A stretch of DNA of 64,000 nt, from the NCBI GenBank assembly GCA_951812925.1, contig OX638368.1:113979309-114043308 (forward strand). Direction: 5' to 3'. Positions 1-64,000 of this stretch are shown here, piece after piece. The notes below the pieces were generated by a model that was not told where the DNA came from, did not search any database, and saw nothing but the letters and a program-made list of their open reading frames with translations. How positions within the stretch are numbered: the stretch's first letter is position 1; the number at the start of each line of letters is the position of its first letter. The stretch is from Calliopum simillimum. Taxonomy: Eukaryota; Arthropoda; Insecta; Diptera; Lauxaniidae. Both the position numbers and the translations under genes were made by a program.

Positions 1-1380
1 AGTTAGAAAACCAATTTTATTGTTAGCAATTTTTAATCATTGCAGCCCTGAATTAATAAAACTCCCAGAGGGAATTTATGAAAAAGCTTTTTTTTGTCAT
101 TAATGATTTATCATCATGTAGTAAATTAAATAATTCTACATTATTTCCGCCCTATCGCAACTACAGCCTTAAATTTTAATTTTTTGATTCTTTTTTATTA
201 TTACAGTAACACACATCAATAATATTTTCTATTATTGGCAACAAAACCTCTCCGTTTAATTCATTTGTCATTAATCGTCATTAAAACTTTTAAGCATAAC
301 AACTGTAACTTATTTATCCAGCTTCTTCTATGTCATAGCACTTGATTTTAAATTTTTAGCATCAATAATCATGTGACCAATTTTATTGGTTATATGGCTA
401 GTGTCAATTGAATTATTTTCCTACATTACATAAAGAGGTTCGCTCATTCCAGGGCATTTACTAGTAGATGATAACTTCATTTGAACGTCAATGTTTTAAA
501 GGTCTACAAATGTCGGAAAAATAATTTCTCGAACATTGCTTTGCTGAAAACTGTCAAATTGTCAGCTGTCAAACTGTTTTCATTTTTATGGTGTGCAACA
601 CTTTACTGCACAAATGGTGGCACATTCAAATCTTACAGGAATTATGGTACACCCTAATAACTTTCGAACTAAAAATCATAGAGATATGACGATTACACAA
701 AAAGAAACGTATTTAAATTTTATATTTTTGACTAAAATTTTGGAAAATTGTCTTATCTTGAGTAAAGTTGTTTTGTCAAAAGTTCACAGGTATACACTTA
801 CATAGTGATAATATACTGAGATACCAGTTGCTAGCAGTTTCAATAAAATAAAGTGAATAACTCACTGTATTAAATGTTGGGAACACCTGTGCACTTTGTT
901 TTATTCAGTTTTTTTTTTCGTTATTTCTGCTGCTAAGTTGTAACAGTTTAGATTGCTGCTGCTGTTATTGCTGTTGTTGTTGTTCGATGCTATTGCCGTG
1001 GGGGTTATTGCTCTAAATACAACAACTCAACTGACGCTGATTGTTTACAAGCAACGTCACATATTTTTGCATTAATTGTTGCACACGTGACTAAGCAATT
1101 GAGTTGCTGCTTGCAATCATGGACTTTGAACTGTTTGAAAAAGAATGTTGATGTTGATGTTGTTGTTGCTAAGCCAAGAGCAATAGCAACATTGCTGGTT
1201 AGTTATTCTATGAGTTGATTATATGTACAAACAAACGACGTCCACCTTTTTGCCTGGTGCAATTGCATTAAATGTTTAAAAAACATGCACAAGTCATAAG
1301 AATTTCAAAAGAATTCGTTTTATGAATCGAAAATGCTATGTTAAATTCACAGACCAATAACTATTTTAATTTTCATGTCT
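1..1380. other. Gene-free AT-rich stretch
   Basis: No supported gene, RNA or element. Short TTG/TGC runs occur around 955-990 and 1150-1170. Open frames here are short and look random. Confidence 0.6.
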
Positions 1381-1439
1381 TTTACAAAATAGAAATATTT
1401 TTTTTTTTTTTTTTTTTTTTAATTGGAAAAAAATATACA

Positions 1440-4400
1440 AGTATCATGCGATAAATAACATTTTAAATGACTTTATTTATGGTTTTTTTTTTGCCAGTTA
1501 CTATTATAAATTATGTAATATTAATGATAGTGAAATATATAGCATGCGATAAGAACATTTTTTTCTTTTTCTTTTTTTTTTCTTGTGCCCTGAACTTTGG
1601 AAAATTCGAGTATTTAATTCTTAATTTCTCTAGGCAATAGTATATTCTTCCCGTATAAGTTTTTGATGGAACAGTTATTTAAATTTCATGTAATAAAATT
1701 TCTCAGTTATAATATTTTGGGATTTATGGGCTTCAATCAGATATTTTTTAGAAAACTACAATGAATCAATAGAATATACAATGGTTACATCACATATGTA
1801 AAGTGAAATATCATGCAACAAAAAGTTAGTTTTCTTAGTTGCTAAAAATAAAATGTCATGCTACAAAATATATAAACCGATTTTTCACACATTCAAAAAC
1901 TTTCTAATATCAAAGAAATCTCAACAAAAATATGTTAACTATTAGCATGTAGCAAAATGTCATAATTCATTTTTAATTTTATTTTTTTTTTTTTTTTGTA
2001 TTGATTTTACTTTCGCATAAACAAAGAGGGTCAGAAATCATTGAAAGTCTTTCAACATAATACTTATACAAAAAAAAAAAAAAAATGTCATGCTATAAAT
2101 TTTTTTTTTTTTTTTTTTTTAAATCCATGTTTCACATTTATGTTTCAAATATTAGCATAAAATATGAAAAGAAAATAAGTGAATAAGTGATGGTTTTTAT
2201 GCAGCGACTGAAGTTTTTATAAAAATAATACAATTACATCAAGCCACAAAAAAAAATTATTGACTAAATTTTTCAACAACTTAAATTTCATGTTTCAATC
2301 AGCCATCAATAAATTCTTTGCTCAACAACTTTTTTCTGAAACTCAAAGGAAGCATTCAATTTAAAACTCATAAAACTCAAGCCATAAAATCAATAAGCAA
2401 TTACTTCTTACTTCATTAGACAAATTGAAGGTTATGCCATCGACTTACAACTTGTAATCAGTTTAATTAAATTATGCTTGATATAAGTAAGCGAAGCTGC
2501 TGTAATTTTAAGAGAACCTGTCACGAATGCATTTAAGCAAACAACTGATGAGCAAATGAACAAATAGACGAATGGTAAAAATGTAGCCAATCCATGAAGC
2601 AATTAAGTAAATGCATTTTCGCAAAAGTAACAAAATGAAAACGGGGTTGTCATAATGCATATTGACAGCATAAATGAGGCAACAAATTACTTTTGAAATA
2701 CCAACAAGAAAATCCAGAGATACCAGCTACACCACTTGCACATTTCATTTATTTTGTACTACATACGTGGGACGGGAGATAGGCCACAACTATTATTGTC
2801 AGCCAGCAAGTGTCACAAAAACCTACAAATATGAAATTCAACATAAAGAACGGAATTTTCTATGGAAACACTCTTTTAGCAGCAGCATAATGATGACAAA
2901 ATAATTATGGCGAAAATGAACGAAGCAACAAGTTCTTAAAAATACTACATGCAGCCAACACTTATACAAAAATCTCATTAAATCGCGCATGGCTGGCGGA
3001 TGAAGTGAATTCTTCTTTTTTGTATACATAAATAAATAACACAAAAAATAAATTAAATAGAAAGAAACAAACTGGGTTAAATTCTGCTTAGTCTTTTGCT
3101 GTTTATTGCTGCCACTGCGTCAGTGATGGTTAAGCTTACACTTGAAGTGATTAAAACATGCACACGTCACTGCCGCGCGATAGCAGCAACCAACGGTAAT
3201 GTTGATGATGATTACACTCAGAAGATTCAAAATAATAATTCTTTTTACAGCTGCGTGTATCCAAAAAAAAATTGCAATTCATGGCGTTGAATTGTTTCTG
3301 ACTGAAACACAAATTTATAGCTGATAAAAAGCAATTCAAACAACTTGAACCAAAACTTTTTTTTCGCATGATATTTTACTACGAAATAGTCTCTTAGTAT
3401 TAACTATTAAGTTGCCAAAAATTGGAAAAATCGGAAGTTACAGTTTTTTTTTCTCGCATGACATTTTGGCTAAGTCCTCCTTAATGCTTTAAAACAATGC
3501 TCAGTAAAACGTCATTAAAAGTTTCAATAAACAAACAAAAAATGAGATCAATAAAACTTTTTTGTCGCAAGTCATTTTTCTACAAAAACAAAAAATATTT
3601 AAAAAAAACATTTAGCGTGATGTTTTTGCTAAATTCTCTTTGAATTCTATAAAAACCTTTAAAAAACTTATCAATAAAACGTTGTTTGAAGTTTAAGTTC
3701 CGAAACAAACAAATAAATGAGATTCATAATATATTTGTCTCATGTCATTTTTCTAAAAAAAAAAAAAAGTTTTTTACGAAAATACAAATTTATAGTTGCG
3801 TTGCTAAAACCTGAAAAAATAAGCTAAGGTTTAACATTTTTGTCGCATGACATTTTACTATGAAATACCTTTTATTTGCCCTAAGGTTATAGTTGCTAAA
3901 AATTGGAAAAAATCGGAGGTTACAAATTTTTACTCGCATGACATTTTCGCTAAATCGTCCTTAATTCTTTAAAAAAATTATAAGTAAAACGCCATTTAAA
4001 GTTTCAATAAACAAACAAAAGGTGAGACCAATAATTTTTTTTTTTGTCGCATGACATTTTTTCAAAAAAAAATATTAAAAAAAAATTTTTTTTTTTAACT
4101 TTTAATTTGTAGTTGCCAAAAATTTAAGAGAAATGAAGCTTAATTTGCTTTGATCTCTATAAAACTGTTTCGAAGGTTAGTAAAAAATTTGTCTCATGGC
4201 ATTTTTCTGAAATAACAACTTTTTGTGAGAATTTTTTTTTTTTAACTAAGTTGTAGTTGCTAAACACTGAAAAAATAAACGAAACTTTGTCAATTTTTGT
4301 CGCATGGCATTTTGCTAAGTTCTCTTTGAATGTTAAGAAAATTTACCAATGATATGTAATTCAGTTTCAATTACTCAGAAGTAATAGATTTTTTTGTCGC

Positions 4401-4935
4401 ATGACATATTGCAAATTTCTTTTTCCATTCTTGACAAATTTAAAAAAAAAAAATAATGCCAAGCAACAACAAATTAATTAATTTTCTTTGAAACTCCTAA
4501 ATTGCAATTGCTAAGGGCTGAAAAAATAGACGAAAGTAAAAAATTTTGCATCGCATGACGTTATTGCTAAAATCTCTTTGAGTAATTTAAAAATCTTAAA
4601 AAAAATTATCAGCGAAGCGATAAAAAAAAATGGATTGAGTAGATGATATTAATTGTCGCATGACATTTTCCTATAAAATCATTTTTTTGCTGCATTTTCT
4701 CTTAATCTTCTGAATTGTAGTTGCTAAAAAAGAGGTTCGATGTTTTGTGTTGCATGGCATTTTTCAAAAAAATACATTTTTCAAAATAAATACATTTTTC
4801 AAAAAAATACATTTTACCAAAAAAAAAAATAAATTTTTCTTAAAGAGAAACACATTTTCTAAAAAAACATAATAAATTTTTTGCTTCATTTTTTGAATCT
4901 TAATGTATGTAGTTGTAGCATGACATTTTACGATG
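1440..4935. repeat. Degenerate satellite-like array, core GTCGCATGACATTTT
   Basis: A core close to GTCGCATGACATTTT recurs on the plus strand at about 3363, 3454, 3562, 3738, 3840, 3932, 4044, 4190, 4298, 4396, 4549, 4656, 4750 and 4913. More diverged forms (ATCATGCGATAA, GTCATGCTACAAA) lie between 1440 and 2100. Between cores, phrases such as TTGCTAAAAATTGGAAAAA and TCAATAAACAAACAAAA also recur. The blocks at 3363, 3454 and 3562 match those at 3840, 3932 and 4044 in order, giving a higher-order period near 480 bp. The 2150-3300 part is the weakest. No coding potential is seen. This is an old tandem array, not a recognised named satellite. Confidence 0.6.
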
Positions 4936-7432
4936 AAAACAATTATTTAATTTTTTTAACGCAAACAAAGCCGGTATTTATTTATCTCAGTGTACAATGA
5001 AATTCCAAAGAATTTCTTCACATTCTGTTATGTATTAGGCAGTGTTGCCAGACTTCTACAAGTATTTGCACTATTAATTTTTCACACAAACAGAGTAAAG
5101 TCTGCGAAATACATACAAAAAGAAAAACAAAAACAAATCCGCTGAGTAAATGAAGAGTGAGCAACAGAAAATGTGAAGGAAGAATGAATAAAGAATGAAA
5201 CCCGTTTAAAAATACCGCAATATTTGCTCGCCTCTGACTGCGAAGATGAAGATCTGCTACTTTTGTTTGTACCAACAACCATCGTCTATACTGCTACTGC
5301 AACATTTGTTGCTACTTTTTTAGCTGCCGTTCGTTGCTGCCGTTGAAGCATCATACATTTTGATGAGTACCTGTCACAGAATCTCGTACATATGGGACTT
5401 AATTGAATTCCACAAAATAAAACTTATGAAAATATGGACGCATATCGTAAACGGGATTTAGTAAAATGGCGTCTCAACTGAGCCAACAACTTTTCAGGTT
5501 TTTTTCTTTTATTTAACGCAGCATAAACTTGTCCAACATCAGCAACATGTTATGAAAATGTTGCTTGTCTAGTTACGACTCACTCACTTAATTTTTGACC
5601 ATGTGACTACAACGCAAGGATGTCTTTGACCATGTTGCTTTAAACTTGGTAATATTTGTGTCTTAAAAACCAGCAATAAGTCGTCATCGCCGCGAAATTG
5701 AAAGTGAAATTACAGTGTTGTTGCAAATGTTTATTCGGCGGGGGGTTTTCATGCGTATTATGTATGGGATTTTGTTTAAAAACAACTTTTGGCATAACGC
5801 TGTGGTATCGAACGCTAAACAAACATTATCGCTTTGGTGTATTAACCTCAACTGCTAGAAATTGGAAGAAGAAAACTCGTTTGCAATTTGGCTAAAAATA
5901 AAATCAATTCAAAAGTAAAAAAAACAAAGCAGCAAAATTTAAGTAGAAAAGTTCACTTTAAAACAAATGGCGTGTTGCATGAAGTCAAAGAAATACTTTC
6001 GAATCATAATAACCTTTGCCAATTGAAAAATGATGCTCATCAATATGGATCAAATGTCATTAGAGATTAGAAATTGGGATGAAATTGATTTTTGGAAATA
6101 TAAGGGTAAATATAAATATAACTTCTATGGAAAACTAAGAGAAAATGGCATAAAATATGAAGTTTGCTTATTAACTGTAACACCGCGTAATCTAATTGAA
6201 GATTGATTATTTTGTTTGAACTTAATAAACAGTAATTTTTCCAATAAAGATTAACATCAGTTAAAATGTTAATTGCAAATATGATTGTTTAATTACCTTT
6301 TAACTAATTAAACAATCATATAAAATAACATCTGATACAAAGTAAGCGAAACTGAGAAGTTGTGCCTGAACGACAAATGGCCAAAGTTCGAAGTCAGAGA
6401 CAGAATTATTTATTGGCAGGTGAATAATTAAACGATAAGATGTCGCGTAAAAAATAAAAAAATAAATGACACCTCCAGCAGAATTTTTGAAACTTTTTTT
6501 TTTTTTGAATAATTTCTTTGAAATTTTTGTTTTTTTGTTTGTTTTCAAAAAATAAATCAAAGAAAAAAAAATTTTTTTTTTAACTCCAAAAAATTCCCAA
6601 AAAATAAGCATTTTATCCCTAGCACACTTTTTTCGTAAGTTGCCTTTTTTTCACCAAGTAATATTTTTTTATAAAAAGAACACCTAAAAATAAATGGGAC
6701 CAGTTACTTCGATATATCAATTTATAAATCATGGAGTAAGCTAAAAGTTTTTGAAAAAACACCCTTTTCATGAAAATGACTAAAAACACAAATTTCAACA
6801 CCCTGTATTTTAACAACAAATGATACTAGGACCAAATCCTCCCGTATTGTTGTTCTTGCACACCGGATCTAACATATTGCCAAATTTAAGCGAAATCGGT
6901 GACAACAAAATTTTGAGCTGGTATACTTGGCGTGTTTTGCTTCATATATAAAAATGAATGTTTGTATGTCTGTATGTTCCTTATAGACTCCCACACGGCT
7001 GAATCCATCTCTGTGAAAATTTATATTTATAGGTTTTTGGGTACGGCGCGTGTTTCTGCGTCATTAGTTTTATCGGTTTTTTTTTTTTTTTTTTTTCATC
7101 CTAGGATGCCGGAAGCAAACAATTTTTTCTTGTTTTTTCGTGCTTTCTACACGTTTCATATCTTTACAATTTATTGGGAACAAAATATTTTCACCTAACG
7201 GTCCCCAACAGTTTCCCCCTTAGATGACGGAACCAAAATTCATAATTTTTTTTATTTTCTTTATTTGCAAGGACTAAGCGTTCATTGGAACAAATATAGC
7301 TTTTTTTACATTTTCTACATTACAATACAAAAACAGCGTTCTTGACGTCTGCTGTCTCGAAATTATTTTTTGTTAAGAATAACTTTAACGCAATATTGCA
7401 ATGGCAGACGCGATGTTATGACATATCGATAC
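4936..7432. other. Gene-free AT-rich stretch
   Basis: No gene supported. A TE-like phrase (AAAATGAATGTTTGTATGTC, near 6950) resembles text common in dispersed arthropod repeats but could not be tied to a family. Hydrophobic minus-strand frames at 5018-5278 and 6300-6611 follow T-rich or A-rich runs. Confidence 0.5.
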
Positions 7433-7435
7433 CTT

Positions 7436-8159
7436 AGAGCGCTATAGTCCCATCTCCACTTTTTGCGATTTTTAGATTTTTGCAGTTATAGCATCATTGT
7501 GGGCTTCTTTACCGTGTGGAAAACTGTGTGATGTTAAAATACCACTTAAATACCAAAATATTCGATAATTAAGAAAAAATCCTATCTCCAAACTGTAATT
7601 TTTTCGAGAGCGCTACTGTCCTATCTCCACTGAATATTCAAATAAGTCACATTTTTAAAAAAAATTCTTCGTCTTTTCGCGTTTTCTTCGGGTTTCATGA
7701 CTTTTTGCGACATTTTAGTGAACAAATTTGGTTACACCCAAGGCTCCACTCTTGTTTGTCGGAACCAAAAAATCAAAAAAAAATCAAAAAAAAAATCAAA
7801 AAAAAAAAAAAAAAATCGTTTTTTTTTGTGTTTTCGAAGCGTTTCATGACTTTTTACGACATTTTAGTTTAAAAAATTCAAAAAATGTACTAAATATGTC
7901 GTTTGTTTGAATAGTAGTGGAATTCTATACAAGGGCAAAAGTAATGACATACTATAAATTGGCTGGGGTTTCGTTAGAAATTAATAAAATTGGTTAAAAA
8001 TATTAAATTTTGTTGAAATATACTATAGGTAAAAATATTGCATATATCGTTATATCAAAATAGCAGCCAATCCTAAATAACCACTGTTTGAAATCTTCTT
8101 TTTGCATTTCCCAACAATTGAAAAAATGGAGATAGGACTATAGCGCTCTAAGGTATCGA
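7436..8159. mobile_element. Small non-autonomous TIR element (about 0.72 kb)
   Basis: The left end reads TCGATACCTTAGAGCGCTAT then AGTCCCATCTCCA. The right end, reverse-complemented, is the same with one C/T difference over about 33 bp. Both ends can be read as flanked by TA, which would suit a Tc1/mariner-type non-autonomous element, but the termini sit in a palindromic TATCGATA so the exact boundary is ambiguous. Part of the terminal repeat recurs inside at about 7607-7632 (GAGCGCTACTGTCCTATCTC) and 7579. No transposase is present. The inverted repeat itself is certain; the superfamily is not. Confidence 0.6.
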
Positions 8160-8162
8160 TAT

Positions 8163-9926
8163 GGTAGCATTACTTTTTTACAATTTCGAAATTCGTTTAA
8201 AAAAAAGTCAGCGTGATCAGTTGACTACTTAGTTTTTTAATCACAAGGATGGGAACATCACATGTAAGTATTAACAACGATTTAATCACTTACCGAAATT
8301 GCCACCAGCTCCCACACTATTACATTCTGGCCTTATTTCAGAAATAAGCTTTACTGCGCCTAAAACTATACTTTGTTTAATCAATTATAACTTCATTAAG
8401 CTTTCATTGCTGCAAAGTTTAACCTTATTATTATGATAAAGATTGCAATCACTACTAAATTTTTAGGTGCAGTTGATTTTTAGTTATCGGCCAATACCCA
8501 ACCCAGTAACAATCCAAATTTATTGTACGGTATGCTAGTTAAATATTTGTACATGCACTGTTTACGCCCATATTTCGTACGGCTAAATCTAAATTAATTT
8601 TTAACTCAATTGCAAACAAAAACTAAAGGAAACCCAAAAATAAATTGCACGAAAACAAGACCCACTTGTACAAAAAAAAAAAAAAAAAAACCTCAATTAA
8701 GTGCTCTGCCAGCCATCAAAATGTCAAAACACATAAATTGTTTTCTTTTTAAATTATTTTTGGCTTTTTACAGGAAATTCAAATTTATTTACAGTTGATT
8801 GGTATCGACTATTTTTATATGCATAACGTAGATTATTTTGACTTTGAGCCATTTTGTTTGAATCAAAATGTCAAGAACAAACACTTTGCGAGCTAAAAAT
8901 AAACTTCAAGTCTATGGTGTGGCCTAAATTTTTCAATTAATTGAAACACCAAAAACTTCTCTTGTTCTCAAATTTTATCTAATGGAATTTCTAATAATTT
9001 CACGTGCTATTTTATAATTCATAAAAATTCTTTTAACGGTTTAATCTGAATTTGGGTGAAACCATTAGTAACTTATAATTTATCGTAAGATCCAAGATAA
9101 TCGTTTGGGTAAGTGGCGTCAAAAACGCAATATTTAGTTCTATATAAGGGATAGCAACACTTGAAGAGCGGCACTCTTTTTTTATTTTTTTCACATTATC
9201 AACCAAAATAGAATTCATGGATACTGTATTATATTGAATGCAAGAACCGGAAACGTTTAGCGTAATTAATTAATAACTCAAGCAAATGTTCCAGCAGCAG
9301 CTATCAATTAATGACTTCAGTATTTTTTGTTTGAAGATGGGGAACTCTTTAAGTGGCTTGTTTTCCTTCCTTCATTGATAAAATCATTTGTACTTAATTA
9401 AATTGTTCAAATTGAAGCTGATAAATCACATAAATAATTCAATTAAAAATGCCTTCAAGGGAGTGTGAAAAGTTCAATGGTCGAATTAATTGGAGTTAAA
9501 GAAAATCACATTTTTGTAAAATAACAGAAGATGATGTTTCAGAATATCTCAAAAACAAAATAGCTTCAGGTACCTATCTCAACCTCAACTTCATTCAACT
9601 TAGTCGGGCGTTTTTCCAATAAATTTGTATTTAATTTCCACGAAGAATTTATGGTTGGTAGTCACTAGGAGCAGAATATAATGATCTGGATGAAAATCAA
9701 CATATTTGCATTCAGCTGATCCAAAGTGAAGAACTTTTTCATTGCAATATGAGAAAAACTAGTCGAGAATATTTATTCAATAATAATATTTAGAGCTTCA
9801 TCTTTACAAAAAAAAAAAAAACTTTTATTCCAGAAAATTGTAGTCTTCTTCATCTGATTTGCAATGAACATCAAATCACATCTCTTCCAAAAATGTTTTC
9901 AATATACATTTATGTGAAAAATTATA
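8163..9926. other. Gene-free stretch
   Basis: Nothing supported on either strand. Only short frames, poly(A) runs at 8672-8690 and 9807-9820, and AT-rich unique-looking sequence. Confidence 0.5.
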
Positions 9927-9931
9927 GGCGA

Positions 9932-10630
9932 GGAGCCGGCAATACTAAAAGTGCCGTCATCGCGGATTCTGAAATTTTTAATGCAAAATGGTAGTTTACA
10001 CAAAGACGAATAAGAAAAGCTTGGTCAGCATGGTTGCAGCCTGGCAGAAATATTTTTAAATGATTTTTGAATTATTAAATTTTCGGAATGTTTCGCCGTC
10101 ATCGCGGATTTTGATCAATCTTAATATTAATCGATGGTAAATTTCATAACCATTCAGAAAAAATCGGGCCGACCAAATTTTTTTTGCCGAAAATGACCGG
10201 CAGACCTATTTTAATGGTGCGACAGTGGGTACTTCCGGCAGTTTCTAAGCTCGCATACCAAGATATTTTTAAACTTGACATTAAAACACGTAAATTAAAA
10301 AAAAAAAAAAACAAATTTCCGTGATAACAGAGAAATTGTACCCACCATTAAAATTGGTTTGCCGGTCATTTTCGCCAAAATAAATTGGTCGGCCGGATTT
10401 TTTCTGAATGGTTATGAAATTTACCATCGATTAATATTAAGATTGATCAAAATCCGCGATGACGGCAAAACATTCCAAAAATTTAATAATTCAAAACCCA
10501 TTTAAAAATATTTCTGCCAGGCTACAACCATGCTGACCAAGCTTTTCTTATCCGCCTTAGTGTAAACTACCATTTTGCATTAAAAATTTCAGAATCCGCG
10601 ATGACGGCACTTTTAGTATTGCCGGCTCCC
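9932..10630. mobile_element. Palindromic (fold-back) element, arms about 295 bp
   Basis: The left arm (about 9932-10225) starts AGGAGCCGGCAATACTAAAA. The right arm (about 10335-10630) ends TTTTAGTATTGCCGGCTCCC and matches the left arm on the opposite strand along its length, with scattered mismatches. The loop is about 110 bp. The arms are GC-richer than the surroundings (phrases GCCGTCATCGCGGATT, GACCGGCAG). No transposase or clear target duplication is seen. It is classed as a mobile element because the arms have sharp ends against unrelated flanks. Confidence 0.65.
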
Positions 10631-11062
10631 GGACTATTATGAGTTCCCTGCAAGCAAACGAACTAGTTCAAGTGTAGTTCATTAACTAGTCCTCTACCAA
10701 CCAGTACTAGTTCAACTTCAATCCTTTTTGCATACAAGCAACTGTTCTTTTTTTGTGTGTTGATGTCCTACGAAATTTCAATTGTCCCCTTCTGTATGAC
10801 GTTTACACCAGTCCGGGGCTAGTTGTGGTGTGAAGTAGTCTTTAAACAACTAGTCTTTAACTAGTGGTTTCGTGTGTAGTCAACCTATGGTATTCTTATT
10901 TTTTTTTTTTTTTTTTTTTTGATTTGAGTTTATATTTTCTTAAAATAAAGTAAATAAAGTTAAGTTACATTCATTACTATGTACATTAACAAAAATTAAT
11001 TCATAAATTTCATTTTTTTCCATATTTTATTTTGGCACACAATTCAAGTAACACAAAACACA
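10631..11062. other. Gene-free stretch with ACTAGT cluster
   Basis: Between about 10667 and 10870 the palindrome ACTAGT and near copies recur six or seven times. A poly(T) run occupies about 10898-10920. No gene is seen. Confidence 0.5.
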
Positions 11063-12089
11063 AATGCTGTACAACTTAAAAACCGGAATTTTTTAGCGAA
11101 ATTTGATGCTTTATTGTGGAAAAATGTTACAATATATTTTATTCAAAGTATTGTCCATTGGAAGCTACAACATTTCCCCATATTTCAGGCAATTTATGAA
11201 TTCCAACCCAAAAAAATTGCGCCGGCTTGGCGGCCAAAAATGAATCGAGCCAATTTCGGATGCCTTGATCTGATGTGAAGCGTATTCCGGTGAGGGCGTT
11301 TTGCATCGAGCGAAATAAATGAAAGTCAGACGGAGCAAGGTCTGGATTATAAGGCGGGTGAGCCAAAACTTCCCATCCACTATTTTCCAAATAGTTTTTC
11401 ACGGGTCTTGCAACATGCGGCCGAGCGTTGTCATGATGAAAAATAATTGCTTCGTGTCTGGTCGCATTTTCCGGGCGTTTTTCGATGATGGCACAGGTCA
11501 CCTGTGATTGTCTGGCCCGATTTCAACAACTCATAATATAACGGCCCCTTCTGATCCCACCAAATACATAGCATAACCTTGGCGCCATGGATATTTGGCT
11601 TCGAGGTTGATTTGGCTGGTTGGCCGGGTTTCACGTATGACTTTTTGCGCTTGGGATTGTCATAATGGATCCATTTTTCATCCCCAGTCACAATCCGATG
11701 CAAAAATGATTTGTTTTTATGGCGCTCAAGCAGCATTTCAGACATACAGAAGCGCCGTTCAACGTCTCTCGGCTTCAACTCGTAGGGGACCCAATTACCT
11801 TGCTTTTGAATGTATCCGGCGGCTTTCAAACGTTTCGAAATGGCTTGCTGAGTCACTCCCAACGATTTGGCAAGCTCGTCTTGTGTTTGACACGAATCCT
11901 CATCGAGTAGCAAGTTATTTATCGTGAAAAATAATAATGATGCACACAAGATAAAATTGTTTTGTTGACTGATTTTGACAGCTGTCAAATGTACCTTCAA
12001 AATGACATATATATAAAGTTCGAGCTTTCACGATATTTGTTAGTACGGACATCCACCGTCAAATTCCGGTTTTTAAGTTGTACACCCAA
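11063..12089 (-). mobile_element. Mariner element copy 1 (defective)
   Basis: The right boundary is clear: the terminal inverted repeat, read on the minus strand as TTGGGTGTACAACTT..., abuts TA at 12090-12091. The left terminal repeat (GTACAACTTAAAAACCGGAA, from 11069) is eroded at its outermost 6 bp, so the 11063 edge is inferred by alignment with copy 2 at 55810-56711. The first roughly 170 bp of the element match copy 2 almost exactly, including the untranslated region before the transposase. About 1.03 kb remain of a family normally near 1.3 kb. Confidence 0.9.
11139..11960 (-). pseudogene. Mariner transposase pseudogene (copy 1)
   Basis: A DNA-cutting DD34D transposase of the Tc1/mariner superfamily, read on the minus strand. 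The sequence shows a helix-turn-helix remnant ([20 protein letters not shown]), the WVPYELK linker, the first catalytic Asp in [12 protein letters not shown], the second in [11 protein letters not shown] and the third in NPDLAPSDFHLF. Exactly 34 residues separate the last two. It ends with WGNVVASNGQYFE, typical of mariner. Two lesions inactivate it: a deletion removes about 75 N-terminal codons (the first helix-turn-helix), and a short deletion near 11500 shifts the frame between GDLC and the KRPEN segment. Copy 2 keeps the N-terminus but lacks the middle. Confidence 0.9.
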
Positions 12090-12091
12090 TA

Positions 12092-13669
12092 TTTCAAAAG
12101 CAAAAACGAAAACTGTATTTTGTTTTCTTTGCGATACAAATTTATTTGCCCCTACAAACTGATATCGAACTGGCCCCCACTGCATCCCTTTTCACTAATT
12201 TTGGGCTCGTACTAACCGTGAACTAGTAGTTTTTTTAGACTGTCTCATATTTTTACTGCAAGGTTATTTTTATTTCAAAGAATAGTTCTCCAGTTCTGCC
12301 CTCTGGTCTTTTAATTTTTTAATAAATGACATTTCAGATTAAAACATTCTGACTCACTGGCTTACGGATTTAATAGGCGCATAAACTCGCAATAGAGCAA
12401 ATAATTTTGATGTTTATAAATAGTTTTAGTTGAAATTAGAGTAGTAAAGTGACTCGATTTTCAATATTAATAATAAAGGAAATTGTTTATGATGAAAATG
12501 CTTTACAATTAAATAAGGGAACATTAGTTAAAACATTAAAAACGATTGTATACTAGATAGTATCACAAAAAAAAAAGTTCGCTCTAAACCGCCCATTGAA
12601 AGCTTATCGGTTTCGATTTTTAAGGAATACAAATTTTTTTTTTGTTTCGACCTCTAAATAATACTCGATTTGATTTTTTTTTTTTATTGCTCGCCATTTG
12701 ACGTCCGATCATCAAATATATCGTTGTAAATGTCTCGATGTGGGCTATATTTCATTCATAAAAGTAATCTATCTCAAATGTTTTTCTCGACTAGTAGTAC
12801 TCATTATCTCAGTTTCTACCACCCTAAGGTGCCAAAGACACTTCATGAAATTGAAGCCCATAAAAAATCATAAAATTCATCTCTACAAAGTTATAGCGAA
12901 TCTAAAACAACAGTACAAAATATTAATAATAATATGTTAAGAAACGAAAATCGCCCCCTAAAACTATGCAAAATTCTTTTTTTTTTTTACTTATTTGCAA
13001 ACTGCTTGAAATGTCAACATTTTTATATGAGATCCCGATAAGTTTTTTTTTTTTTGGTAATTCGGGGAACGATTTCTAATTCTGATTCCTGTATCACATT
13101 ATGATTTTGAGATATCCCAGCTTTCTCTCTTTAAAATGCATAATAAGCATGCGTTGCTTTTTGCTCAATAATATTGGAGCGGTCTCTGCGTTCTATATGA
13201 ATGATACAATAATATGATCGCCGAGCTTGGATTCCAGTTTCCAAGCATGCAAAGTTGAAATAAATAAGTTTCAAACAAAACTCGATTGCGGAGTAGAGTT
13301 TTGATACTATTAGTTGCGCTAACAGTCGGTCGAAAGTGGCGTACCTACTGTAAGGGAAAAAATTCGTTGATTCTCCACTATGGCTTATCTGATAAATTCT
13401 CGAATATCCTGAAAAGTAGATTAGCCCCATTTTTTAAATTTAGCACAGAGGTAGCCAATTTATTAACAAAATCTTTAGTTTAATACATTTTCACGCATAT
13501 GGGTCAAAAACGGACTCAGGCGATAGTATATAAAACATTTTTTAAAGCTTTATAGAAAGTATGGGTCTTCTTTTTAATACAAAAAATAATAATATAGGAA
13601 ATTATAGTTTAAAAATCACACAGTCACCCAAAAAAAAATAAGATGGGATGACTTTTTTGTTTCTTATAT
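12092..13669. other. Gene-free stretch
   Basis: No gene or element supported. T runs occur near 12640, 12680, 12980 and 13045. A plus frame at 12698-12940 and a minus frame at 13131-13430 show no recognisable domain. Confidence 0.5.
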
Positions 13670-13670
13670 A

Positions 13671-13821
13671 CAGCCTTATGTACTTTTCAACGCTGAATCT
13701 GACTGCATCCTCACAATTGTCAAAAAGCTCGCAAGATTTTGAGTAATCTTTGCTTGAAGTTGGAGAAACGCTGATTTCTGACGATGCAGTCGGATTCTGC
13801 GTCGAAAAGTGCATAAGGCTG
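13671..13821. repeat. Imperfect hairpin, arms about 40 bp
   Basis: The segment starting CAGCCTTATGTACTTTTCAA (13671) is matched on the other strand by the segment ending GTGCATAAGGCTG (13821). Pairing covers about 40 bp per arm with a few mismatches and a loop of about 70 bp. It could be a small inverted repeat element or a small-RNA hairpin; neither is shown. Confidence 0.5.
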
Positions 13822-13829
13822 CATAGAAA

Positions 13830-15070
13830 AAAAAAAAAGGTCGTTCCATTATTTTTTTTTTTTTTCAGAATTTTCGAATTTTTTAATAAAAAAATTAATA
13901 CATATTTTTGAAGAAATTCCACCAATTTATTAACAAACAAAGAACAATAAACCATTGATATTTTGCAATCAAAGTGATGCCTACAATGCGATAAGAGAGT
14001 GTATGTACAGTATGAAGCTTCTTTAAATGCCCTTGAGCGACATTGAGAGTAATCTCTAGGAGATGAGGTGCAAAACAAACAAAAACAACAACAACAGAAC
14101 ACAGAGCTGCTCAAAATATTTTGGAATTACACGAGATCGCGCGAGAACAGCAGCAACAAATGTGATCCAACGTTGTTTTCTGCACATCACTAGTTAGTCA
14201 GTCGCACAAGTGTGAAAGGGAGGGCGTAGTCTGTCTGTGGTTGAAGAAGCAAAAGAAAAGACACAGAAATCAGGGGGGCTTCAAAATGAGCAGTAATACG
14301 AGCGTATTCTGAGAGCAAAGGCGGTTACACACAACAAACCAGCGAGATTATATTTCATATAAACAGTTTTATCTTTCTTTTACACTGAAATTTTTAATTT
14401 TTTGCTAAATTTTTAACATTTAACGTAAGCGAATTAATGCGATGACAAACACGTTTTTGCAAAAACTTATGGTAAAAGTGTACCAAGTCCAATGGACAAA
14501 GTTAAAGTTCTATTTGTTGGCTGGCGCATTGTTACCAAGTCATTGCAAATAAAAACTAAACACGTCAGTAAAAGCTGGTATACAACAATAAAAAAAAATA
14601 ATGGTTTTATTAGCTGTCCCACCATTAGTTGAGATAAAAAATATTTATATTAATTAATCGTTGGCCTTAAAGTGTTTCCTAAAAAACTTTGTATTATGAA
14701 ATATATAGGCTGTCTACGTTACCAAAATAGATAAAATAAGCGCTAAGCAAAAGTTATCAGATTGCAGACGAAAAATTAAATTACTTTTATTGTAGTTACC
14801 ACCAAGTGCTATATGTGGATTATTCAACATTATCTGCATATGCTGACCACGCATTTTCAATCAAAAAATTGTCGGGAATTGTGGGGAAATATTTGATAAT
14901 TTTTATTGAAATATTGCACTTTTATATGGGGGCATGACAATAAAATAACGAAAAAAAGAAAGAAAAAACAACGAAACTTTTCGATAAAAATATATATATA
15001 ACTCATAGGTGGTTTTGGGCGCGATAAGATATGGATATGGGATATGACTATGGGTATTGATGACTTTGAT
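13830..15070. other. Upstream region of the first FABP gene
   Basis: No gene. A CAA/ACA-rich patch lies at about 14070-14160 and the sequence is otherwise AT-rich. Just before the promoter (15025-15060) short ATGGGATATGAC-like phrases repeat three times (GATATGGATATGGGATATGA). Enhancers are likely somewhere here, but none can be pinned down. Confidence 0.4.
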
Positions 15071-15074
15071 TCCC

Positions 15075-15080
15075 TATAAA
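15075..15080 (+). promoter_or_regulatory. TATA box of FABP gene 1
   Basis: TATAAA inside CCCTATAAATACAAAATC, about 128 bp before the ATG. A start site about 30 bp downstream (near 15105) would give a 5' UTR of about 95-100 nt. The second FABP gene lacks this box at the matching position. Confidence 0.6.
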
Positions 15081-15086
15081 TACAAA

Positions 15087-15136
15087 ATCAATACACGATT
15101 TGGCCTTAATTGAATTGTGTCCATTGGCAGCGCCAG
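15087..15136 (+). promoter_or_regulatory. Conserved promoter/5' UTR block, FABP gene 1
   Basis: AATCAATACACGATTT and, about 18 bp further, GTCCATTGGCAGCGCCAGT. Both phrases have clear counterparts at 18921-18966 before FABP gene 2, at nearly the same distance from the ATG (115 versus 107 bp). This supports shared core regulation or recent common ancestry of the promoters. Confidence 0.55.
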
Positions 15137-15202
15137 TACAGAAGTTTTTTCAACGGTTTTTTAAATTTTTTCAAGTACTTCAACTTCAACTTAATCTTCA
15201 CA

Positions 15203-15598
15203 ATGGCTGTCTGGGAAGGAAAGAAATACAAATTGGAAAGCAGTGAAAACTTTGATGAATACATGAAGGCTGTCGGTGTTGGCATGGTCCTACGTAAAGT
15301 TGGTAACAGCACTAACCCAACTGTTGAATTGTCAAAGAATGGCGATACCTATACATTCACAACAATTACACCATTGAAGACATCAAGCATCAGCTTCAAA
15401 TTGGGTGAAGAATTTGAGGAGGAGACTCTTGATGGACGCAAGGTACGCAGTATTATTACTTTGGATGGAAATAAATTCACACAAGAGCAAAAAGGTGACA
15501 AGCCCACAACAATTGTACGTGAATTCACCGATTCCAAATTGATTACAACACTGACAATTGGTGATGTTGTAGCGACCAGAAATTATGTAGCTGCCTAA
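15203..15598 (+). CDS. Fatty-acid-binding protein (FABP), gene 1
   Basis: A 131-residue cytosolic lipid-binding beta-barrel protein of the FABP/CRABP family, which carries long-chain fatty acids inside the cell. Length is typical. The N-terminal signature (GKKYKLESSENFDEYMKAVG, residues 6-25), the LKTSSISFKLGEEFEEETLDG segment and the end DVVATRNYVAA fit the family. The carboxylate-binding residues Arg106, Arg126 and Tyr128 are all present. The start at 15203 has a good fly context (CACAATGG) and gives the standard N-terminus; the frame runs open further upstream but that is 5' UTR. The gene is uninterrupted by introns, unlike the usual four-exon family layout. It lies about 3.4 kb upstream of a paralogue on the same strand. 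Confidence 0.96.
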   Translation: MAVWEGKKYKLESSENFDEYMKAVGVGMVLRKVGNSTNPTVELSKNGDTYTFTTITPLKTSSISFKLGEEFEEETLDGRKVRSIITLDGNKFTQEQKGDKPTTIVREFTDSKLITTLTIGDVVATRNYVAA

Positions 15599-15660
15599 AT
15601 GTGTCACAACGTCGACGCAAGCACCCCCCGAGACGCGGAAAAAAATATACGCAGAATATA

Positions 15661-15882
15661 AATAAAATTAAAAAAAAAAAAATAAAATTCAATTGAACGC
15701 GATACATATAAAATGTAATAAAAAAAGAAAATATACATATGTAAATTTAAACGAGACGTACATATGTACGTAGGTATCGTACGTTTTATATACCGCGTAT
15801 GTATTTTTCCGTGTGGGAACAAAATTCAATTCAATATTTAATAACTATTATTATACGTATACTTACTGGAGCAAATAATAAA
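15661..15882 (+). terminator. Poly(A) signals of FABP gene 1
   Basis: AATAAA occurs at 15661 and 15681 within A-rich sequence and again at 15877-15882, followed by a T-rich stretch near 15910. The last is the most canonical because of its T-rich downstream element. The first two would give a very short 3' UTR. Confidence 0.45.
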
Positions 15883-15929
15883 GCATTTCGACATTCTGTT
15901 TTTGACAATTTCGTTGTTTTTTTTTTGTT

Positions 15930-17633
15930 ATTCTTTCTTTTATTATGTACTTATTGAATGAGAATCTTATCTATAGCAACAGCACGAAATTAAAGTTCTA
16001 AGGCACAAAAAAGACCGAAAGCAATTGATAAATTAAAAGTATCAAAGTTCAAGTGTTTTATTGAATTGCAGTACACTAAAGAAAATGTAAAAGTTGATTT
16101 CAGACATTACACTACACATTTTCTTCAATCAATCAATGACATTGGAGTGGAATATAATATCGTACAAGTGAGCTTTTGAGTGCAATCAACATTTTTTCTT
16201 ATTGATTTTTAGTTATTTCAGCTAAATTTAAAGACAATATAACATCAGTTAAACAATCAAAAACTTCATTGATACATTGACTTATTATTTTGTTGGTTAG
16301 TCAGCCCATCAGAATATTTTTTAGCGCCACAAACTGGGGTTTATTGAACATCGCCTGTTTTGAACTTGAAAATCATAGCTTTTAATCAAGGATATTAATC
16401 GCAGATCTTGAGTAATTTCGAATCATTTTTTACTGCATGTGGTCACATGCACAAACTTCTGTCGCTGTTGTTTGCCAGATCATACATGTTATAAACCAAA
16501 AAACTCCGTTTCACCTAAAGATAAATACAATTTTTCCGCGCGCTGTATTAACTTAAGAAGCTGAGTACCTAAGGAAATAATCTTATTAAGTGCTGTTTGT
16601 TAAAGCCCAACTATTTTTACTACTAAAATACAAAAATTAAGCTTTAAGATTTCAGGAGACTGAGACCAGGGGGCTGAGGTTTTTTCAAGTTTCAGGCAAT
16701 AAATCGTAAATACAACGCTCAACGACGAAATAAGGGAATTTTACAATAAAATGTTATGGATTTATAAAAATTTCCTATCGAAATTTACGAAAATACTTGC
16801 CAGGGTCCTGAGGATTTGTCTGGCCGCAGCACAAATTCGGCGTATCCACTAAAATATTCACGATCTAAGACAAATGAAAGCGATTCTAAGATTACTTTGC
16901 TTCGTTAATTTGCATTAGTAAAGCAGCAACGAGATAGATACGCAAATTCACCAACATTTTTAGATATTTTAATGTACCAGGAGGCTGAGGTAAAAATTAA
17001 GTGACAAAGTTCAAAAACGTATTTTTTAATTAAATTGAATATGTATTAAAAACATACGCAAAGTGTGCGTATTCCAAATTGAGTTTTATTTTGCACATAA
17101 ATCATAATTTACGAACAGAAACATTCCAGGAGACTGTGGCTTTAAGGCAAAAAAGTAAAATTTTCCCATGAAATATTTTTGGGATCGAGAGAATTTTCCG
17201 TATCATACTATGTAGAAACAATTTAGATGTTTAGTTTTAATCATAAATGAATGACATATTATTGCAAAAAATATGTGAAATTAGATGAGCCGCAGAATAT
17301 TCCTTCGTGAGTAGAATTACCTAAATTTACAATTTTTACGAGTGCCGTTTTGTACATAAGAAAGTCAGAAAAACATTTAAGATATCGGCAAAAGCCCAAG
17401 AGAATCGAAAAAGATCTAAAATATCGGTAAAATTTTAAAGTATCGAAGAATATTTCAAATATGTACAGGTAAAAGTCCAAAAGTATCGCAAAACGATGCA
17501 ATACATCAAAGAAATCGATTAAAGCCCAATAGTCCAAAGGTTTCAAAAAACCATCATAAATATCGGTTAAACTTCAAAAATAACGAAAAACATCTTAAGC
17601 AAGGATGCTCACAAACCTTCAGAAATTTATTTA
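15930..17633. other. Non-coding stretch with weak internal periodicity
   Basis: No gene. A phrase near CAGGAGACTGAGG recurs at about 16653, 16801 (weaker), 16978 and 17126. From 17380 to 17590 phrases like AAATATCGGTAAAA recur every 40-60 bp. It looks like a decayed tandem or dispersed repeat, not exons. Confidence 0.45.
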
Positions 17634-18050
17634 GACTAGAATCACCCAATGGTCCAAATTTGACCACAAATGTATTAAATAATTTTTGGTACTTTTTGGA
17701 TTGTTTTAGTACTTTTTTGCCATTTGGTACAAAATAGAAAAGCTCATTTTTCATCCCTAATACAATAACAAATGTAAAACGAAAACAAAACAAAAAACAT
17801 GAAGTCAGTGTCAGTCAGCTTTTTGTCTTTCTCTTTGTGCTGTATCCTTTTTTCAGCTCTGTGTGACCGCATATTTTGTCGTTGCTAATATTTAAATATT
17901 TGCATTTAATTTTACCCGACTTAATGGCAAAATATTAAAATAATTTTAACTTTGTGCACATTTGCATAAAAATACCTTTCTAATGGTGTATAATTCAAAG
18001 TCGTGTTCGATTTCTTACATAGTAAAAAAGGTAGGACAAATTTTTGTCTA
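17634..18050 (+). repeat. Dispersed repeat family C, copy 1
   Basis: Contains the block CATGAAGTCAGTGTCAGTCA, then TTTTTGTCTTTCTCTTTGTG, CATTTGCATAAAAATACC and the end GGTAGGACAAATTTTTGTCT. The same ordered blocks occur at 27118, 37737 and 58224, all on the plus strand. Copies 1 and 2 extend about 130 bp further 5' (from ACTAGAATCACC). No ORF, no TIRs and no poly(A) tail were recognised, so the class is unknown. Confidence 0.75.
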
Positions 18051-18059
18051 TATATAATA

Positions 18060-18920
18060 GATGATAGGAAAACACTCATGCATTTCTCTGTGAATTTCTG
18101 GTTTCAGCAAGTAGAAAAAACTGTTTTCCAGAAATTTAATTTCTCGATAATTCCAGAGATTAAATAACCGCAATCTTTACACGCTTTGGGATCACCTTAA
18201 TGTAAAAAAAAGCTGCTCTTACTGAAAAAAAAAAATACAGTTTTTTTATGATGTTTAAGTTTTTCTTCGTATCTACTCCGCGCCAAGCTTGGAAAACTGG
18301 AATATAAGGTCATTTAAAGAGATTTTTGAAGTGGAAATTTGAAAAGATAAAGATTAGGATGCAAAGAAAGTTAATAACTTCAAAAAATTTTTAAAACTAT
18401 CTTTAAAAATTTAATTAAGCTTGAAAACGCTTAACTTAATATTCTTTATTTTATAAAAGGCGAAAAAATTATTATTTAATTATTTTATTTATTTAATAAT
18501 TTTAATCGCGTTTAGCCTTTTATAAAATATAGAAAATTTGTAAACAATATTATATCATGATTCAATATCCTGTTATTCTTTTTTTTTTTTATTTATTTTT
18601 TTTTTTTTTTTTTTTTGAATGCTTCTTAAGATAATTTTCAGCAGTTCGGGATTTTCTTAAAATTTCATATATGAATTCTTGATATGTTTATAAAACTTTT
18701 TATTTATTTTTAAGAAAATTGCTTAAAGCATCACTTGTAATAAAAACACTTTCATTCCACATATAGAGTAAGTTCCACAAATCTTTACATTTACTGAAAT
18801 TTTTCCGGGTGTACGCATAAGTAGCATTTAACCTACTCGACATTTGCGTGAATTTAAAAATTTTTTTTCCGTTTTAATTTTTCTTTTTTTTTCTCCTTCG
18901 TTACTGACTTGCATTCCGGC
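18060..18920. other. Intergenic sequence before FABP gene 2
   Basis: AT-rich with T runs (18580-18616, 18860-18895). A TTTATAAAA-bearing inverted segment around 18445-18540 (AAAATAAT / ATTATTTTA) is low-complexity. No gene is seen. Confidence 0.4.
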
Positions 18921-18983
18921 GATCAATACATGATTTAGTTGAGTCGCGTCCATCGACAGTGTCGGTTTAAAAAGTTCTCAGTC
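18921..18983 (+). promoter_or_regulatory. Promoter block and initiator of FABP gene 2
   Basis: GATCAATACATGATTT followed by GTCCATCGACAGTGTCGGT matches the block before FABP gene 1. Where gene 1 has TATAAA, this copy has CTTGCATTCCGG, so the TATA box is absent. TCAGTC at 18978-18983 fits an arthropod initiator (TCAGTY) and is a plausible start site, 46 bp before the ATG. Confidence 0.45.
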
Positions 18984-19028
18984 TTTAGTAAATCCAAGTT
19001 TTAGTATTTTTTAAATACCAAATTAAAA

Positions 19029-19424
19029 ATGGCCTGCTGGGAAGGAAAAAAATACAAATTGGAGAAGAGTGATAACTTCGATGAATACATGAAAGCTGTT
19101 GGTGTTGGCTTAGTTCTACGTAAAATCGGCAATAGCACAAGTCCAACTGTTGAGCTAACTAAAAATGGTGACACCTATACGCTAACAACATCATCAACGC
19201 TGAAGACTTCGACCATAACCTTCAAATTGGGTGAAGAATTTGAGGAGGAAACTCTCGATGGACGCAAGGTTCGCTGTGTTGTAACTTTGGATGGTAATAA
19301 ACTGATCCAGGAGCAAAAAGGTGACAAGCCATCGACAATTGTACGTGAATTCACCGATACATCATTGATTACCACGCTGACTCTTGGTGATGTTGTATCA
19401 GTCAGAACATATACAGCTGTTTAG
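19029..19424 (+). CDS. Fatty-acid-binding protein (FABP), gene 2
   Basis: A 131-residue FABP paralogue of the gene at 15203, in the same orientation. By eye it differs at about 27 of 131 positions (about 79% identity) with no gaps. Arg106, Arg126 and Tyr128, which hold the fatty-acid carboxylate, are kept, as are the GKKYKLEKSDNFDEYMKAVG signature and the TLDGRKV turn. Cys3 and Cys83 differ from gene 1. It too is a single open exon from ATG to TAG. The ATG context (TTAAAAATGG) is acceptable. The reading frame is clean and the changes are mostly conservative, so it is likely functional. The lack of the upstream TATA box suggests different expression from gene 1. Confidence 0.96.
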   Translation: MACWEGKKYKLEKSDNFDEYMKAVGVGLVLRKIGNSTSPTVELTKNGDTYTLTTSSTLKTSTITFKLGEEFEEETLDGRKVRCVVTLDGNKLIQEQKGDKPSTIVREFTDTSLITTLTLGDVVSVRTYTAV

Positions 19425-19631
19425 ATGATGATGAGCACCACACAAACTATTTGGAACAGAGAAAAACAACAAAAAAAAAGAACCAAAAACACTCGCGAAA
19501 CTCATTAATTTGCTTGCCAATTTCTTCACATATAACCAAAATATATATCTATAGTACAGTGTATACTATTTAATCATATTTTTTTTTTTGCATATGATGA
19601 TAAAATAATTAACCCATCATTATAATTTGTC

Positions 19632-19637
19632 AATAAA
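19632..19637 (+). terminator. Poly(A) signal of FABP gene 2
   Basis: AATAAA about 208 bp after the stop codon, followed by an A run and the T-rich TTTTTTGACTTTTTG, a normal insect arrangement. Confidence 0.55.
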
Positions 19638-19659
19638 AAAAAAAAATGTTTTTTGACTT

Positions 19660-20714
19660 TTTGTAATTGCTGCTTTGTTGTTTTTATTTAAGCTAGGTAA
19701 TTAATGTGGTTTTTGTTAGAACACGTGTGTAGCATGAAAATACAATTTCAATGTTCTAGGGATCATCTTTACTGTGGACTTTTAACCTTGACATTTGCTC
19801 AAGTATAATTTATTTGTTTTTCTTTTCGTTTGGAAACAATGTATTTATAGGCCACGCAGTACAAAAACAACATAAATCTCAAAAAGAAGTTTTAAAACAA
19901 TTTGATAATTTTATGTGGAAAATGGAAATTATTACTTTGGCCACATTTAAATGTTATGCTTATGACCGGAAATTTGCATATTTATTTTAGTAACTGAAAT
20001 TTTGAACGGGAAATAATGACAGTAAATTTTTGTACAAAAATCAATAATTTCTTAATTGTGCCATCACATGAATTACAGTCAAACTTCATATAAACCACTT
20101 TTCACACAACACAAACTCTCCAATTATATGATATGTACTTGAAAAAAGGCGTTGTCCAGATAATCTTCTTGTTATAAATAAATTTCCATTGTAATAATTT
20201 TGAATTTCTTTACATTAAAATTTAATCGCATTCTCGACGGGTTGACTGTACTTAAAAAAAAAATGCCGCCCGGCGAAATGATAATTTTTTTTTAACAAGG
20301 CATTTTTTCAAGAAGAAAACAAGAAAAGAAATAATTCGCAAAAGAAAACACAGAGAGAGAGAGAGAGTGAGAACAACAAACATCGGACCAGATATTCAGA
20401 CAAAAACCGCAACAACATTAACAGCTTCCAACGCAACAACAATACCGCAGCAACAACCACGCAATGGCAGCTGCCCCCACTGATATTGCCTGCACTGTTT
20501 TTATTGTCCATTTTATGTTTCTATCTACTCTTCTTTCATACAGAGAAAAAAAATTTATGTATATAAAAAACTATAATCAAATATATACATATATAAAGGG
20601 TGGCCCATTTTAGCTTTTGGAGAATTGCATTGTTTAGAGCTTGCAGTGGTACTTTTTTTTAAATTGTGTGACTAATTTAGGGTCACTGATTCCGAATCTG
20701 GCAAGCGTTTTTTC
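19660..20714. other. Gene-free stretch
   Basis: A GA repeat (GAGAGAGAGAGAG, about 20351-20367) is followed by CAA-rich sequence to 20470. The GA run could bind GAGA-type factors, but nothing else marks a promoter here. Confidence 0.4.
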
Positions 20715-20943
20715 CTACACAGTAAAAATTTTAATTTAATTTTAAGACCAAAAAGTATTTATATAGAACAATCCCACAAAAAAAGCAATAATTTTAAACT
20801 ATTTTGGAATAAATTTCATACTTTTTTGTATAAATTTCAAACTTTTTTGGAAACAAATCGGTATTTAATACCAAAAAAGTTTAAAATCCTTTCTAAAGGG
20901 AATCAAAAGCAAGAAAAGTAAACCTTCACTTTTTATTGTGTAT
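20715..20943. mobile_element. Short TIR element, family M, copy 1
   Basis: Starts CTACACAGTAAAAATTTTAA and ends TTTTTATTGTGTA, an imperfect terminal inverted repeat of about 14 bp. The interior is AT-rich with repeated ACTTTTTTGG / CCAAAAAAGT phrases. Copies or fragments occur at 21291, 22913, 23836, 24891 and 62174. The most intact (62174-62401) has ends CTACACAGTAAAAA and TTTTTTAGTGTGTAG. About 230 bp, no ORF: a MITE-like family of unassigned superfamily. Confidence 0.7.
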
Positions 20944-21290
20944 TTCATCTTGGAGTAAATTTGATATGCCCAAAAGTCTGTTAAAATCAATTCCAAGTTT
21001 CTTGATGCTTGAGGAGTAGTTTGCCACATTATACCAAGAAATTTTTTGATAATTAATAATTTTCCCTGGCCACCCGTTACTGCCTTTTTGAAGTACTTTA
21101 TAAATAAGACCCATTTGGACATAGCATTTAAATGGTTCAAAAAATTATCATCATGGACTTTTGGAGTAAAATGTGCACCATAAAAAGATAGTGAGGATCA
21201 CTGAATATGTCAACCATATAGGATGTACCGATTTTAAGCAACAGGGTGCCAAGTGTAAAATATGTAATATAAGCGACCCTAAACTTGTGA

Positions 21291-21444
21291 CTTTTAATTT
21301 TAGTTTAATTTTAAAATCAAGAAGTATTTATGTAGAACAATGTCATACAAAGGTATTAATTTTAAACTATTTTGGAATAAATTTCATACTTTTTTGGTAT
21401 AAGTTTCAAACTTTTTTGGAAAAAAAATCGGAATTTAATAGCAA
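21291..21444. mobile_element. Family M, copy 2 (left part, split by mini-me)
   Basis: Matches copy 1 from TTTTAATTTAGTTTAATTTT-like sequence to GGAATTTAATA, then stops where the mini-me element starts (ACTAGTAAGGGTG). After the mini-me ends at about 22230, the sequence resumes AAAAAAGTTTAAAAT, the next phrase of family M, so the mini-me probably inserted into this copy. Confidence 0.55.
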
Positions 21445-22230
21445 CTAGTAAGGGTGTTACCTTTGGCCTGGCCAAACAATAAATACTCTACACAGCTGTA
21501 TTTTGAAAATTTTGCTTATATGGGAGGGACCACGCCCTCTTGTCCGAATTCACCCAGATTTCTCAGAGATTGAATTTGTAGTTCTTAGTATTTGGGTGAA
21601 ATTTGGTTGGATTATCTCAAAAAATGTTTTCAGTATAGCGATTTGAACCTTTTGCTTATATGGGAGGTGCCACGCCCTCTTGTCCGATTTTATCCAGTTT
21701 TTGCTTAAAGCTTGTGTTTATAATTCTAAGTGTCTGAGTAAAATTTAGTTCGATTATCTCAAAAAACGCTTTCAGTATATCGTTTCGAAGCTTTTTCTTA
21801 TATGAGAGGTGCCACGCCCTCTTGTCTGAATTCGCCCAGTTTTTGCTTATAGCTTGCGCTTACAATTCGTAGTATTAAAGTGTATTTTGGTTGCATTATC
21901 GTGAAAAATACTCCAAAAGTTGCATTTTGAATATATTTTTTGTATGGGCGGTAGGCGTGTCCGTTGACCGATTTCACTCACTTTCAATCCCCCGAGCTAA
22001 CTTTGACGACGGAGGCTGTGCAATAAATTTCATTGAATTATCTAGCTTAGTTTTCCCAAATAATGTATTTCCACACACAGCCAGCCAGACAGACAGACGG
22101 ACATGGCTATATCGACTCAGAAGGTGATGCTGATCAAGAATATATATACTTTTCTATATCTGCAACGCCTCCTTCTCAGCGTTACAAACGGAAGGACAAA
22201 GTGAATTTACCCTGGGTGTAGGGTATAAAA
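21445..22230 (+). mobile_element. mini-me / DINE-1-like element, copy 1
   Basis: Begins CTAGTAAGGGTGTTACC and GGCCTGGCCAAACAATAAAT, and ends TGGGTGTAGGGTATAAAA. Internal blocks GCTTATATGGGAGGTGCCAC and CGCCCTCTTGTCCGA repeat three times. Near the 3' end is a GTCY-type microsatellite (CAGACAGACAGACGGACATG) next to the core GGCTATATCGACTCAG, then GATCAAGAATATATATACTT. This layout (conserved core between GTCY and TA microsatellites) is that of dipteran mini-me elements, related to DINE-1/Helentron repeats. It is non-coding. Confidence 0.8.
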
Positions 22231-22912
22231 AAGTTTAAAATTAATTTTATCAAATTACAAGTACCTATAAAAGTGATCCTCTACCTGTAAAAATTTGTAA
22301 ATAATTGACAAACTTTGATATCTATTTTACGATTTAAAAATGCCATAACTTAGTCAGTTTTTGGAATTTTCCAGTGATCGAGTTGTCATTTTATTCAATT
22401 CATTTAGATAATGGAAAAAAACAGTTTTTTATTTTGTGAAGATAAGGTACTGCACTGGATAAGGACTGGACGATAGCAACTATTGCCATAAAATGTATCA
22501 CATTTTGGATAAAATTTATATTTTTTTGTAAGATTAATAATTTTAAGGCTAAATTTTTTAATAATCTTTGGTGTCTCTACTCTGGATGCCAATTTTCGGG
22601 TCATTTTCTGATCCCATGATTTTTGGGATTTTAAAAACCATTCCTGGGATCGTAGAATTTCTGAAAATACACCAATTCGATTTTATTTCGTATAGCTCTT
22701 TTAATATGCCTTTGTTAACATAAAATACAAAGGCTGGTCCTTTACTCCAAATTTATTACCCGTTTATGTACGTTTTTTGCGAATTTACGTTTTTTGTGTA
22801 AGCAAGAGCTTTTCGGGTAAAAAAAATCCCTGGATTAATAACGATAGACAAAATATAAAGTAGAATTCCGAGATGACTACCTATTGTCTACATTCTAGTT
22901 GCATGAAAAAGC
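22231..22912. other. Gene-free stretch
   Basis: No gene. A minus frame at 22404-22604 has no recognisable domain. Confidence 0.5.
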
Positions 22913-23050
22913 CTACACACTAAAAGATGTGAGTTTACTATTTTTACCTTTGATCCCCTTTAGTATTGATTTTTTTTAATACTTTTTTTGGTATTGTTCT
23001 ATATAAATTCTTTTTGGTTTAAAAATTAAACTAAAATTTTTACTGTATAG
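22913..23050. mobile_element. Family M, copy 3 (internally deleted)
   Basis: Opposite orientation to copy 1: starts CTACACACTAAAAGATGTG and ends AAATTTTTACTGTATAG. About 138 bp, so roughly 90 bp of the interior is missing. Confidence 0.65.
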
Positions 23051-23835
23051 TTTTTTTAGCCAGTGTATTAAAGAATTTTACTTTAAATAGCACAAGTTTT
23101 TTAAGAAAAATCAAAAAATAACTATTGTACGACTATTTTGGCTTTTATTGAGCTATTGCATCGTCTATACTTTAAAAATGTGACAAATAACTTTAGTAGT
23201 TTTTTACAACTCACGAGATTATAGTCAACCAGATGTCTTGTCTTAAACATTCTCATTTACCTGAAAATAAAGTAAAAGTAAAGTTATTAATTTAAAAAGT
23301 TTTATACATATAAATATGAAATAAGAATAAAGAAAAACATTTTTCACATGCTAACCAATAATTAAAAAAAAAAAGTTATTTAGAATTCACGCACGCCATA
23401 CTGTATTGATATGACGTACATTTTTGCAGCACGACGATTCTTATCAAAAAAGTAAAAAAATAGTACACCAATAAACATTCATAAAATGTGCGCCTCAAAC
23501 TATGCTTTACAAAATGCACAATTAAAGCTTAGCTCTGATCTTTGTCGAATTGAGAATATTTTAAGGACACAAATAGTGGAATGAAAGGTTGGTATTTTTG
23601 ACTTAATTTTATTAATGTTTTGCAATTAATTACAATATGTCGTTATTGCTCTTTCTGCTTTATTATATTCAAGGTCTAGCAGTGTCTAAGATGAAATTTT
23701 TTGGTGTTTGTATAAGCACTTCCTAAGAAACGTATGAGAAAGCAATACCAAAAATGCTTAATTTGATACAAATTAATTTGCGTGTTTAATTTTTAAGCAC
23801 CAAGTAGATCTGTAAATGTTGTCGATTTACACTGA

Positions 23836-23925
23836 ATACACACTAAAAAATGATAGTTTACTCTTCTTCCTTTTGATTCCCTTTAAAATTGATTTTAAAC
23901 TTTTTTGGTATTTAATTACACAGTC
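23836..23925. mobile_element. Family M, copy 4 (truncated)
   Basis: Starts ATACACACTAAAAAATGATA and runs to TTTTTTGGTATTTAATTACA, then stops. One end only. Confidence 0.55.
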
Positions 23926-23929
23926 CCGC

Positions 23930-24890
23930 ATGGGTTTTCCTCTCTAAGTTTAAAAAAGCGATTTCTATAGATTTAAGTGTGCTGATTACGAGAAAAATAG
24001 TGAAAAAACTCCAGCACGTCACAATTTTCAGTGATTTAAGTTTTACTTAAGTGCCTTTTTTGTATATACAAGACTACCACGCCTATACTACTGAACGTAT
24101 CAAAACCATATTTGCATCAGATGTTTTTATGGTGTTCCAACACATTTATAAGAAATATGGGATCGATTGGACAAGGGGGTGTTGTACCCCTCATACAAAA
24201 AAAAAAACTCAAAATAATTGAAAATTTTATTTGAGTCGCTCCTACGCCTATAGCAGTAAGTACATTGAAACCATATTAACAGCATATATCCGCCTGATAT
24301 TCCGACAGATTTGTTTTGACAATAGGGATAATCGAATGAAAGTATGCAAAAAAAAAAAAAAAAAAAAAAAAAGCATATCTACGTACTTGACCTGCAACAT
24401 GAAACTTGATATCTGGATGAATATGCATAACATTTATCTTGATCGTAAGGGGAGCACCAAAAAAATATATGGTGCAAGAATGGTTTAAATATGTTGAATA
24501 TTTTAGGCGTGATATTGAAGAGTACGTAAGCACAAACGATTGAATTAATAAGTTTTCAAATGCTGCACAGACGAACAAGGGTACCCCTCTTAAAATTACA
24601 AGAGTGCTTTTTAATGTATTTTTTGATGCCGAGCCCAAATCCGTTTACAGAATTGCTCTATCACGTCCAAATTTGAAGAAAATTAAAAATAACAGTGAAA
24701 AATACAGGATTTTCCATTATTTTTGAGGTTATAAAAACTGGAATATCTCAAAATTCTGACGTGATGGAAAGAAACCAAGTTCAGATTCGTGTTTAGGAGG
24801 TCCCAAACCACCATAATTGGCTTCAAAAATCAAGAAAGGAAAAAAAAGTGTCAAATTTGCAGGCCTGTGTTATAAATTTTTTTTTTTTTT
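23930..24890. other. Gene-free stretch with a local duplication
   Basis: Segments near 24075-24115 and 24240-24280 share CACGCCTATA / TACGCCTATA and a CAAAACCATAT / GAAACCATATT pair, an old local duplication of a dispersed repeat. An A run covers about 24349-24371. Confidence 0.35.
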
Positions 24891-25388
24891 TTATAAAAAC
24901 AAAGGTTGAAATTTATTCCAAAAAAAATATGTAATTTATTCCAAAATATTTTAAAATTAATACTTTTTTTTGGCATTGTTCTATGTATATACAGTGTTCC
25001 AATTATATCTTCGTACAGCAGCTGTTTCAAGCTTAAGTGACAAAAAACAATAAAGTTGTCCAACAAATTTGAAAAAGTTTTGATGCAGATTTATTTATTA
25101 AATATTCATGTTCAATTTAAATACGAAAAATTATTCACTTTAACTATTTTTTGCATATATATTGATTAAAAACAAAACAAAGTCGCAAATTTGACTCCAA
25201 TAAAGTCTTCGTACACTTGAACTTATGTCTGCATTTTTGTTCTTTTTTGCAGAAAACTTTCCTTTAAAAATCACGGTTTTTAACAAAGAGTGACACACAC
25301 ATTCACACGTGATACCCATACGTAACAAGGCAAGTGCCAATTTGATGAGTTTTGATCAAAATTTTTTAAAATTACGTCTGGTAAATAC

Positions 25389-25790
25389 TTGTTAGTTGAA
25401 GAGCTTCAGCTTTCATTGGATCAACACGTGAAGAAGCAAAAATCATACGCGGTTATAGCGAAACTATTGTCGCGCAACCTCTCTACTATTCAGTGTGCCA
25501 TCGGCCGCTTTAAATATGAAGACCGCCTAGCGGATAAGCCCAAATTAGAACGCCCTACAGTTCTCACACATGCAAATCGGCTGCAAATCAAGCGTATGTT
25601 CGCCGTCAATCCGTTCATAACTGCACAGAAACTAAGTGCAGAGCTCCTTCAATCCAGTCAAAACGATCTTTATCCAGAAACCATTAGAAAACCCGTGATT
25701 GATGCCGGATTTAGCTCTCGGAAACCTCACAGTAATGCAATAAATCGTAAAAAAACGTTTAAATTATTCTCCCTAAGACCTAAATTCAAT
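25389..25790 (+). pseudogene. Tc1-type transposase N-terminus, left arm
   Basis: The frame shows a paired-like DNA-binding region of a Tc1 transposase: SYAVIAKLLSRNLSTIQCAI (first helix-turn-helix), then RLADKPKLERPTVLTHANRL and TAQKLSAELLQSS (second helix-turn-helix). The frame lacks the catalytic DDE domain entirely, because the element folds back after about 130 codons. Sequence after 25790 is the palindrome centre. Confidence 0.75.
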
Positions 25791-25879
25791 GATAAGACCC
25801 AAAAATGTTGTATTTGGGCTCATCTGATAATATAACATTCTGCCAGATCTCTAGAGAGGCATTTCGGTCTTGGCGAGTT

Positions 25880-26290
25880 CAATTTAAACTTTTTTTTACG
25901 ATTTATGGCATTTACCAAAGGCTTACTGTGAGGTTTGCGAGAGCTAAATGCGGCATCAATCATGAGTTTTCTATTGGTTTCTGGATGAAGTTCGTTTTGA
26001 TTGAATTGAAGGAGCTCTGCACTTAGTTTCTGTGTAGTTATGAACGGATCCAAGGCGAACATACGCTTGATTTGCAGCCGATTTCCATGTGTGAGAACTG
26101 TAGGGCGTTAGTATTTGGGCTTTTTCTCGACGCGGTCTTCATATTTAAACCGGCCGATTGCACACTGGATAGTAGAGAGGTTGCGGGACAATAGTTTGGC
26201 TATTACCGAGTATGATTTTTGCTTCTTCACATGCAGATCCAATAAAAGCTTTCGCTCTTCAACTAACAAGTATTTACCAGACGTAATTTT
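25880..26290 (-). pseudogene. Tc1-type transposase N-terminus, right arm
   Basis: Inverted, more decayed copy of the left-arm coding segment. The minus strand shows FALDPFITTQKLSAELLQFN and the ETNRKLMIDAAFSSRKPHS stretch, matching the left arm. Upstream parts (to CTTGTTAGTTGAAGAGC at 26270) are broken by stops and shifts. Confidence 0.7.
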
Positions 26291-26689
26291 AAAACATTTT
26301 AATCAGAACTCATCAAATTGGCACTTGCCTTGTTACGTATGTGTATAACGTGTGGATGTGTACCACTCTCTGTTAAGAACAGTTATTTTTTAAGAAAACT
26401 TTCAGTAAAAAACAAAAAAATGCAAACAAAAGTTCAAGTGTAAATTTGCGACTTTGTTTTATTTTTAGTCAATATATATGCAAAAAATAATTAAAGTCAA
26501 TAATTTTGCGTATTTAAATTGAACATGAATATTTAATAAATAAATCTGCATCAAAACTTTTTGAAATTTGTTGGCCTACTTTATTGTTTTTTGTCACTAA
26601 AGTTTAAAACAGCTGCTGTACGAAGATATAATTGAAACACTGTAAATACTTTTTGCCTTTAAAATTAAACTAAAATTTTTACTGCGTTT

Positions 26690-27117
26690 TAATCGGATTC
26701 TAAAATAGACGCCACACATTTTCATCGATTCTTCAAGTGGCACTTGGAGTTTGTTGGGAAGCAAAGGGAAGCAGCGCAGAAAAAACAGCATAACAAAATA
26801 AGGAGATAACACACAAAATCGTTTTAGAAGAACTGTGTTAGCGCTGTGTTAACACGCTGCCGTCTAAAACACAGCTAATGGTTAGCCTATAAAATTTGTG
26901 GGTTTAACTAATGGTTAACGATTGAATGTAAATAAAATATTGCTCATTAAATCCTCATCATTAGTTGACTAATGACTGTGAATCTATGCCTTAGAGGTCA
27001 TCCATAAATTATATTAACTAAATTTTCAGATTTCTCGACGCCCACCTTTCCCAATTTTACAGTTTGTAACAATTGTCATTGATGCATCTGCATTGTGACG
27101 TCATTTTATTATATTTT
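26690..27117. other. Gene-free stretch
   Basis: No gene. Phrases with TTAACAC/GTTAAC and CTAATGGTTA repeat locally between 26835 and 26970. Confidence 0.4.
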
Positions 27118-27540
27118 ACTAGAATCACCTAACGGTAAAAATTTGACCACAAATATAATGAAAAATGTTGGTACTTTTTGGATAGTTTTAGTACTTTTTT
27201 TACTATTTGGTACAAAATAGAAAAGCTCATTTATCATCACTGGTACAATGACAAATGCGAAACGAAAAAGAAAAAAAACATGAAGTCAGTGTCAGTCAGC
27301 TTTTTGTCTTTCTCTTTGTGCTGTATCCTTTTTTCAGCTCTGTGTGACCGCGTATTTTGTCGTTGTTAATATTGAAAAATTTGCATTTAATTTTAGCTGG
27401 CTTATCGGCAAAATATTTAAACAATTTTGAATTAGTGCACATTTACACACAAATAGATTTTTAATGGTGTGTAATTCAAAGACGTGCTCCATTTCTAACA
27501 TAGTAAAAAAGGTAGGACAAACTTTTGTCTTGCGTATTAA
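27118..27540 (+). repeat. Dispersed repeat family C, copy 2
   Basis: Same ordered blocks as copy 1 at 17634, including the 5' extension (ACTAGAATCACC, TACAAAATAGAAAAGCTCAT) and the 3' end GGTAGGACAAACTTTTGTCT followed by TGCGTATTA, which is shared with copy 4. Confidence 0.75.
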
Positions 27541-27544
27541 TATA

Positions 27545-28336
27545 TAGATACCATACAATTTAAAGTTTTTATGTTTGACCTTTATGTCATAATAATTTTC
27601 TAGATCTCCTGGATCCACTGTAACATTTTGTCACTTATGTGACAAAATTTATGCATAAGCACTTGGCCCCTTTGAGCCATGGCATGCCCACCGCGGGCTA
27701 AGTTATTGCTTTGGCAACACTAATTGATAAGCGCTAAATAAAACTAGATTACCTCATTAACGATAACAACTACGAAAAATTTTATATAGGAAAATAAAAT
27801 TTTATTTGCTTAAGTCAGTATCTTATCGTCTTAATTTTTCTAGCAAAATCAGTCCAAAGTTTTTATTATTTAATTTAGTATATGCTTGAATACGAAAATA
27901 AGTTTTTTTTTATCAAGAGCCATTTATCAAGTTTATCTAATGACACGTGATGCAAAAATCGTTTTAAATAATCAATTTTAACCTTCTTTTAAGGAAGCAT
28001 TCAATTCTGAAGTATCAAATTTTAGACAAGAAAGTATTAACGTCAAAAACTGTCTAGATTAGAATACCTCCCCATAAAACAACGTATTCAGACAATAACT
28101 ATCAAGTCAAGTTAGTAGTGTTGTTGCAATTATTAGTGTTGTCTTGTCGTGCATTTTATGAGGCAACTCTAAACAAACATCAATATAACAAGTAACTTAG
28201 TAATTACTATATGTTTAAAAATGTTATGCTCCAAAGATTTTCTTCAGTATACGTTAAAGTTTTTGGTGAAATAACAAAAGTTGAAGTAAAAAAGAAATTG
28301 GCTTCAAGATATTTATTACCATAAATTGCAGGTTTT

Positions 28337-28406
<70 letters not shown>

Positions 28407-29360
28407 ACCCATACACTAAAATGAAATTGAGCCAACAGCGCTATTCTTGAAAATTTTGTCTCGAAAACTTAAAAGCTGGAGATGGAGGTATGCAAGCAAT
28501 AATACACTGCCTGAAGTACCGCAAGTTCTAGTAACAAATACATAATTTATGCTTGCTCACATACTCGCGCACACGTATTAAAAAGGCGTATCAGGTATCG
28601 AAGAAAATTTTAAATTTAAAAGTTTAATTAAAGTCAGTTTTGTTCGTTCGCTGCTATGAGTTATAGGAAATTATAAGGTAAGAATTTGGTCTTTTTCTGA
28701 AAAAGAGTATTAAGTATGTGGCACAATGTTTTTCTTTTATTGAAATGAGAAACTTTACCAAGAATTTTATGCAAGGTTTTTTTATATTTTAGTTGGGAGA
28801 AATTTTTCATAAATTACAAATCGTGGGATTACATATTTTTGATTTTTTTATCCGTTTAGTTAAATCTCTTACTTAAGCAAAGTGCGCTAATTTAAAAAGC
28901 AATAAAAAATTCAAGTAATAACGTTACGTTTAGTTTTCTAGATGTCAAATAACATTTTGAAGGAATATGTTTCAATTAAAACACAAATAAACGAAGTTAT
29001 ACCAAACTAATTTTTACAAAATTTGTGTCGAGTTGAAGTTCACAGGCTTATTACAATCTTTAAATTAGTCTGGCGTTATTTCCGGGAGCCGGTCCAAAAT
29101 ACAACTAAGAATTATACTTAGCAACTTTAAAATTTTATGGATCTTTATGATCATCCGTACAAAGGAAGGGCTTTACCGAAAAGAAACAGCGAGCCTTCAT
29201 TTCAGCAGACAAAATGTCTTTTGTCAAAAATGGCTTTTTGGCAGCTAAGAACTTTTCCCAAAATTTTTCCATTTCAACGGTCAATATTGACTGATCGACA
29301 GTATTATCTTTCTTTTTTATGCAGGTTTGGGAACCTGATCTTTGCCACATTTTTTATATA
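27545..29360. other. Gene-free stretch with long poly(A)
   Basis: A pure A run spans 28338-28405 (68 bp). No gene precedes it with features of a processed pseudogene or LINE, though the upstream side was too AT-rich to judge. Nothing else is supported. Confidence 0.45.
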
Positions 29361-29362
29361 AC

Positions 29363-29830
29363 GCCCAATGAAATAACGCCCAAAACAAACAAAATAACGC
29401 CCAAAAAATAAAATGACGTAATGACGCCCAGATCAAAAACGAAATAACTTCCAAAAATTATGAAATAACGCCTAAAAACACAAATGAAATAAGGCCCAAA
29501 GTATTTTTACACAAATTTGGGCGATAATCATTATGGACTTTATTTGGTTTTTTTTTTTTTTTTTTGGAGATATTTTATTTTTTAAAAATAAAACGAAATA
29601 ACGCCCAAAATGGTTATCGCCCAAATTTATTGGGCTTTATTTCATCTTTATTTTTGGGCGTAATTTCATATATTTTGGAAGTTATTTCGTTTTTGCTTTG
29701 GGCGTTATTTAATTATTTAAAAATAAAACGCAATAACAACCATAAAAAACCAAATTTTTGGGCGTTATTTCCAAAATGGTTACCGCCCAAATTTATATCA
29801 AAATAATTTGGGCGTTATTTCCTAACGCCA
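29363..29830. repeat. Two-strand AAATAACGCCCAA array, copy 1
   Basis: The motif AAATAACGCCCAA occurs repeatedly, first on the plus strand (29363-29500) and then mostly as its complement TTGGGCGTTATTT (29515-29825). It shares longer phrases with the array at 62760, for example AATAAAATGACGTAATGACG and AATTTGGGCGATAATCATT. The mixture of both orientations gives many nested hairpins. No ORF has meaning here. Confidence 0.8.
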
Positions 29831-30021
29831 GTTTCATCAATTCAACTTTTAGTAAACGGTCATACAATCTTCGAAGAATTTTCCATACTTTAAATTTTTT
29901 TATGTAATTTTTTTTGTATGTTTTTAGGTTGTGTCTATGCTTAGCTTTTTAATTCATCGATTCTAGCAATTTTTCGCCAAATCTCGCACTGAGGCAGTTT
30001 GATTTTATGTATATCAAAAAG

Positions 30022-30405
30022 TCTAATTTTTTTTTACTCAACATTGGCGCCCAACGTGGGGGTTCCACTTAACTTATTTATTACTTGTTGATTTAAAAAC
30101 CTAATTTTTTTTTACTCAACATTGACGCCCAACGTGGGGGTCACACTTTACTTATTTATTAATATTATTAATTTAAAAAATCTAATTTTTTTGACTCAAC
30201 ATTGGCGCCCAGCGTGGGGGTTCCACTTAACTTATTTATTACTTGTTGATTTAAAAACCTAATTTTTTTTTACTCAACATTGGCGCCCAACGAAGGGGTC
30301 ACACTTTACTTATTTATTACTTGTTGATTTAAAAACCTAATTTTTTTACTCAACATTGGCGCCCAACGTAGGGGTCACACGTTACTAATTTTTTTTTTTA
30401 CTCAA
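30022..30405 (+). repeat. Tandem array of five tRNA-Lys primer-binding-site segments
   Basis: Five units of about 76-80 bp, with TTGGCGCCCAACGTGGGG or a near copy starting at 30044, 30122, 30202, 30280 and 30356. TGGCGCCCAACGTGGGG is the complement of the 3' end of insect tRNA-Lys plus CCA, the primer-binding site of many LTR retrotransposons. Each unit also carries TTTTTACTCAACA before it and ACTTATTTATTACTTGTTGA after it. No LTR, gag or pol was found beside the array. Confidence 0.75.
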
Positions 30406-30409
30406 AAAT

Positions 30410-31940
30410 TTTTCAACAACATTCAGATATGGAATTAAAATGAAATATGTGCAACATTGTCAGATGAAAAGAATTGTAGTAGAACTCCAAGATAACATGA
30501 ACTACGTGGAACTCACAACCGAAACTATAAAAGAAAAAACAAAACCCAACGGCAACAACAAATAATGTAGACATATAAATTACAACTTTACAACACTGCT
30601 ATGTTGCAACCAAAAAAAACTTGCTATACAACAATCAGTAATTTCTAATTAGCGTGCAGCACATCAAACCAACAACGAAAAACCAAAACAACACTAAAGT
30701 GGAAAAAAAGGAAAAAAATCATAAAATTATTGGCAAAATTGGCGATTAAACTGCAATCAAAAATATGCTGCCGTTGGCAAACAGAAACTACCAAATGTTG
30801 CAGGGGGGAGTATTACGAATTCCGGAAAGAAGTACAAACATTTCATAAAAAAAAAAAAAAAAAAAAAAACACAAAAAGGCGTTCAACAGAGTTAAAGTAA
30901 AACAAAACCAACAACCACAAAAGTGTTGAAAAATTGCATGTAAAAATTTTTGTTGTTATTGGTGTTGCTGCTAGTTATCGCTAAAGCGGGAAATTAAACA
31001 ACTTTTTTTTGTATTTTTGTTTGTTTAGCATTTGCCGTGTGTATGACTTTTACTTGCAACATGCAAGTTACTTGCAACACATAAAATCGAGTGTTGCATT
31101 GAACTTCAACTTGGACTTGAACGGCAGAGAGAAGTGGTATATCTTGTTTTCAAATTGCTTCAAGTAGTTTGGAATAATTTTAATAATACATCAGTTAACC
31201 AGATTTTTTTTAATGGTAACAACCACAACCGCAACAGCAACAAAAGTGCAATAATAACAAAACGGAAGCTTTAAAAACATTAAATTGTGTTGGTGGTGTT
31301 GGCTTTTGGCAACATTTCGCTAAAAAGAGGATCAAACCGCGGTTCGGTCTGCATACCCAGTTATGTTTTACACAAACAAACCGCTGCTAAAATTTTAACT
31401 TTATTTCATTCTTCCTCCACCACCACAACTTGCTAGCACTTGGCAGCAATTAATGCGTTTTTGGCTAAAATGGTAAGCAACAGGTGCTGTATGTGGGCAA
31501 TTGCAGCCGCAGTTAAAAACATTGAAAGAGTCATGCGAGGAAGCTCTCAGCATTTTCCTTTAATTTCGTTTTTATTTGCTTACCTCTTTGCAAAGTGTAA
31601 TCTCTCGGGTAAGCATGAAAAAAAAGAAAATTTGCAATTTGGCCAAATTTCTTAATAATCAACACTGTTGCATGCGATGCAAATGAAAACAACACTTGCG
31701 TGAACAGTATCTACAGAGTAATTTGTTGCGTAATATTCGATAGTTTTTTTTAAAATTTATTTAAGTTATTTGCACAATACTTTCTAATATTTAATTTCTC
31801 GAGTTTGTTGCAAAGGAAAACAAAATCGATACAACATTAAAAGGCGATTAATTCCATAGGAAATATCTTTACAAATGTAATTTAAGTGAAGGACCGCATG
31901 CGGTATTCAAAAAGTTACATATTGTTCATAACTAGTTGAA
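30410..31940. other. Gene-free CAA-rich stretch
   Basis: CAA/ACA-rich from 30500 to 30720, an A run at 30848-30870, and a scattered TTGCAACA motif around 31060-31100. The 71-codon plus frame at 31440 has no recognisable domain. Confidence 0.45.
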
Positions 31941-31941
31941 A

Positions 31942-32010
31942 TAGGGGCCTGCATAAGCCATCTTGAAAAATAGCGTACTTTTTTTTACTCAAACATTTTA
32001 CACTGAACCA
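31942..32010 (+). mobile_element. End fragment of the hAT-like element family
   Basis: TAGGGGCCTGCATAAGCCAT then CTTGAAAAATAG, and a block ending TTTTACACTGAA, match the left end of the element at 62699. No matching right end was found. The TTAA-flanked element at 32156 follows shortly and may have split it. Confidence 0.5.
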
Positions 32011-32155
32011 AAGTATTTGAACCAAGAAACGCATAGTTACTGAAATGATATATCGATCAAGATATAAAAAAAAACCCAAATCAAAAACAAGAGTTTTTAA
32101 ATCAAAAACCCAAAAAACGTTTTCGTATCAAAAACTGTAGAACGAACGCATTTAA

Positions 32156-33594
32156 CCCTTTCGACCCGGAAAAAAACTGTTGGGGTACACAATATTTGTG
32201 ATAGGTTAATCTTAGAATCTAAATTCAAGTTAAATGTTTGACCGTATCTAAATTCAAATTTTCACCGCCAGAGACGCTTCCGGTCTATACTACCAACAGA
32301 TCGCGACCTCAGAACAACCGGGTTCTAACTGACATTTTTTGTGAAATTGAGTTATATATTGCTTCGTACTAAATAGACCACGCTCTTTCGATTACCGCTA
32401 CTCAAATATTTCTATCTCGTATGGTTTCTAAAATAATTAATGAAATTGAGATGCACAAGGTTCTATCTACACATATTCAAATTAAAATTAATTTCACAAA
32501 GTTCTAACTGCCAGATAGAACTTTGTGCTTCTGTAAGAGAGCAGGCAAATCAGATAAAACCATGTAATTTTGTTAAATAAGCCCCGATTTTGAGCCGACA
32601 TATCTCATTTTGTTAGTAATTGCACTTAGAAAAAACCAACAATTAAGATTTATGCAGTTTTTGAAAAAAGGTCGAAAAACGGTTTTGAAAAATTAAAGAA
32701 TTCGAATCGAAAAAAGTCATTTTCGATAAATTCGCCAACGCTGAATCCGAATCTGGCATCAGAGTCGCTATATTTTATATGGTTTCTGAGATATCCTACC
32801 CCAAAAAAGATCAAAAATACGATTTTTGAGGTTGTGTAGAAGACGTAAAAAATTGTTTTACTCTTCTTTATTGAATGCAACACATAGTACTGTCTTTTGT
32901 CTTCAAAATGAGCTACAAACTGGTCATATGTGATTTTTCTTTAAAAAGTTATACTCGCTTTAAATGACACATAAAAGTATGTCAATTTTTCAAAAACCGT
33001 TTTTCGACCTTTTTCAAAAATTGCATAAATCTTAAGTGTTGGTTCTTTGTAAGTCCCTATACTAACAAAATGAGCCATATTGCCTCAAAATCGGGGATTG
33101 TTTAACAAAATTACATGATTTTATGCTCTCTTACAGAAACACAAAGTTCTATATGAAAAAAAAAAAAAAAATCTTACAGAAACACAAAGTTCTATCTGGC
33201 AGTTAGAACTACCTTATCGTTTAGCAACAAAGTTCTATCGTTTTTTTTTAACTTAAATTCCTTATTAACTAGACAACGTATTTTAATTATTTTAGTATCA
33301 ATGAAATCCTCGCGACAATCAAATGCTTGTTATATAAATAATATTGTGATTAAAATCAATTCATAAAAGTGTAGATAGAACCCTGTTGTTCTAAGGTCGC
33401 GAGATGTTTTTGATTTGAATTTTCGGGATACTATGTCCTTGGAGTGGTTATAAGAACAAACAGTGGTTACTAAAAATTGCATTAATTTTATTAATTCATT
33501 CAATTTAAGTGACGTTAATATAACCGAGTTATATTATTCAAAAGTATTTATTCAAAAATGTTTGGGATATATTGTCCCAACCGGTTCGAAAGGG
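32156..33594. mobile_element. piggyBac-like non-autonomous element
   Basis: Begins CCCTTTCGACCCGG and ends CCGGTTCGAAAGGG, with TTAA directly outside each end (32152-32155 and 33595-33598). CCC...GGG termini with TTAA duplication are diagnostic of the piggyBac superfamily. It is 1439 bp with no transposase. The interior is itself a large inverted repeat: about 32300-32700 pairs with about 32985-33405 (for example GATCGCGACCTCAGAACAAC against GTTGTTCTAAGGTCGCGAG). The short phrase ACAAAGTTCTAT recurs on both sides. Confidence 0.85.
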
Positions 33595-33688
33595 TTAAAT
33601 CACATACAAAGTTATTGAATTATGAAATTTTCTTTCAACTCAAAAATATTTAATATTTGATTGAAAAACAGTCATATGTTTTATTCGA

Positions 33689-33793
33689 TTTCTTCAAACT
33701 ACACATCACTCATTTTTTCAGTCAGTTAGTCAATCAGTTAAACAACGATGATTCTTAGGAGAACTATTTTAAGCTGATTATTACTGTAGTATA
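33689..33793 (+). repeat. Direct repeat, left copy
   Basis: About 105 bp (TCAGTCAGTTAGTCAATCAG, then TTAAACAACGATGATTCTT) recurs at 34680-34784 with about five differences, 991 bp apart in the same orientation. Confidence 0.75.
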
Positions 33794-33799
33794 CATGAT

Positions 33800-34679
33800 A
33801 TAAACGTGACTGTTTTTAAATCAAATACGTTCTCACTTAATTTAAGAACCAGTTAATTTTTTCTGTGTAAAGCAGCTAAAAACGACAAAAGAATGATGAA
33901 TTGTGTTAAATTTGTTTAATATTGACACAAGTTCTGCGACGACAATATATTGACAAAATTGTATAATAATATTTTTCAAATTCTTAAGGTCTTTCTCAAA
34001 AACATTAACTTAATTGAAGTACTTAATATAAATCATTTATAGCGCGTTTAGCAACAGTTACTTAATTTTGGACAAAATAATAACTGAATAACACAAAATA
34101 CTTAAATAACTAACCGCAATAATACCACTATTATGAAATTTCAATGTCACGTTCATGCCTGTGATGAAAACAAACAACATCAGACAACAATCATCATCAC
34201 TGACTAAAACTTCTATCAAACATGATAATTTGAATGGCCAAAAAAAATACAATCGTCGAGTCAGTCAGTCAGTCCAAAAAACCGCAATGATGACTTGAGA
34301 AAAAAAAAAACGAAATTCTGCGACTGTTTTCAATTTTATTGTATTTTACTGTTACGTGCAAAAAATTCAATTATTTTTTTGGGGAATCCGTTTTTAATTT
34401 TTTTTTTTTTAGCAAGCTCAGCAGGGGAGTTCATGGCGTGTTAACAAAAAAAAAAAAAAATTAAAACTTTTCAATGAGAAGGTTACACATTTTGGTTTGT
34501 ACGTACAGACATATATTTTCAATTAACCGTCATTAATAAACTGAAAACATCAACAACAACAAAAAGAACGTAGTAAGCTGATTTTTGCAAAACAAACAAA
34601 TTTACAGCTGACTGTCAGAGTCCGGCGCACATGACAGCAATACATCATTAAATGTGATTAAGTAAAACAACTAAAACAT
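33800..34679. other. Gene-free stretch between direct repeats
   Basis: AT-rich, no supported gene. TCAGTCAGTCAGTC occurs at about 34260-34273. Confidence 0.4.
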
Positions 34680-34784
34680 TTCTTCAAACCACATATCACT
34701 CATTTTTTCAGTCAGTTAGTCAATCAGTTAAACAACGATGATTCTTGAGAGAACTATTTTAAGCTGATTATTGCTGTAGTATAT
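34680..34784 (+). repeat. Direct repeat, right copy
   Basis: Partner of the segment at 33689-33793. It ends at a long T-rich tract (34785-34880). Confidence 0.75.
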
Positions 34785-36181
34785 TTTTTTTTTTTGTTTT
34801 TTACTTTGAATTTTTAAATTTTTTTTTTTTTTTTTTTGTTTTTCTTTTAATTATTTTTTTTTTTTTTAAATTTTTTTTTCCCTTTAATTCTTTTTATTTC
34901 AAGTCATTTTTAACACAAACAAAACATATATAGAAACATTATTTGGGTTAAACAAACGTATCGGTAATGGTACTTAAGTGAAATATTTTATGCCTGATTA
35001 GTTTTAAGTGTTTTTGTTGATATATTTTTGTTTGTTGTTGTTTTTGTTATTTTGTCATTCAAGGCATTTCCGTGACTTTTAAAAATTTTTGAAATTTTTT
35101 GCGCTCATAAGTTTTTGGCATCAGTTTTTTGATTTTGGCCGCAAAACTTTAATTAAAAACTGTATGTCATTGTTGATTTCTTTGTTATTGCATAATTCAA
35201 TTACGTTATTCCCACCTTAAAGAACGGATTAAATAAACAAATTGATTTTTGATAACTGGAAGGTACCTACCTTTGGCCAAAGACTTATTTTTCGATTTTC
35301 CTTTTATTTCTTCAAGACTTAAAGTTACATTTGTATTAGTGGTGAACTTGGTTGTTTACTTAAGTATAAATAACAAGTTGGAGATATTCCAGATCACTTA
35401 TATGGAATTTCAATGAGGAATAAAATGTTACCAGGATCTTATTGACTTAATTCGATATTTGTACGTTTCAGTGGTTATTTGATGATTGGTCATCTATTCA
35501 AACAATATGAAAATAATTTGGGAAATAGTTTGGAAAAAAAATTTTTTTATTTTCTTTTTACTTAGGTTTTTTGAAAAACGAATATTTATCATCACCTTTC
35601 GAAAGATTTCCTTAAAAAAAATTTTAAGAAAAAAAAAATTTTAAGAAAAAAAAAATTTTAAGAAAAAAAAATTTTAAGAAAAAAAAAATTTTTTTTCGCA
35701 AAATTGATTTTTAAGATTTTTTAAAACATGGCCATCATTTCGTCAATACTTATTTTTATGATTCATATAGGAAATATGGAAAAAAAAAAATAAAAAAATA
35801 AAAAAAATATTATTTTGGGATAATCAACTTTTAAGATTTTTCAAAAAATGGCCGCCATTTTGTAAATTTTCAAAATTTTCCAAATTTAAAAATGGAAATT
35901 AAATTAAAGTTTAAAATGCTATAAGAATCTGAAAACAAAAATTTAAAAATTTCATTTTTGACAAAATGGCGGGACTTAGAAAAAAAAATTGCATCGATTT
36001 TTCGCAAAAACACCACTTGGACACTCTGAAATTCCATGCCCATAACTTGGGAAAAAAAATTTTTTTCGCAAAACTAATAATGAGAGGTCTCCATGCTAAG
36101 CACTTACAACATCTCTGTGAATTTTTATAAAAATCTGAGAACCCAACTGCAAATTTCGACAAAAGTGAGATAATCACAGCC
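34785..36181. other. T/A-rich gene-free stretch with short tandem repeat
   Basis: A unit close to AAAATTTTAAGAAAAAA repeats four times at 35617-35695. The ATGGCC(A/G)(T/C)CATTT phrase occurs at 35729 and 35848, and a related segment appears inverted at 46485-46700. No gene is seen. Confidence 0.5.
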
Positions 36182-36589
36182 GTAAACACTTTGCTTTCGA
36201 ATTTTCAAAACCTAATTGCAACAAAGCAATCCACTTTAAATAAAAAGTAATAATGCACAACTCAGCAGTCATTTATGGAGAGTTGAACTAAACATAAAGA
36301 TAAAACAAAACCAAAACACAACAAGAAATAATTCACCAAAATCAAAAAATGACCAGATTTTACGCGACAAAAAAAAGTAAACAGATATTAATATAATTAC
36401 AAAAACTAAGTTGCTTTATATTACAGATTAATTTTTGATTTGTTTTCCTTAAGTCTTAAATACCACACTCAGTCTTCTTGGAATAGAACCGACCAGATTT
36501 TTCATAATATCAGGGAGATTTCGCTCTATTAGTCGCTGAACACCTGTTTTAGATTCTTCTAGATAGAAATGATCCTTTCTCTGATTTTC

Positions 36590-36775
36590 CTGACAACATT
36601 TTTCTACAAATGTTCACTAGGGTTACGATCTTGGCACTGAGAGGTTAACCAAGGGTCTTAGGAGTGTGGTGTTGTAACCATTCCTTGATAATTTTGCGCT
36701 TTTGCTTTATATTTTTGCCCTGTTGGAAGATACTGTTACTTGATACATCGAATAGAGCTTCAAGTGCAATTAAAA
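36590..36775 (-). pseudogene. Tc1 transposase C-terminal fragment, left arm
   Basis: On the minus strand this segment encodes the same region as 37230-37410, around the second catalytic Asp. It is broken by stops and frameshifts. Confidence 0.55.
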
Positions 36776-36967
36776 TTTTGGAAATAAAATGCATAGACAT
36801 CATGTTCACGAATTAGTGTCATAACCGTCAGGAGAGAACTCCATAAAAACGGCTAACATGGAAGATAAGCACTCAATATGCAATTCATAATATGAATTTC
36901 ATATCATAACTGATCCTCTCTATCATGTTTAAGAGTGTTTATAACACAAGCTTTACTGAAGGTTTAG

Positions 36968-37056
36968 TTTTTGGTTCGCCATATTTTTGCTGAATTTTTT
37001 GCGCCAAAAATTTCAAATATGCTTTCGTCAGTGAACAAAATGTTTTCCCCAGAAGG
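36968..37056 (-). pseudogene. Tc1 transposase fragment with first catalytic Asp
   Basis: The minus strand reads GENILFTDESIFEIFGAKN, matching the Tc1 block around the first catalytic Asp (FTDES). It lies in the loop of the palindrome, so it is present once. Confidence 0.65.
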
Positions 37057-37229
37057 TGGATCCCCATTTCTGTATTTTTTTTAGTGACATCCATACACTT
37101 TATTTTTTTTTTATTTTTGTTGTGAATTGCATTTTGAGTGCTTATCTTCCATGTTAGCTGTTTTTATGGAGTTCTCTTCTGACGGTCATGACACTCATTG
37201 GTGTACATGATGTCTGTGAATTTTTTTTT

Positions 37230-37410
37230 TCCGAGTTTTAACTGCACTTGAAGCTCTATTCGATGCATCAAGTAACAGTATCTTCCAACAGGACAACAAT
37301 ATAAAGCAAAAGCCCAAAATTATCAAGGAATGGTTACAACACCACACTCCTAAGACCCTTGGTTACCCTCTCAGTGCCAAGATCGTAACCCTAGTGAACA
37401 TTTGTAGAAA
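37230..37410 (+). pseudogene. Tc1 transposase C-terminal fragment, right arm
   Basis: The plus strand shows SIFQQDNNIKQKPKIIKEWL, the Tc1 block with the second catalytic Asp (QQDN). After about 30 residues the frame shifts; the third block is still readable in another frame as QDRNPSEHL. It is non-functional. Confidence 0.65.
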
Positions 37411-37736
37411 AATGTTGACAGGAAAATCAGAGAAAGAATCATTTCTATCAAGAAGAATCTAAAACAGGTATTCAGTTAATAATATAGCGAAATCTCTACT
37501 GATATTATGAAAAATCTGGTCGGTTTACTTTTTTTGACGCGTAAAATCTGGTAATTTTTTAATTTTGGTGAGTATATTCTGGTTTTGGTTTTGTTTCATT
37601 TTTATGTTTAGTTCAACTCTCCATAAATGACTGCTGAGTTATGCATTATTACTTTTTATTTAAAGTGGATTGCTTTGTTGCAATTAGGTTTTGAAAATTC
37701 GAAAGCAAAGTGTTTACTATATTTTGTAGTCACTGT

Positions 37737-38020
37737 ATGTGAAACTAAAAGAAAACAAAAAACATGAAGTCAGTTTCAGTCAGTTTTTTGTCTTTCTCTT
37801 TGTGCTGTATCTTTTGTTCAGCTCTGTGTGACCGACCACGTATTTTGTCGTTGTTAATATTGAAAAATTTGCATTTAATTTTAACTGACTTAATGGCATA
37901 ATATTTAAATAATTTTAGCTTTGTGCACATTTACACACAAATAGCTTTCTAATGGTGTATAATTCGAAGTCGTGCTTCATTTCTAAAATAGTTAAAAAGG
38001 CCGGACAAATTTTTGTACAT
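37737..38020 (+). repeat. Dispersed repeat family C, copy 3
   Basis: Shares CATGAAGTCAGTTTCAGTCA through GGCCGGACAAATTTTTGT with the other copies. It begins directly at the right end of the Tc1 palindrome, so the transposon may have truncated it. Confidence 0.7.
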
Positions 38021-39450
38021 ATTATTAGTACATAAATATGCTATAATTTTTCCTCAAAAACTTCAAAATATATCAAAACTTAAACTGCGAAAAAAAAGAA
38101 GAAAAAAAACTTCTAAAAGAAGCATCAAACAAATCCTGTTAGAAATGAAACCAAAACGAGACTTCCTCCTTTTGTTGATGATAAACAAAAAAAAGCAAGA
38201 CTCACACACAACCAAACCAAGTCGTGCACGCAAGATCAATTTAGAATTCCAATGTCACTCCGTAGACGATTAACAACGGTTGGTCTTCAGTAGCAGCTGT
38301 TTTCAGCGCCCCATAAAACAATAAAAGAAATGTGAGCTCTTGCGACTGCTACTAATGATATTACAAAGCGAATTTATGTACATGCCGTTCACCAACTTTG
38401 GCCATAGAAAAATTTTAAATTATTTGATATTGCCTAAAAAAAGTAGTAGTAAGTAGTAGAAAATTTTTTAAAAGTTGTTTTCAAACAATAAAGAAACCAG
38501 ACTGATTTTCACCAATTTAGTAGCAACTCAATTAAGTTAAGCGTTGTTCAAGGCAACAATTTTCCACATTTAATTGTGTTTTATTTATATTTTATATAGA
38601 TTCCAATTGATTTTATTGTGAGTGTCATTGATCGTCAATTCGTTAAATAAAAAAGTAAAAATTAAATATAAAATTAAAGAAAAAAAAATCAGAACTTGTT
38701 TGTGCTGAAATGAAATTGTTAACCCATTTTAAGCTTAAAAGGAAAACTTTTGCGCGCGCGCGTTTATCATCATCATCAGGCGGTGAGCGTAGCAAGTGAT
38801 ATACAGCTACTGATCTATCTGATCGTGCTAGATTACATTGTGATCACAACAATAAATCAATCAAAGTGCGCCAAGATGCTTTTGTTTTTTCGCATTTTTC
38901 CTTCTCAATAGATATTCTTGATCGCGTTGATCTACCGCAGATGATCAAGTTTTGAGATTGAGTTCACATTTGCGAGTGTGTGCTAAGTGAGGTCACTTAT
39001 CAACACACAATGACACTTGTCAGCTAGCGGCGTTCCGATGATGATCACTTGTTTGCGAATTTATAGAAATTAATTGAAAGTTTTTCTCTATGGCAATTAT
39101 AGATTGATCGCTTTCAGAGAAATTAGCACAATTCGCAATTAAGATCGTTCAATATTCTTACGTTGTCTGCTTAATATTTAATTATAATAGAGACGCTGTT
39201 TTGAATGTATTCATATTCTTGGAAAAACGTTCAATCAATCACGAACATCATGTTGGTTTGCCTAAAGACTGTCAATTTAAAAAACCCCTTTTGAATATTT
39301 GTGCTAAATGCATACAAATCCACATTTATGCCAAACACGTAGCGCATTTCCTTTAAGCATTTTTTTCTATAATTACTTTTATCACTTTGAGGCAATCGAT
39401 TCCAATAAATCTATTTGAAAATCACCCTTGAAAAAAAAAACCACCCAACC
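38021..39450. other. Gene-free stretch; possible regulatory patch
   Basis: From 38790 to 39070 the sequence is less AT-rich and dense in GATCA and in CACTTG/CAAGTG (E-box or NK-type) words, as seen in fly enhancers. This is a suggestion only. No gene is supported; the lysine-rich frame at 38013 lies in an A-rich tract. Confidence 0.35.
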
Positions 39451-39457
39451 GCCTTAA

Positions 39458-39781
39458 GTGTCAATTTTAATAACGCCAGGCTACATCGGTGCATTTAAAA
39501 AGCCCACAAAAGCCGTCATCCGACGCGCACACGTCGAGGCGATAATCATTAAATCTAATTCTAAATGCTGTTGCTATTTTGTCAGTGAGCCCATGTTTAA
39601 CAATGAGGTAGATACCAACCTTCCAGTCAAAGATATAAGTACATACAATAAACAATACCCAATGAAATTCTTTTTCTATTCAATAGCCAACAACGTCGTC
39701 GACGCTGACATGAAAAACGTGTGCCCTTTGTTCACCAAACTTTACTTTAAAGGTGCTCATGGTGTTGGCGGCACCACATAA
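39458..39781 (+). CDS. Unrecognised 107-codon open frame
   Basis: Not recognised. The frame is open for 107 codons, is less AT-rich than its surroundings, and has mixed composition (for example KKPTKAVIRRAHVEAIIIKS and VDADMKNVCPLFTKLYFKG) rather than repeat-derived text. There is no signal peptide or membrane segment. The region could be an exon, an old retroelement fragment or chance. No splice sites or promoter tie it to a gene. The indicated start may not be an ATG. Confidence 0.15.
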   Translation: MSILITPGYIGAFKKPTKAVIRRAHVEAIIIKSNSKCCCYFVSEPMFNNEVDTNLPVKDISTYNKQYPMKFFFYSIANNVVDADMKNVCPLFTKLYFKGAHGVGGTT

Positions 39782-39789
39782 AAGTCAAT

Positions 39790-40479
39790 TAAACATTATT
39801 TTACTTTTACCAAAAAGGGTTACTTCCCATTTGCAATCAAATGGTTTTTTTCTATTCAGCACTGGTCGTTTGGTTTTGGGTTTTCCATAGAATAAAATCT
39901 ACTGATTGGTAATGAAAATTCGCGCCTTTTGCAGATCGTGTTGCTGATATATGTACGATTAAGTACTTGTGTACTATTCTAAAGGCTTTCAATTTATTTA
40001 TGCCCTTAGGTTTGGCACAAAAAAAAGAAAATCCTTTTGCTATTTTAATGATTCTCAGTTGTTAGTATTTTACAAATAGGTGCATCAGCTGCAACAGCAA
40101 CAAAATCAAAATTTGTTCCATCAAAAATGTTGCACCAACTAGTTTGCTCTGCAGCTAAAGTTGCTGTTGGATGATTGTAGAACAAAACGAATCGTGAGTC
40201 GTGACAAAGTCCAAAAATCCATTTAAAATCCAATTTATTTTGTTACTATTTAGCAGCTGGTGGCAGGAATTGAATAGCTATAGAAATATTAAAGTTGAGT
40301 GTGCAGAAATTTATTCATAGAGTAGGGTTGCCAACTTTTGGGGATTTTAGTGATAGCAGGATTTTCGAAACAATTCCGGTATAGAATTTTTAAAAATAAT
40401 AGAAAATTTACCTAAAAAACAAAAATACTCGGAGTTTTGGTGATACGCACATAGAGTTGTCAGAAAAAAATAGGATTTC
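39790..40479. other. Gene-free stretch
   Basis: Nothing supported. A minus frame at 40045-40233 has no recognisable domain. Confidence 0.5.
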
Positions 40480-40623
40480 GACATTTATTAAAAAAAAAAA
40501 TTGATTTTATTTAATTGAACTTTTAGTCATATATTTGCAAAGATCGATTTACATATAAATCTATCAATGCATTTTTCTAACACATAATTATGACAAATCA
40601 AGGAACGGATTAAAAACACGGCT

Positions 40624-40670
40624 ATAGTGACATATGTTTCGTCTTTCGCCACAAAGACTCATCAGACTAA
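40624..40670 (-). ncRNA. Hammerhead ribozyme, minus strand (left arm)
   Basis: Mirror of the plus-strand ribozyme. On the minus strand: CUGAUGA (complement of 40659-40665), a 6-bp stem II, GAAA (complement of 40637-40640), CAUAUG, then the GUC cleavage triplet. Stem I is one pair shorter (4 bp) because its 5' side reads UUAGU. Type I topology. Confidence 0.65.
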
Positions 40671-40759
40671 TATCAATAAATAACACAAAAACAACAATTA
40701 TGATATATCAATACGTATTAACACACAAATAAAACTGGCAAAAAGTCGGCTTCGCAGCC

Positions 40760-40828
40760 GGGCAAGGCTGGTGCAGTGGTAACGACTTCTGCTACCAACC
40801 TGGAGATCCTTGGTTCGTCTCCCGCCCA
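40760..40828 (+). ncRNA. tRNA-like sequence (Pol III A and B boxes)
   Basis: The A box (TGGTGCAGTGG, 40769-40779) and B box (GGTTCGTCTCC, 40812-40822, one or two changes from GGTTCGANTCC) are 32 bp apart, as in tRNA genes. The ends GGGC and GCCC can pair, but the acceptor stem is otherwise poor. It is best seen as a tRNA-derived promoter of a SINE-like element, not a working tRNA. TTTT runs at about 40849 and 40863 would tend to stop Pol III before the right-arm ribozyme. Confidence 0.6.
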
Positions 40829-40916
40829 GACCAAAAAACACAAAAAGTTTTCAAACTTGCAATTTTTCAATTATAATTAATTTAGTAAAATAAATATAAT
40901 TATAATTACAACAAAA

Positions 40917-40963
40917 ATAGTCTGATGAGTCTTTGTGGCGAAAGACGAAACATATGTCACTAT
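40917..40963 (+). ncRNA. Hammerhead ribozyme, plus strand (right arm)
   Basis: All conserved parts are present in order. Stem I 5' side AUAGU (40917-40921); CUGAUGA (40922-40928); stem II GUCUUU/AAAGAC (40929-40934 with 40941-40946) with loop GUGGCG; GAAA (40947-40950); stem III CAUAUG (40951-40956), two pairs and itself a palindrome; triplet GUC (40956-40958); stem I 3' side ACUAU (40959-40963), fully complementary to AUAGU. Cleavage would fall after C40958. This is type I topology with a minimal stem III, the form found in Penelope-like elements, which can act as dimers. Confidence 0.8.
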
Positions 40964-41104
40964 AGCCGTGTTTTTAATCCGTTCCTTGATTTGTCATAAT
41001 TATGTGTAAGAAAAATGCATTGATAGATTTATATGTAAATCGATCTTTGCAAATATATGACTAAAAGTTCAATTAAATAAAATCAATTTTCAATATAAAA
41101 TGTC

Positions 41105-41250
41105 ATTAAGTAACACACTTAAAAATTCTTAAAAAAAAAAAAATAGTAAACTTTTCTGCAAGAAGAAATTTTAAATGATTTAAAAAAACACGCATTTCAC
41201 TCTTCATTTAAACACAACAGCACTTTTGATCAGCATATCAATTTTCCAAC
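41105..41250. other. Gene-free AT-rich stretch
   Basis: No gene; A runs only. Confidence 0.4.
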
Positions 41251-41420
41251 ATGGCATCCCATATGATATGGCACCCCCATATGATATGGCACCCCCATAT
41301 GATGTGGCACTCCCATATTATATGGATCCCCATATGATATGGCACCCCCTTGTGACATGGCAGCCCCATATGATATTGCACTCCCCATGTGATATGGCAC
41401 CCTCATGTAATTTGGCACCC
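41251..41420. repeat. Minisatellite, 19-20 bp unit CCATATGATATGGCACCCC
   Basis: About nine imperfect units. The unit contains CATATG and near-palindromic text, so both strands show long proline/tyrosine-rich frames that are not genes. Confidence 0.8.
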
Positions 41421-41424
41421 CTTT

Positions 41425-42263
41425 CAATTTCAATATTTGTAGCTTTCGTAGCATTCAAGTATGGAAAACATATAATTCAGTTGCGCGAAAGACTGTGTGA
41501 TGAAAAGTTCGTTTAGCTCGCGATGCTATAGTGACTTGTGTGTGGGATCTAAAAAAAAAAAATTGGGACTGATATGGTGAATATACCAAAATAATCAAAA
41601 TTTAATGTGATTTCGTTGTCATATGAATACGAGCTTGACTGTTTATGCATTTCGTGCAATTTTGCGATTCAGTATATACCACAAAGGAGAAATGGCACCC
41701 ATTAACTGAAGTGATATATTGCCCCAATTACTGAGGATGATATATTGCCTCCCAACGGGAAGAAATGAAGCTGCTTCCAAAAAGGGCGCAATAGAAGCAC
41801 ATCTCTGGTAGCATACAAAATATTTTCAGATTCTATTTTTTTTTTTTATTTCTTATAAACTTTAATAAATCTTCCAAAACTTACAGAAAAAAAAAAAAAA
41901 TAGTTTCTTTGAAATGGAACTTAAAATTTTGAAAAACTTCTACGGAATCGTATTTCATGCTTCCAAATGTGTGATTCTACGGAAGCGTATTTGAAGCGTA
42001 TTTCATGTGCTTCTGAAGATGTGCATCTCCGCTAGGACATGCTGTGTTAAAAAAGATAAGCAGTGAGAACAGCACTGGAAGCATTTTCTTGCTTCCCTAG
42101 AAGCGCAACTAAAGTCGTTTCAATGCGCTTCCGTTTCCCGTTGGGCTGTGTCATTTCTCTTTTTGCTCGTCAGAAGATATTTGGGAGTACAATTATGAAG
42201 CTCTTGAACGTACCGTCATTCTAGAATCGCGGTATTTAAGTCAGGTAGGGCCTTCATTGATTG
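41425..42263. other. Gene-free stretch
   Basis: Echoes of the ATGGCACCC phrase occur at 41690 and of GATATATTGCC at 41718 and 41748. From 41930 to 42130 GCTTCC/GAAGC words are dense. No gene is seen. Confidence 0.4.
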
Positions 42264-42477
42264 CTTTTTAGTTTTTATCTGATTAATACGTGTATTAAGT
42301 TTTCTGTAATGTTTTAGAAAACTTCATGGAAACTTTGAAAACAAGTGGCAACACGCCAGAACTGGTTTTAAGTGAAACCTCGCCTATACCAATGACTTCG
42401 AAAAACTCTAAGCTGAACACAAAACTAGTAAGGGTGTACAATTAGGCCTGGCCAAACATTAAATACCCTACACTGCA
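42264..42477 (+). repeat. Recent direct duplication, left copy
   Basis: About 214 bp repeated at 42711-42924 with a single noted difference (AAAACTTCATGG versus AAAACTCCATGG). It covers roughly 160 bp of flanking sequence plus the first 50 bp of the mini-me element. The period is 447 bp. Confidence 0.85.
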
Positions 42478-42710
42478 GTATTTTCAAAATGTTGCTCATA
42501 TGGGAGGTGCTACGCCCTGTCCGAGTTCACCCAGTTTTTGTTTAAAGTTTTATAGTTTTTAGTGTCTGAGTGAAAAACGTTTTCAGTATAGCGTTTTGAA
42601 GCTTTTGCATATATAGGGGGTGCCATGCCCTCTTGTCCGAGTTCTTCTAGTTTTGGCTAAGAGCGCGCATTTTTAGTCTTTAGTATTTGAGTGAAGTTTG
42701 GTTGGATTAT

Positions 42711-42924
42711 CTTTTTAGTTTTTATCTGATTAATACGTGTATTAAGTTTTCTGTAATGTTTTAGAAAACTCCATGGAAACTTTGAAAACAAGTGGCAACA
42801 CGCCAGAACTGGTTTTAAGTGAAACCTCGCCTATACCAATGACTTCGAAAAACTCTAAGCTGAACACAAAACTAGTAAGGGTGTACAATTAGGCCTGGCC
42901 AAACATTAAATACCCTACACTGCA
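42711..42924 (+). repeat. Recent direct duplication, right copy
   Basis: Partner of 42264-42477. Past 42924 the two units diverge sharply, to about 80% similarity by eye. Confidence 0.85.
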
Positions 42925-43363
42925 GCATTTTGAAACTCTTGCTCATATGTGAGGTGCCACGCCCCCTGGTCCGATTTCACCCAATTTTTGTTGAGAACTT
43001 TCATTTATGATTCTTAGTGTCTGAGTCAAATTTGGTTCGAATATCTCATGAAATGCTTTCAGTATAGCGTTTTGAAGCTTTTGCTTATATGGGAGGTGCC
43101 ACACCCTCTTGTCCGAATTTGCCCAGTTTTTTTTAGAGCTTGCGCATACAATTTTTAGTATTTATGCGTATTTTAGTTGCATTGTCGTGAAAAATACTCC
43201 TAAAATTGCATTTTGAATATATTTTTTGTATGGGCGGTAAGCGTGTCCGTTAACCGGTTTCGCTCATTTTCAATCCCCCGAGCTATCTTTGACGACGGAG
43301 GTAGTGTACCAAATTTCATTGAAATATCTTGCTCAGTTTTCCCAAAAAGTGTATTTCAACACA

Positions 43364-43496
<133 letters not shown>

Positions 43497-43639
43497 AGAA
43501 GGAAATGGCTATATCGACTCAGGAGGTGACGTTGATCAAGAATATATATACTTTTCTATATCTGCCACGCCTCCTTCTCTGCGTTACAAACGGAAAGACA
43601 AAGTGAATATACCCTGGGTGTAGGGTATAAAAACAAAAT

Positions 43640-44200
43640 ACTAGGTGTGCTTCTTCCGACGAAGGTGAAGAAATTATTTTATTGCAATTCGTTTTGTGCT
43701 GTATGTGACAAAATCAAAAACTAACAAGCCAATTAGGGTGCCAAATCTCTTATACTAATGTGCCATATCACCCATAGTCTAGTTAAAGAATAAGTTCATG
43801 TTTAGTCCTTTTAAAAATCTCTTTTAATTTTGGTTTAATAGCAGTTCAACAAAAAAGGTGCCATGTCTTCCAGGTTTACCCTTATTTTTCGGAGCAAACT
43901 CTTATAATTATTTTCGGAAATCCAGTATAGTATAGTTGTTTGAGGTTTTTGAGTGCAGAAAAGATTATTATGATTTGTATTAACAGCACTTAATGATAGA
44001 TCAATTTAGAAGATAAAGCGGAGTGTTTTAGGATAATTTCTGAGTTTTGTATCCTTTAAAGTGTATGAATTCCGAAAAAAGAATGAGAAAGAGTCTTTTG
44101 TGACTCATACGTAGGTATGGTTTGCTGGGTATGTACTTCTTTTTGTGTGCTTAATTTGGTGTAACACTTTTTGGCCTTTTTTTTTTCTTACTCCAGCCTT
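43640..44200. other. Gene-free stretch
   Basis: No gene. The word GGTGCCA occurs several times, as in 41.3-41.7 kb, without clear structure. Confidence 0.4.
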
Positions 44201-44205
44201 ATGAA

Positions 44206-44469
44206 TCAATATACAACTCCCGAAGGCAAATCAAATTCCTCGACCTTTTTGCCGTTCTTAAAACGCACCATTTGGCTACTTTGTGCTCGTTCTAATAATT
44301 CACAGTAAATATCACGATTTCCATTTCCTATCGCTGTCTTTTCAATCTCACTCGAGACATGTAATTCAACGCAGCTGGGAAGTCCGCCACTTACGCGATC
44401 TGATAAGTTTGATCGGCACCCTTGTAAGCCGCAGCACCACCACCAATGGAATCGTGTGATTATCGACAA
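44206..44469 (-). CDS. Possible terminal exon, product unknown
   Basis: Not recognised. Read on the minus strand, the last 60 codons have exon-like composition (for example ERAQSSQMVRFKNGKKVEEF and DLPSGVVY before the stop), and the DNA is distinctly less AT-rich than its surroundings. A usable splice acceptor (CTTCCCAG) lies at about 44381-44388 and would open the frame from there. The part upstream of it, rich in Trp and Cys, is unlikely to be coding. Together with the minus-strand frame at 44606-44809 it may form a two-exon gene, but phases and donor could not be fixed. Confidence 0.25.
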   Translation of the reverse strand: MSIITRFHWWWCCGLQGCRSNLSDRVSGGLPSCVELHVSSEIEKTAIGNGNRDIYCELLERAQSSQMVRFKNGKKVEEFDLPSGVVY

Positions 44470-44605
44470 ATAATCTTAATGCTACAATTACAATTAACAG
44501 AAGTACGTTGTTGTAACACCAACAACAACAACAACAACAAATGCAGCAAATTGTCAATGGGACAGATAACTAATTCTTAAGTTGTTTTTATATTCCATTT
44601 ACGTA

Positions 44606-44809
44606 TCACGACGATAACGATACAACAACAAAGAGAATTTTTTTCGTTTTTTCCACAGCTTTAAACTTTTGCTTTTGTACTGTTGCGTTGCATAGTAACA
44701 CTGCGCCGACTGAAGGTGTTGGTGTCCTCCAATGTAGAACGCCACAAGTACGTTTTAATTGCAGTTGCTGTCTCCAAGTTGGCAGCAAAACGCGTCGCGT
44801 CTGCGCCAT
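44606..44809 (-). CDS. Possible first exon with mitochondrial-type presequence
   Basis: Not recognised. From the ATG at 44809 (context GTCATGGCG) the minus strand reads MAQTRRVLLPTWRQQLQLKR: Arg-rich, no acidic residue, amphipathic, like a mitochondrial targeting peptide. It continues through VGAVLLCNATVQKQKFKAVE before running into AT-rich sequence, probably intron, so the stop at 44606 need not be the real end. GC content is raised over this segment. An open frame by chance remains possible. Confidence 0.25.
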   Translation of the reverse strand: MAQTRRVLLPTWRQQLQLKRTCGVLHWRTPTPSVGAVLLCNATVQKQKFKAVEKTKKILFVVVSLSS

Positions 44810-44829
44810 GACATAAAAAGTCATTAAAC

Positions 44830-45337
44830 ATCGGCGGCGTTAGGCTTTTAATGAAGGTAAGCAGGCGACAAACGTAAAATACTAATAAATTCGCTGCAAT
44901 TTGATTTGTGTTTTCGCTTAGAATACATAAAGTTTTTAATCCTTTAATTTACATTAATTGGTGTTATGTCGTGCTGAATGCGTAACAGCACGTAGCTTGC
45001 GTCACTTCCACTGGTTTATGTTTACTGTCGTCGGAAATTTGAAATCTTTATGTAATCAACTCTCATATGAACGACTGGATAATAATTTAAGTAAAATTTA
45101 TTTTTCTTCAACAATATTTTAAACTTTATTTTAAGGCGATTCCTGAAAACGTGTAAAAGCCTCGAAAACCTCGTAAACTCGTAAAAGTTGTTTTTCGATT
45201 TACACGCACAAGGTGATGCCCAAAAAAAAAAAATATTTCTAAGTAGAAAAATATAACTTCCATTGCTTAGATACAAGGTATAGCCCAGGAAAATTTGACG
45301 AAAAAAGAGCTGCTGTGCGAAATAATTCAAAGTGAAT
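44830..45337. other. Gene-free stretch
   Basis: Would hold the promoter of the minus-strand candidate gene if that gene is real. No TATA box or other signal stands out. Confidence 0.35.
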
Positions 45338-46470
45338 TTTTTTCACCGGAATAGTCTTTATTAAAGCATGATGAATAAAGACAAAAAAAATATCATTGAA
45401 GTCCATTGTGCGCCTAAAAAGTTATTCAGGCTCAAAGGTTGCTGAAATCAGTTTTTTGCAAATATCTCGCTAATGCTAACTTTTACAGAAAAATGTTCTC
45501 CACAATTTTGCAACACAGGAAATTTTCTATGTAAAAAATGTTTTCGTGTAGCTTATAGTTTAGGAGATAACCCAATTTAAAAAGTTGTGCACAGTTTTTA
45601 TATGTAAATGCTACGAATAAGTTCTTATTAAAATATCTTACTTTCAAAATTGCGAATACTCTTTAACGAGGAGTCGTACATAAAAAATTAAAAAACCGTT
45701 CAAAAGATAGTTGGATTCTGTATACACCGTATTAAATTTTTTTTTTGGAGCCACCCATGGTCTAAAAGATATTCTAAGGTTTCGAAAATACTGGTTTTTG
45801 AAGGATATCTCTGAAACGGTAAGTCATACGATAAAAAGCAATAAATAAGCCATATGTGTATACATTGAAGTAACCCTTTAGAAGTTTTCAATAAAAACCG
45901 TTTTTTTTTGTCCATTTAAAGGTTTTTTTTTGAATATCTTCTAAACGGTTACTTCAATGTATACACATATGGCTTATTTATTGCTTTTTATCGTATGACT
46001 TACCGTTTCAGAGATATCCTTCAAAAACCAGTATTTTCGAAACCTTAACGATTTTTGAAGAATATCTTTTAGACCATGAGTGGTTCAAAAAAAAAATTAA
46101 GTACGGTGTATACAGAATTCAATTATCTTTTGAAAGGATTTTTAATTTTTTTTGTACTACTCCTCGTTAAAGAGTATTCGCAATTTTAAAAGTAAGATAT
46201 TTTAATATGAACTTATTCGTAGCATAAAAACTGTGCACAACTTTTTAAATTGGGTTATCTCCTAAACTATAAGCTACACAAAAACATTTTTTACATATTT
46301 ACATAGGAAATTTCCTGTGTCACAAAATTGTGTAAATGTTTGCGTTAGCGAGATATTTGCAAAAAACTGATTTTAGCAACCTTTGAGCCTGAATAACTTT
46401 TTATTCGCACAATGGACTTCAATGGACTTTTTACACATTATTAACCATGCATAAATATAGTTCCTGTGAA
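45338..46470. repeat. Large palindrome, arms about 550 bp, near-zero spacer
   Basis: Left arm 45338-45900, right arm about 45924-46470, matching on opposite strands with small indels. Example: GTGTATACATTGAAGTAAC near 45860 against GTTACTTCAATGTATACAC near 45950. The central gap is about 20 bp. The arms differ by substitutions and a roughly 14-bp insertion, so this is not a simple assembly artefact. No TIR-type end, target duplication or transposase was recognised. Confidence 0.8.
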
Positions 46471-47027
46471 AAAAAAAAAAAAAATTAACTGATGACGGCC
46501 ATGTTTTTGAAAATCTTAAAAATTAATTTTCGGAAAACTTCTTTTTTCTTAAAATTTTTTTTTTCTGAATTTTTTTTTTTTTTTGTTTTTTTTTTTTCTT
46601 AAAACTTTTTTTTTTTTTTTGTCTTAAAATTTTTTTTCTTCCTTAAATCTTTTGAAGAACAAATGTTTTTCATCCACTTTTCAAAAGATTTCCGAAAAAA
46701 AAAAAATACAATTTTTTTTATTTTACAATTTACAATTTCAAAATGCCATATTTCAATAAATTTTTTTAATTTTCTAATTGAATGGGTTTATTTGAAAGTG
46801 GAATAAGTTCAATTCCGGAAAAATTAAGTTTATGGTAGTTATAGCTAGCTATATATGTCCTCTTTTTATATTGAAAATTACAGACTCGTTAGACCACGAT
46901 TTCATCAAAAATTACTCAAAAGAACTTTTCATGAAAAACTTGTTTACAAAAATGATTTTTTTGAAAGTGGAATAAGTCCATTTTTTCATCTACTGCTATG
47001 CAGAAGATTTTGCTTTTAAATCAATTT
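46471..47027. other. T-rich stretch
   Basis: ATGACGGCCATGTTTTTGAA and runs of TCTTAAAATTTTT mirror the 35.6-35.85 kb segment in opposite orientation. No gene is seen. Confidence 0.4.
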
Positions 47028-48487
47028 TAAAATATTGGCAAGCGTTATTCAACCGGTGTTAAGTGTTTACCACTGTAAATTAATCAAATTTTGTTTTGCT
47101 GTAAAAATTTTTACAAGTGTAATAGAAAATAGTTGAGTTTTTGTGGTCTGAATGGACTTATTCCACTTTCATTTATAATAAATTTAAAAATTTGTTATAC
47201 TTTTGTATGACTTAATCCATTTTTACTCACAAAATATTTTGTAAATTAAAGCAAAGGAAAATTTAAACTTAGAAAAATTTTACTTTAAAAACTGTTGTTG
47301 TTTCTTTTCTTTTCTTTTTGCTCAAGTAGGGCTCTGAAAATTAGTAACAACAACAACAAAAACAAAAAGTTCTTGCCGGACTTACTTTCGGAGATATAGC
47401 CATCGGAAGATTGAGATATATCTTTTATAAAAATTATTATAAGTTGGGAACCCTTGAAAGGACTTGAATAATATTAGTGTCATACAAAAGATATGTTAAC
47501 TTGCTACAAAATCAACCTAAGAAAATTTTAATCCGAGTCGTGGTTTTAGAGATATTGCAGATTTTCAGAAATTTTGACAATTTTTTTTTTAAACCATTAT
47601 TTTTCTAAAAACTGTATCATTAATGCATAGTTTTAGTAACATATTATAAAAGCCCAATTTATTTGCTTTCATTTGACATGTAATTTGTACCTGATTTCCT
47701 GCATTATCATGTTTTTTTAAAGGAAAACAAAAAAGTAAGTTATTGGAAAACATCGGAAGAGTATACAGGAATCGAAATTAATCGAAAACTATCTAAAAAC
47801 ATCGTAATTGTTGTTTTTATTGCTGTTATTGTTATTTTTGTAGTTGGTATTATTGTTGTTCTTGTAATGTTTTTCTAAATTTAATGAAAATTTCTTTGGT
47901 TCACTTTTTTGTTTTCCTTTCAAAAAATATGATATTGCAGGAAATCAGGTACAAATTACATGTCAAATGAAAGCAAATAAATTGGGCTTTTATAATATGT
48001 TACTAAAACTATGCATTAATGATACAGTTTTTAGAAAAATAATGGTTTAAAAAAAAAAAATTGTCAAAATTTCTGAAAATCTGCAATATCTCTAAAACCA
48101 CGACTCGGATTAAAGTTTTCTTAGGTTGATTTTGTAGCAAGTTAACATATCTTTTGTATGACACTAATATTATTCAAATCCTTTCAAGGGTTCCCAACTT
48201 ATAATAATTTTTATAAAAGATATATCTCAATCTTCCGATGGCTATATCTCCGAAAGTAAGTCCGGCAAGAACTTTTTGTTTTTGTTGTTGTTGTTACTAA
48301 TTTTCAGAGCCCTACTTGAGCAAAAAGAAAAGAAAAGAAACAACAACAGTTTTTAAAGTAAAATTTTTCTAAGTTTAAATTTTCTATTACACTTGTAAAA
48401 ATTTTTACAGCAAAACAAAATTTGATTAATTTACAGTGGTAAACACTTAACACTTGTTTAATAACGCTTGCCAATATTTTTAAATTG
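47028..48487. repeat. Large palindrome, arms 580-710 bp
   Basis: Left arm 47028-47735, right arm 47906-48487. The right arm lacks about 126 bp present in the left (47130-47255). Similarity is very high elsewhere, for example ACTTTCGGAGATATAGCCAT near 47384 against ATGGCTATATCTCCGAAAGT near 48237. The loop is about 170 bp. No coding content and no recognised target duplication. Confidence 0.8.
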
Positions 48488-48489
48488 TT

Positions 48490-48957
48490 TGTTTATTCAT
48501 AATATTTTGATTTATAGAAAGTATTTTGTCCTGTGGAGCATCAAAAAAGTTATTTAAACCGAGAGCGTATATGAATATGTTATTTTCTTTGACTTAAAAT
48601 TTTTTTCATGTTCTATTAACATTTTTTAATAAGCATTCTTTCTTTTAGAAATTACTACTTTTTTATGAAAACTGCTGCCTATTATATTTATTATTAGCCG
48701 TACTCAAAAAACTACTATTGATTTCGTTTGCAAACATTTTAGACTGATATTCTGGTAATTATTATCTGACTGCTTTCCATGCTCAAAATACATCTCATAG
48801 CCATACCGCCACAACCAGATCAGTGTAATGAATTATTTGATTTATTCATTTGATTAAGTGCCAAATATAATTAATTTGTTAATTAATTATTATTATAGGC
48901 TTAATTGGTCAGTGAAATAATATGTAAAAAATAGTAAAAACGACTATTTTACATTTA
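48490..48957. other. Gene-free stretch
   Basis: AT-rich; nothing supported. Confidence 0.4.
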
Positions 48958-49003
48958 CTCCCTACGTTTCGGCGATATGAATGTCACCTTCATCAGGGGT
49001 AGT
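48957..49003 (-). ncRNA. Candidate Penelope-type hammerhead ribozyme
   Basis: On the minus strand: CCC (stem I), CUGAUGA (complement of 48990-48996), one extra A, stem II GGUGA/UCGCC, GAAA (complement of 48967-48970), then CGUA giving a loopless stem III (ACGU palindrome) and a GUA triplet, then GGG (stem I). Stem I can extend by three pairs past a one-base bulge. GAAACGU with a vanishing stem III is the form reported for Penelope-like elements. The extra A before stem II and the weak stem I argue for a decayed copy. Confidence 0.5.
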
Positions 49004-50650
49004 TTATTAAATCTTTAAACAAAAAGAAAACAATATTTAAAACACAAACATTTTTAAAAAATGAAAACAAAAACTTACAGAAGAAATTACATTTAAAAAC
49101 AGAAGCAAACAATTAAATTTATCAAAGATTTTAAATTTAAAAATTAAACACTGCCGGTGACTGAACGAAATTTATAAGTTTAAAGGGCAATATGATAGCT
49201 GCAACTAATGTTGTCTTTACCTTCTTTTGTGTTCATTGTCGTCTTTATTTTTTGTTGTATTCTTAGGCTTTCCAATGTACATATAATTAATTTGGTTTCC
49301 ATATGTATATTTTCGCTACATCCTAGCACTTTTTATAAAAGGAGTAGTGGCTTATTTAGTATTTTAACCGCAAAAACATGGTTTAAAATATTTTTCCATT
49401 CAGAGCACATTAATGGAATATTTCAATATATTAACAAACATTTTGTACAGCCTTTTACTCTGATGCAGTATTTGAGAGCTTTCAACAAAATTAATGCGCA
49501 TCCATTCTTAAGTAGTTATGTCTCAAAGCATTTTAAAGTTGGCATCTACATACATACAATGGATGTGAAATTTTTAAATTTAAATCATTCAAAACATTTT
49601 TTTTTTTTTTTACTTCATCAACAAAAAAAGAAAACTGTTTTTTGCATATAAATCATATAAATGATTGAAATTCTTTTGGTAAAAACGATAAACAGATTTT
49701 AATTTAAAGACCTTATCATTTCTGATAACAGTTTTTGATCTGTTTATTGTTTTTGGTTTAAAAATTATTTTGTTTTGTTTACTTTCATCATCTTCCTGCT
49801 TTTATTTATTTATTTTTTATTTAAATTTTTTTATTTTTTTTTTTTTTTTTTTTATTTCAGAGTTTTAGCACCATATTATAGCACAAGGTTGAGTAGATTT
49901 TCTGTTATTTCTTGGTAATTTATTTTTGGTTTTTATGTGGAAGTTTTTTTTTCTTTCTTGCTCTTGTTTTTTTTATGACAATTCTTTTTAAATTTGTCAT
50001 TACCAAAAGAATCAAAGCTCAAAACATCACAAAGAGATTTGCCATAGATTAACGATGTGAAGGTAGCTTAATGAGAATCATTTTTTGTTTGTCTGCTTGT
50101 TCTGTTATTGTGTCAATCAAAAATAAGTCAAGATAATTGGGTCAGCGAAAAAAAAAGTTTTTTATGGCTTATGTATGTGTGTTCGAATAAAAATATTAAC
50201 TCTACAGTTGTCTTAAAATTATGAAAAAATGTTTCCTTTTTGAATAGCCACTTTTTTGGCATTTGACTTAAATAAGAGATGGTCTAAAAAGCGAAAATGA
50301 CAATTTTTGTATTCGAAAACTGTAATTTTTTAATTTCAACTAAAAACACTTACATTGTTTTTCTATCTTTTGTATTTCGTTTCATCTTAAAAACATGATT
50401 TATTCAGTTTTGTTGCCGTCGTGACATTTTTGTCGGAAATATGGAATAATCACTTAAATATCGTCATCTGAGTTCGTTTTTGTCTCATAGGTACACATGT
50501 TAGTGTATAACGGGAAAATCGAATAGGAAAGTAAGAACCCTAAAAGAAACACAATGCTCTGAAAAAGTGCAATGAACATTTTAACTAATGTGTTAGTTGA
50601 TAAATCAGCTAACGCTGTGCAAAATTTCAAAAATAAGACAAATATGAGCA
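49004..50650. other. Gene-free stretch
   Basis: A 147-codon plus frame at 49208-49651 is Phe/Ile/His-rich with no recognisable domain and is not called. T runs occur at 49830-49853. No Penelope reverse transcriptase or GIY-YIG sequence was found next to the ribozyme motif. Confidence 0.4.
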
Positions 50651-50654
50651 TTTT

Positions 50655-51440
50655 TCAAGTGACGAACGTGACCGCCGTACACAATTAAGGTGCAAAAAAA
50701 AGTGTAAGTAAAACATATTTTTATTTTAGTTTTTACTTTACATTATACCTCTTAGGTAGCACTATAATTAGTGCCAACGTTAATAGCAGGCGAAGTCCTG
50801 GTTCCAAGATACACGCAAAAAAAGAAACAAAACGAACGTGACAAAAATAGAAGTAGTTTTCGTTCCTATTCAAAGAAAGTCAGAATTCAGCGAAACAAGC
50901 CAGAATTTTTTAGTGGGACTAATTTTAGAATCTTATTATGCAATAATGTTACTTTATAATGTATTTTGTTTGATTCAAATATCTTCTGTACTTTTCTTTG
51001 ATTTGATCTTAATCTGAATCGATACGTGGCAATATGAACGTGACATTTTTTTTAAACAAGTCAAAATTCTTTAGTGCGAATAATTTTAGATTCTTATGCA
51101 ATAGTGTTACTTTATAATGTTTTTTGTTTGACTCAAATATCTTCTGTACTTTTCTTTGATTTGATCTTAATCTGAATCGATAAGTGACAATGCGAACGTG
51201 ACATTTTTTTCCACCATACAAATTTTAAATTGATAATCTTTTAAGAAACCAGGATTTCCCGTGATAGTTTTTTCACCTTATCTTGTTGACGTGGCATCAC
51301 GAATTTTTCCAAAGGATGTCATTTGTCCCTATCCATTTGACATGTGTATCAAAACTCGTATATTATGAATTTTTTTTTTAGTGGCGTGCGTTAAATATTT
51401 TCAGAGATATGATGAAGTAATTTTTATGGGAGCGTGATAC
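50655..51440 (+). repeat. Dispersed repeat family D, copy 1
   Basis: Shares ordered blocks with 53473-54015: AAGTGACGAACGTGACC, AAAACATATTTTTATTTTAG, GTCCTGGTTCCAAGATACAC, CGAACGTGACAAAAATAGAA and TTTTCCACCATACAAATTT. An internal segment (TCAAATATCTTCTGTACTTT) is present twice, at about 50975 and 51133. GAACGTGAC recurs four times. No ORF; class unknown. Confidence 0.7.
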
Positions 51441-53472
51441 CCCCATTTTTCCAGTACACAATTTTTGTCTTTTTGCTTTTTACACATGTAAATACCAAAT
51501 CTCATCCATGTACGCTAGATAGTTTCAGAGATATGACGGTTCAAATTTTTGGCTCACGGTTTACCTTTCTTTGGAAATGTCGATATACTTTTCGAGATAA
51601 TTGATATTTTGTCAGATTCGACATAGTTGACAGGTTATATAAATCCATGGCAGGCTGGTTTTTTATCATCCATATGGAGGAAACTTTAAACTTGAATAGA
51701 AGGTGCCGTTTCCGACCGAATTCGATGACAGTGTGTTAGTATCAATCCGAGAAAACTATGCATGAAGAAAATGAGCGGTGACACGCTCCTCAAAAAAAAA
51801 GTTCAACATATAACTACCCAGAGCTTTGACTTCTAGAAAATATAGCAAAAAAAAAAATTACATATTTCAGAAATAAGTGGAGAAGGTTGTTTTTTTTTCT
51901 GGGACAGACCTTATTTAACATACTCAGTTCTTTTCCTGTTTCTTTTCACCACATTCTTCATGGCTTATGCAGTTGCTTTGATTCGACGCAAGGTGCTATT
52001 AAAGTTGGAGATTTGTATTTTATTTTATTTTTAGCACAGTACAGACCATACAAATTAATCCTTCTGATTACTGCTACTGCAATATACTGAAATTTAAAAA
52101 TAATCTTATACAACCAATGTATGTAGTTTCATTATGAAATTTTGGACAAAAAAAAAAACTTTTGATTAGGGTTTCTCTAATCATCACGACTTATCACAAA
52201 GCAAATACCACATTATGAAAAATTACTTGAAAAATTATGAAAAATTACTATTTCATGCAAATGTAACCGACAGCAACAAAAGCAATGATGATAAACGCCA
52301 GCAACATGCAAAATGAAATGACTTTTATAATAAAATAAAAGCCCCATTTCAAATAAAACTAAACAAACAAATGAATAATGCGAAACACGATACTGGCGGT
52401 GGCTGCTTGTTGCGCGCCAAAAACGCAACTTTTCTTCTTCATAATACAATCAACAGAGAGCTGTGTGTGATAGTTGCACGGCGCAGTGATAATCAATTGA
52501 CGTTTTCGTTGAATGCATGCACCGAGAGTTGCAGAAAAAAAAGGGATACAAAAAAAAACAAAAGACAAAAACCAAGATAATAACGTCAACAGCAGGAGCA
52601 ACCAACAATTGTTGTTAACGTAGTTGTTGCAGTACTTGGCGGCGGCGGCAACATCATGATTGGCAATGGAATTAACAACGTTTTGGTGGCGGTAACTTAA
52701 AAAGCGAGTTGTTCAAAGCTAGATAAAGGGGGACAGAGATAGAAACAAAATCATTTAACAAAAAGCGTGAGACAGTCTCAAGGCGTCGCACTCTTGAATT
52801 GTCGCGTCATGTTTTTGTAGTTGTTGGTTGTTTCAATGTTGCGGCCAAATGCAACAGACAACAATTGTTAACGTTTAATTGAATTGCTTGCAGTGCGTGC
52901 AGTTTTGCAGTTAACAAAAATGAACTGAAGAAATGATGGGTGGTAGTGAATGTATAGCAGCGATAATGGTGATAAGCCAGACGATAAGTTTACAAAAGCT
53001 GTATGTTTAATCTTTATGTCTAGAAAAACCAATCTGTTTCACAGTTTATCAGAAACGGAGAACGAACCAACTTTTAGGTCAATCATCACCGATAGCGTTG
53101 AAACTTTTTGGCATGATACTTGCTCCGATTTGACTAGACGCGTATTTGTTTTAGTCTGGGGAAGGAACGGAGAAGTCTCATTTACACAGATCATTATTAT
53201 GATTTTTACAACAAGCCCCCATTTCTGGAGCAAAGTACTGGCTATGTCCTTGGTATAGCCCTATCCAAGCGTAAAATTCAGCTGTGCAGTCCTACTAAAT
53301 CATAAAAGTTTGATCTACGACCCATGAAGAGCCCATATGAGGAAAACGTGTACGGCCAAAACATATTCTAAAAACACCTTGTACGGCCCTTGCACAGTAG
53401 GTAAGGGTCGAAACTTAGATTCATCCACACACCGTCTCAAAAGTAAGAAGGACTCTTAAAAACGATATGGGC
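51441..53472. other. Gene-free stretch
   Basis: 51480-51560 carries GTTTCAGAGATATGACGG-type text seen in other dispersed repeats. 52600-52950 is less AT-rich (GGCGGCGGCGGCAAC) without a usable long frame. The 102-codon plus frame at 52950-53258 has no recognisable domain. Confidence 0.4.
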
Positions 53473-54015
53473 ATTTTCCAAGTGACGGACGTGTTCGTCG
53501 TACACAGTTAAAGTGCAAAAAAAAAGTGGAAGTAAAACATATTTTTATTTTAGTTTTTACTTTAAATTATAGCTCTTAGCGCCAACGTTAATAACAGGCA
53601 AAGTCCTGGTTCCAAGATACACGCAAAAAAAGCCACAAAACGAACGTGACAAAAATAGAAGTAGTTTTCGTCAAAAAAAGTCAGAATTCAGCAAAACAAG
53701 CTAGAGTTTTTTAGTGCGTTTAATTTTAGAATCTTGTGCTATAATGTTAGTTTATAATGTATTTTGTTTGATTCAAATATCTTCTGTACTTTTCTTTGTT
53801 TTGATCATAATCTGAAACGATACGTGACAACATGAACGTGACATTTTTTCCACCATACAAATTTAAAATTGAAAATCTTTCAAAAAAAACCAGGATTTCC
53901 CAGTGAATGTTGGTTCACCAATTTTTCCAAAGAATACCATTTTACACTTGTATCAAATCTCATTTATGTGCGTTAAATATTTTCAGATGTATGATGAAGT
54001 GATTTTTATGGGAGT
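53473..54015 (+). repeat. Dispersed repeat family D, copy 2
   Basis: Second copy of the family at 50655, with a single rather than doubled TCAAATATCTTCTGTACTTT segment and several small deletions. Confidence 0.7.
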
Positions 54016-54257
54016 AGTTTGCAAACTACTCCACAAAAAACCGACTAGTCAAAATTCTGGTCCCATCACATATAAAGTTTTATTTAAATTTTACATTGTT
54101 TGTCATTGGGCGTAACTTGGCTGCTTGTGCATTGCAATCGGACCAGAAAAAGGTCAATTGTCTCCTTATGCATTACATTCGGACCAGAAAACGCCAATTT
54201 TTTTTATTTTATTTATAAATTTCAACAAATTCCATTTGAAATCAAAATTTTACACAA

Positions 54258-54335
54258 AAATGTCAAAAGGTTTCATAGCCGAATGTGCTAAAGAGTTTGT
54301 TATATATTTCTGAGCAATGTGTTCCGGGTTCGAGT
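54258..54335 (+). ncRNA. tRNA-like remnant
   Basis: TAGCCGAATGTGCTAAAGAG resembles a Ser/Leu-type A-box region, and GGGTTCGAGTGTGG about 50 bp on resembles a B box (two changes). It is probably a tRNA-derived SINE head or a decayed tRNA; no clean cloverleaf. Confidence 0.3.
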
Positions 54336-54479
54336 GTGGATGAACATTTTTTTATTAATTTTTTATTATTTCATACCTCGGCTATGTTGGAATGTTTAAT
54401 TTTCTGCTCGGAAGACTTTTTAGACAAATTGTGTACAAATCAATTGATGTTTAAAAATTGTAATTGAAAATTACCGAAT

Positions 54480-54548
54480 GAAGCATTTGATCCCGGGCCT
54501 CTTTACGCAGCGCAAGTCATTAGACCGATATACTATCGTTTGCTCTTC
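54480..54548 (-). ncRNA. tRNA-like remnant, opposite strand
   Basis: On the minus strand, GTATATCGGTCTAATGAC followed by GCGC and GAGGCCCGGGATCAAATGC follows the layout of Glu/Asp-type tRNAs (GGTCTARTGG...GGCCCGGGTTCGATTCC). The B box is altered. It points towards the plus-strand tRNA-like remnant 150 bp away. Confidence 0.4.
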
Positions 54549-54599
54549 TTTGCAATTGACAAACTGCCAAACAGTACGTAGTCAGTAACGTTATAATTT

Positions 54600-55807
54600 C
54601 ACAATCGACATACAATGGGACCACATTTGGTATTTATGACGGATTATGCATTACATTTGGACCATTTTTGATACAATTGATAATTTAAGTTAATTAATTC
54701 TAGTTTTGGTCCATTATTACAAAAAAACAAAATAGACCAAAGATTGGACTATTGAGACAATTGACTCCGTCGGTCCTACAGGGTAGTAATGCGAAATACA
54801 TGTGAAACACATGATTTTACGTCATGAGTTGTGGTCAAAACTAAAAAAATTATAAAAAAATCAGAAATGCACACATGTTCTTTGGACGATTCTAAGCATT
54901 TTTTGCTATATACACTTTTTTCGTAAGATATCTGACCGCGTAGTTGAAGAACGTGAAAAAATCTATTTTTGAAACAGAATATCATCTTAGCTGTCGAAGT
55001 TAAAATATTTTTCTTTCCCGAAGTGCGTTCCAAACAACATATCATTTTGAATAAATCCCCCCTTCACAAGTGAAAAGTACTAAGTCAGTTTTTCAAGTTT
55101 AGAGATATTTGATGTTCAAAACTTAAATTTTGTTTTTTTTTTTTATATTGAAATCGTTGTTTTGCTTTTACTTTTACGATGAAAATAACCACTTTTTAAC
55201 AGAGACATGACTAAATGGGTCTTATCAAACTAAAGACTATAATATTTTAGACCAGAAATACTAAATAAATCAAAATTCGGGAAAAATGACTTAGTACTTT
55301 TCACTTGTAAGGGGACCAAATACTTGTAAATAACAGATAATTTTGAATTTATGATTTTACAATCATAAAAAAAATTAATAGTAAAGAGAGATACTTGCCA
55401 ATTTAAATAACAAAATATGCACTGACTGAATAAAACACACAAAAATTCAAGGCAACTGACCTGCAAGTAAACAAAGAAAACAAAAGAATTAATTATTTGG
55501 AATCGCATAGTTTTTAATTATTGCAGTAATTAAGAATCAAAAATTAAATGTTTATTTATATGAGAAAATGTAAATAAAAAAGTAATTAAAATCAAAACGA
55601 AAACAATGAATGATATTTGGGAAAATACAAGTTCATACTATGATTGTATGAAGAAATGTATGAGAAAAACCAATTAAAGATTATAAAATAGATAAATAAA
55701 AATGTATCTAAGCTTTATAAGTAGAAATTTAACAATAAATGCACTGCATAACGTACTGTGTAAATTACAGTTATTGTTAAAAACTGGAAAATTGTAGGAG
55801 AGAAAAT
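54600..55807. other. Gene-free stretch
   Basis: TTATGCATTACATTTGGACC at 54647 repeats the phrase at 54165 (one change). Otherwise AT-rich without supported features. Confidence 0.45.
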
Positions 55808-55809
55808 TA

Positions 55810-56711
55810 TTGGGTGTACAACTTAAAAACCGGAATTTGACGGTGGATGTCCGTACTAACAAATATCGTGAAAGCTCGAACTTTATATATATGTCATTTT
55901 GAAGGTACATTTGACAGCTGTCAAAATCAGTCAACAAAACAATTTTATCTTGTGTGCATCATTATTATTTTTCACGATGAATAACTTCAAAAATTGGAGA
56001 AAAAGACAGCATTTGCGGAGGGGTTCTAGTGGGTCATTTTTTTGCAAAGAAAACAGCTGCCGAAAGTCATGGCATTCTTGTAGAAGTTTATGGGGACTAT
56101 GCTCCAGCTGAATCAAGCTGTCGTGAGTGGTTTAAAAGTGGTTATTTTGATGTAGAAGACAAAGAACGTCCTGGTCAGGACCAGCTAGGTGTGATCCATT
56201 ATGAGCTGTTGCCAGGTGGCCAAACCATTAATGCTCAATTCTATCGTCAACAATTGATCCAATTGAAGCAGAAAATCCAGACAGAGCGGCCAACGTATGC
56301 GACCAGACATGAGTCAATCATTTTCCACCACGATAACGCTCGGCCACATATTGCTGCCCCAGTCAAAAATTACCTGGAAAACAACGGAAAACAACGGATG
56401 GGAAATTTTGCCTCACCCGCTTTATAGCCCAGACCTTGCACCATCAGACTACCATTTGTTCCGATCGATGCAGAATGCCCTATCAGGAATACGCTTCACT
56501 TAAGTTCAAGATATCGAAAATTGGCTCGATTCATTTTTGGCCGCCAAGCCGGCGCAATTTTTTTGGGATGGAATTCATAAATTGCCTGAAAGATGGGGAA
56601 ATGTTGTAGCTTCCAATGGACAATACTTTGAATAAAATATATTGTAACATTTTTCCACAATAAAACATCAAATTTCGCTAAAAAATTCCGGTTTTTAAGT
56701 TGTACACCCAA
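55810..56711 (+). mobile_element. Mariner element copy 2 (defective)
   Basis: Complete terminal inverted repeats: TTGGGTGTACAACTTAAAAA at the left and TTTTTAAGTTGTACACCCAA at the right, with TA at 55808-55809 and 56712-56713. The 902 bp are about 400 short of a full mariner. Its first 170 bp and last 150 bp match copy 1 at 11063-12089, so both come from one family. Intact ends suggest it could still be moved if transposase were supplied. Confidence 0.92.
55977..56635 (+). pseudogene. Mariner transposase pseudogene (copy 2)
   Basis: Starts at ATGAATAACTTCAAAAATTGG, then shifts frame near 56025. The next frame reads GHFFAKKTAAESHGILVEVY and DVEDKERPGQ, the N-terminal helix-turn-helix half. A deletion then removes the linker and the first catalytic Asp block (VTGDEKW in copy 1), joining directly to VIHYELLPGGQTI. 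The second catalytic block ([11 protein letters not shown]) and third (SPDLAPSDYHLF) remain, the latter after another frameshift near 56390. The tail WGNVVASNGQYFE-like end is readable. It is inactive, and its losses differ from copy 1. Confidence 0.9.
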
Positions 56712-56714
56712 TAT

Positions 56715-58223
56715 TAAATTGAAAGTAATAAAAATTGTATAAATAATAAATAAAAAAATAAAAACAATAAAAATTTAATTAAAAAAATAATAATAAAAAA
56801 TGCATGTTGAATGGAAGATAGAGAATAAAGCAAGAAAAATAAAAGAAAAGCGCTTACAAACGATGCATTTTTTGTACAATTTTTGTTCACATGATAACCG
56901 TAACATACAACCAATTCATTGTGTGAATTTAAAAAAAAAATAAAAACAATCGAATGTGCACTCATTAATTAAAACTTAACAACAACAGTACAACAAATAA
57001 ATAAAACAAAGCAAAAAAAAGCAATAAAAATTCAAAAAGATGCGCGCTTATTAATGAAAAATAAATGCGCAAGTTACCACCAAAGCGCTTTAAAAATCAA
57101 GCGCAAAAAATAACAAATACTTTGGATTTAAGAAAAAAAAAAAAAAAAAATTGAATTATGTTTTCATTTTTGCTACCAAGATAAATGTGTGAAATATTTT
57201 GCTAAAGATTTATTTGTTTTTTTTTTTTTTTTTTCTCTAATCTTCAACTTTGTTGTATCTCATCAATTACATATCATATTGTTTAGATTTATAACTTTTC
57301 TTTTTTATTTGATAAAACAATGATTTGATATATCTATTTTATTGTGTAGCTCCTCAGTTTGAAAAAGAAAGTGAAAAGCATTTGCTGCTGTTGCTTTTAT
57401 AGACATAGTATTGTAACGTTTGTGGAAAATATTATTTTAAAAATGTGAATATTTATTGCATTAGACAAGATACACTTAATTAATTAAAAACATTTCACAA
57501 TAGACTTTGTTTTTTTTTATGTAATGAAAACGATTAAAAGCTATTACGAATTTTTTACGATTATCATAAATCATTGCAGTTTACTGTTTCATATAATTAA
57601 CAATTTCATGGTTGTAAAAAAGGAAAAAAAAAAATTTAATTATTAAATTTTTCATTTTATTTTGGAAAATTAAAAATAAAATTTAATATTGTGAGGCAAC
57701 TGTAAAATAAAGACCATAGTAAATATTCATTACACCCTTCTGTAATAAGCGCTATCTAGTGTAGATTAAAGAAAACCAAAAGAGTAACAAAAATCTAATG
57801 AAAAATGAGTTAACGTCTCACATTACATGAATTTAGAACGTAGCTTAATGAAAACAACACCGAAACGAACACAGAAATAAACAAAAGCAACTATCAGATG
57901 CGACGAAAAGCTTCGTACACTACCAGACAAATTCTGCTGTGTAACACAAAGTAAGAGAATGTTCGTGTATAGCACAGTGCGAATTCAAAATCAAAAAGAT
58001 TCGTGAAGCCGTTGCAAGGACCATCGAGAAAGTTTTGAATGCGCCCGGCAGATGGGTATAAATTAAGGGTGTCAGCAAATAATAAAAGTGAGCCAGTTTT
58101 GGCTGGCCGACAACAACCACAATATTTCAATGTTTTGCAAATTTTGTTTTTGTTGTTTTTAGTTTTTATAGAAAACTTATGTTTTTTGTAGACGAGCCAA
58201 AAAAAAAAAATATTTTGTGTGAT
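56715..58223. other. Gene-free AT-rich stretch
   Basis: A/T-rich, with poly(A) at 57132-57150 and poly(T) at 57218-57234. The minus frame at 57894-58262 overlaps repeat family C and has no recognisable domain. Confidence 0.45.
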
Positions 58224-58480
58224 GCAATGACAAATGTGAAACGAAAAGAAAACAAAAAACATGTAGTCAGCTTCAGTCAGCTTTTTGTATTTCTCTTTAT
58301 GCTGTATCCTCTTTTCAGCTCTGTGATAGTATTTTACTGGCTTTAATGCAAAATATTAAAATAATTTTGACTTTGTGCACATTTACGCACAAATACGTTT
58401 CTAATGGTGTATAATTCAAAGTCGTGCTCCATTTCTAACATCGTAAAAAAGGTAGGACAAATTTGTGTCTTGCGTATTAT
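58224..58480 (+). repeat. Dispersed repeat family C, copy 4
   Basis: CAATGACAAATGTGAAACG through GGTAGGACAAATTTGTGTCT then TGCGTATTA. It lacks the GTGACCGCGTATTTTGTCG segment present in copies 1 to 3. It abuts the RNase H remnant. Confidence 0.7.
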
Positions 58481-58491
58481 AAAATATATCT

Positions 58492-58577
58492 ACACAGACA
58501 GCTACAAACAAGATGATGGAGTTGGTGCTGAACTATTCTTCCCGAACTCCAATACATGCAAATCCTAAAAGATACTT
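58492..58577 (+). pseudogene. Non-LTR retrotransposon RNase H, N-terminal part
   Basis: Reads TDSYKQDDGVGAELFFPNSN in one frame, matching the start of retroelement RNase H domains (TDGSK...GVGAG), including the first catalytic Asp. One stop codon follows. The frame is then cut by the transposon at 58578 and continues after 60579. Confidence 0.6.
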
Positions 58578-60579
58578 GGGTGATTCTTAGATAACTGTGC
58601 TTTTTCGAGTTGTAAAATTGGCAGATAATTTTTTTGGATTTTTGCAAGTTTCTTCATGCTATCTTGCGTAAACACACTCTAAGAACTCACCTTTTAAGTA
58701 GATCAACTACAAGTGTGAATTTACGGATTTAAGATCGAAATTAAGAAATTTTGCTGCCACGTTTTTGACACTTTAGCCACAGTATGGAAAAATGATGGTT
58801 TTGAAGCGTTTTGATGAGAGATATATTGCATATAATGGCAAATTTACACTTCAAGACTAATTTTGCAACAGTGTCATGTCTCCGGTGGTTTCCTGTCCTC
58901 TGTTTTTATAGCCGTTTATGGTGGATTAGGATCTCCTAATTACGAATCTGATCTTGATTTTTTTCTGTTACATCAGTATCCTTAGTTATCCTTGCTCAAA
59001 AGTGAAAAAATCACAGTTTTGACATCTACTTAACAAAAACAGCAACAAGTAAAATTAATTTTTGTCAATGGATTCAGATAGCCGAATTTATTATCAACAA
59101 GATATAATTTACCGTTTTTCAATTGGATTCCCAGTTTCCGAGTTATAAGCTTTTTAAAAAAGGATACCGCTCAATAACACACAAAGGATTTTCTGGACCG
59201 AAAAATTAAAAAAAAATCAAAAATATAATTTATCGCAAAAATTTCCAGCCTTTGCAGAATAAAATCGGATGAAAAAATAAGGCTCTATTGTAGATTTAGT
59301 GAATGAACAGATGAAATTTTGATTCTGTTAATTTGCAAGTAGGGTCATTCACTAAATCTAGCATAGAACCGTCATTTTTCATGCGATTATGGTCTACAAG
59401 GTCACGAAATTTTTGTAATTAAATATGTTATTGATAAAAATAATAAAACTTGATTTTTTGTGACTTTTCGGTCTCGAAAAATCCTTTGTATGTTATCGAA
59501 AGATGTCCATACTTTAAACGCTTATAACTCGGAAGCTGGGAATCCAATTGAAAAACGGTAAATTATGTCTTTTTGACAATAAATTTGGCTGTTTGAATCC
59601 AATGACAAAAATTAATTTTACTTGTTGTTGTTTTTGTTCTATATCTTTAAATATATGTCAAAACAGTGATTTTTTCACTTTGGAGCAAGGATAACTCAGG
59701 ACTCTGATGGTGTAGAAAAATTTTTGTATTAAAAACATAATTAATAGCCTTCAACTTAACATCTGTATACTCAAACTTTATATCGAAATATGTTTTTTGC
59801 AGACTGATAAAAAGTGCCACGTTTGTGACATTTTTGATGCGCCGCGTTTGTGACATTTTTGTAGTTTATCGGTCATTGTAAAGCACGCTTTTGAGCTCAA
59901 GATTTTTCCGAAAGAATTTGGGGTCATGTATGCAAATCCTACAAAAAAATTGTTTCATGCATAAAATAAAATGGGAGTGCCGAGTGCCACGTTTGTGACC
60001 ATAATTTTTAAAAAAAACTGTTTTTGTTTATAAACTGCTCTATAAAACGCAAACAGATTTCTTTTTGGACGCGTCTGGACATGATGACCTTTGGTTGGTA
60101 GATAGTGATCAGAATTAATGCATATGTATCGCAATCTATTGACTGAAACAGTAGTACCATGCAGTAGTAGCATAATGCTTTCAAGAAATTTTTGTTTTCC
60201 AAAACTAGGGGACAGTTTTCAATTCGAAATTGTGCCCTCTAAAAATTATTTAAAACTGCAGATGAGCTCAGAATATTGTAGCCTTAAGTATTTACTTAAT
60301 ATGTGTAGTAACTTGTTTTCTGTTCCATTTCCGTTTTTTGGTCGTTTTTCATCGTTTTGTGTTTAAAAAGTAGGGGTAGGACACGCCACGTTTGTGACAT
60401 TTTGGGGTATATTTGCAAACTTTCACAGTAGATCAATAATTATTTGGTAGTAAAATTGATCCGCTCTATTAGAAAAACTTAGTTTCTAACTTATAGCGTC
60501 ATTTTTTGTGAAAAAAAAGCCTACTGTATAGGCGAAATCGCCAGAGGACACAAAAAGTACAGTTATCTGAGAATCACCC
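58578..60579. mobile_element. 2.0-kb TIR transposon inserted in RNase H remnant
   Basis: Begins GGGTGATTCTTAGATAACTG and TGCTTTTT; the right end is the inverted match with two differences over 28 bp. ACTT is duplicated directly outside (58574-58577 and 60580-60583). The host reading frame (RNase H) resumes in phase when the element and one ACTT are removed, which supports these exact boundaries. Inside lie a palindrome (58955-59735) and five copies of GCCACGTTTGTGACATTTT or near matches (about 58755, 59816, 59841, 59986, 60385). No transposase was recognised, and the superfamily is unknown. Confidence 0.85.
58955..59735. repeat. Palindrome inside the 2.0-kb transposon
   Basis: Left arm about 58955-59300, right arm about 59340-59735, with many substitutions. 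Example: GTCAATGGATTCAGATAGCC near 59068 against GGCTGTTTGAATCCAATGAC near 59588. AATTGGATTCCCAGTTTCCG pairs with the GGAAGCTGGGAATCCAATT region. Confidence 0.8.
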
Positions 60580-61015
60580 ACTTACTGACTGCAGCATCTT
60601 TCAGTTAGATATAGTTGTTTCAAAATTTTTAGTGGGAAATGTTTGTTATGAAAAAAAAGTTTTGAAGCGCATAAAAGTAACACCTCTAAAACAGCCTCCA
60701 AATGTTGCAATTCTTTGCAGTCTGAGCAATAGGAACTCAGTAAGATCACTGTGGGTACCCGGACACTGGAATATTGTGAGTAATGAAAGGGCTGACGAGC
60801 TGGCTAAGCTAGGTGTTCAGTCATGCAATGTCCTCTTAACTGTAGATCAACCACTTATGTTTTATTATTCGCCAACAAATTAAGCATCTGATAACCTTCG
60901 CAGAAAATAGGTGGTTAACCAACAATCTCATACGAAAATGGCCAAAAAATAATTTATTAGTTTCAAGTCCTCTGGTCACATATCACCATTGACAGATGTC
61001 TCTACAGTAACTGAA
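60580..61015 (+). pseudogene. Non-LTR retrotransposon RNase H, C-terminal part
   Basis: After the transposon the frame resumes LTDCSIFQLD, matching the CSVFQAE block (the catalytic Glu is read as Asp). Internal sequence is then lost or scrambled. The frame at 60632-60880 carries VRSLWVPGHWNIVSNERADE, a strong match to RNase H of Jockey/I-type elements. Later text (GGTGGTTAACC...) is compatible with the following C-terminal region but is broken. Confidence 0.7.
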
Positions 61016-62173
61016 GATTTCGTTTTTTTAAGGATTACTTCCAATATCATGCACTACAACATAATCTAAATGCAACCTTTTCTTTATGCAACAAATTTGT
61101 ATTTCCTAACAAGTAAAGTTGCTTACACAAAATTCATTATTTTTAACCAACATTTTTGTACGAAGGTCATACATTTTTCAATAAAATTTATGTTTAACAT
61201 TTATATGTAAATGGATTTTTTTTATTTTAAAAAATTCTAATATCGTCAAAATGCGTTGCATGTTAAGACTAAAGGTCAACATATTTTTGCAAGAATATTT
61301 TTGTTTTTTGTTGATGACATTCGCTGATTGTAAGTTCAAAGACCTTTATGGACGACAGAGTGCAACTCATTCATTCATTCATTCAGTTATTCTTTCATAC
61401 TCATAGTTGTACGTACATTCATTGAATTTGTAAATAAAAACAAAAAATATCAAAAGCAAAACCTGACAAGAAGAGGGTGGTAACTCCTACAAACTGCACA
61501 GAAAGAGCTTCAGATGTTTCAATCACTATAATGTTGATGATCATAGTGATGTAGATGGTGGTGGTGTGATGGTGGTTGTTATGTTACTTTTATGACACAT
61601 GCACCAGAGGCAACAACATAAAGCAATTGAAAAATAAAAGAGTTCATTCAACCGTACAGCAGCAGCAGCTGCAATTGCAACTATTGCTGCCGCCTACTGA
61701 TGTTGTTACTTTTTGTTTTAGTCCCTGTTCCTCATCCGTTCGTTCGCTCGTTTGTTCAACCATCCAACCAAACAACCCTCCTTCTTAATTCAGACAGTCA
61801 GCAACATGTTTTAGCCTTGAAAGTGCGCGCAGGCACACTAAAATTGCATTCCAAAGAGTTGACAAGTTTTAACGATTATTGAATATTGTACTTTATAGTG
61901 AATGAATGTGTTTTGTTGTTGTTGTTGTTGTTTGTGAATTAAAAAAGAAATAGCAAGTGTTGAAAATTTTATTGTCATCATTCCATAATTGTCAACAAGC
62001 TGGAATTGGTTTCAATCAAATGTGTTAAAAATGCTGTTTGCCAGTTGTTGCTAAAGTAATACCCAGTAGGTAATAAGGCACGGTCTCTCCTGCGGAGGGC
62101 ATATTGACACAGTGTCCAAAAATGTGTAAAAATGGCTCAGGATAAACTTTAAAAATTTAAATAACCCTAGCCA
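61016..62173. other. Gene-free stretch
   Basis: A CATT microsatellite lies at about 61367-61385, CAG/CTG-rich text at 61660-61690, and TTG repeats at 61913-61932. Plus frames at 61576 and 61700 come from these simple sequences. Confidence 0.45.
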
Positions 62174-62401
62174 CTACACAGTAAAAATTTTAATTTGATT
62201 TTAAGATCAAAAAGTATTAATAAAGAACAATGCCAAAAAAAGTATTAATTTTAAACTATTTTGGAATAAATTTTATACTTTTTTTGGAATAAATTTCAAT
62301 CTTTTTTGGAAAAAAAATCAGAATTTAATACCAAAAAAGTTAAGTCAATACAAAAGGGAATCAAAAATAAGAAAAATAAACTATCATTTTTTAGTGTGTA
62401 G
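62174..62401. mobile_element. Family M, copy 6 (most intact)
   Basis: CTACACAGTAAAAATTTTAA at the left and TTTTTTAGTGTGTAG at the right, 228 bp. Interior CCAAAAAAGT/ACTTTTTTGG repeats as in copy 1. Confidence 0.7.
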
Positions 62402-62698
62402 AATAGATTAGGATTCTTTAAAATAATGATTTTTCATTAAATTTAGAATAGATTATTCAGAAATTGCAAGCTACGAAAAAAGTTACATAGTGATTTTTTT
62501 TCTTCGATCTAAAATGCCTGAATTTTTGCCATTGCCTTTAATTCACGTGATCTGTAAGTATTGTGACGCTTCAAATCTGCAACTGGTAACAGAATTGCTC
62601 CACAAAGTCTGGATTTCGAGATATCTTAGCCTAAAACATAAAGAAAAACTGTTTTTCTATTCTCTCTACTCTGTTCCACTTACGGCGTCATTTAATAC
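62402..62698. other. Gene-free stretch
   Basis: A 77-codon plus frame at 62490-62723 (PEFLPLPLIHVICKYCDASN) is open but has no recognisable domain and runs into the next element. Confidence 0.35.
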
Positions 62699-63934
62699 TA
62701 GGGGTCTGCACAAGACATCTTGAAATAAAGTGTTTTTTTACACCAACATTTTTCACTGAAGGCGTTAGGAAATAACGCCCAAGGAAATAACGCCCAAAAA
62801 AAAAACGAAATAACGCCCAAATTATTTTCATGTAAATTTGGGCGATAATCATTTTGGAAATAACGCCCAAAAATTTGGGCTTTATTTCGTTTTTTTTTGG
62901 GCGTTATTTCCTATTTTTTTTAAAAAACGAAATAACGCCCAAAAAAAAATTAAATAACGCCCAAAAAATAAAATGACGTAATAACGCCCAATATAAAAAG
63001 CGAAATAACGCCCAAAAATATGAAATAACGCCCAAAATCAAAAACGAAATAACGCCCAAATTATTTTCATATAAATTTGGGCGATAATCATTTTGGAAAT
63101 AACGCCCAAAATTTATTTGTATGAAAATAATTTGGGCGTTATTTCGTTTTTCGTTTTTGGGCGTTATTTAATTTTTTAAAAATAAAACGAAATAACGCCC
63201 AAAAAAACGAAATAAAGCCCAAATTTTTGGGCGTTATTTCCAAAATGATTATCGCCCAAATTTATATGAAAATAATTTGGGCGTTATTTCATATTTTTTG
63301 GGCGTTATTTCGATTTTTATTTTGGGCGTTATTACGACATTTTATTTTTGGGCGTTATTTCGTTTTTTTTTTTTTTTTTTGGGCGTTATTTCCAAAAAAT
63401 TCAAGATTCAAATCATCGTGGACACTGATTTCATTTTTGACACTATTTACATTGTCTTGTTTTACCAGTGTGAAAAATAAACTTGGTTCTAAAAAATACA
63501 TCAGTGAAATCTATTTTATAAAAACAAATACTTCAAGTCACTGTAAAACGTGCGAGTAGAGAAACCACAATAAAAATTATGATATGGTAACACTTGCAAA
63601 ATTGTAGTAGCTTTCATACATTTATGCGACAGAGAAAAAGAGCGTAAACAAAAAAAGAGGCACAAGAAGAGAGCGATAAACTTCTCTTATCACACCATTA
63701 GCATTTAGTAGTGTACACTACTACTACAGTATGCAACTAAAATAACTGAAACAAATCAAACAAGACAAATTAGCACAGTATTTGCTTATTTTCTTTTAAA
63801 TTCTAGTTCTGTCAAGACGTTAACACACGACACTGAACTAGAGCATTTGATAAATAAAAAACGGGTACAAAATATAACGTATCTTGAAACGAAATGTCTT
63901 AAAATGCAAACAAGACGTCTTGTGCAGACCCCTA
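62699..63934. mobile_element. hAT-like non-autonomous TIR element
   Basis: Left end TAGGGGTCTGCACAAGACAT then CTTG; right end CAAGACGTCTTGTGCAGACC then CCTA. That is a 24-bp terminal inverted repeat with one difference. TAGGGGTCTGCAC is hAT-like. An 8-bp target duplication is not clear (TTTAATAC versus ATAGACAT). Most of the interior is the AAATAACGCCCAA array. A related end lies at 31942. No transposase. Confidence 0.7.
62760..63391. repeat. Two-strand AAATAACGCCCAA array, copy 2
   Basis: About 30 occurrences of AAATAACGCCCAA or its complement TTGGGCGTTATTT, in alternating orientation, separated by 5-30 bp spacers such as AAATTATTTTCATATAAATT and GCGATAATCATTTTGG. It is related to the array at 29363-29830 beyond the motif itself. 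Confidence 0.85.
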
Positions 63935-64000
63935 ATAGACATTTTAAAACATGAATAATTCTGCTATTTCAGCCATTTATTTTGAAAGCGGGACAAGTCC
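63935..64000. other. Window edge
   Basis: Too short to call anything. Confidence 0.3.

Follow-up and report, generated by a model that had tools for sequence, protein, structure and literature searches.

The window, i.e. the whole analysed stretch of 64,000 nucleotides from Calliopum simillimum, contains a palindromic feature with two inverted arms of 173 nt each (40497–40669 and 40918–41090), differing by one mismatch. The initial annotation had described these two nearly identical arms correctly and had placed the element at 40480–41104. Alignment with other genomic copies corrects this span to about 40497–40501 on the left and about 41128–41133 on the right, where the end is ambiguous within an A run, and puts the centre at 40669/40670. 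The parts of the feature are listed in Table 1; positions marked u refer to the repeat unit of about 545 bp described below. On the plus strand, the window copy (locus L060, offset +39591) reads from u258 round to u176, preceded by the inverted piece. It is not a full unit, because u177–u257 are missing. Taken alone, the possible target-site duplication of the window copy is weak, since it lies in an A run and its 13-mer is found 7 times in the window.

Table 1. Parts of the palindromic feature in the window, in window coordinates.
Feature	Position	Strand	Remark
Possible left target-site duplication TTAAAAAAAAAAA	40488..40500		Low complexity
Short (S) inverted arm	40497..40669	-	u132 back to u505; outer end a putative short reverse-transcription start
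Minus-strand hammerhead core	40629..40665	-	Stem I of 4 bp, cut down at the junction
Head-to-head junction, inverted arm (u505) / direct arm (u258)	40669..40670		Alignment to the unit
Long (T) direct arm	40670..41133	+	u258, tRNA-like head, body, hammerhead, leader, to u176; outer end a putative tail start
tRNA-like head	40760..40832	+	Contains the A-box-like and B-box-like motifs
AT-rich body, about u430–u504	40843..40917	+	95% identity over 75 nt to the second retrozyme-like family, L071
Plus-strand hammerhead core	40922..40958	+	Predicted cleavage after 40958
Leader, cleavage site to short start, u1–u132	40959..41090	+	Unit alignment
Tail, u133 to about u176	41091..41133	+	AC-loop hairpin sequence at 41106–41122; at this end only
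Possible right target-site duplication TTAAAAAAAAAAA	41129..41141		Second occurrence of the same 13-mer

Several other features are present in the window. A minisatellite with an 18-bp unit in about 9 copies (41258–41421) adjoins the insertion, and a CAGC tetranucleotide array of about 34 copies is located at 43364–43498. A tandem 78/158-bp repeat (30016–30391) contains TTGGCGCCCAACGTGGGG, which resembles a retroviral-type primer binding site. Two similar fatty-acid-binding-protein-like frames lie in tandem (15110–15598, recognised by Pfam, and 19005–19424, by eye), and fragments of mariner-type transposases are found at 11431–12027 (Pfam Transposase_1) and 55981–56427 (by eye).

Each arm contains a full hammerhead core, as had been proposed, consisting of CUGAUGA, a 6-bp stem II, GAAA, a tiny palindromic stem III, GUC, and a stem I that has 5 bp in the plus-strand ribozyme and 4 bp in the minus-strand one. 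When both strands of the 64 kb are scanned with a descriptor, these two hammerheads are the only hits, while 60 dinucleotide shuffles of the 64 kb give a mean of 0.017 descriptor hits (maximum 1). A stretch of 17 nt at 41525–41541, 88% alike to the 3′ side of the ribozyme, was dismissed as a chance match with no adjoining hammerhead core. In the covariance-model and folding checks suggested in the initial annotation, the Rfam hammerhead scores are sub-threshold (22.7 and 20.4 bits against a cut-off of 48.5), with no match for the window feature at the gathering score, and the 53-nt ribozyme pieces fold like shuffled sequence (74/200 and 152/200 shuffles reach an equal or better free energy). 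The tRNA-like piece is likewise unexceptional by free energy, with 24 of 200 shuffles folding at least as well. Hence, these calls are based on the conserved core, the geometry and the copies. The whole palindrome is predicted to form a long hairpin of −330.5 kcal/mol against a mean of −101 in 20 shuffles, as expected from the pairing of the arms anticipated earlier.

Further genomic copies exist, as the annotation had suggested to check: a sequence search with the window copy yields at least 281 matching pieces in the same 690-Mb genome, a lower bound, with 40 of 1,228 first-look candidates scored and with the possibility that one insertion yields several pieces. Phage records gave no match. 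Forty loci were fetched, chosen by their match to the window copy, arrays first. Related copies often form head-to-tail arrays of a unit of about 545 bp with one hammerhead each, referred to below as the retrozyme. Complete units, taken between neighbouring ribozymes 400–600 nt apart, number 64 and come from 22 of the 40 loci; their length is exactly 545 bp in 27 cases and ranges from 487 to 558 bp, and their identity to the majority sequence is 94.7–100%, gaps uncounted. The unit is composed of a leader (u1 to about u130), a tail (to about u183), short hairpins, the tRNA-like head (about u348–u420), the body (u430–u504) and the hammerhead core (u509–u545). It has a GC content of about 32% and no LTR, PBS or PPT, as judged by eye on the consensus.

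No RT or GIY-YIG open reading frame is present in the unit. Its longest frame, 49 codons at u143–u289, is at chance level (113 of 500 shuffles reach 49 codons) and has no Pfam match; it was considered, and rejected, as the remnant of an ORF of a Penelope-like element (PLE). A protein search of the genome with this frame returned frames of 49–100 codons and no long PLE frame among the 150 of 1,046 candidates that were scored.

Arrays are somewhat homogeneous; opposite arms resemble one another no more than they resemble other loci. Same-strand units within one array differ by a mean of 2.9 substitutions (110 pairs; 1.5 without L022), units from different loci by 6.74 (1,884 pairs; 2.86 without L022, L023 and L033), and between the opposite arms at a locus the mean is 6.86 (22 pairs; 5.0 in the 8 pairs without L022). 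One substitution is common to all 10 units of L026, another to all 3 units of L030. Such array-specific variants are compatible with a single template for each array and also with later homogenisation. In L022, all nine complete units share changes at the ribozyme end that can be read from the alignment as a two-A insertion by GAAA, and units about 36 bp shorter are intermixed with full-length ones in both arms.

The initial annotation had also named a tRNA-like promoter between the arms, and this claim holds in part. An A-box-like motif TGGTGCAGTGG (40769–40779) and a B-box-like motif GGTTCGTCTCC (40812–40822) are present, matching 11 of 11 and 10 of 11 positions of the consensus; ARAGORN called no tRNA. 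As a Pol III promoter, the head is a likeness in sequence only, and TTTT at u435 and TTTTT at u450 intervene between the B box and the ribozyme (u509), so that transcription by Pol III should terminate short of the ribozyme. Pol III transcription of the whole unit thus appears doubtful, and the promoter of the full unit may be another one. The B-box half of the head is common, together with the body and a decayed hammerhead, to a second tandem family at locus L071, and an alignment of the heads only scores 46 against a maximum of 22 in 200 shuffles. The head therefore looks like a kept module and not like a chance insertion. The second family (L071:1–1000, minus strand) has a spacing of 472 bp, a related tRNA-like head, a 95% identical body and a decayed hammerhead, and adjoins a PLE.

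At 29 of the 40 loci the copies are arranged head-to-head (leftmost piece minus, rightmost piece plus), and the other 11 are one-way. Among classed composites the outer ends fall at two sites, S (u115–142) and T (u168–183); the intervals used for classing are wide (S 110–148, T 160–190), because AT-rich flanks blur the ends. Both ends could be classed in 22 composites, and every one of them pairs an S with a T end. Since L041 and L042 share flanks and represent one event, 21 of these are independent, which would have a probability of 0.5^21 = 5e-7 if the ends were even and independent. The same composite with the same flanks lies on two contigs in opposite orientation at L041 and L042, as a duplicated segment or as a copy inside another repeat. 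Seven of the 29 composites have one unclassed end (L022, L023, L032, L034, L036, L044, L049). For L023, the ends are u108 and u132 under one alignment setting, and u132 on both sides (a possible S/S pair) under another; the flanks of this locus are inverted copies of each other, and its palindrome reaches past the element. One-way copies have the T end in 10 of 11 cases and the S end in 1 of 11. The T ends displayed have no A-rich 3′ tail. As the loci were chosen by their match to the window copy, with arrays favoured, the head-to-head and array shares are not genome-wide figures; we see no way in which this choice would select the S/T pairing.

Exact duplications of at least 10 bp surround 19 of the 29 composites, compared with 1.4% of 810 mismatched flank pairs, with 8 bases of freedom allowed at each boundary in composites and controls alike; 10 of the 29 composites have no duplication of this length. 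Inverted arms vary in length, with about 51 nt in L030 at the lower extreme and kilobases in L026 at the upper, and the junction points differ. Fixed terminal inverted repeats, as in Foldback elements and MITEs, are not found, the arm lengths being variable and the two ends different.

Searching the genome for GIY-YIG produced 51 hits (E ≤ 1e-3), of which 30 were taken as loci; L062 and L063 (uvrC-like) and L061 (unclassed) were set aside. L062 and L063, on the small contigs C183 and C104, contain uvrC frames that look bacterial by eye and may belong to a symbiont or a contaminant. A hammerhead-like pattern is found in 23 of the 27 GIY-YIG loci L064–L090, and the surrounding sequence distinguishes at least four families, A–D. 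RT and GIY-YIG Pfam matches are present in pieces of families A–D, the RT of family D (28.4 bits) lying just under the cut-off of 29.6; frames of 841 codons occur in family D. Of six head-to-head PLE composites, five were retrieved. Both ends could be read by eye in four of these, which represent families A–D with one composite apiece, and each pairs a short with a tail end. The duplications of the four measure 13 bp (L069), about 15 bp (L083/L084) and 13 bp (L094/L095), and none is clear at L080. Another head-to-head pair, L081/L082, is left unclassed because its left arm shows no 3′ repeat. In end structure and duplications the retrozyme copies thus resemble PLE insertions, but they lack coding capacity.

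A motif, GGANNNCACGCC, connects the retrozyme with two of these families. In this motif a short GC stem closes an A...CACG loop; it is located at u185 of the retrozyme, just past the T site. Within the 100 kb of GIY-YIG loci retrieved, it is confined to two families, lying inside the tail in family A (L064, L067, L068, L069, L072) and just beyond the tail in family D (L092). There are 0 occurrences in the window, and none in the stretches of families B and C examined. It precedes the T site in family A and follows it in family D and in the retrozyme. Folded in isolation, the sequences of the retrozyme and of family A are predicted to form the hairpin, that of family D only in part. Beyond this motif, the retrozyme's own leader or tail sequence is present in no PLE stretch examined. 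Family D, considered as a source of the leader, was discarded with a match of 10 nt at most. Copies joined to Penelope RT/GIY-YIG sequence, for which a search had been suggested, are absent from the 30 GIY-YIG loci taken from the 51 hits; L071 has the related family beside a PLE. The earlier proposal of a non-autonomous, Penelope-linked retroelement with a type I hammerhead of the tiny-stem-III kind is upheld, the link being provided by the insertion structure and the hairpin motif.

We consider it very probable that the window feature arose by a single insertion of a non-autonomous retrozyme of the animal type, moved in trans by PLEs. The basis of this reading is observed: the unit, the arrays, the end classes, the duplications, the same signature in resident PLEs, and the shared hairpin motif. 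That this retrozyme has the insertion structure of a PLE is well supported. Points that count against movement by PLEs are the lack of its own leader or tail sequence in the PLE stretches examined, the restriction of the hairpin motif to families A and D and its differing place relative to the T site, the unclassed ends, the composites without a duplication of at least 10 bp, and the large unit. Transcription, cleavage, circles and the enzyme steps are what we infer for its cycle, as follows. Arrays of the 545-bp unit would be transcribed, and the small hammerhead of each unit would cut the transcript to unit-length RNA, which might circularise. A PLE protein with RT and GIY-YIG endonuclease would recognise the tail region and cut AT-rich DNA in a staggered manner, leaving 3′ overhangs of about 13 nt. 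Each 3′ end would then prime on retrozyme RNA. The tail start T (u~180) would be used by one of them and the short start S (u~130) by its counterpart, and both reverse transcriptions would run upstream through the ribozyme and round the repeat. Head-to-head joining of the two cDNAs would duplicate the target and leave arms in inverted orientation, with a tail on only one of the ends; without extension on one side, a simple tandem would be formed. The order of flank, duplication and cDNA fits such a break, with each overhang priming. Unequal arms and variable junctions would arise because each enzyme stops at its own point, and runs that exceed one unit could only come from a template that was multimeric or circular, or from amplification at a later time. 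With two cDNAs joined in this manner, the minus-strand ribozyme of the window would be an inverted copy made at insertion. It is best read as a by-product of two-sided reverse transcription, and not as a device for cutting both strands.

The palindrome with a ribozyme per strand had originally been taken as the design of the element, i.e. as a functional SINE-like or foldback unit whose transcript self-cleaves whichever strand is copied. Intact cores on both strands, and arms that differ at 1 of 173 nt, would be in line with such a unit. The repeating unit carries one ribozyme, however, and stem I of the minus-strand ribozyme is cut down at the junction; inverted arms vary from about 51 nt to kilobases with differing junctions, and 11 of 40 loci have none. 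We find a functional palindrome barely credible.

Two further explanations concern the origin of the inverted arms. Short duplications and inverted arms are also produced by twin priming during target-primed reverse transcription by a LINE, and SINEs that depend on LINEs usually have a tRNA-like head. These features would be compatible with movement of the retrozyme array by a LINE and not by a PLE. In twin priming, however, the inverted piece starts at a variable internal point, whereas the outer ends observed here fall at two preferred sites, with one end at each site in all 22 classed composites and likewise in the four PLE composites read from this genome; the lack of an A-rich 3′ tail at the T ends displayed also argues against a LINE, which makes this origin very unlikely. 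It is highly improbable, too, that the head-to-head form is secondary, produced when an array already in place recombined or was replicated. Some arrays do look homogenised, such as L026 with its substitution in all 10 units, and the inverted flanks of L023 extend beyond the element. A later inversion, however, would neither place a duplication of about 13 bp around the composite (at least 10 bp in 19 of 29) nor yield one S and one T end in every classed case (22/22).

The preferred reading, insertion of a retrozyme by the machinery of PLEs, can be compared with biochemical data. The purified protein of PAc, a lizard PLE, is reported to cut and extend both target strands, initiating from two sites inside the RNA that account for the optional tail (PMC11167929). 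In vitro, the start site of PAc shows no strand difference (PMC11167929), and the strict S/T rule is therefore not explained by the PAc study. The split between the two ends being stricter than for PAc in vitro, two copies of the enzyme may act on one RNA. We accordingly put forward, with evenly balanced confidence, that animal retrozymes are RNA parasites of PLEs, and that two reverse transcriptases, one acting on each target end, carry out every PLE insertion from different assigned start sites (short and tail), probably on the same RNA and possibly on a circle made by the ribozyme. Two reverse transcriptases with different assigned start sites would leave exactly one tail per head-to-head insertion.

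For rotifer PLEs, PMC3846280 describes inverted repeats, duplications of 8–10 bp and a tail on one inverted end. A 2020 review presents retrozyme repeats as having no conserved motif that helps to deduce an autonomous partner (PMC7761336). PLEs or their relatives have been proposed as likely movers of retrozymes on grounds of shared hammerheads, tandem copies and co-occurrence (PMC7761336 and PMC7229834). In the literature surveyed, as far as its text was available, no report of PLE-type ends on retrozymes or of a tRNA-like head in animal retrozymes was found. The mover of animal retrozymes was left unsettled earlier, and here the insertions themselves bear the signature of PLEs. The rule of one short and one tail end offers a countable prediction on the use of the two ends of a cut target by the PLE protein. 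Moreover, a palindrome with a ribozyme per strand can be an insertion scar, which calls for caution with similar features elsewhere.

Among known systems, tRNA-derived SINEs are similar in having A-box-like and B-box-like motifs and in that part of the head is common to a second family. The retrozyme differs from them by its tandem arrays, its ribozyme, its internal T runs and the lack of an A-rich tail at the displayed ends. A Pol III-like head is known from the schistosome element Sm-alpha. This repeated element with a type I hammerhead is likened here by its description in the available text of PMC8490949, which mentions no PLE end signature for Sm-alpha; in the retrozyme, T runs lie between head and ribozyme. 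Penelope/Poseidon-type PLEs with GIY-YIG, as presented in PMC11167929 and PMC3846280, share head-to-head composites, an optional tail at one end, small hammerheads, AT-rich targets and short duplications, and families A and D of this genome have the hairpin motif in common with the retrozyme. In contrast to these PLEs, the retrozyme has no RT/EN coding sequence. Metazoan non-LTR retrozymes (Cervera and de la Peña, 2020; PMC7229834, available text) are alike in the type I hammerhead, the tandem non-coding repeats, the many copies, the low GC content, the lack of visible LTR, PBS and PPT, the longer duplications and the presence of PLEs in the same genome. In comparison with that text, the family found in the window is distinguished by a very small palindromic stem III, the tRNA-like head, the PLE-type two-site ends and the head-to-head composites. 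The published units in the same text measure about 170–400 nt (criterion roughly 150–450 bp), against 545 bp here, a difference in unit size that we treat as a variant of the metazoan retrozyme and not as an exclusion.
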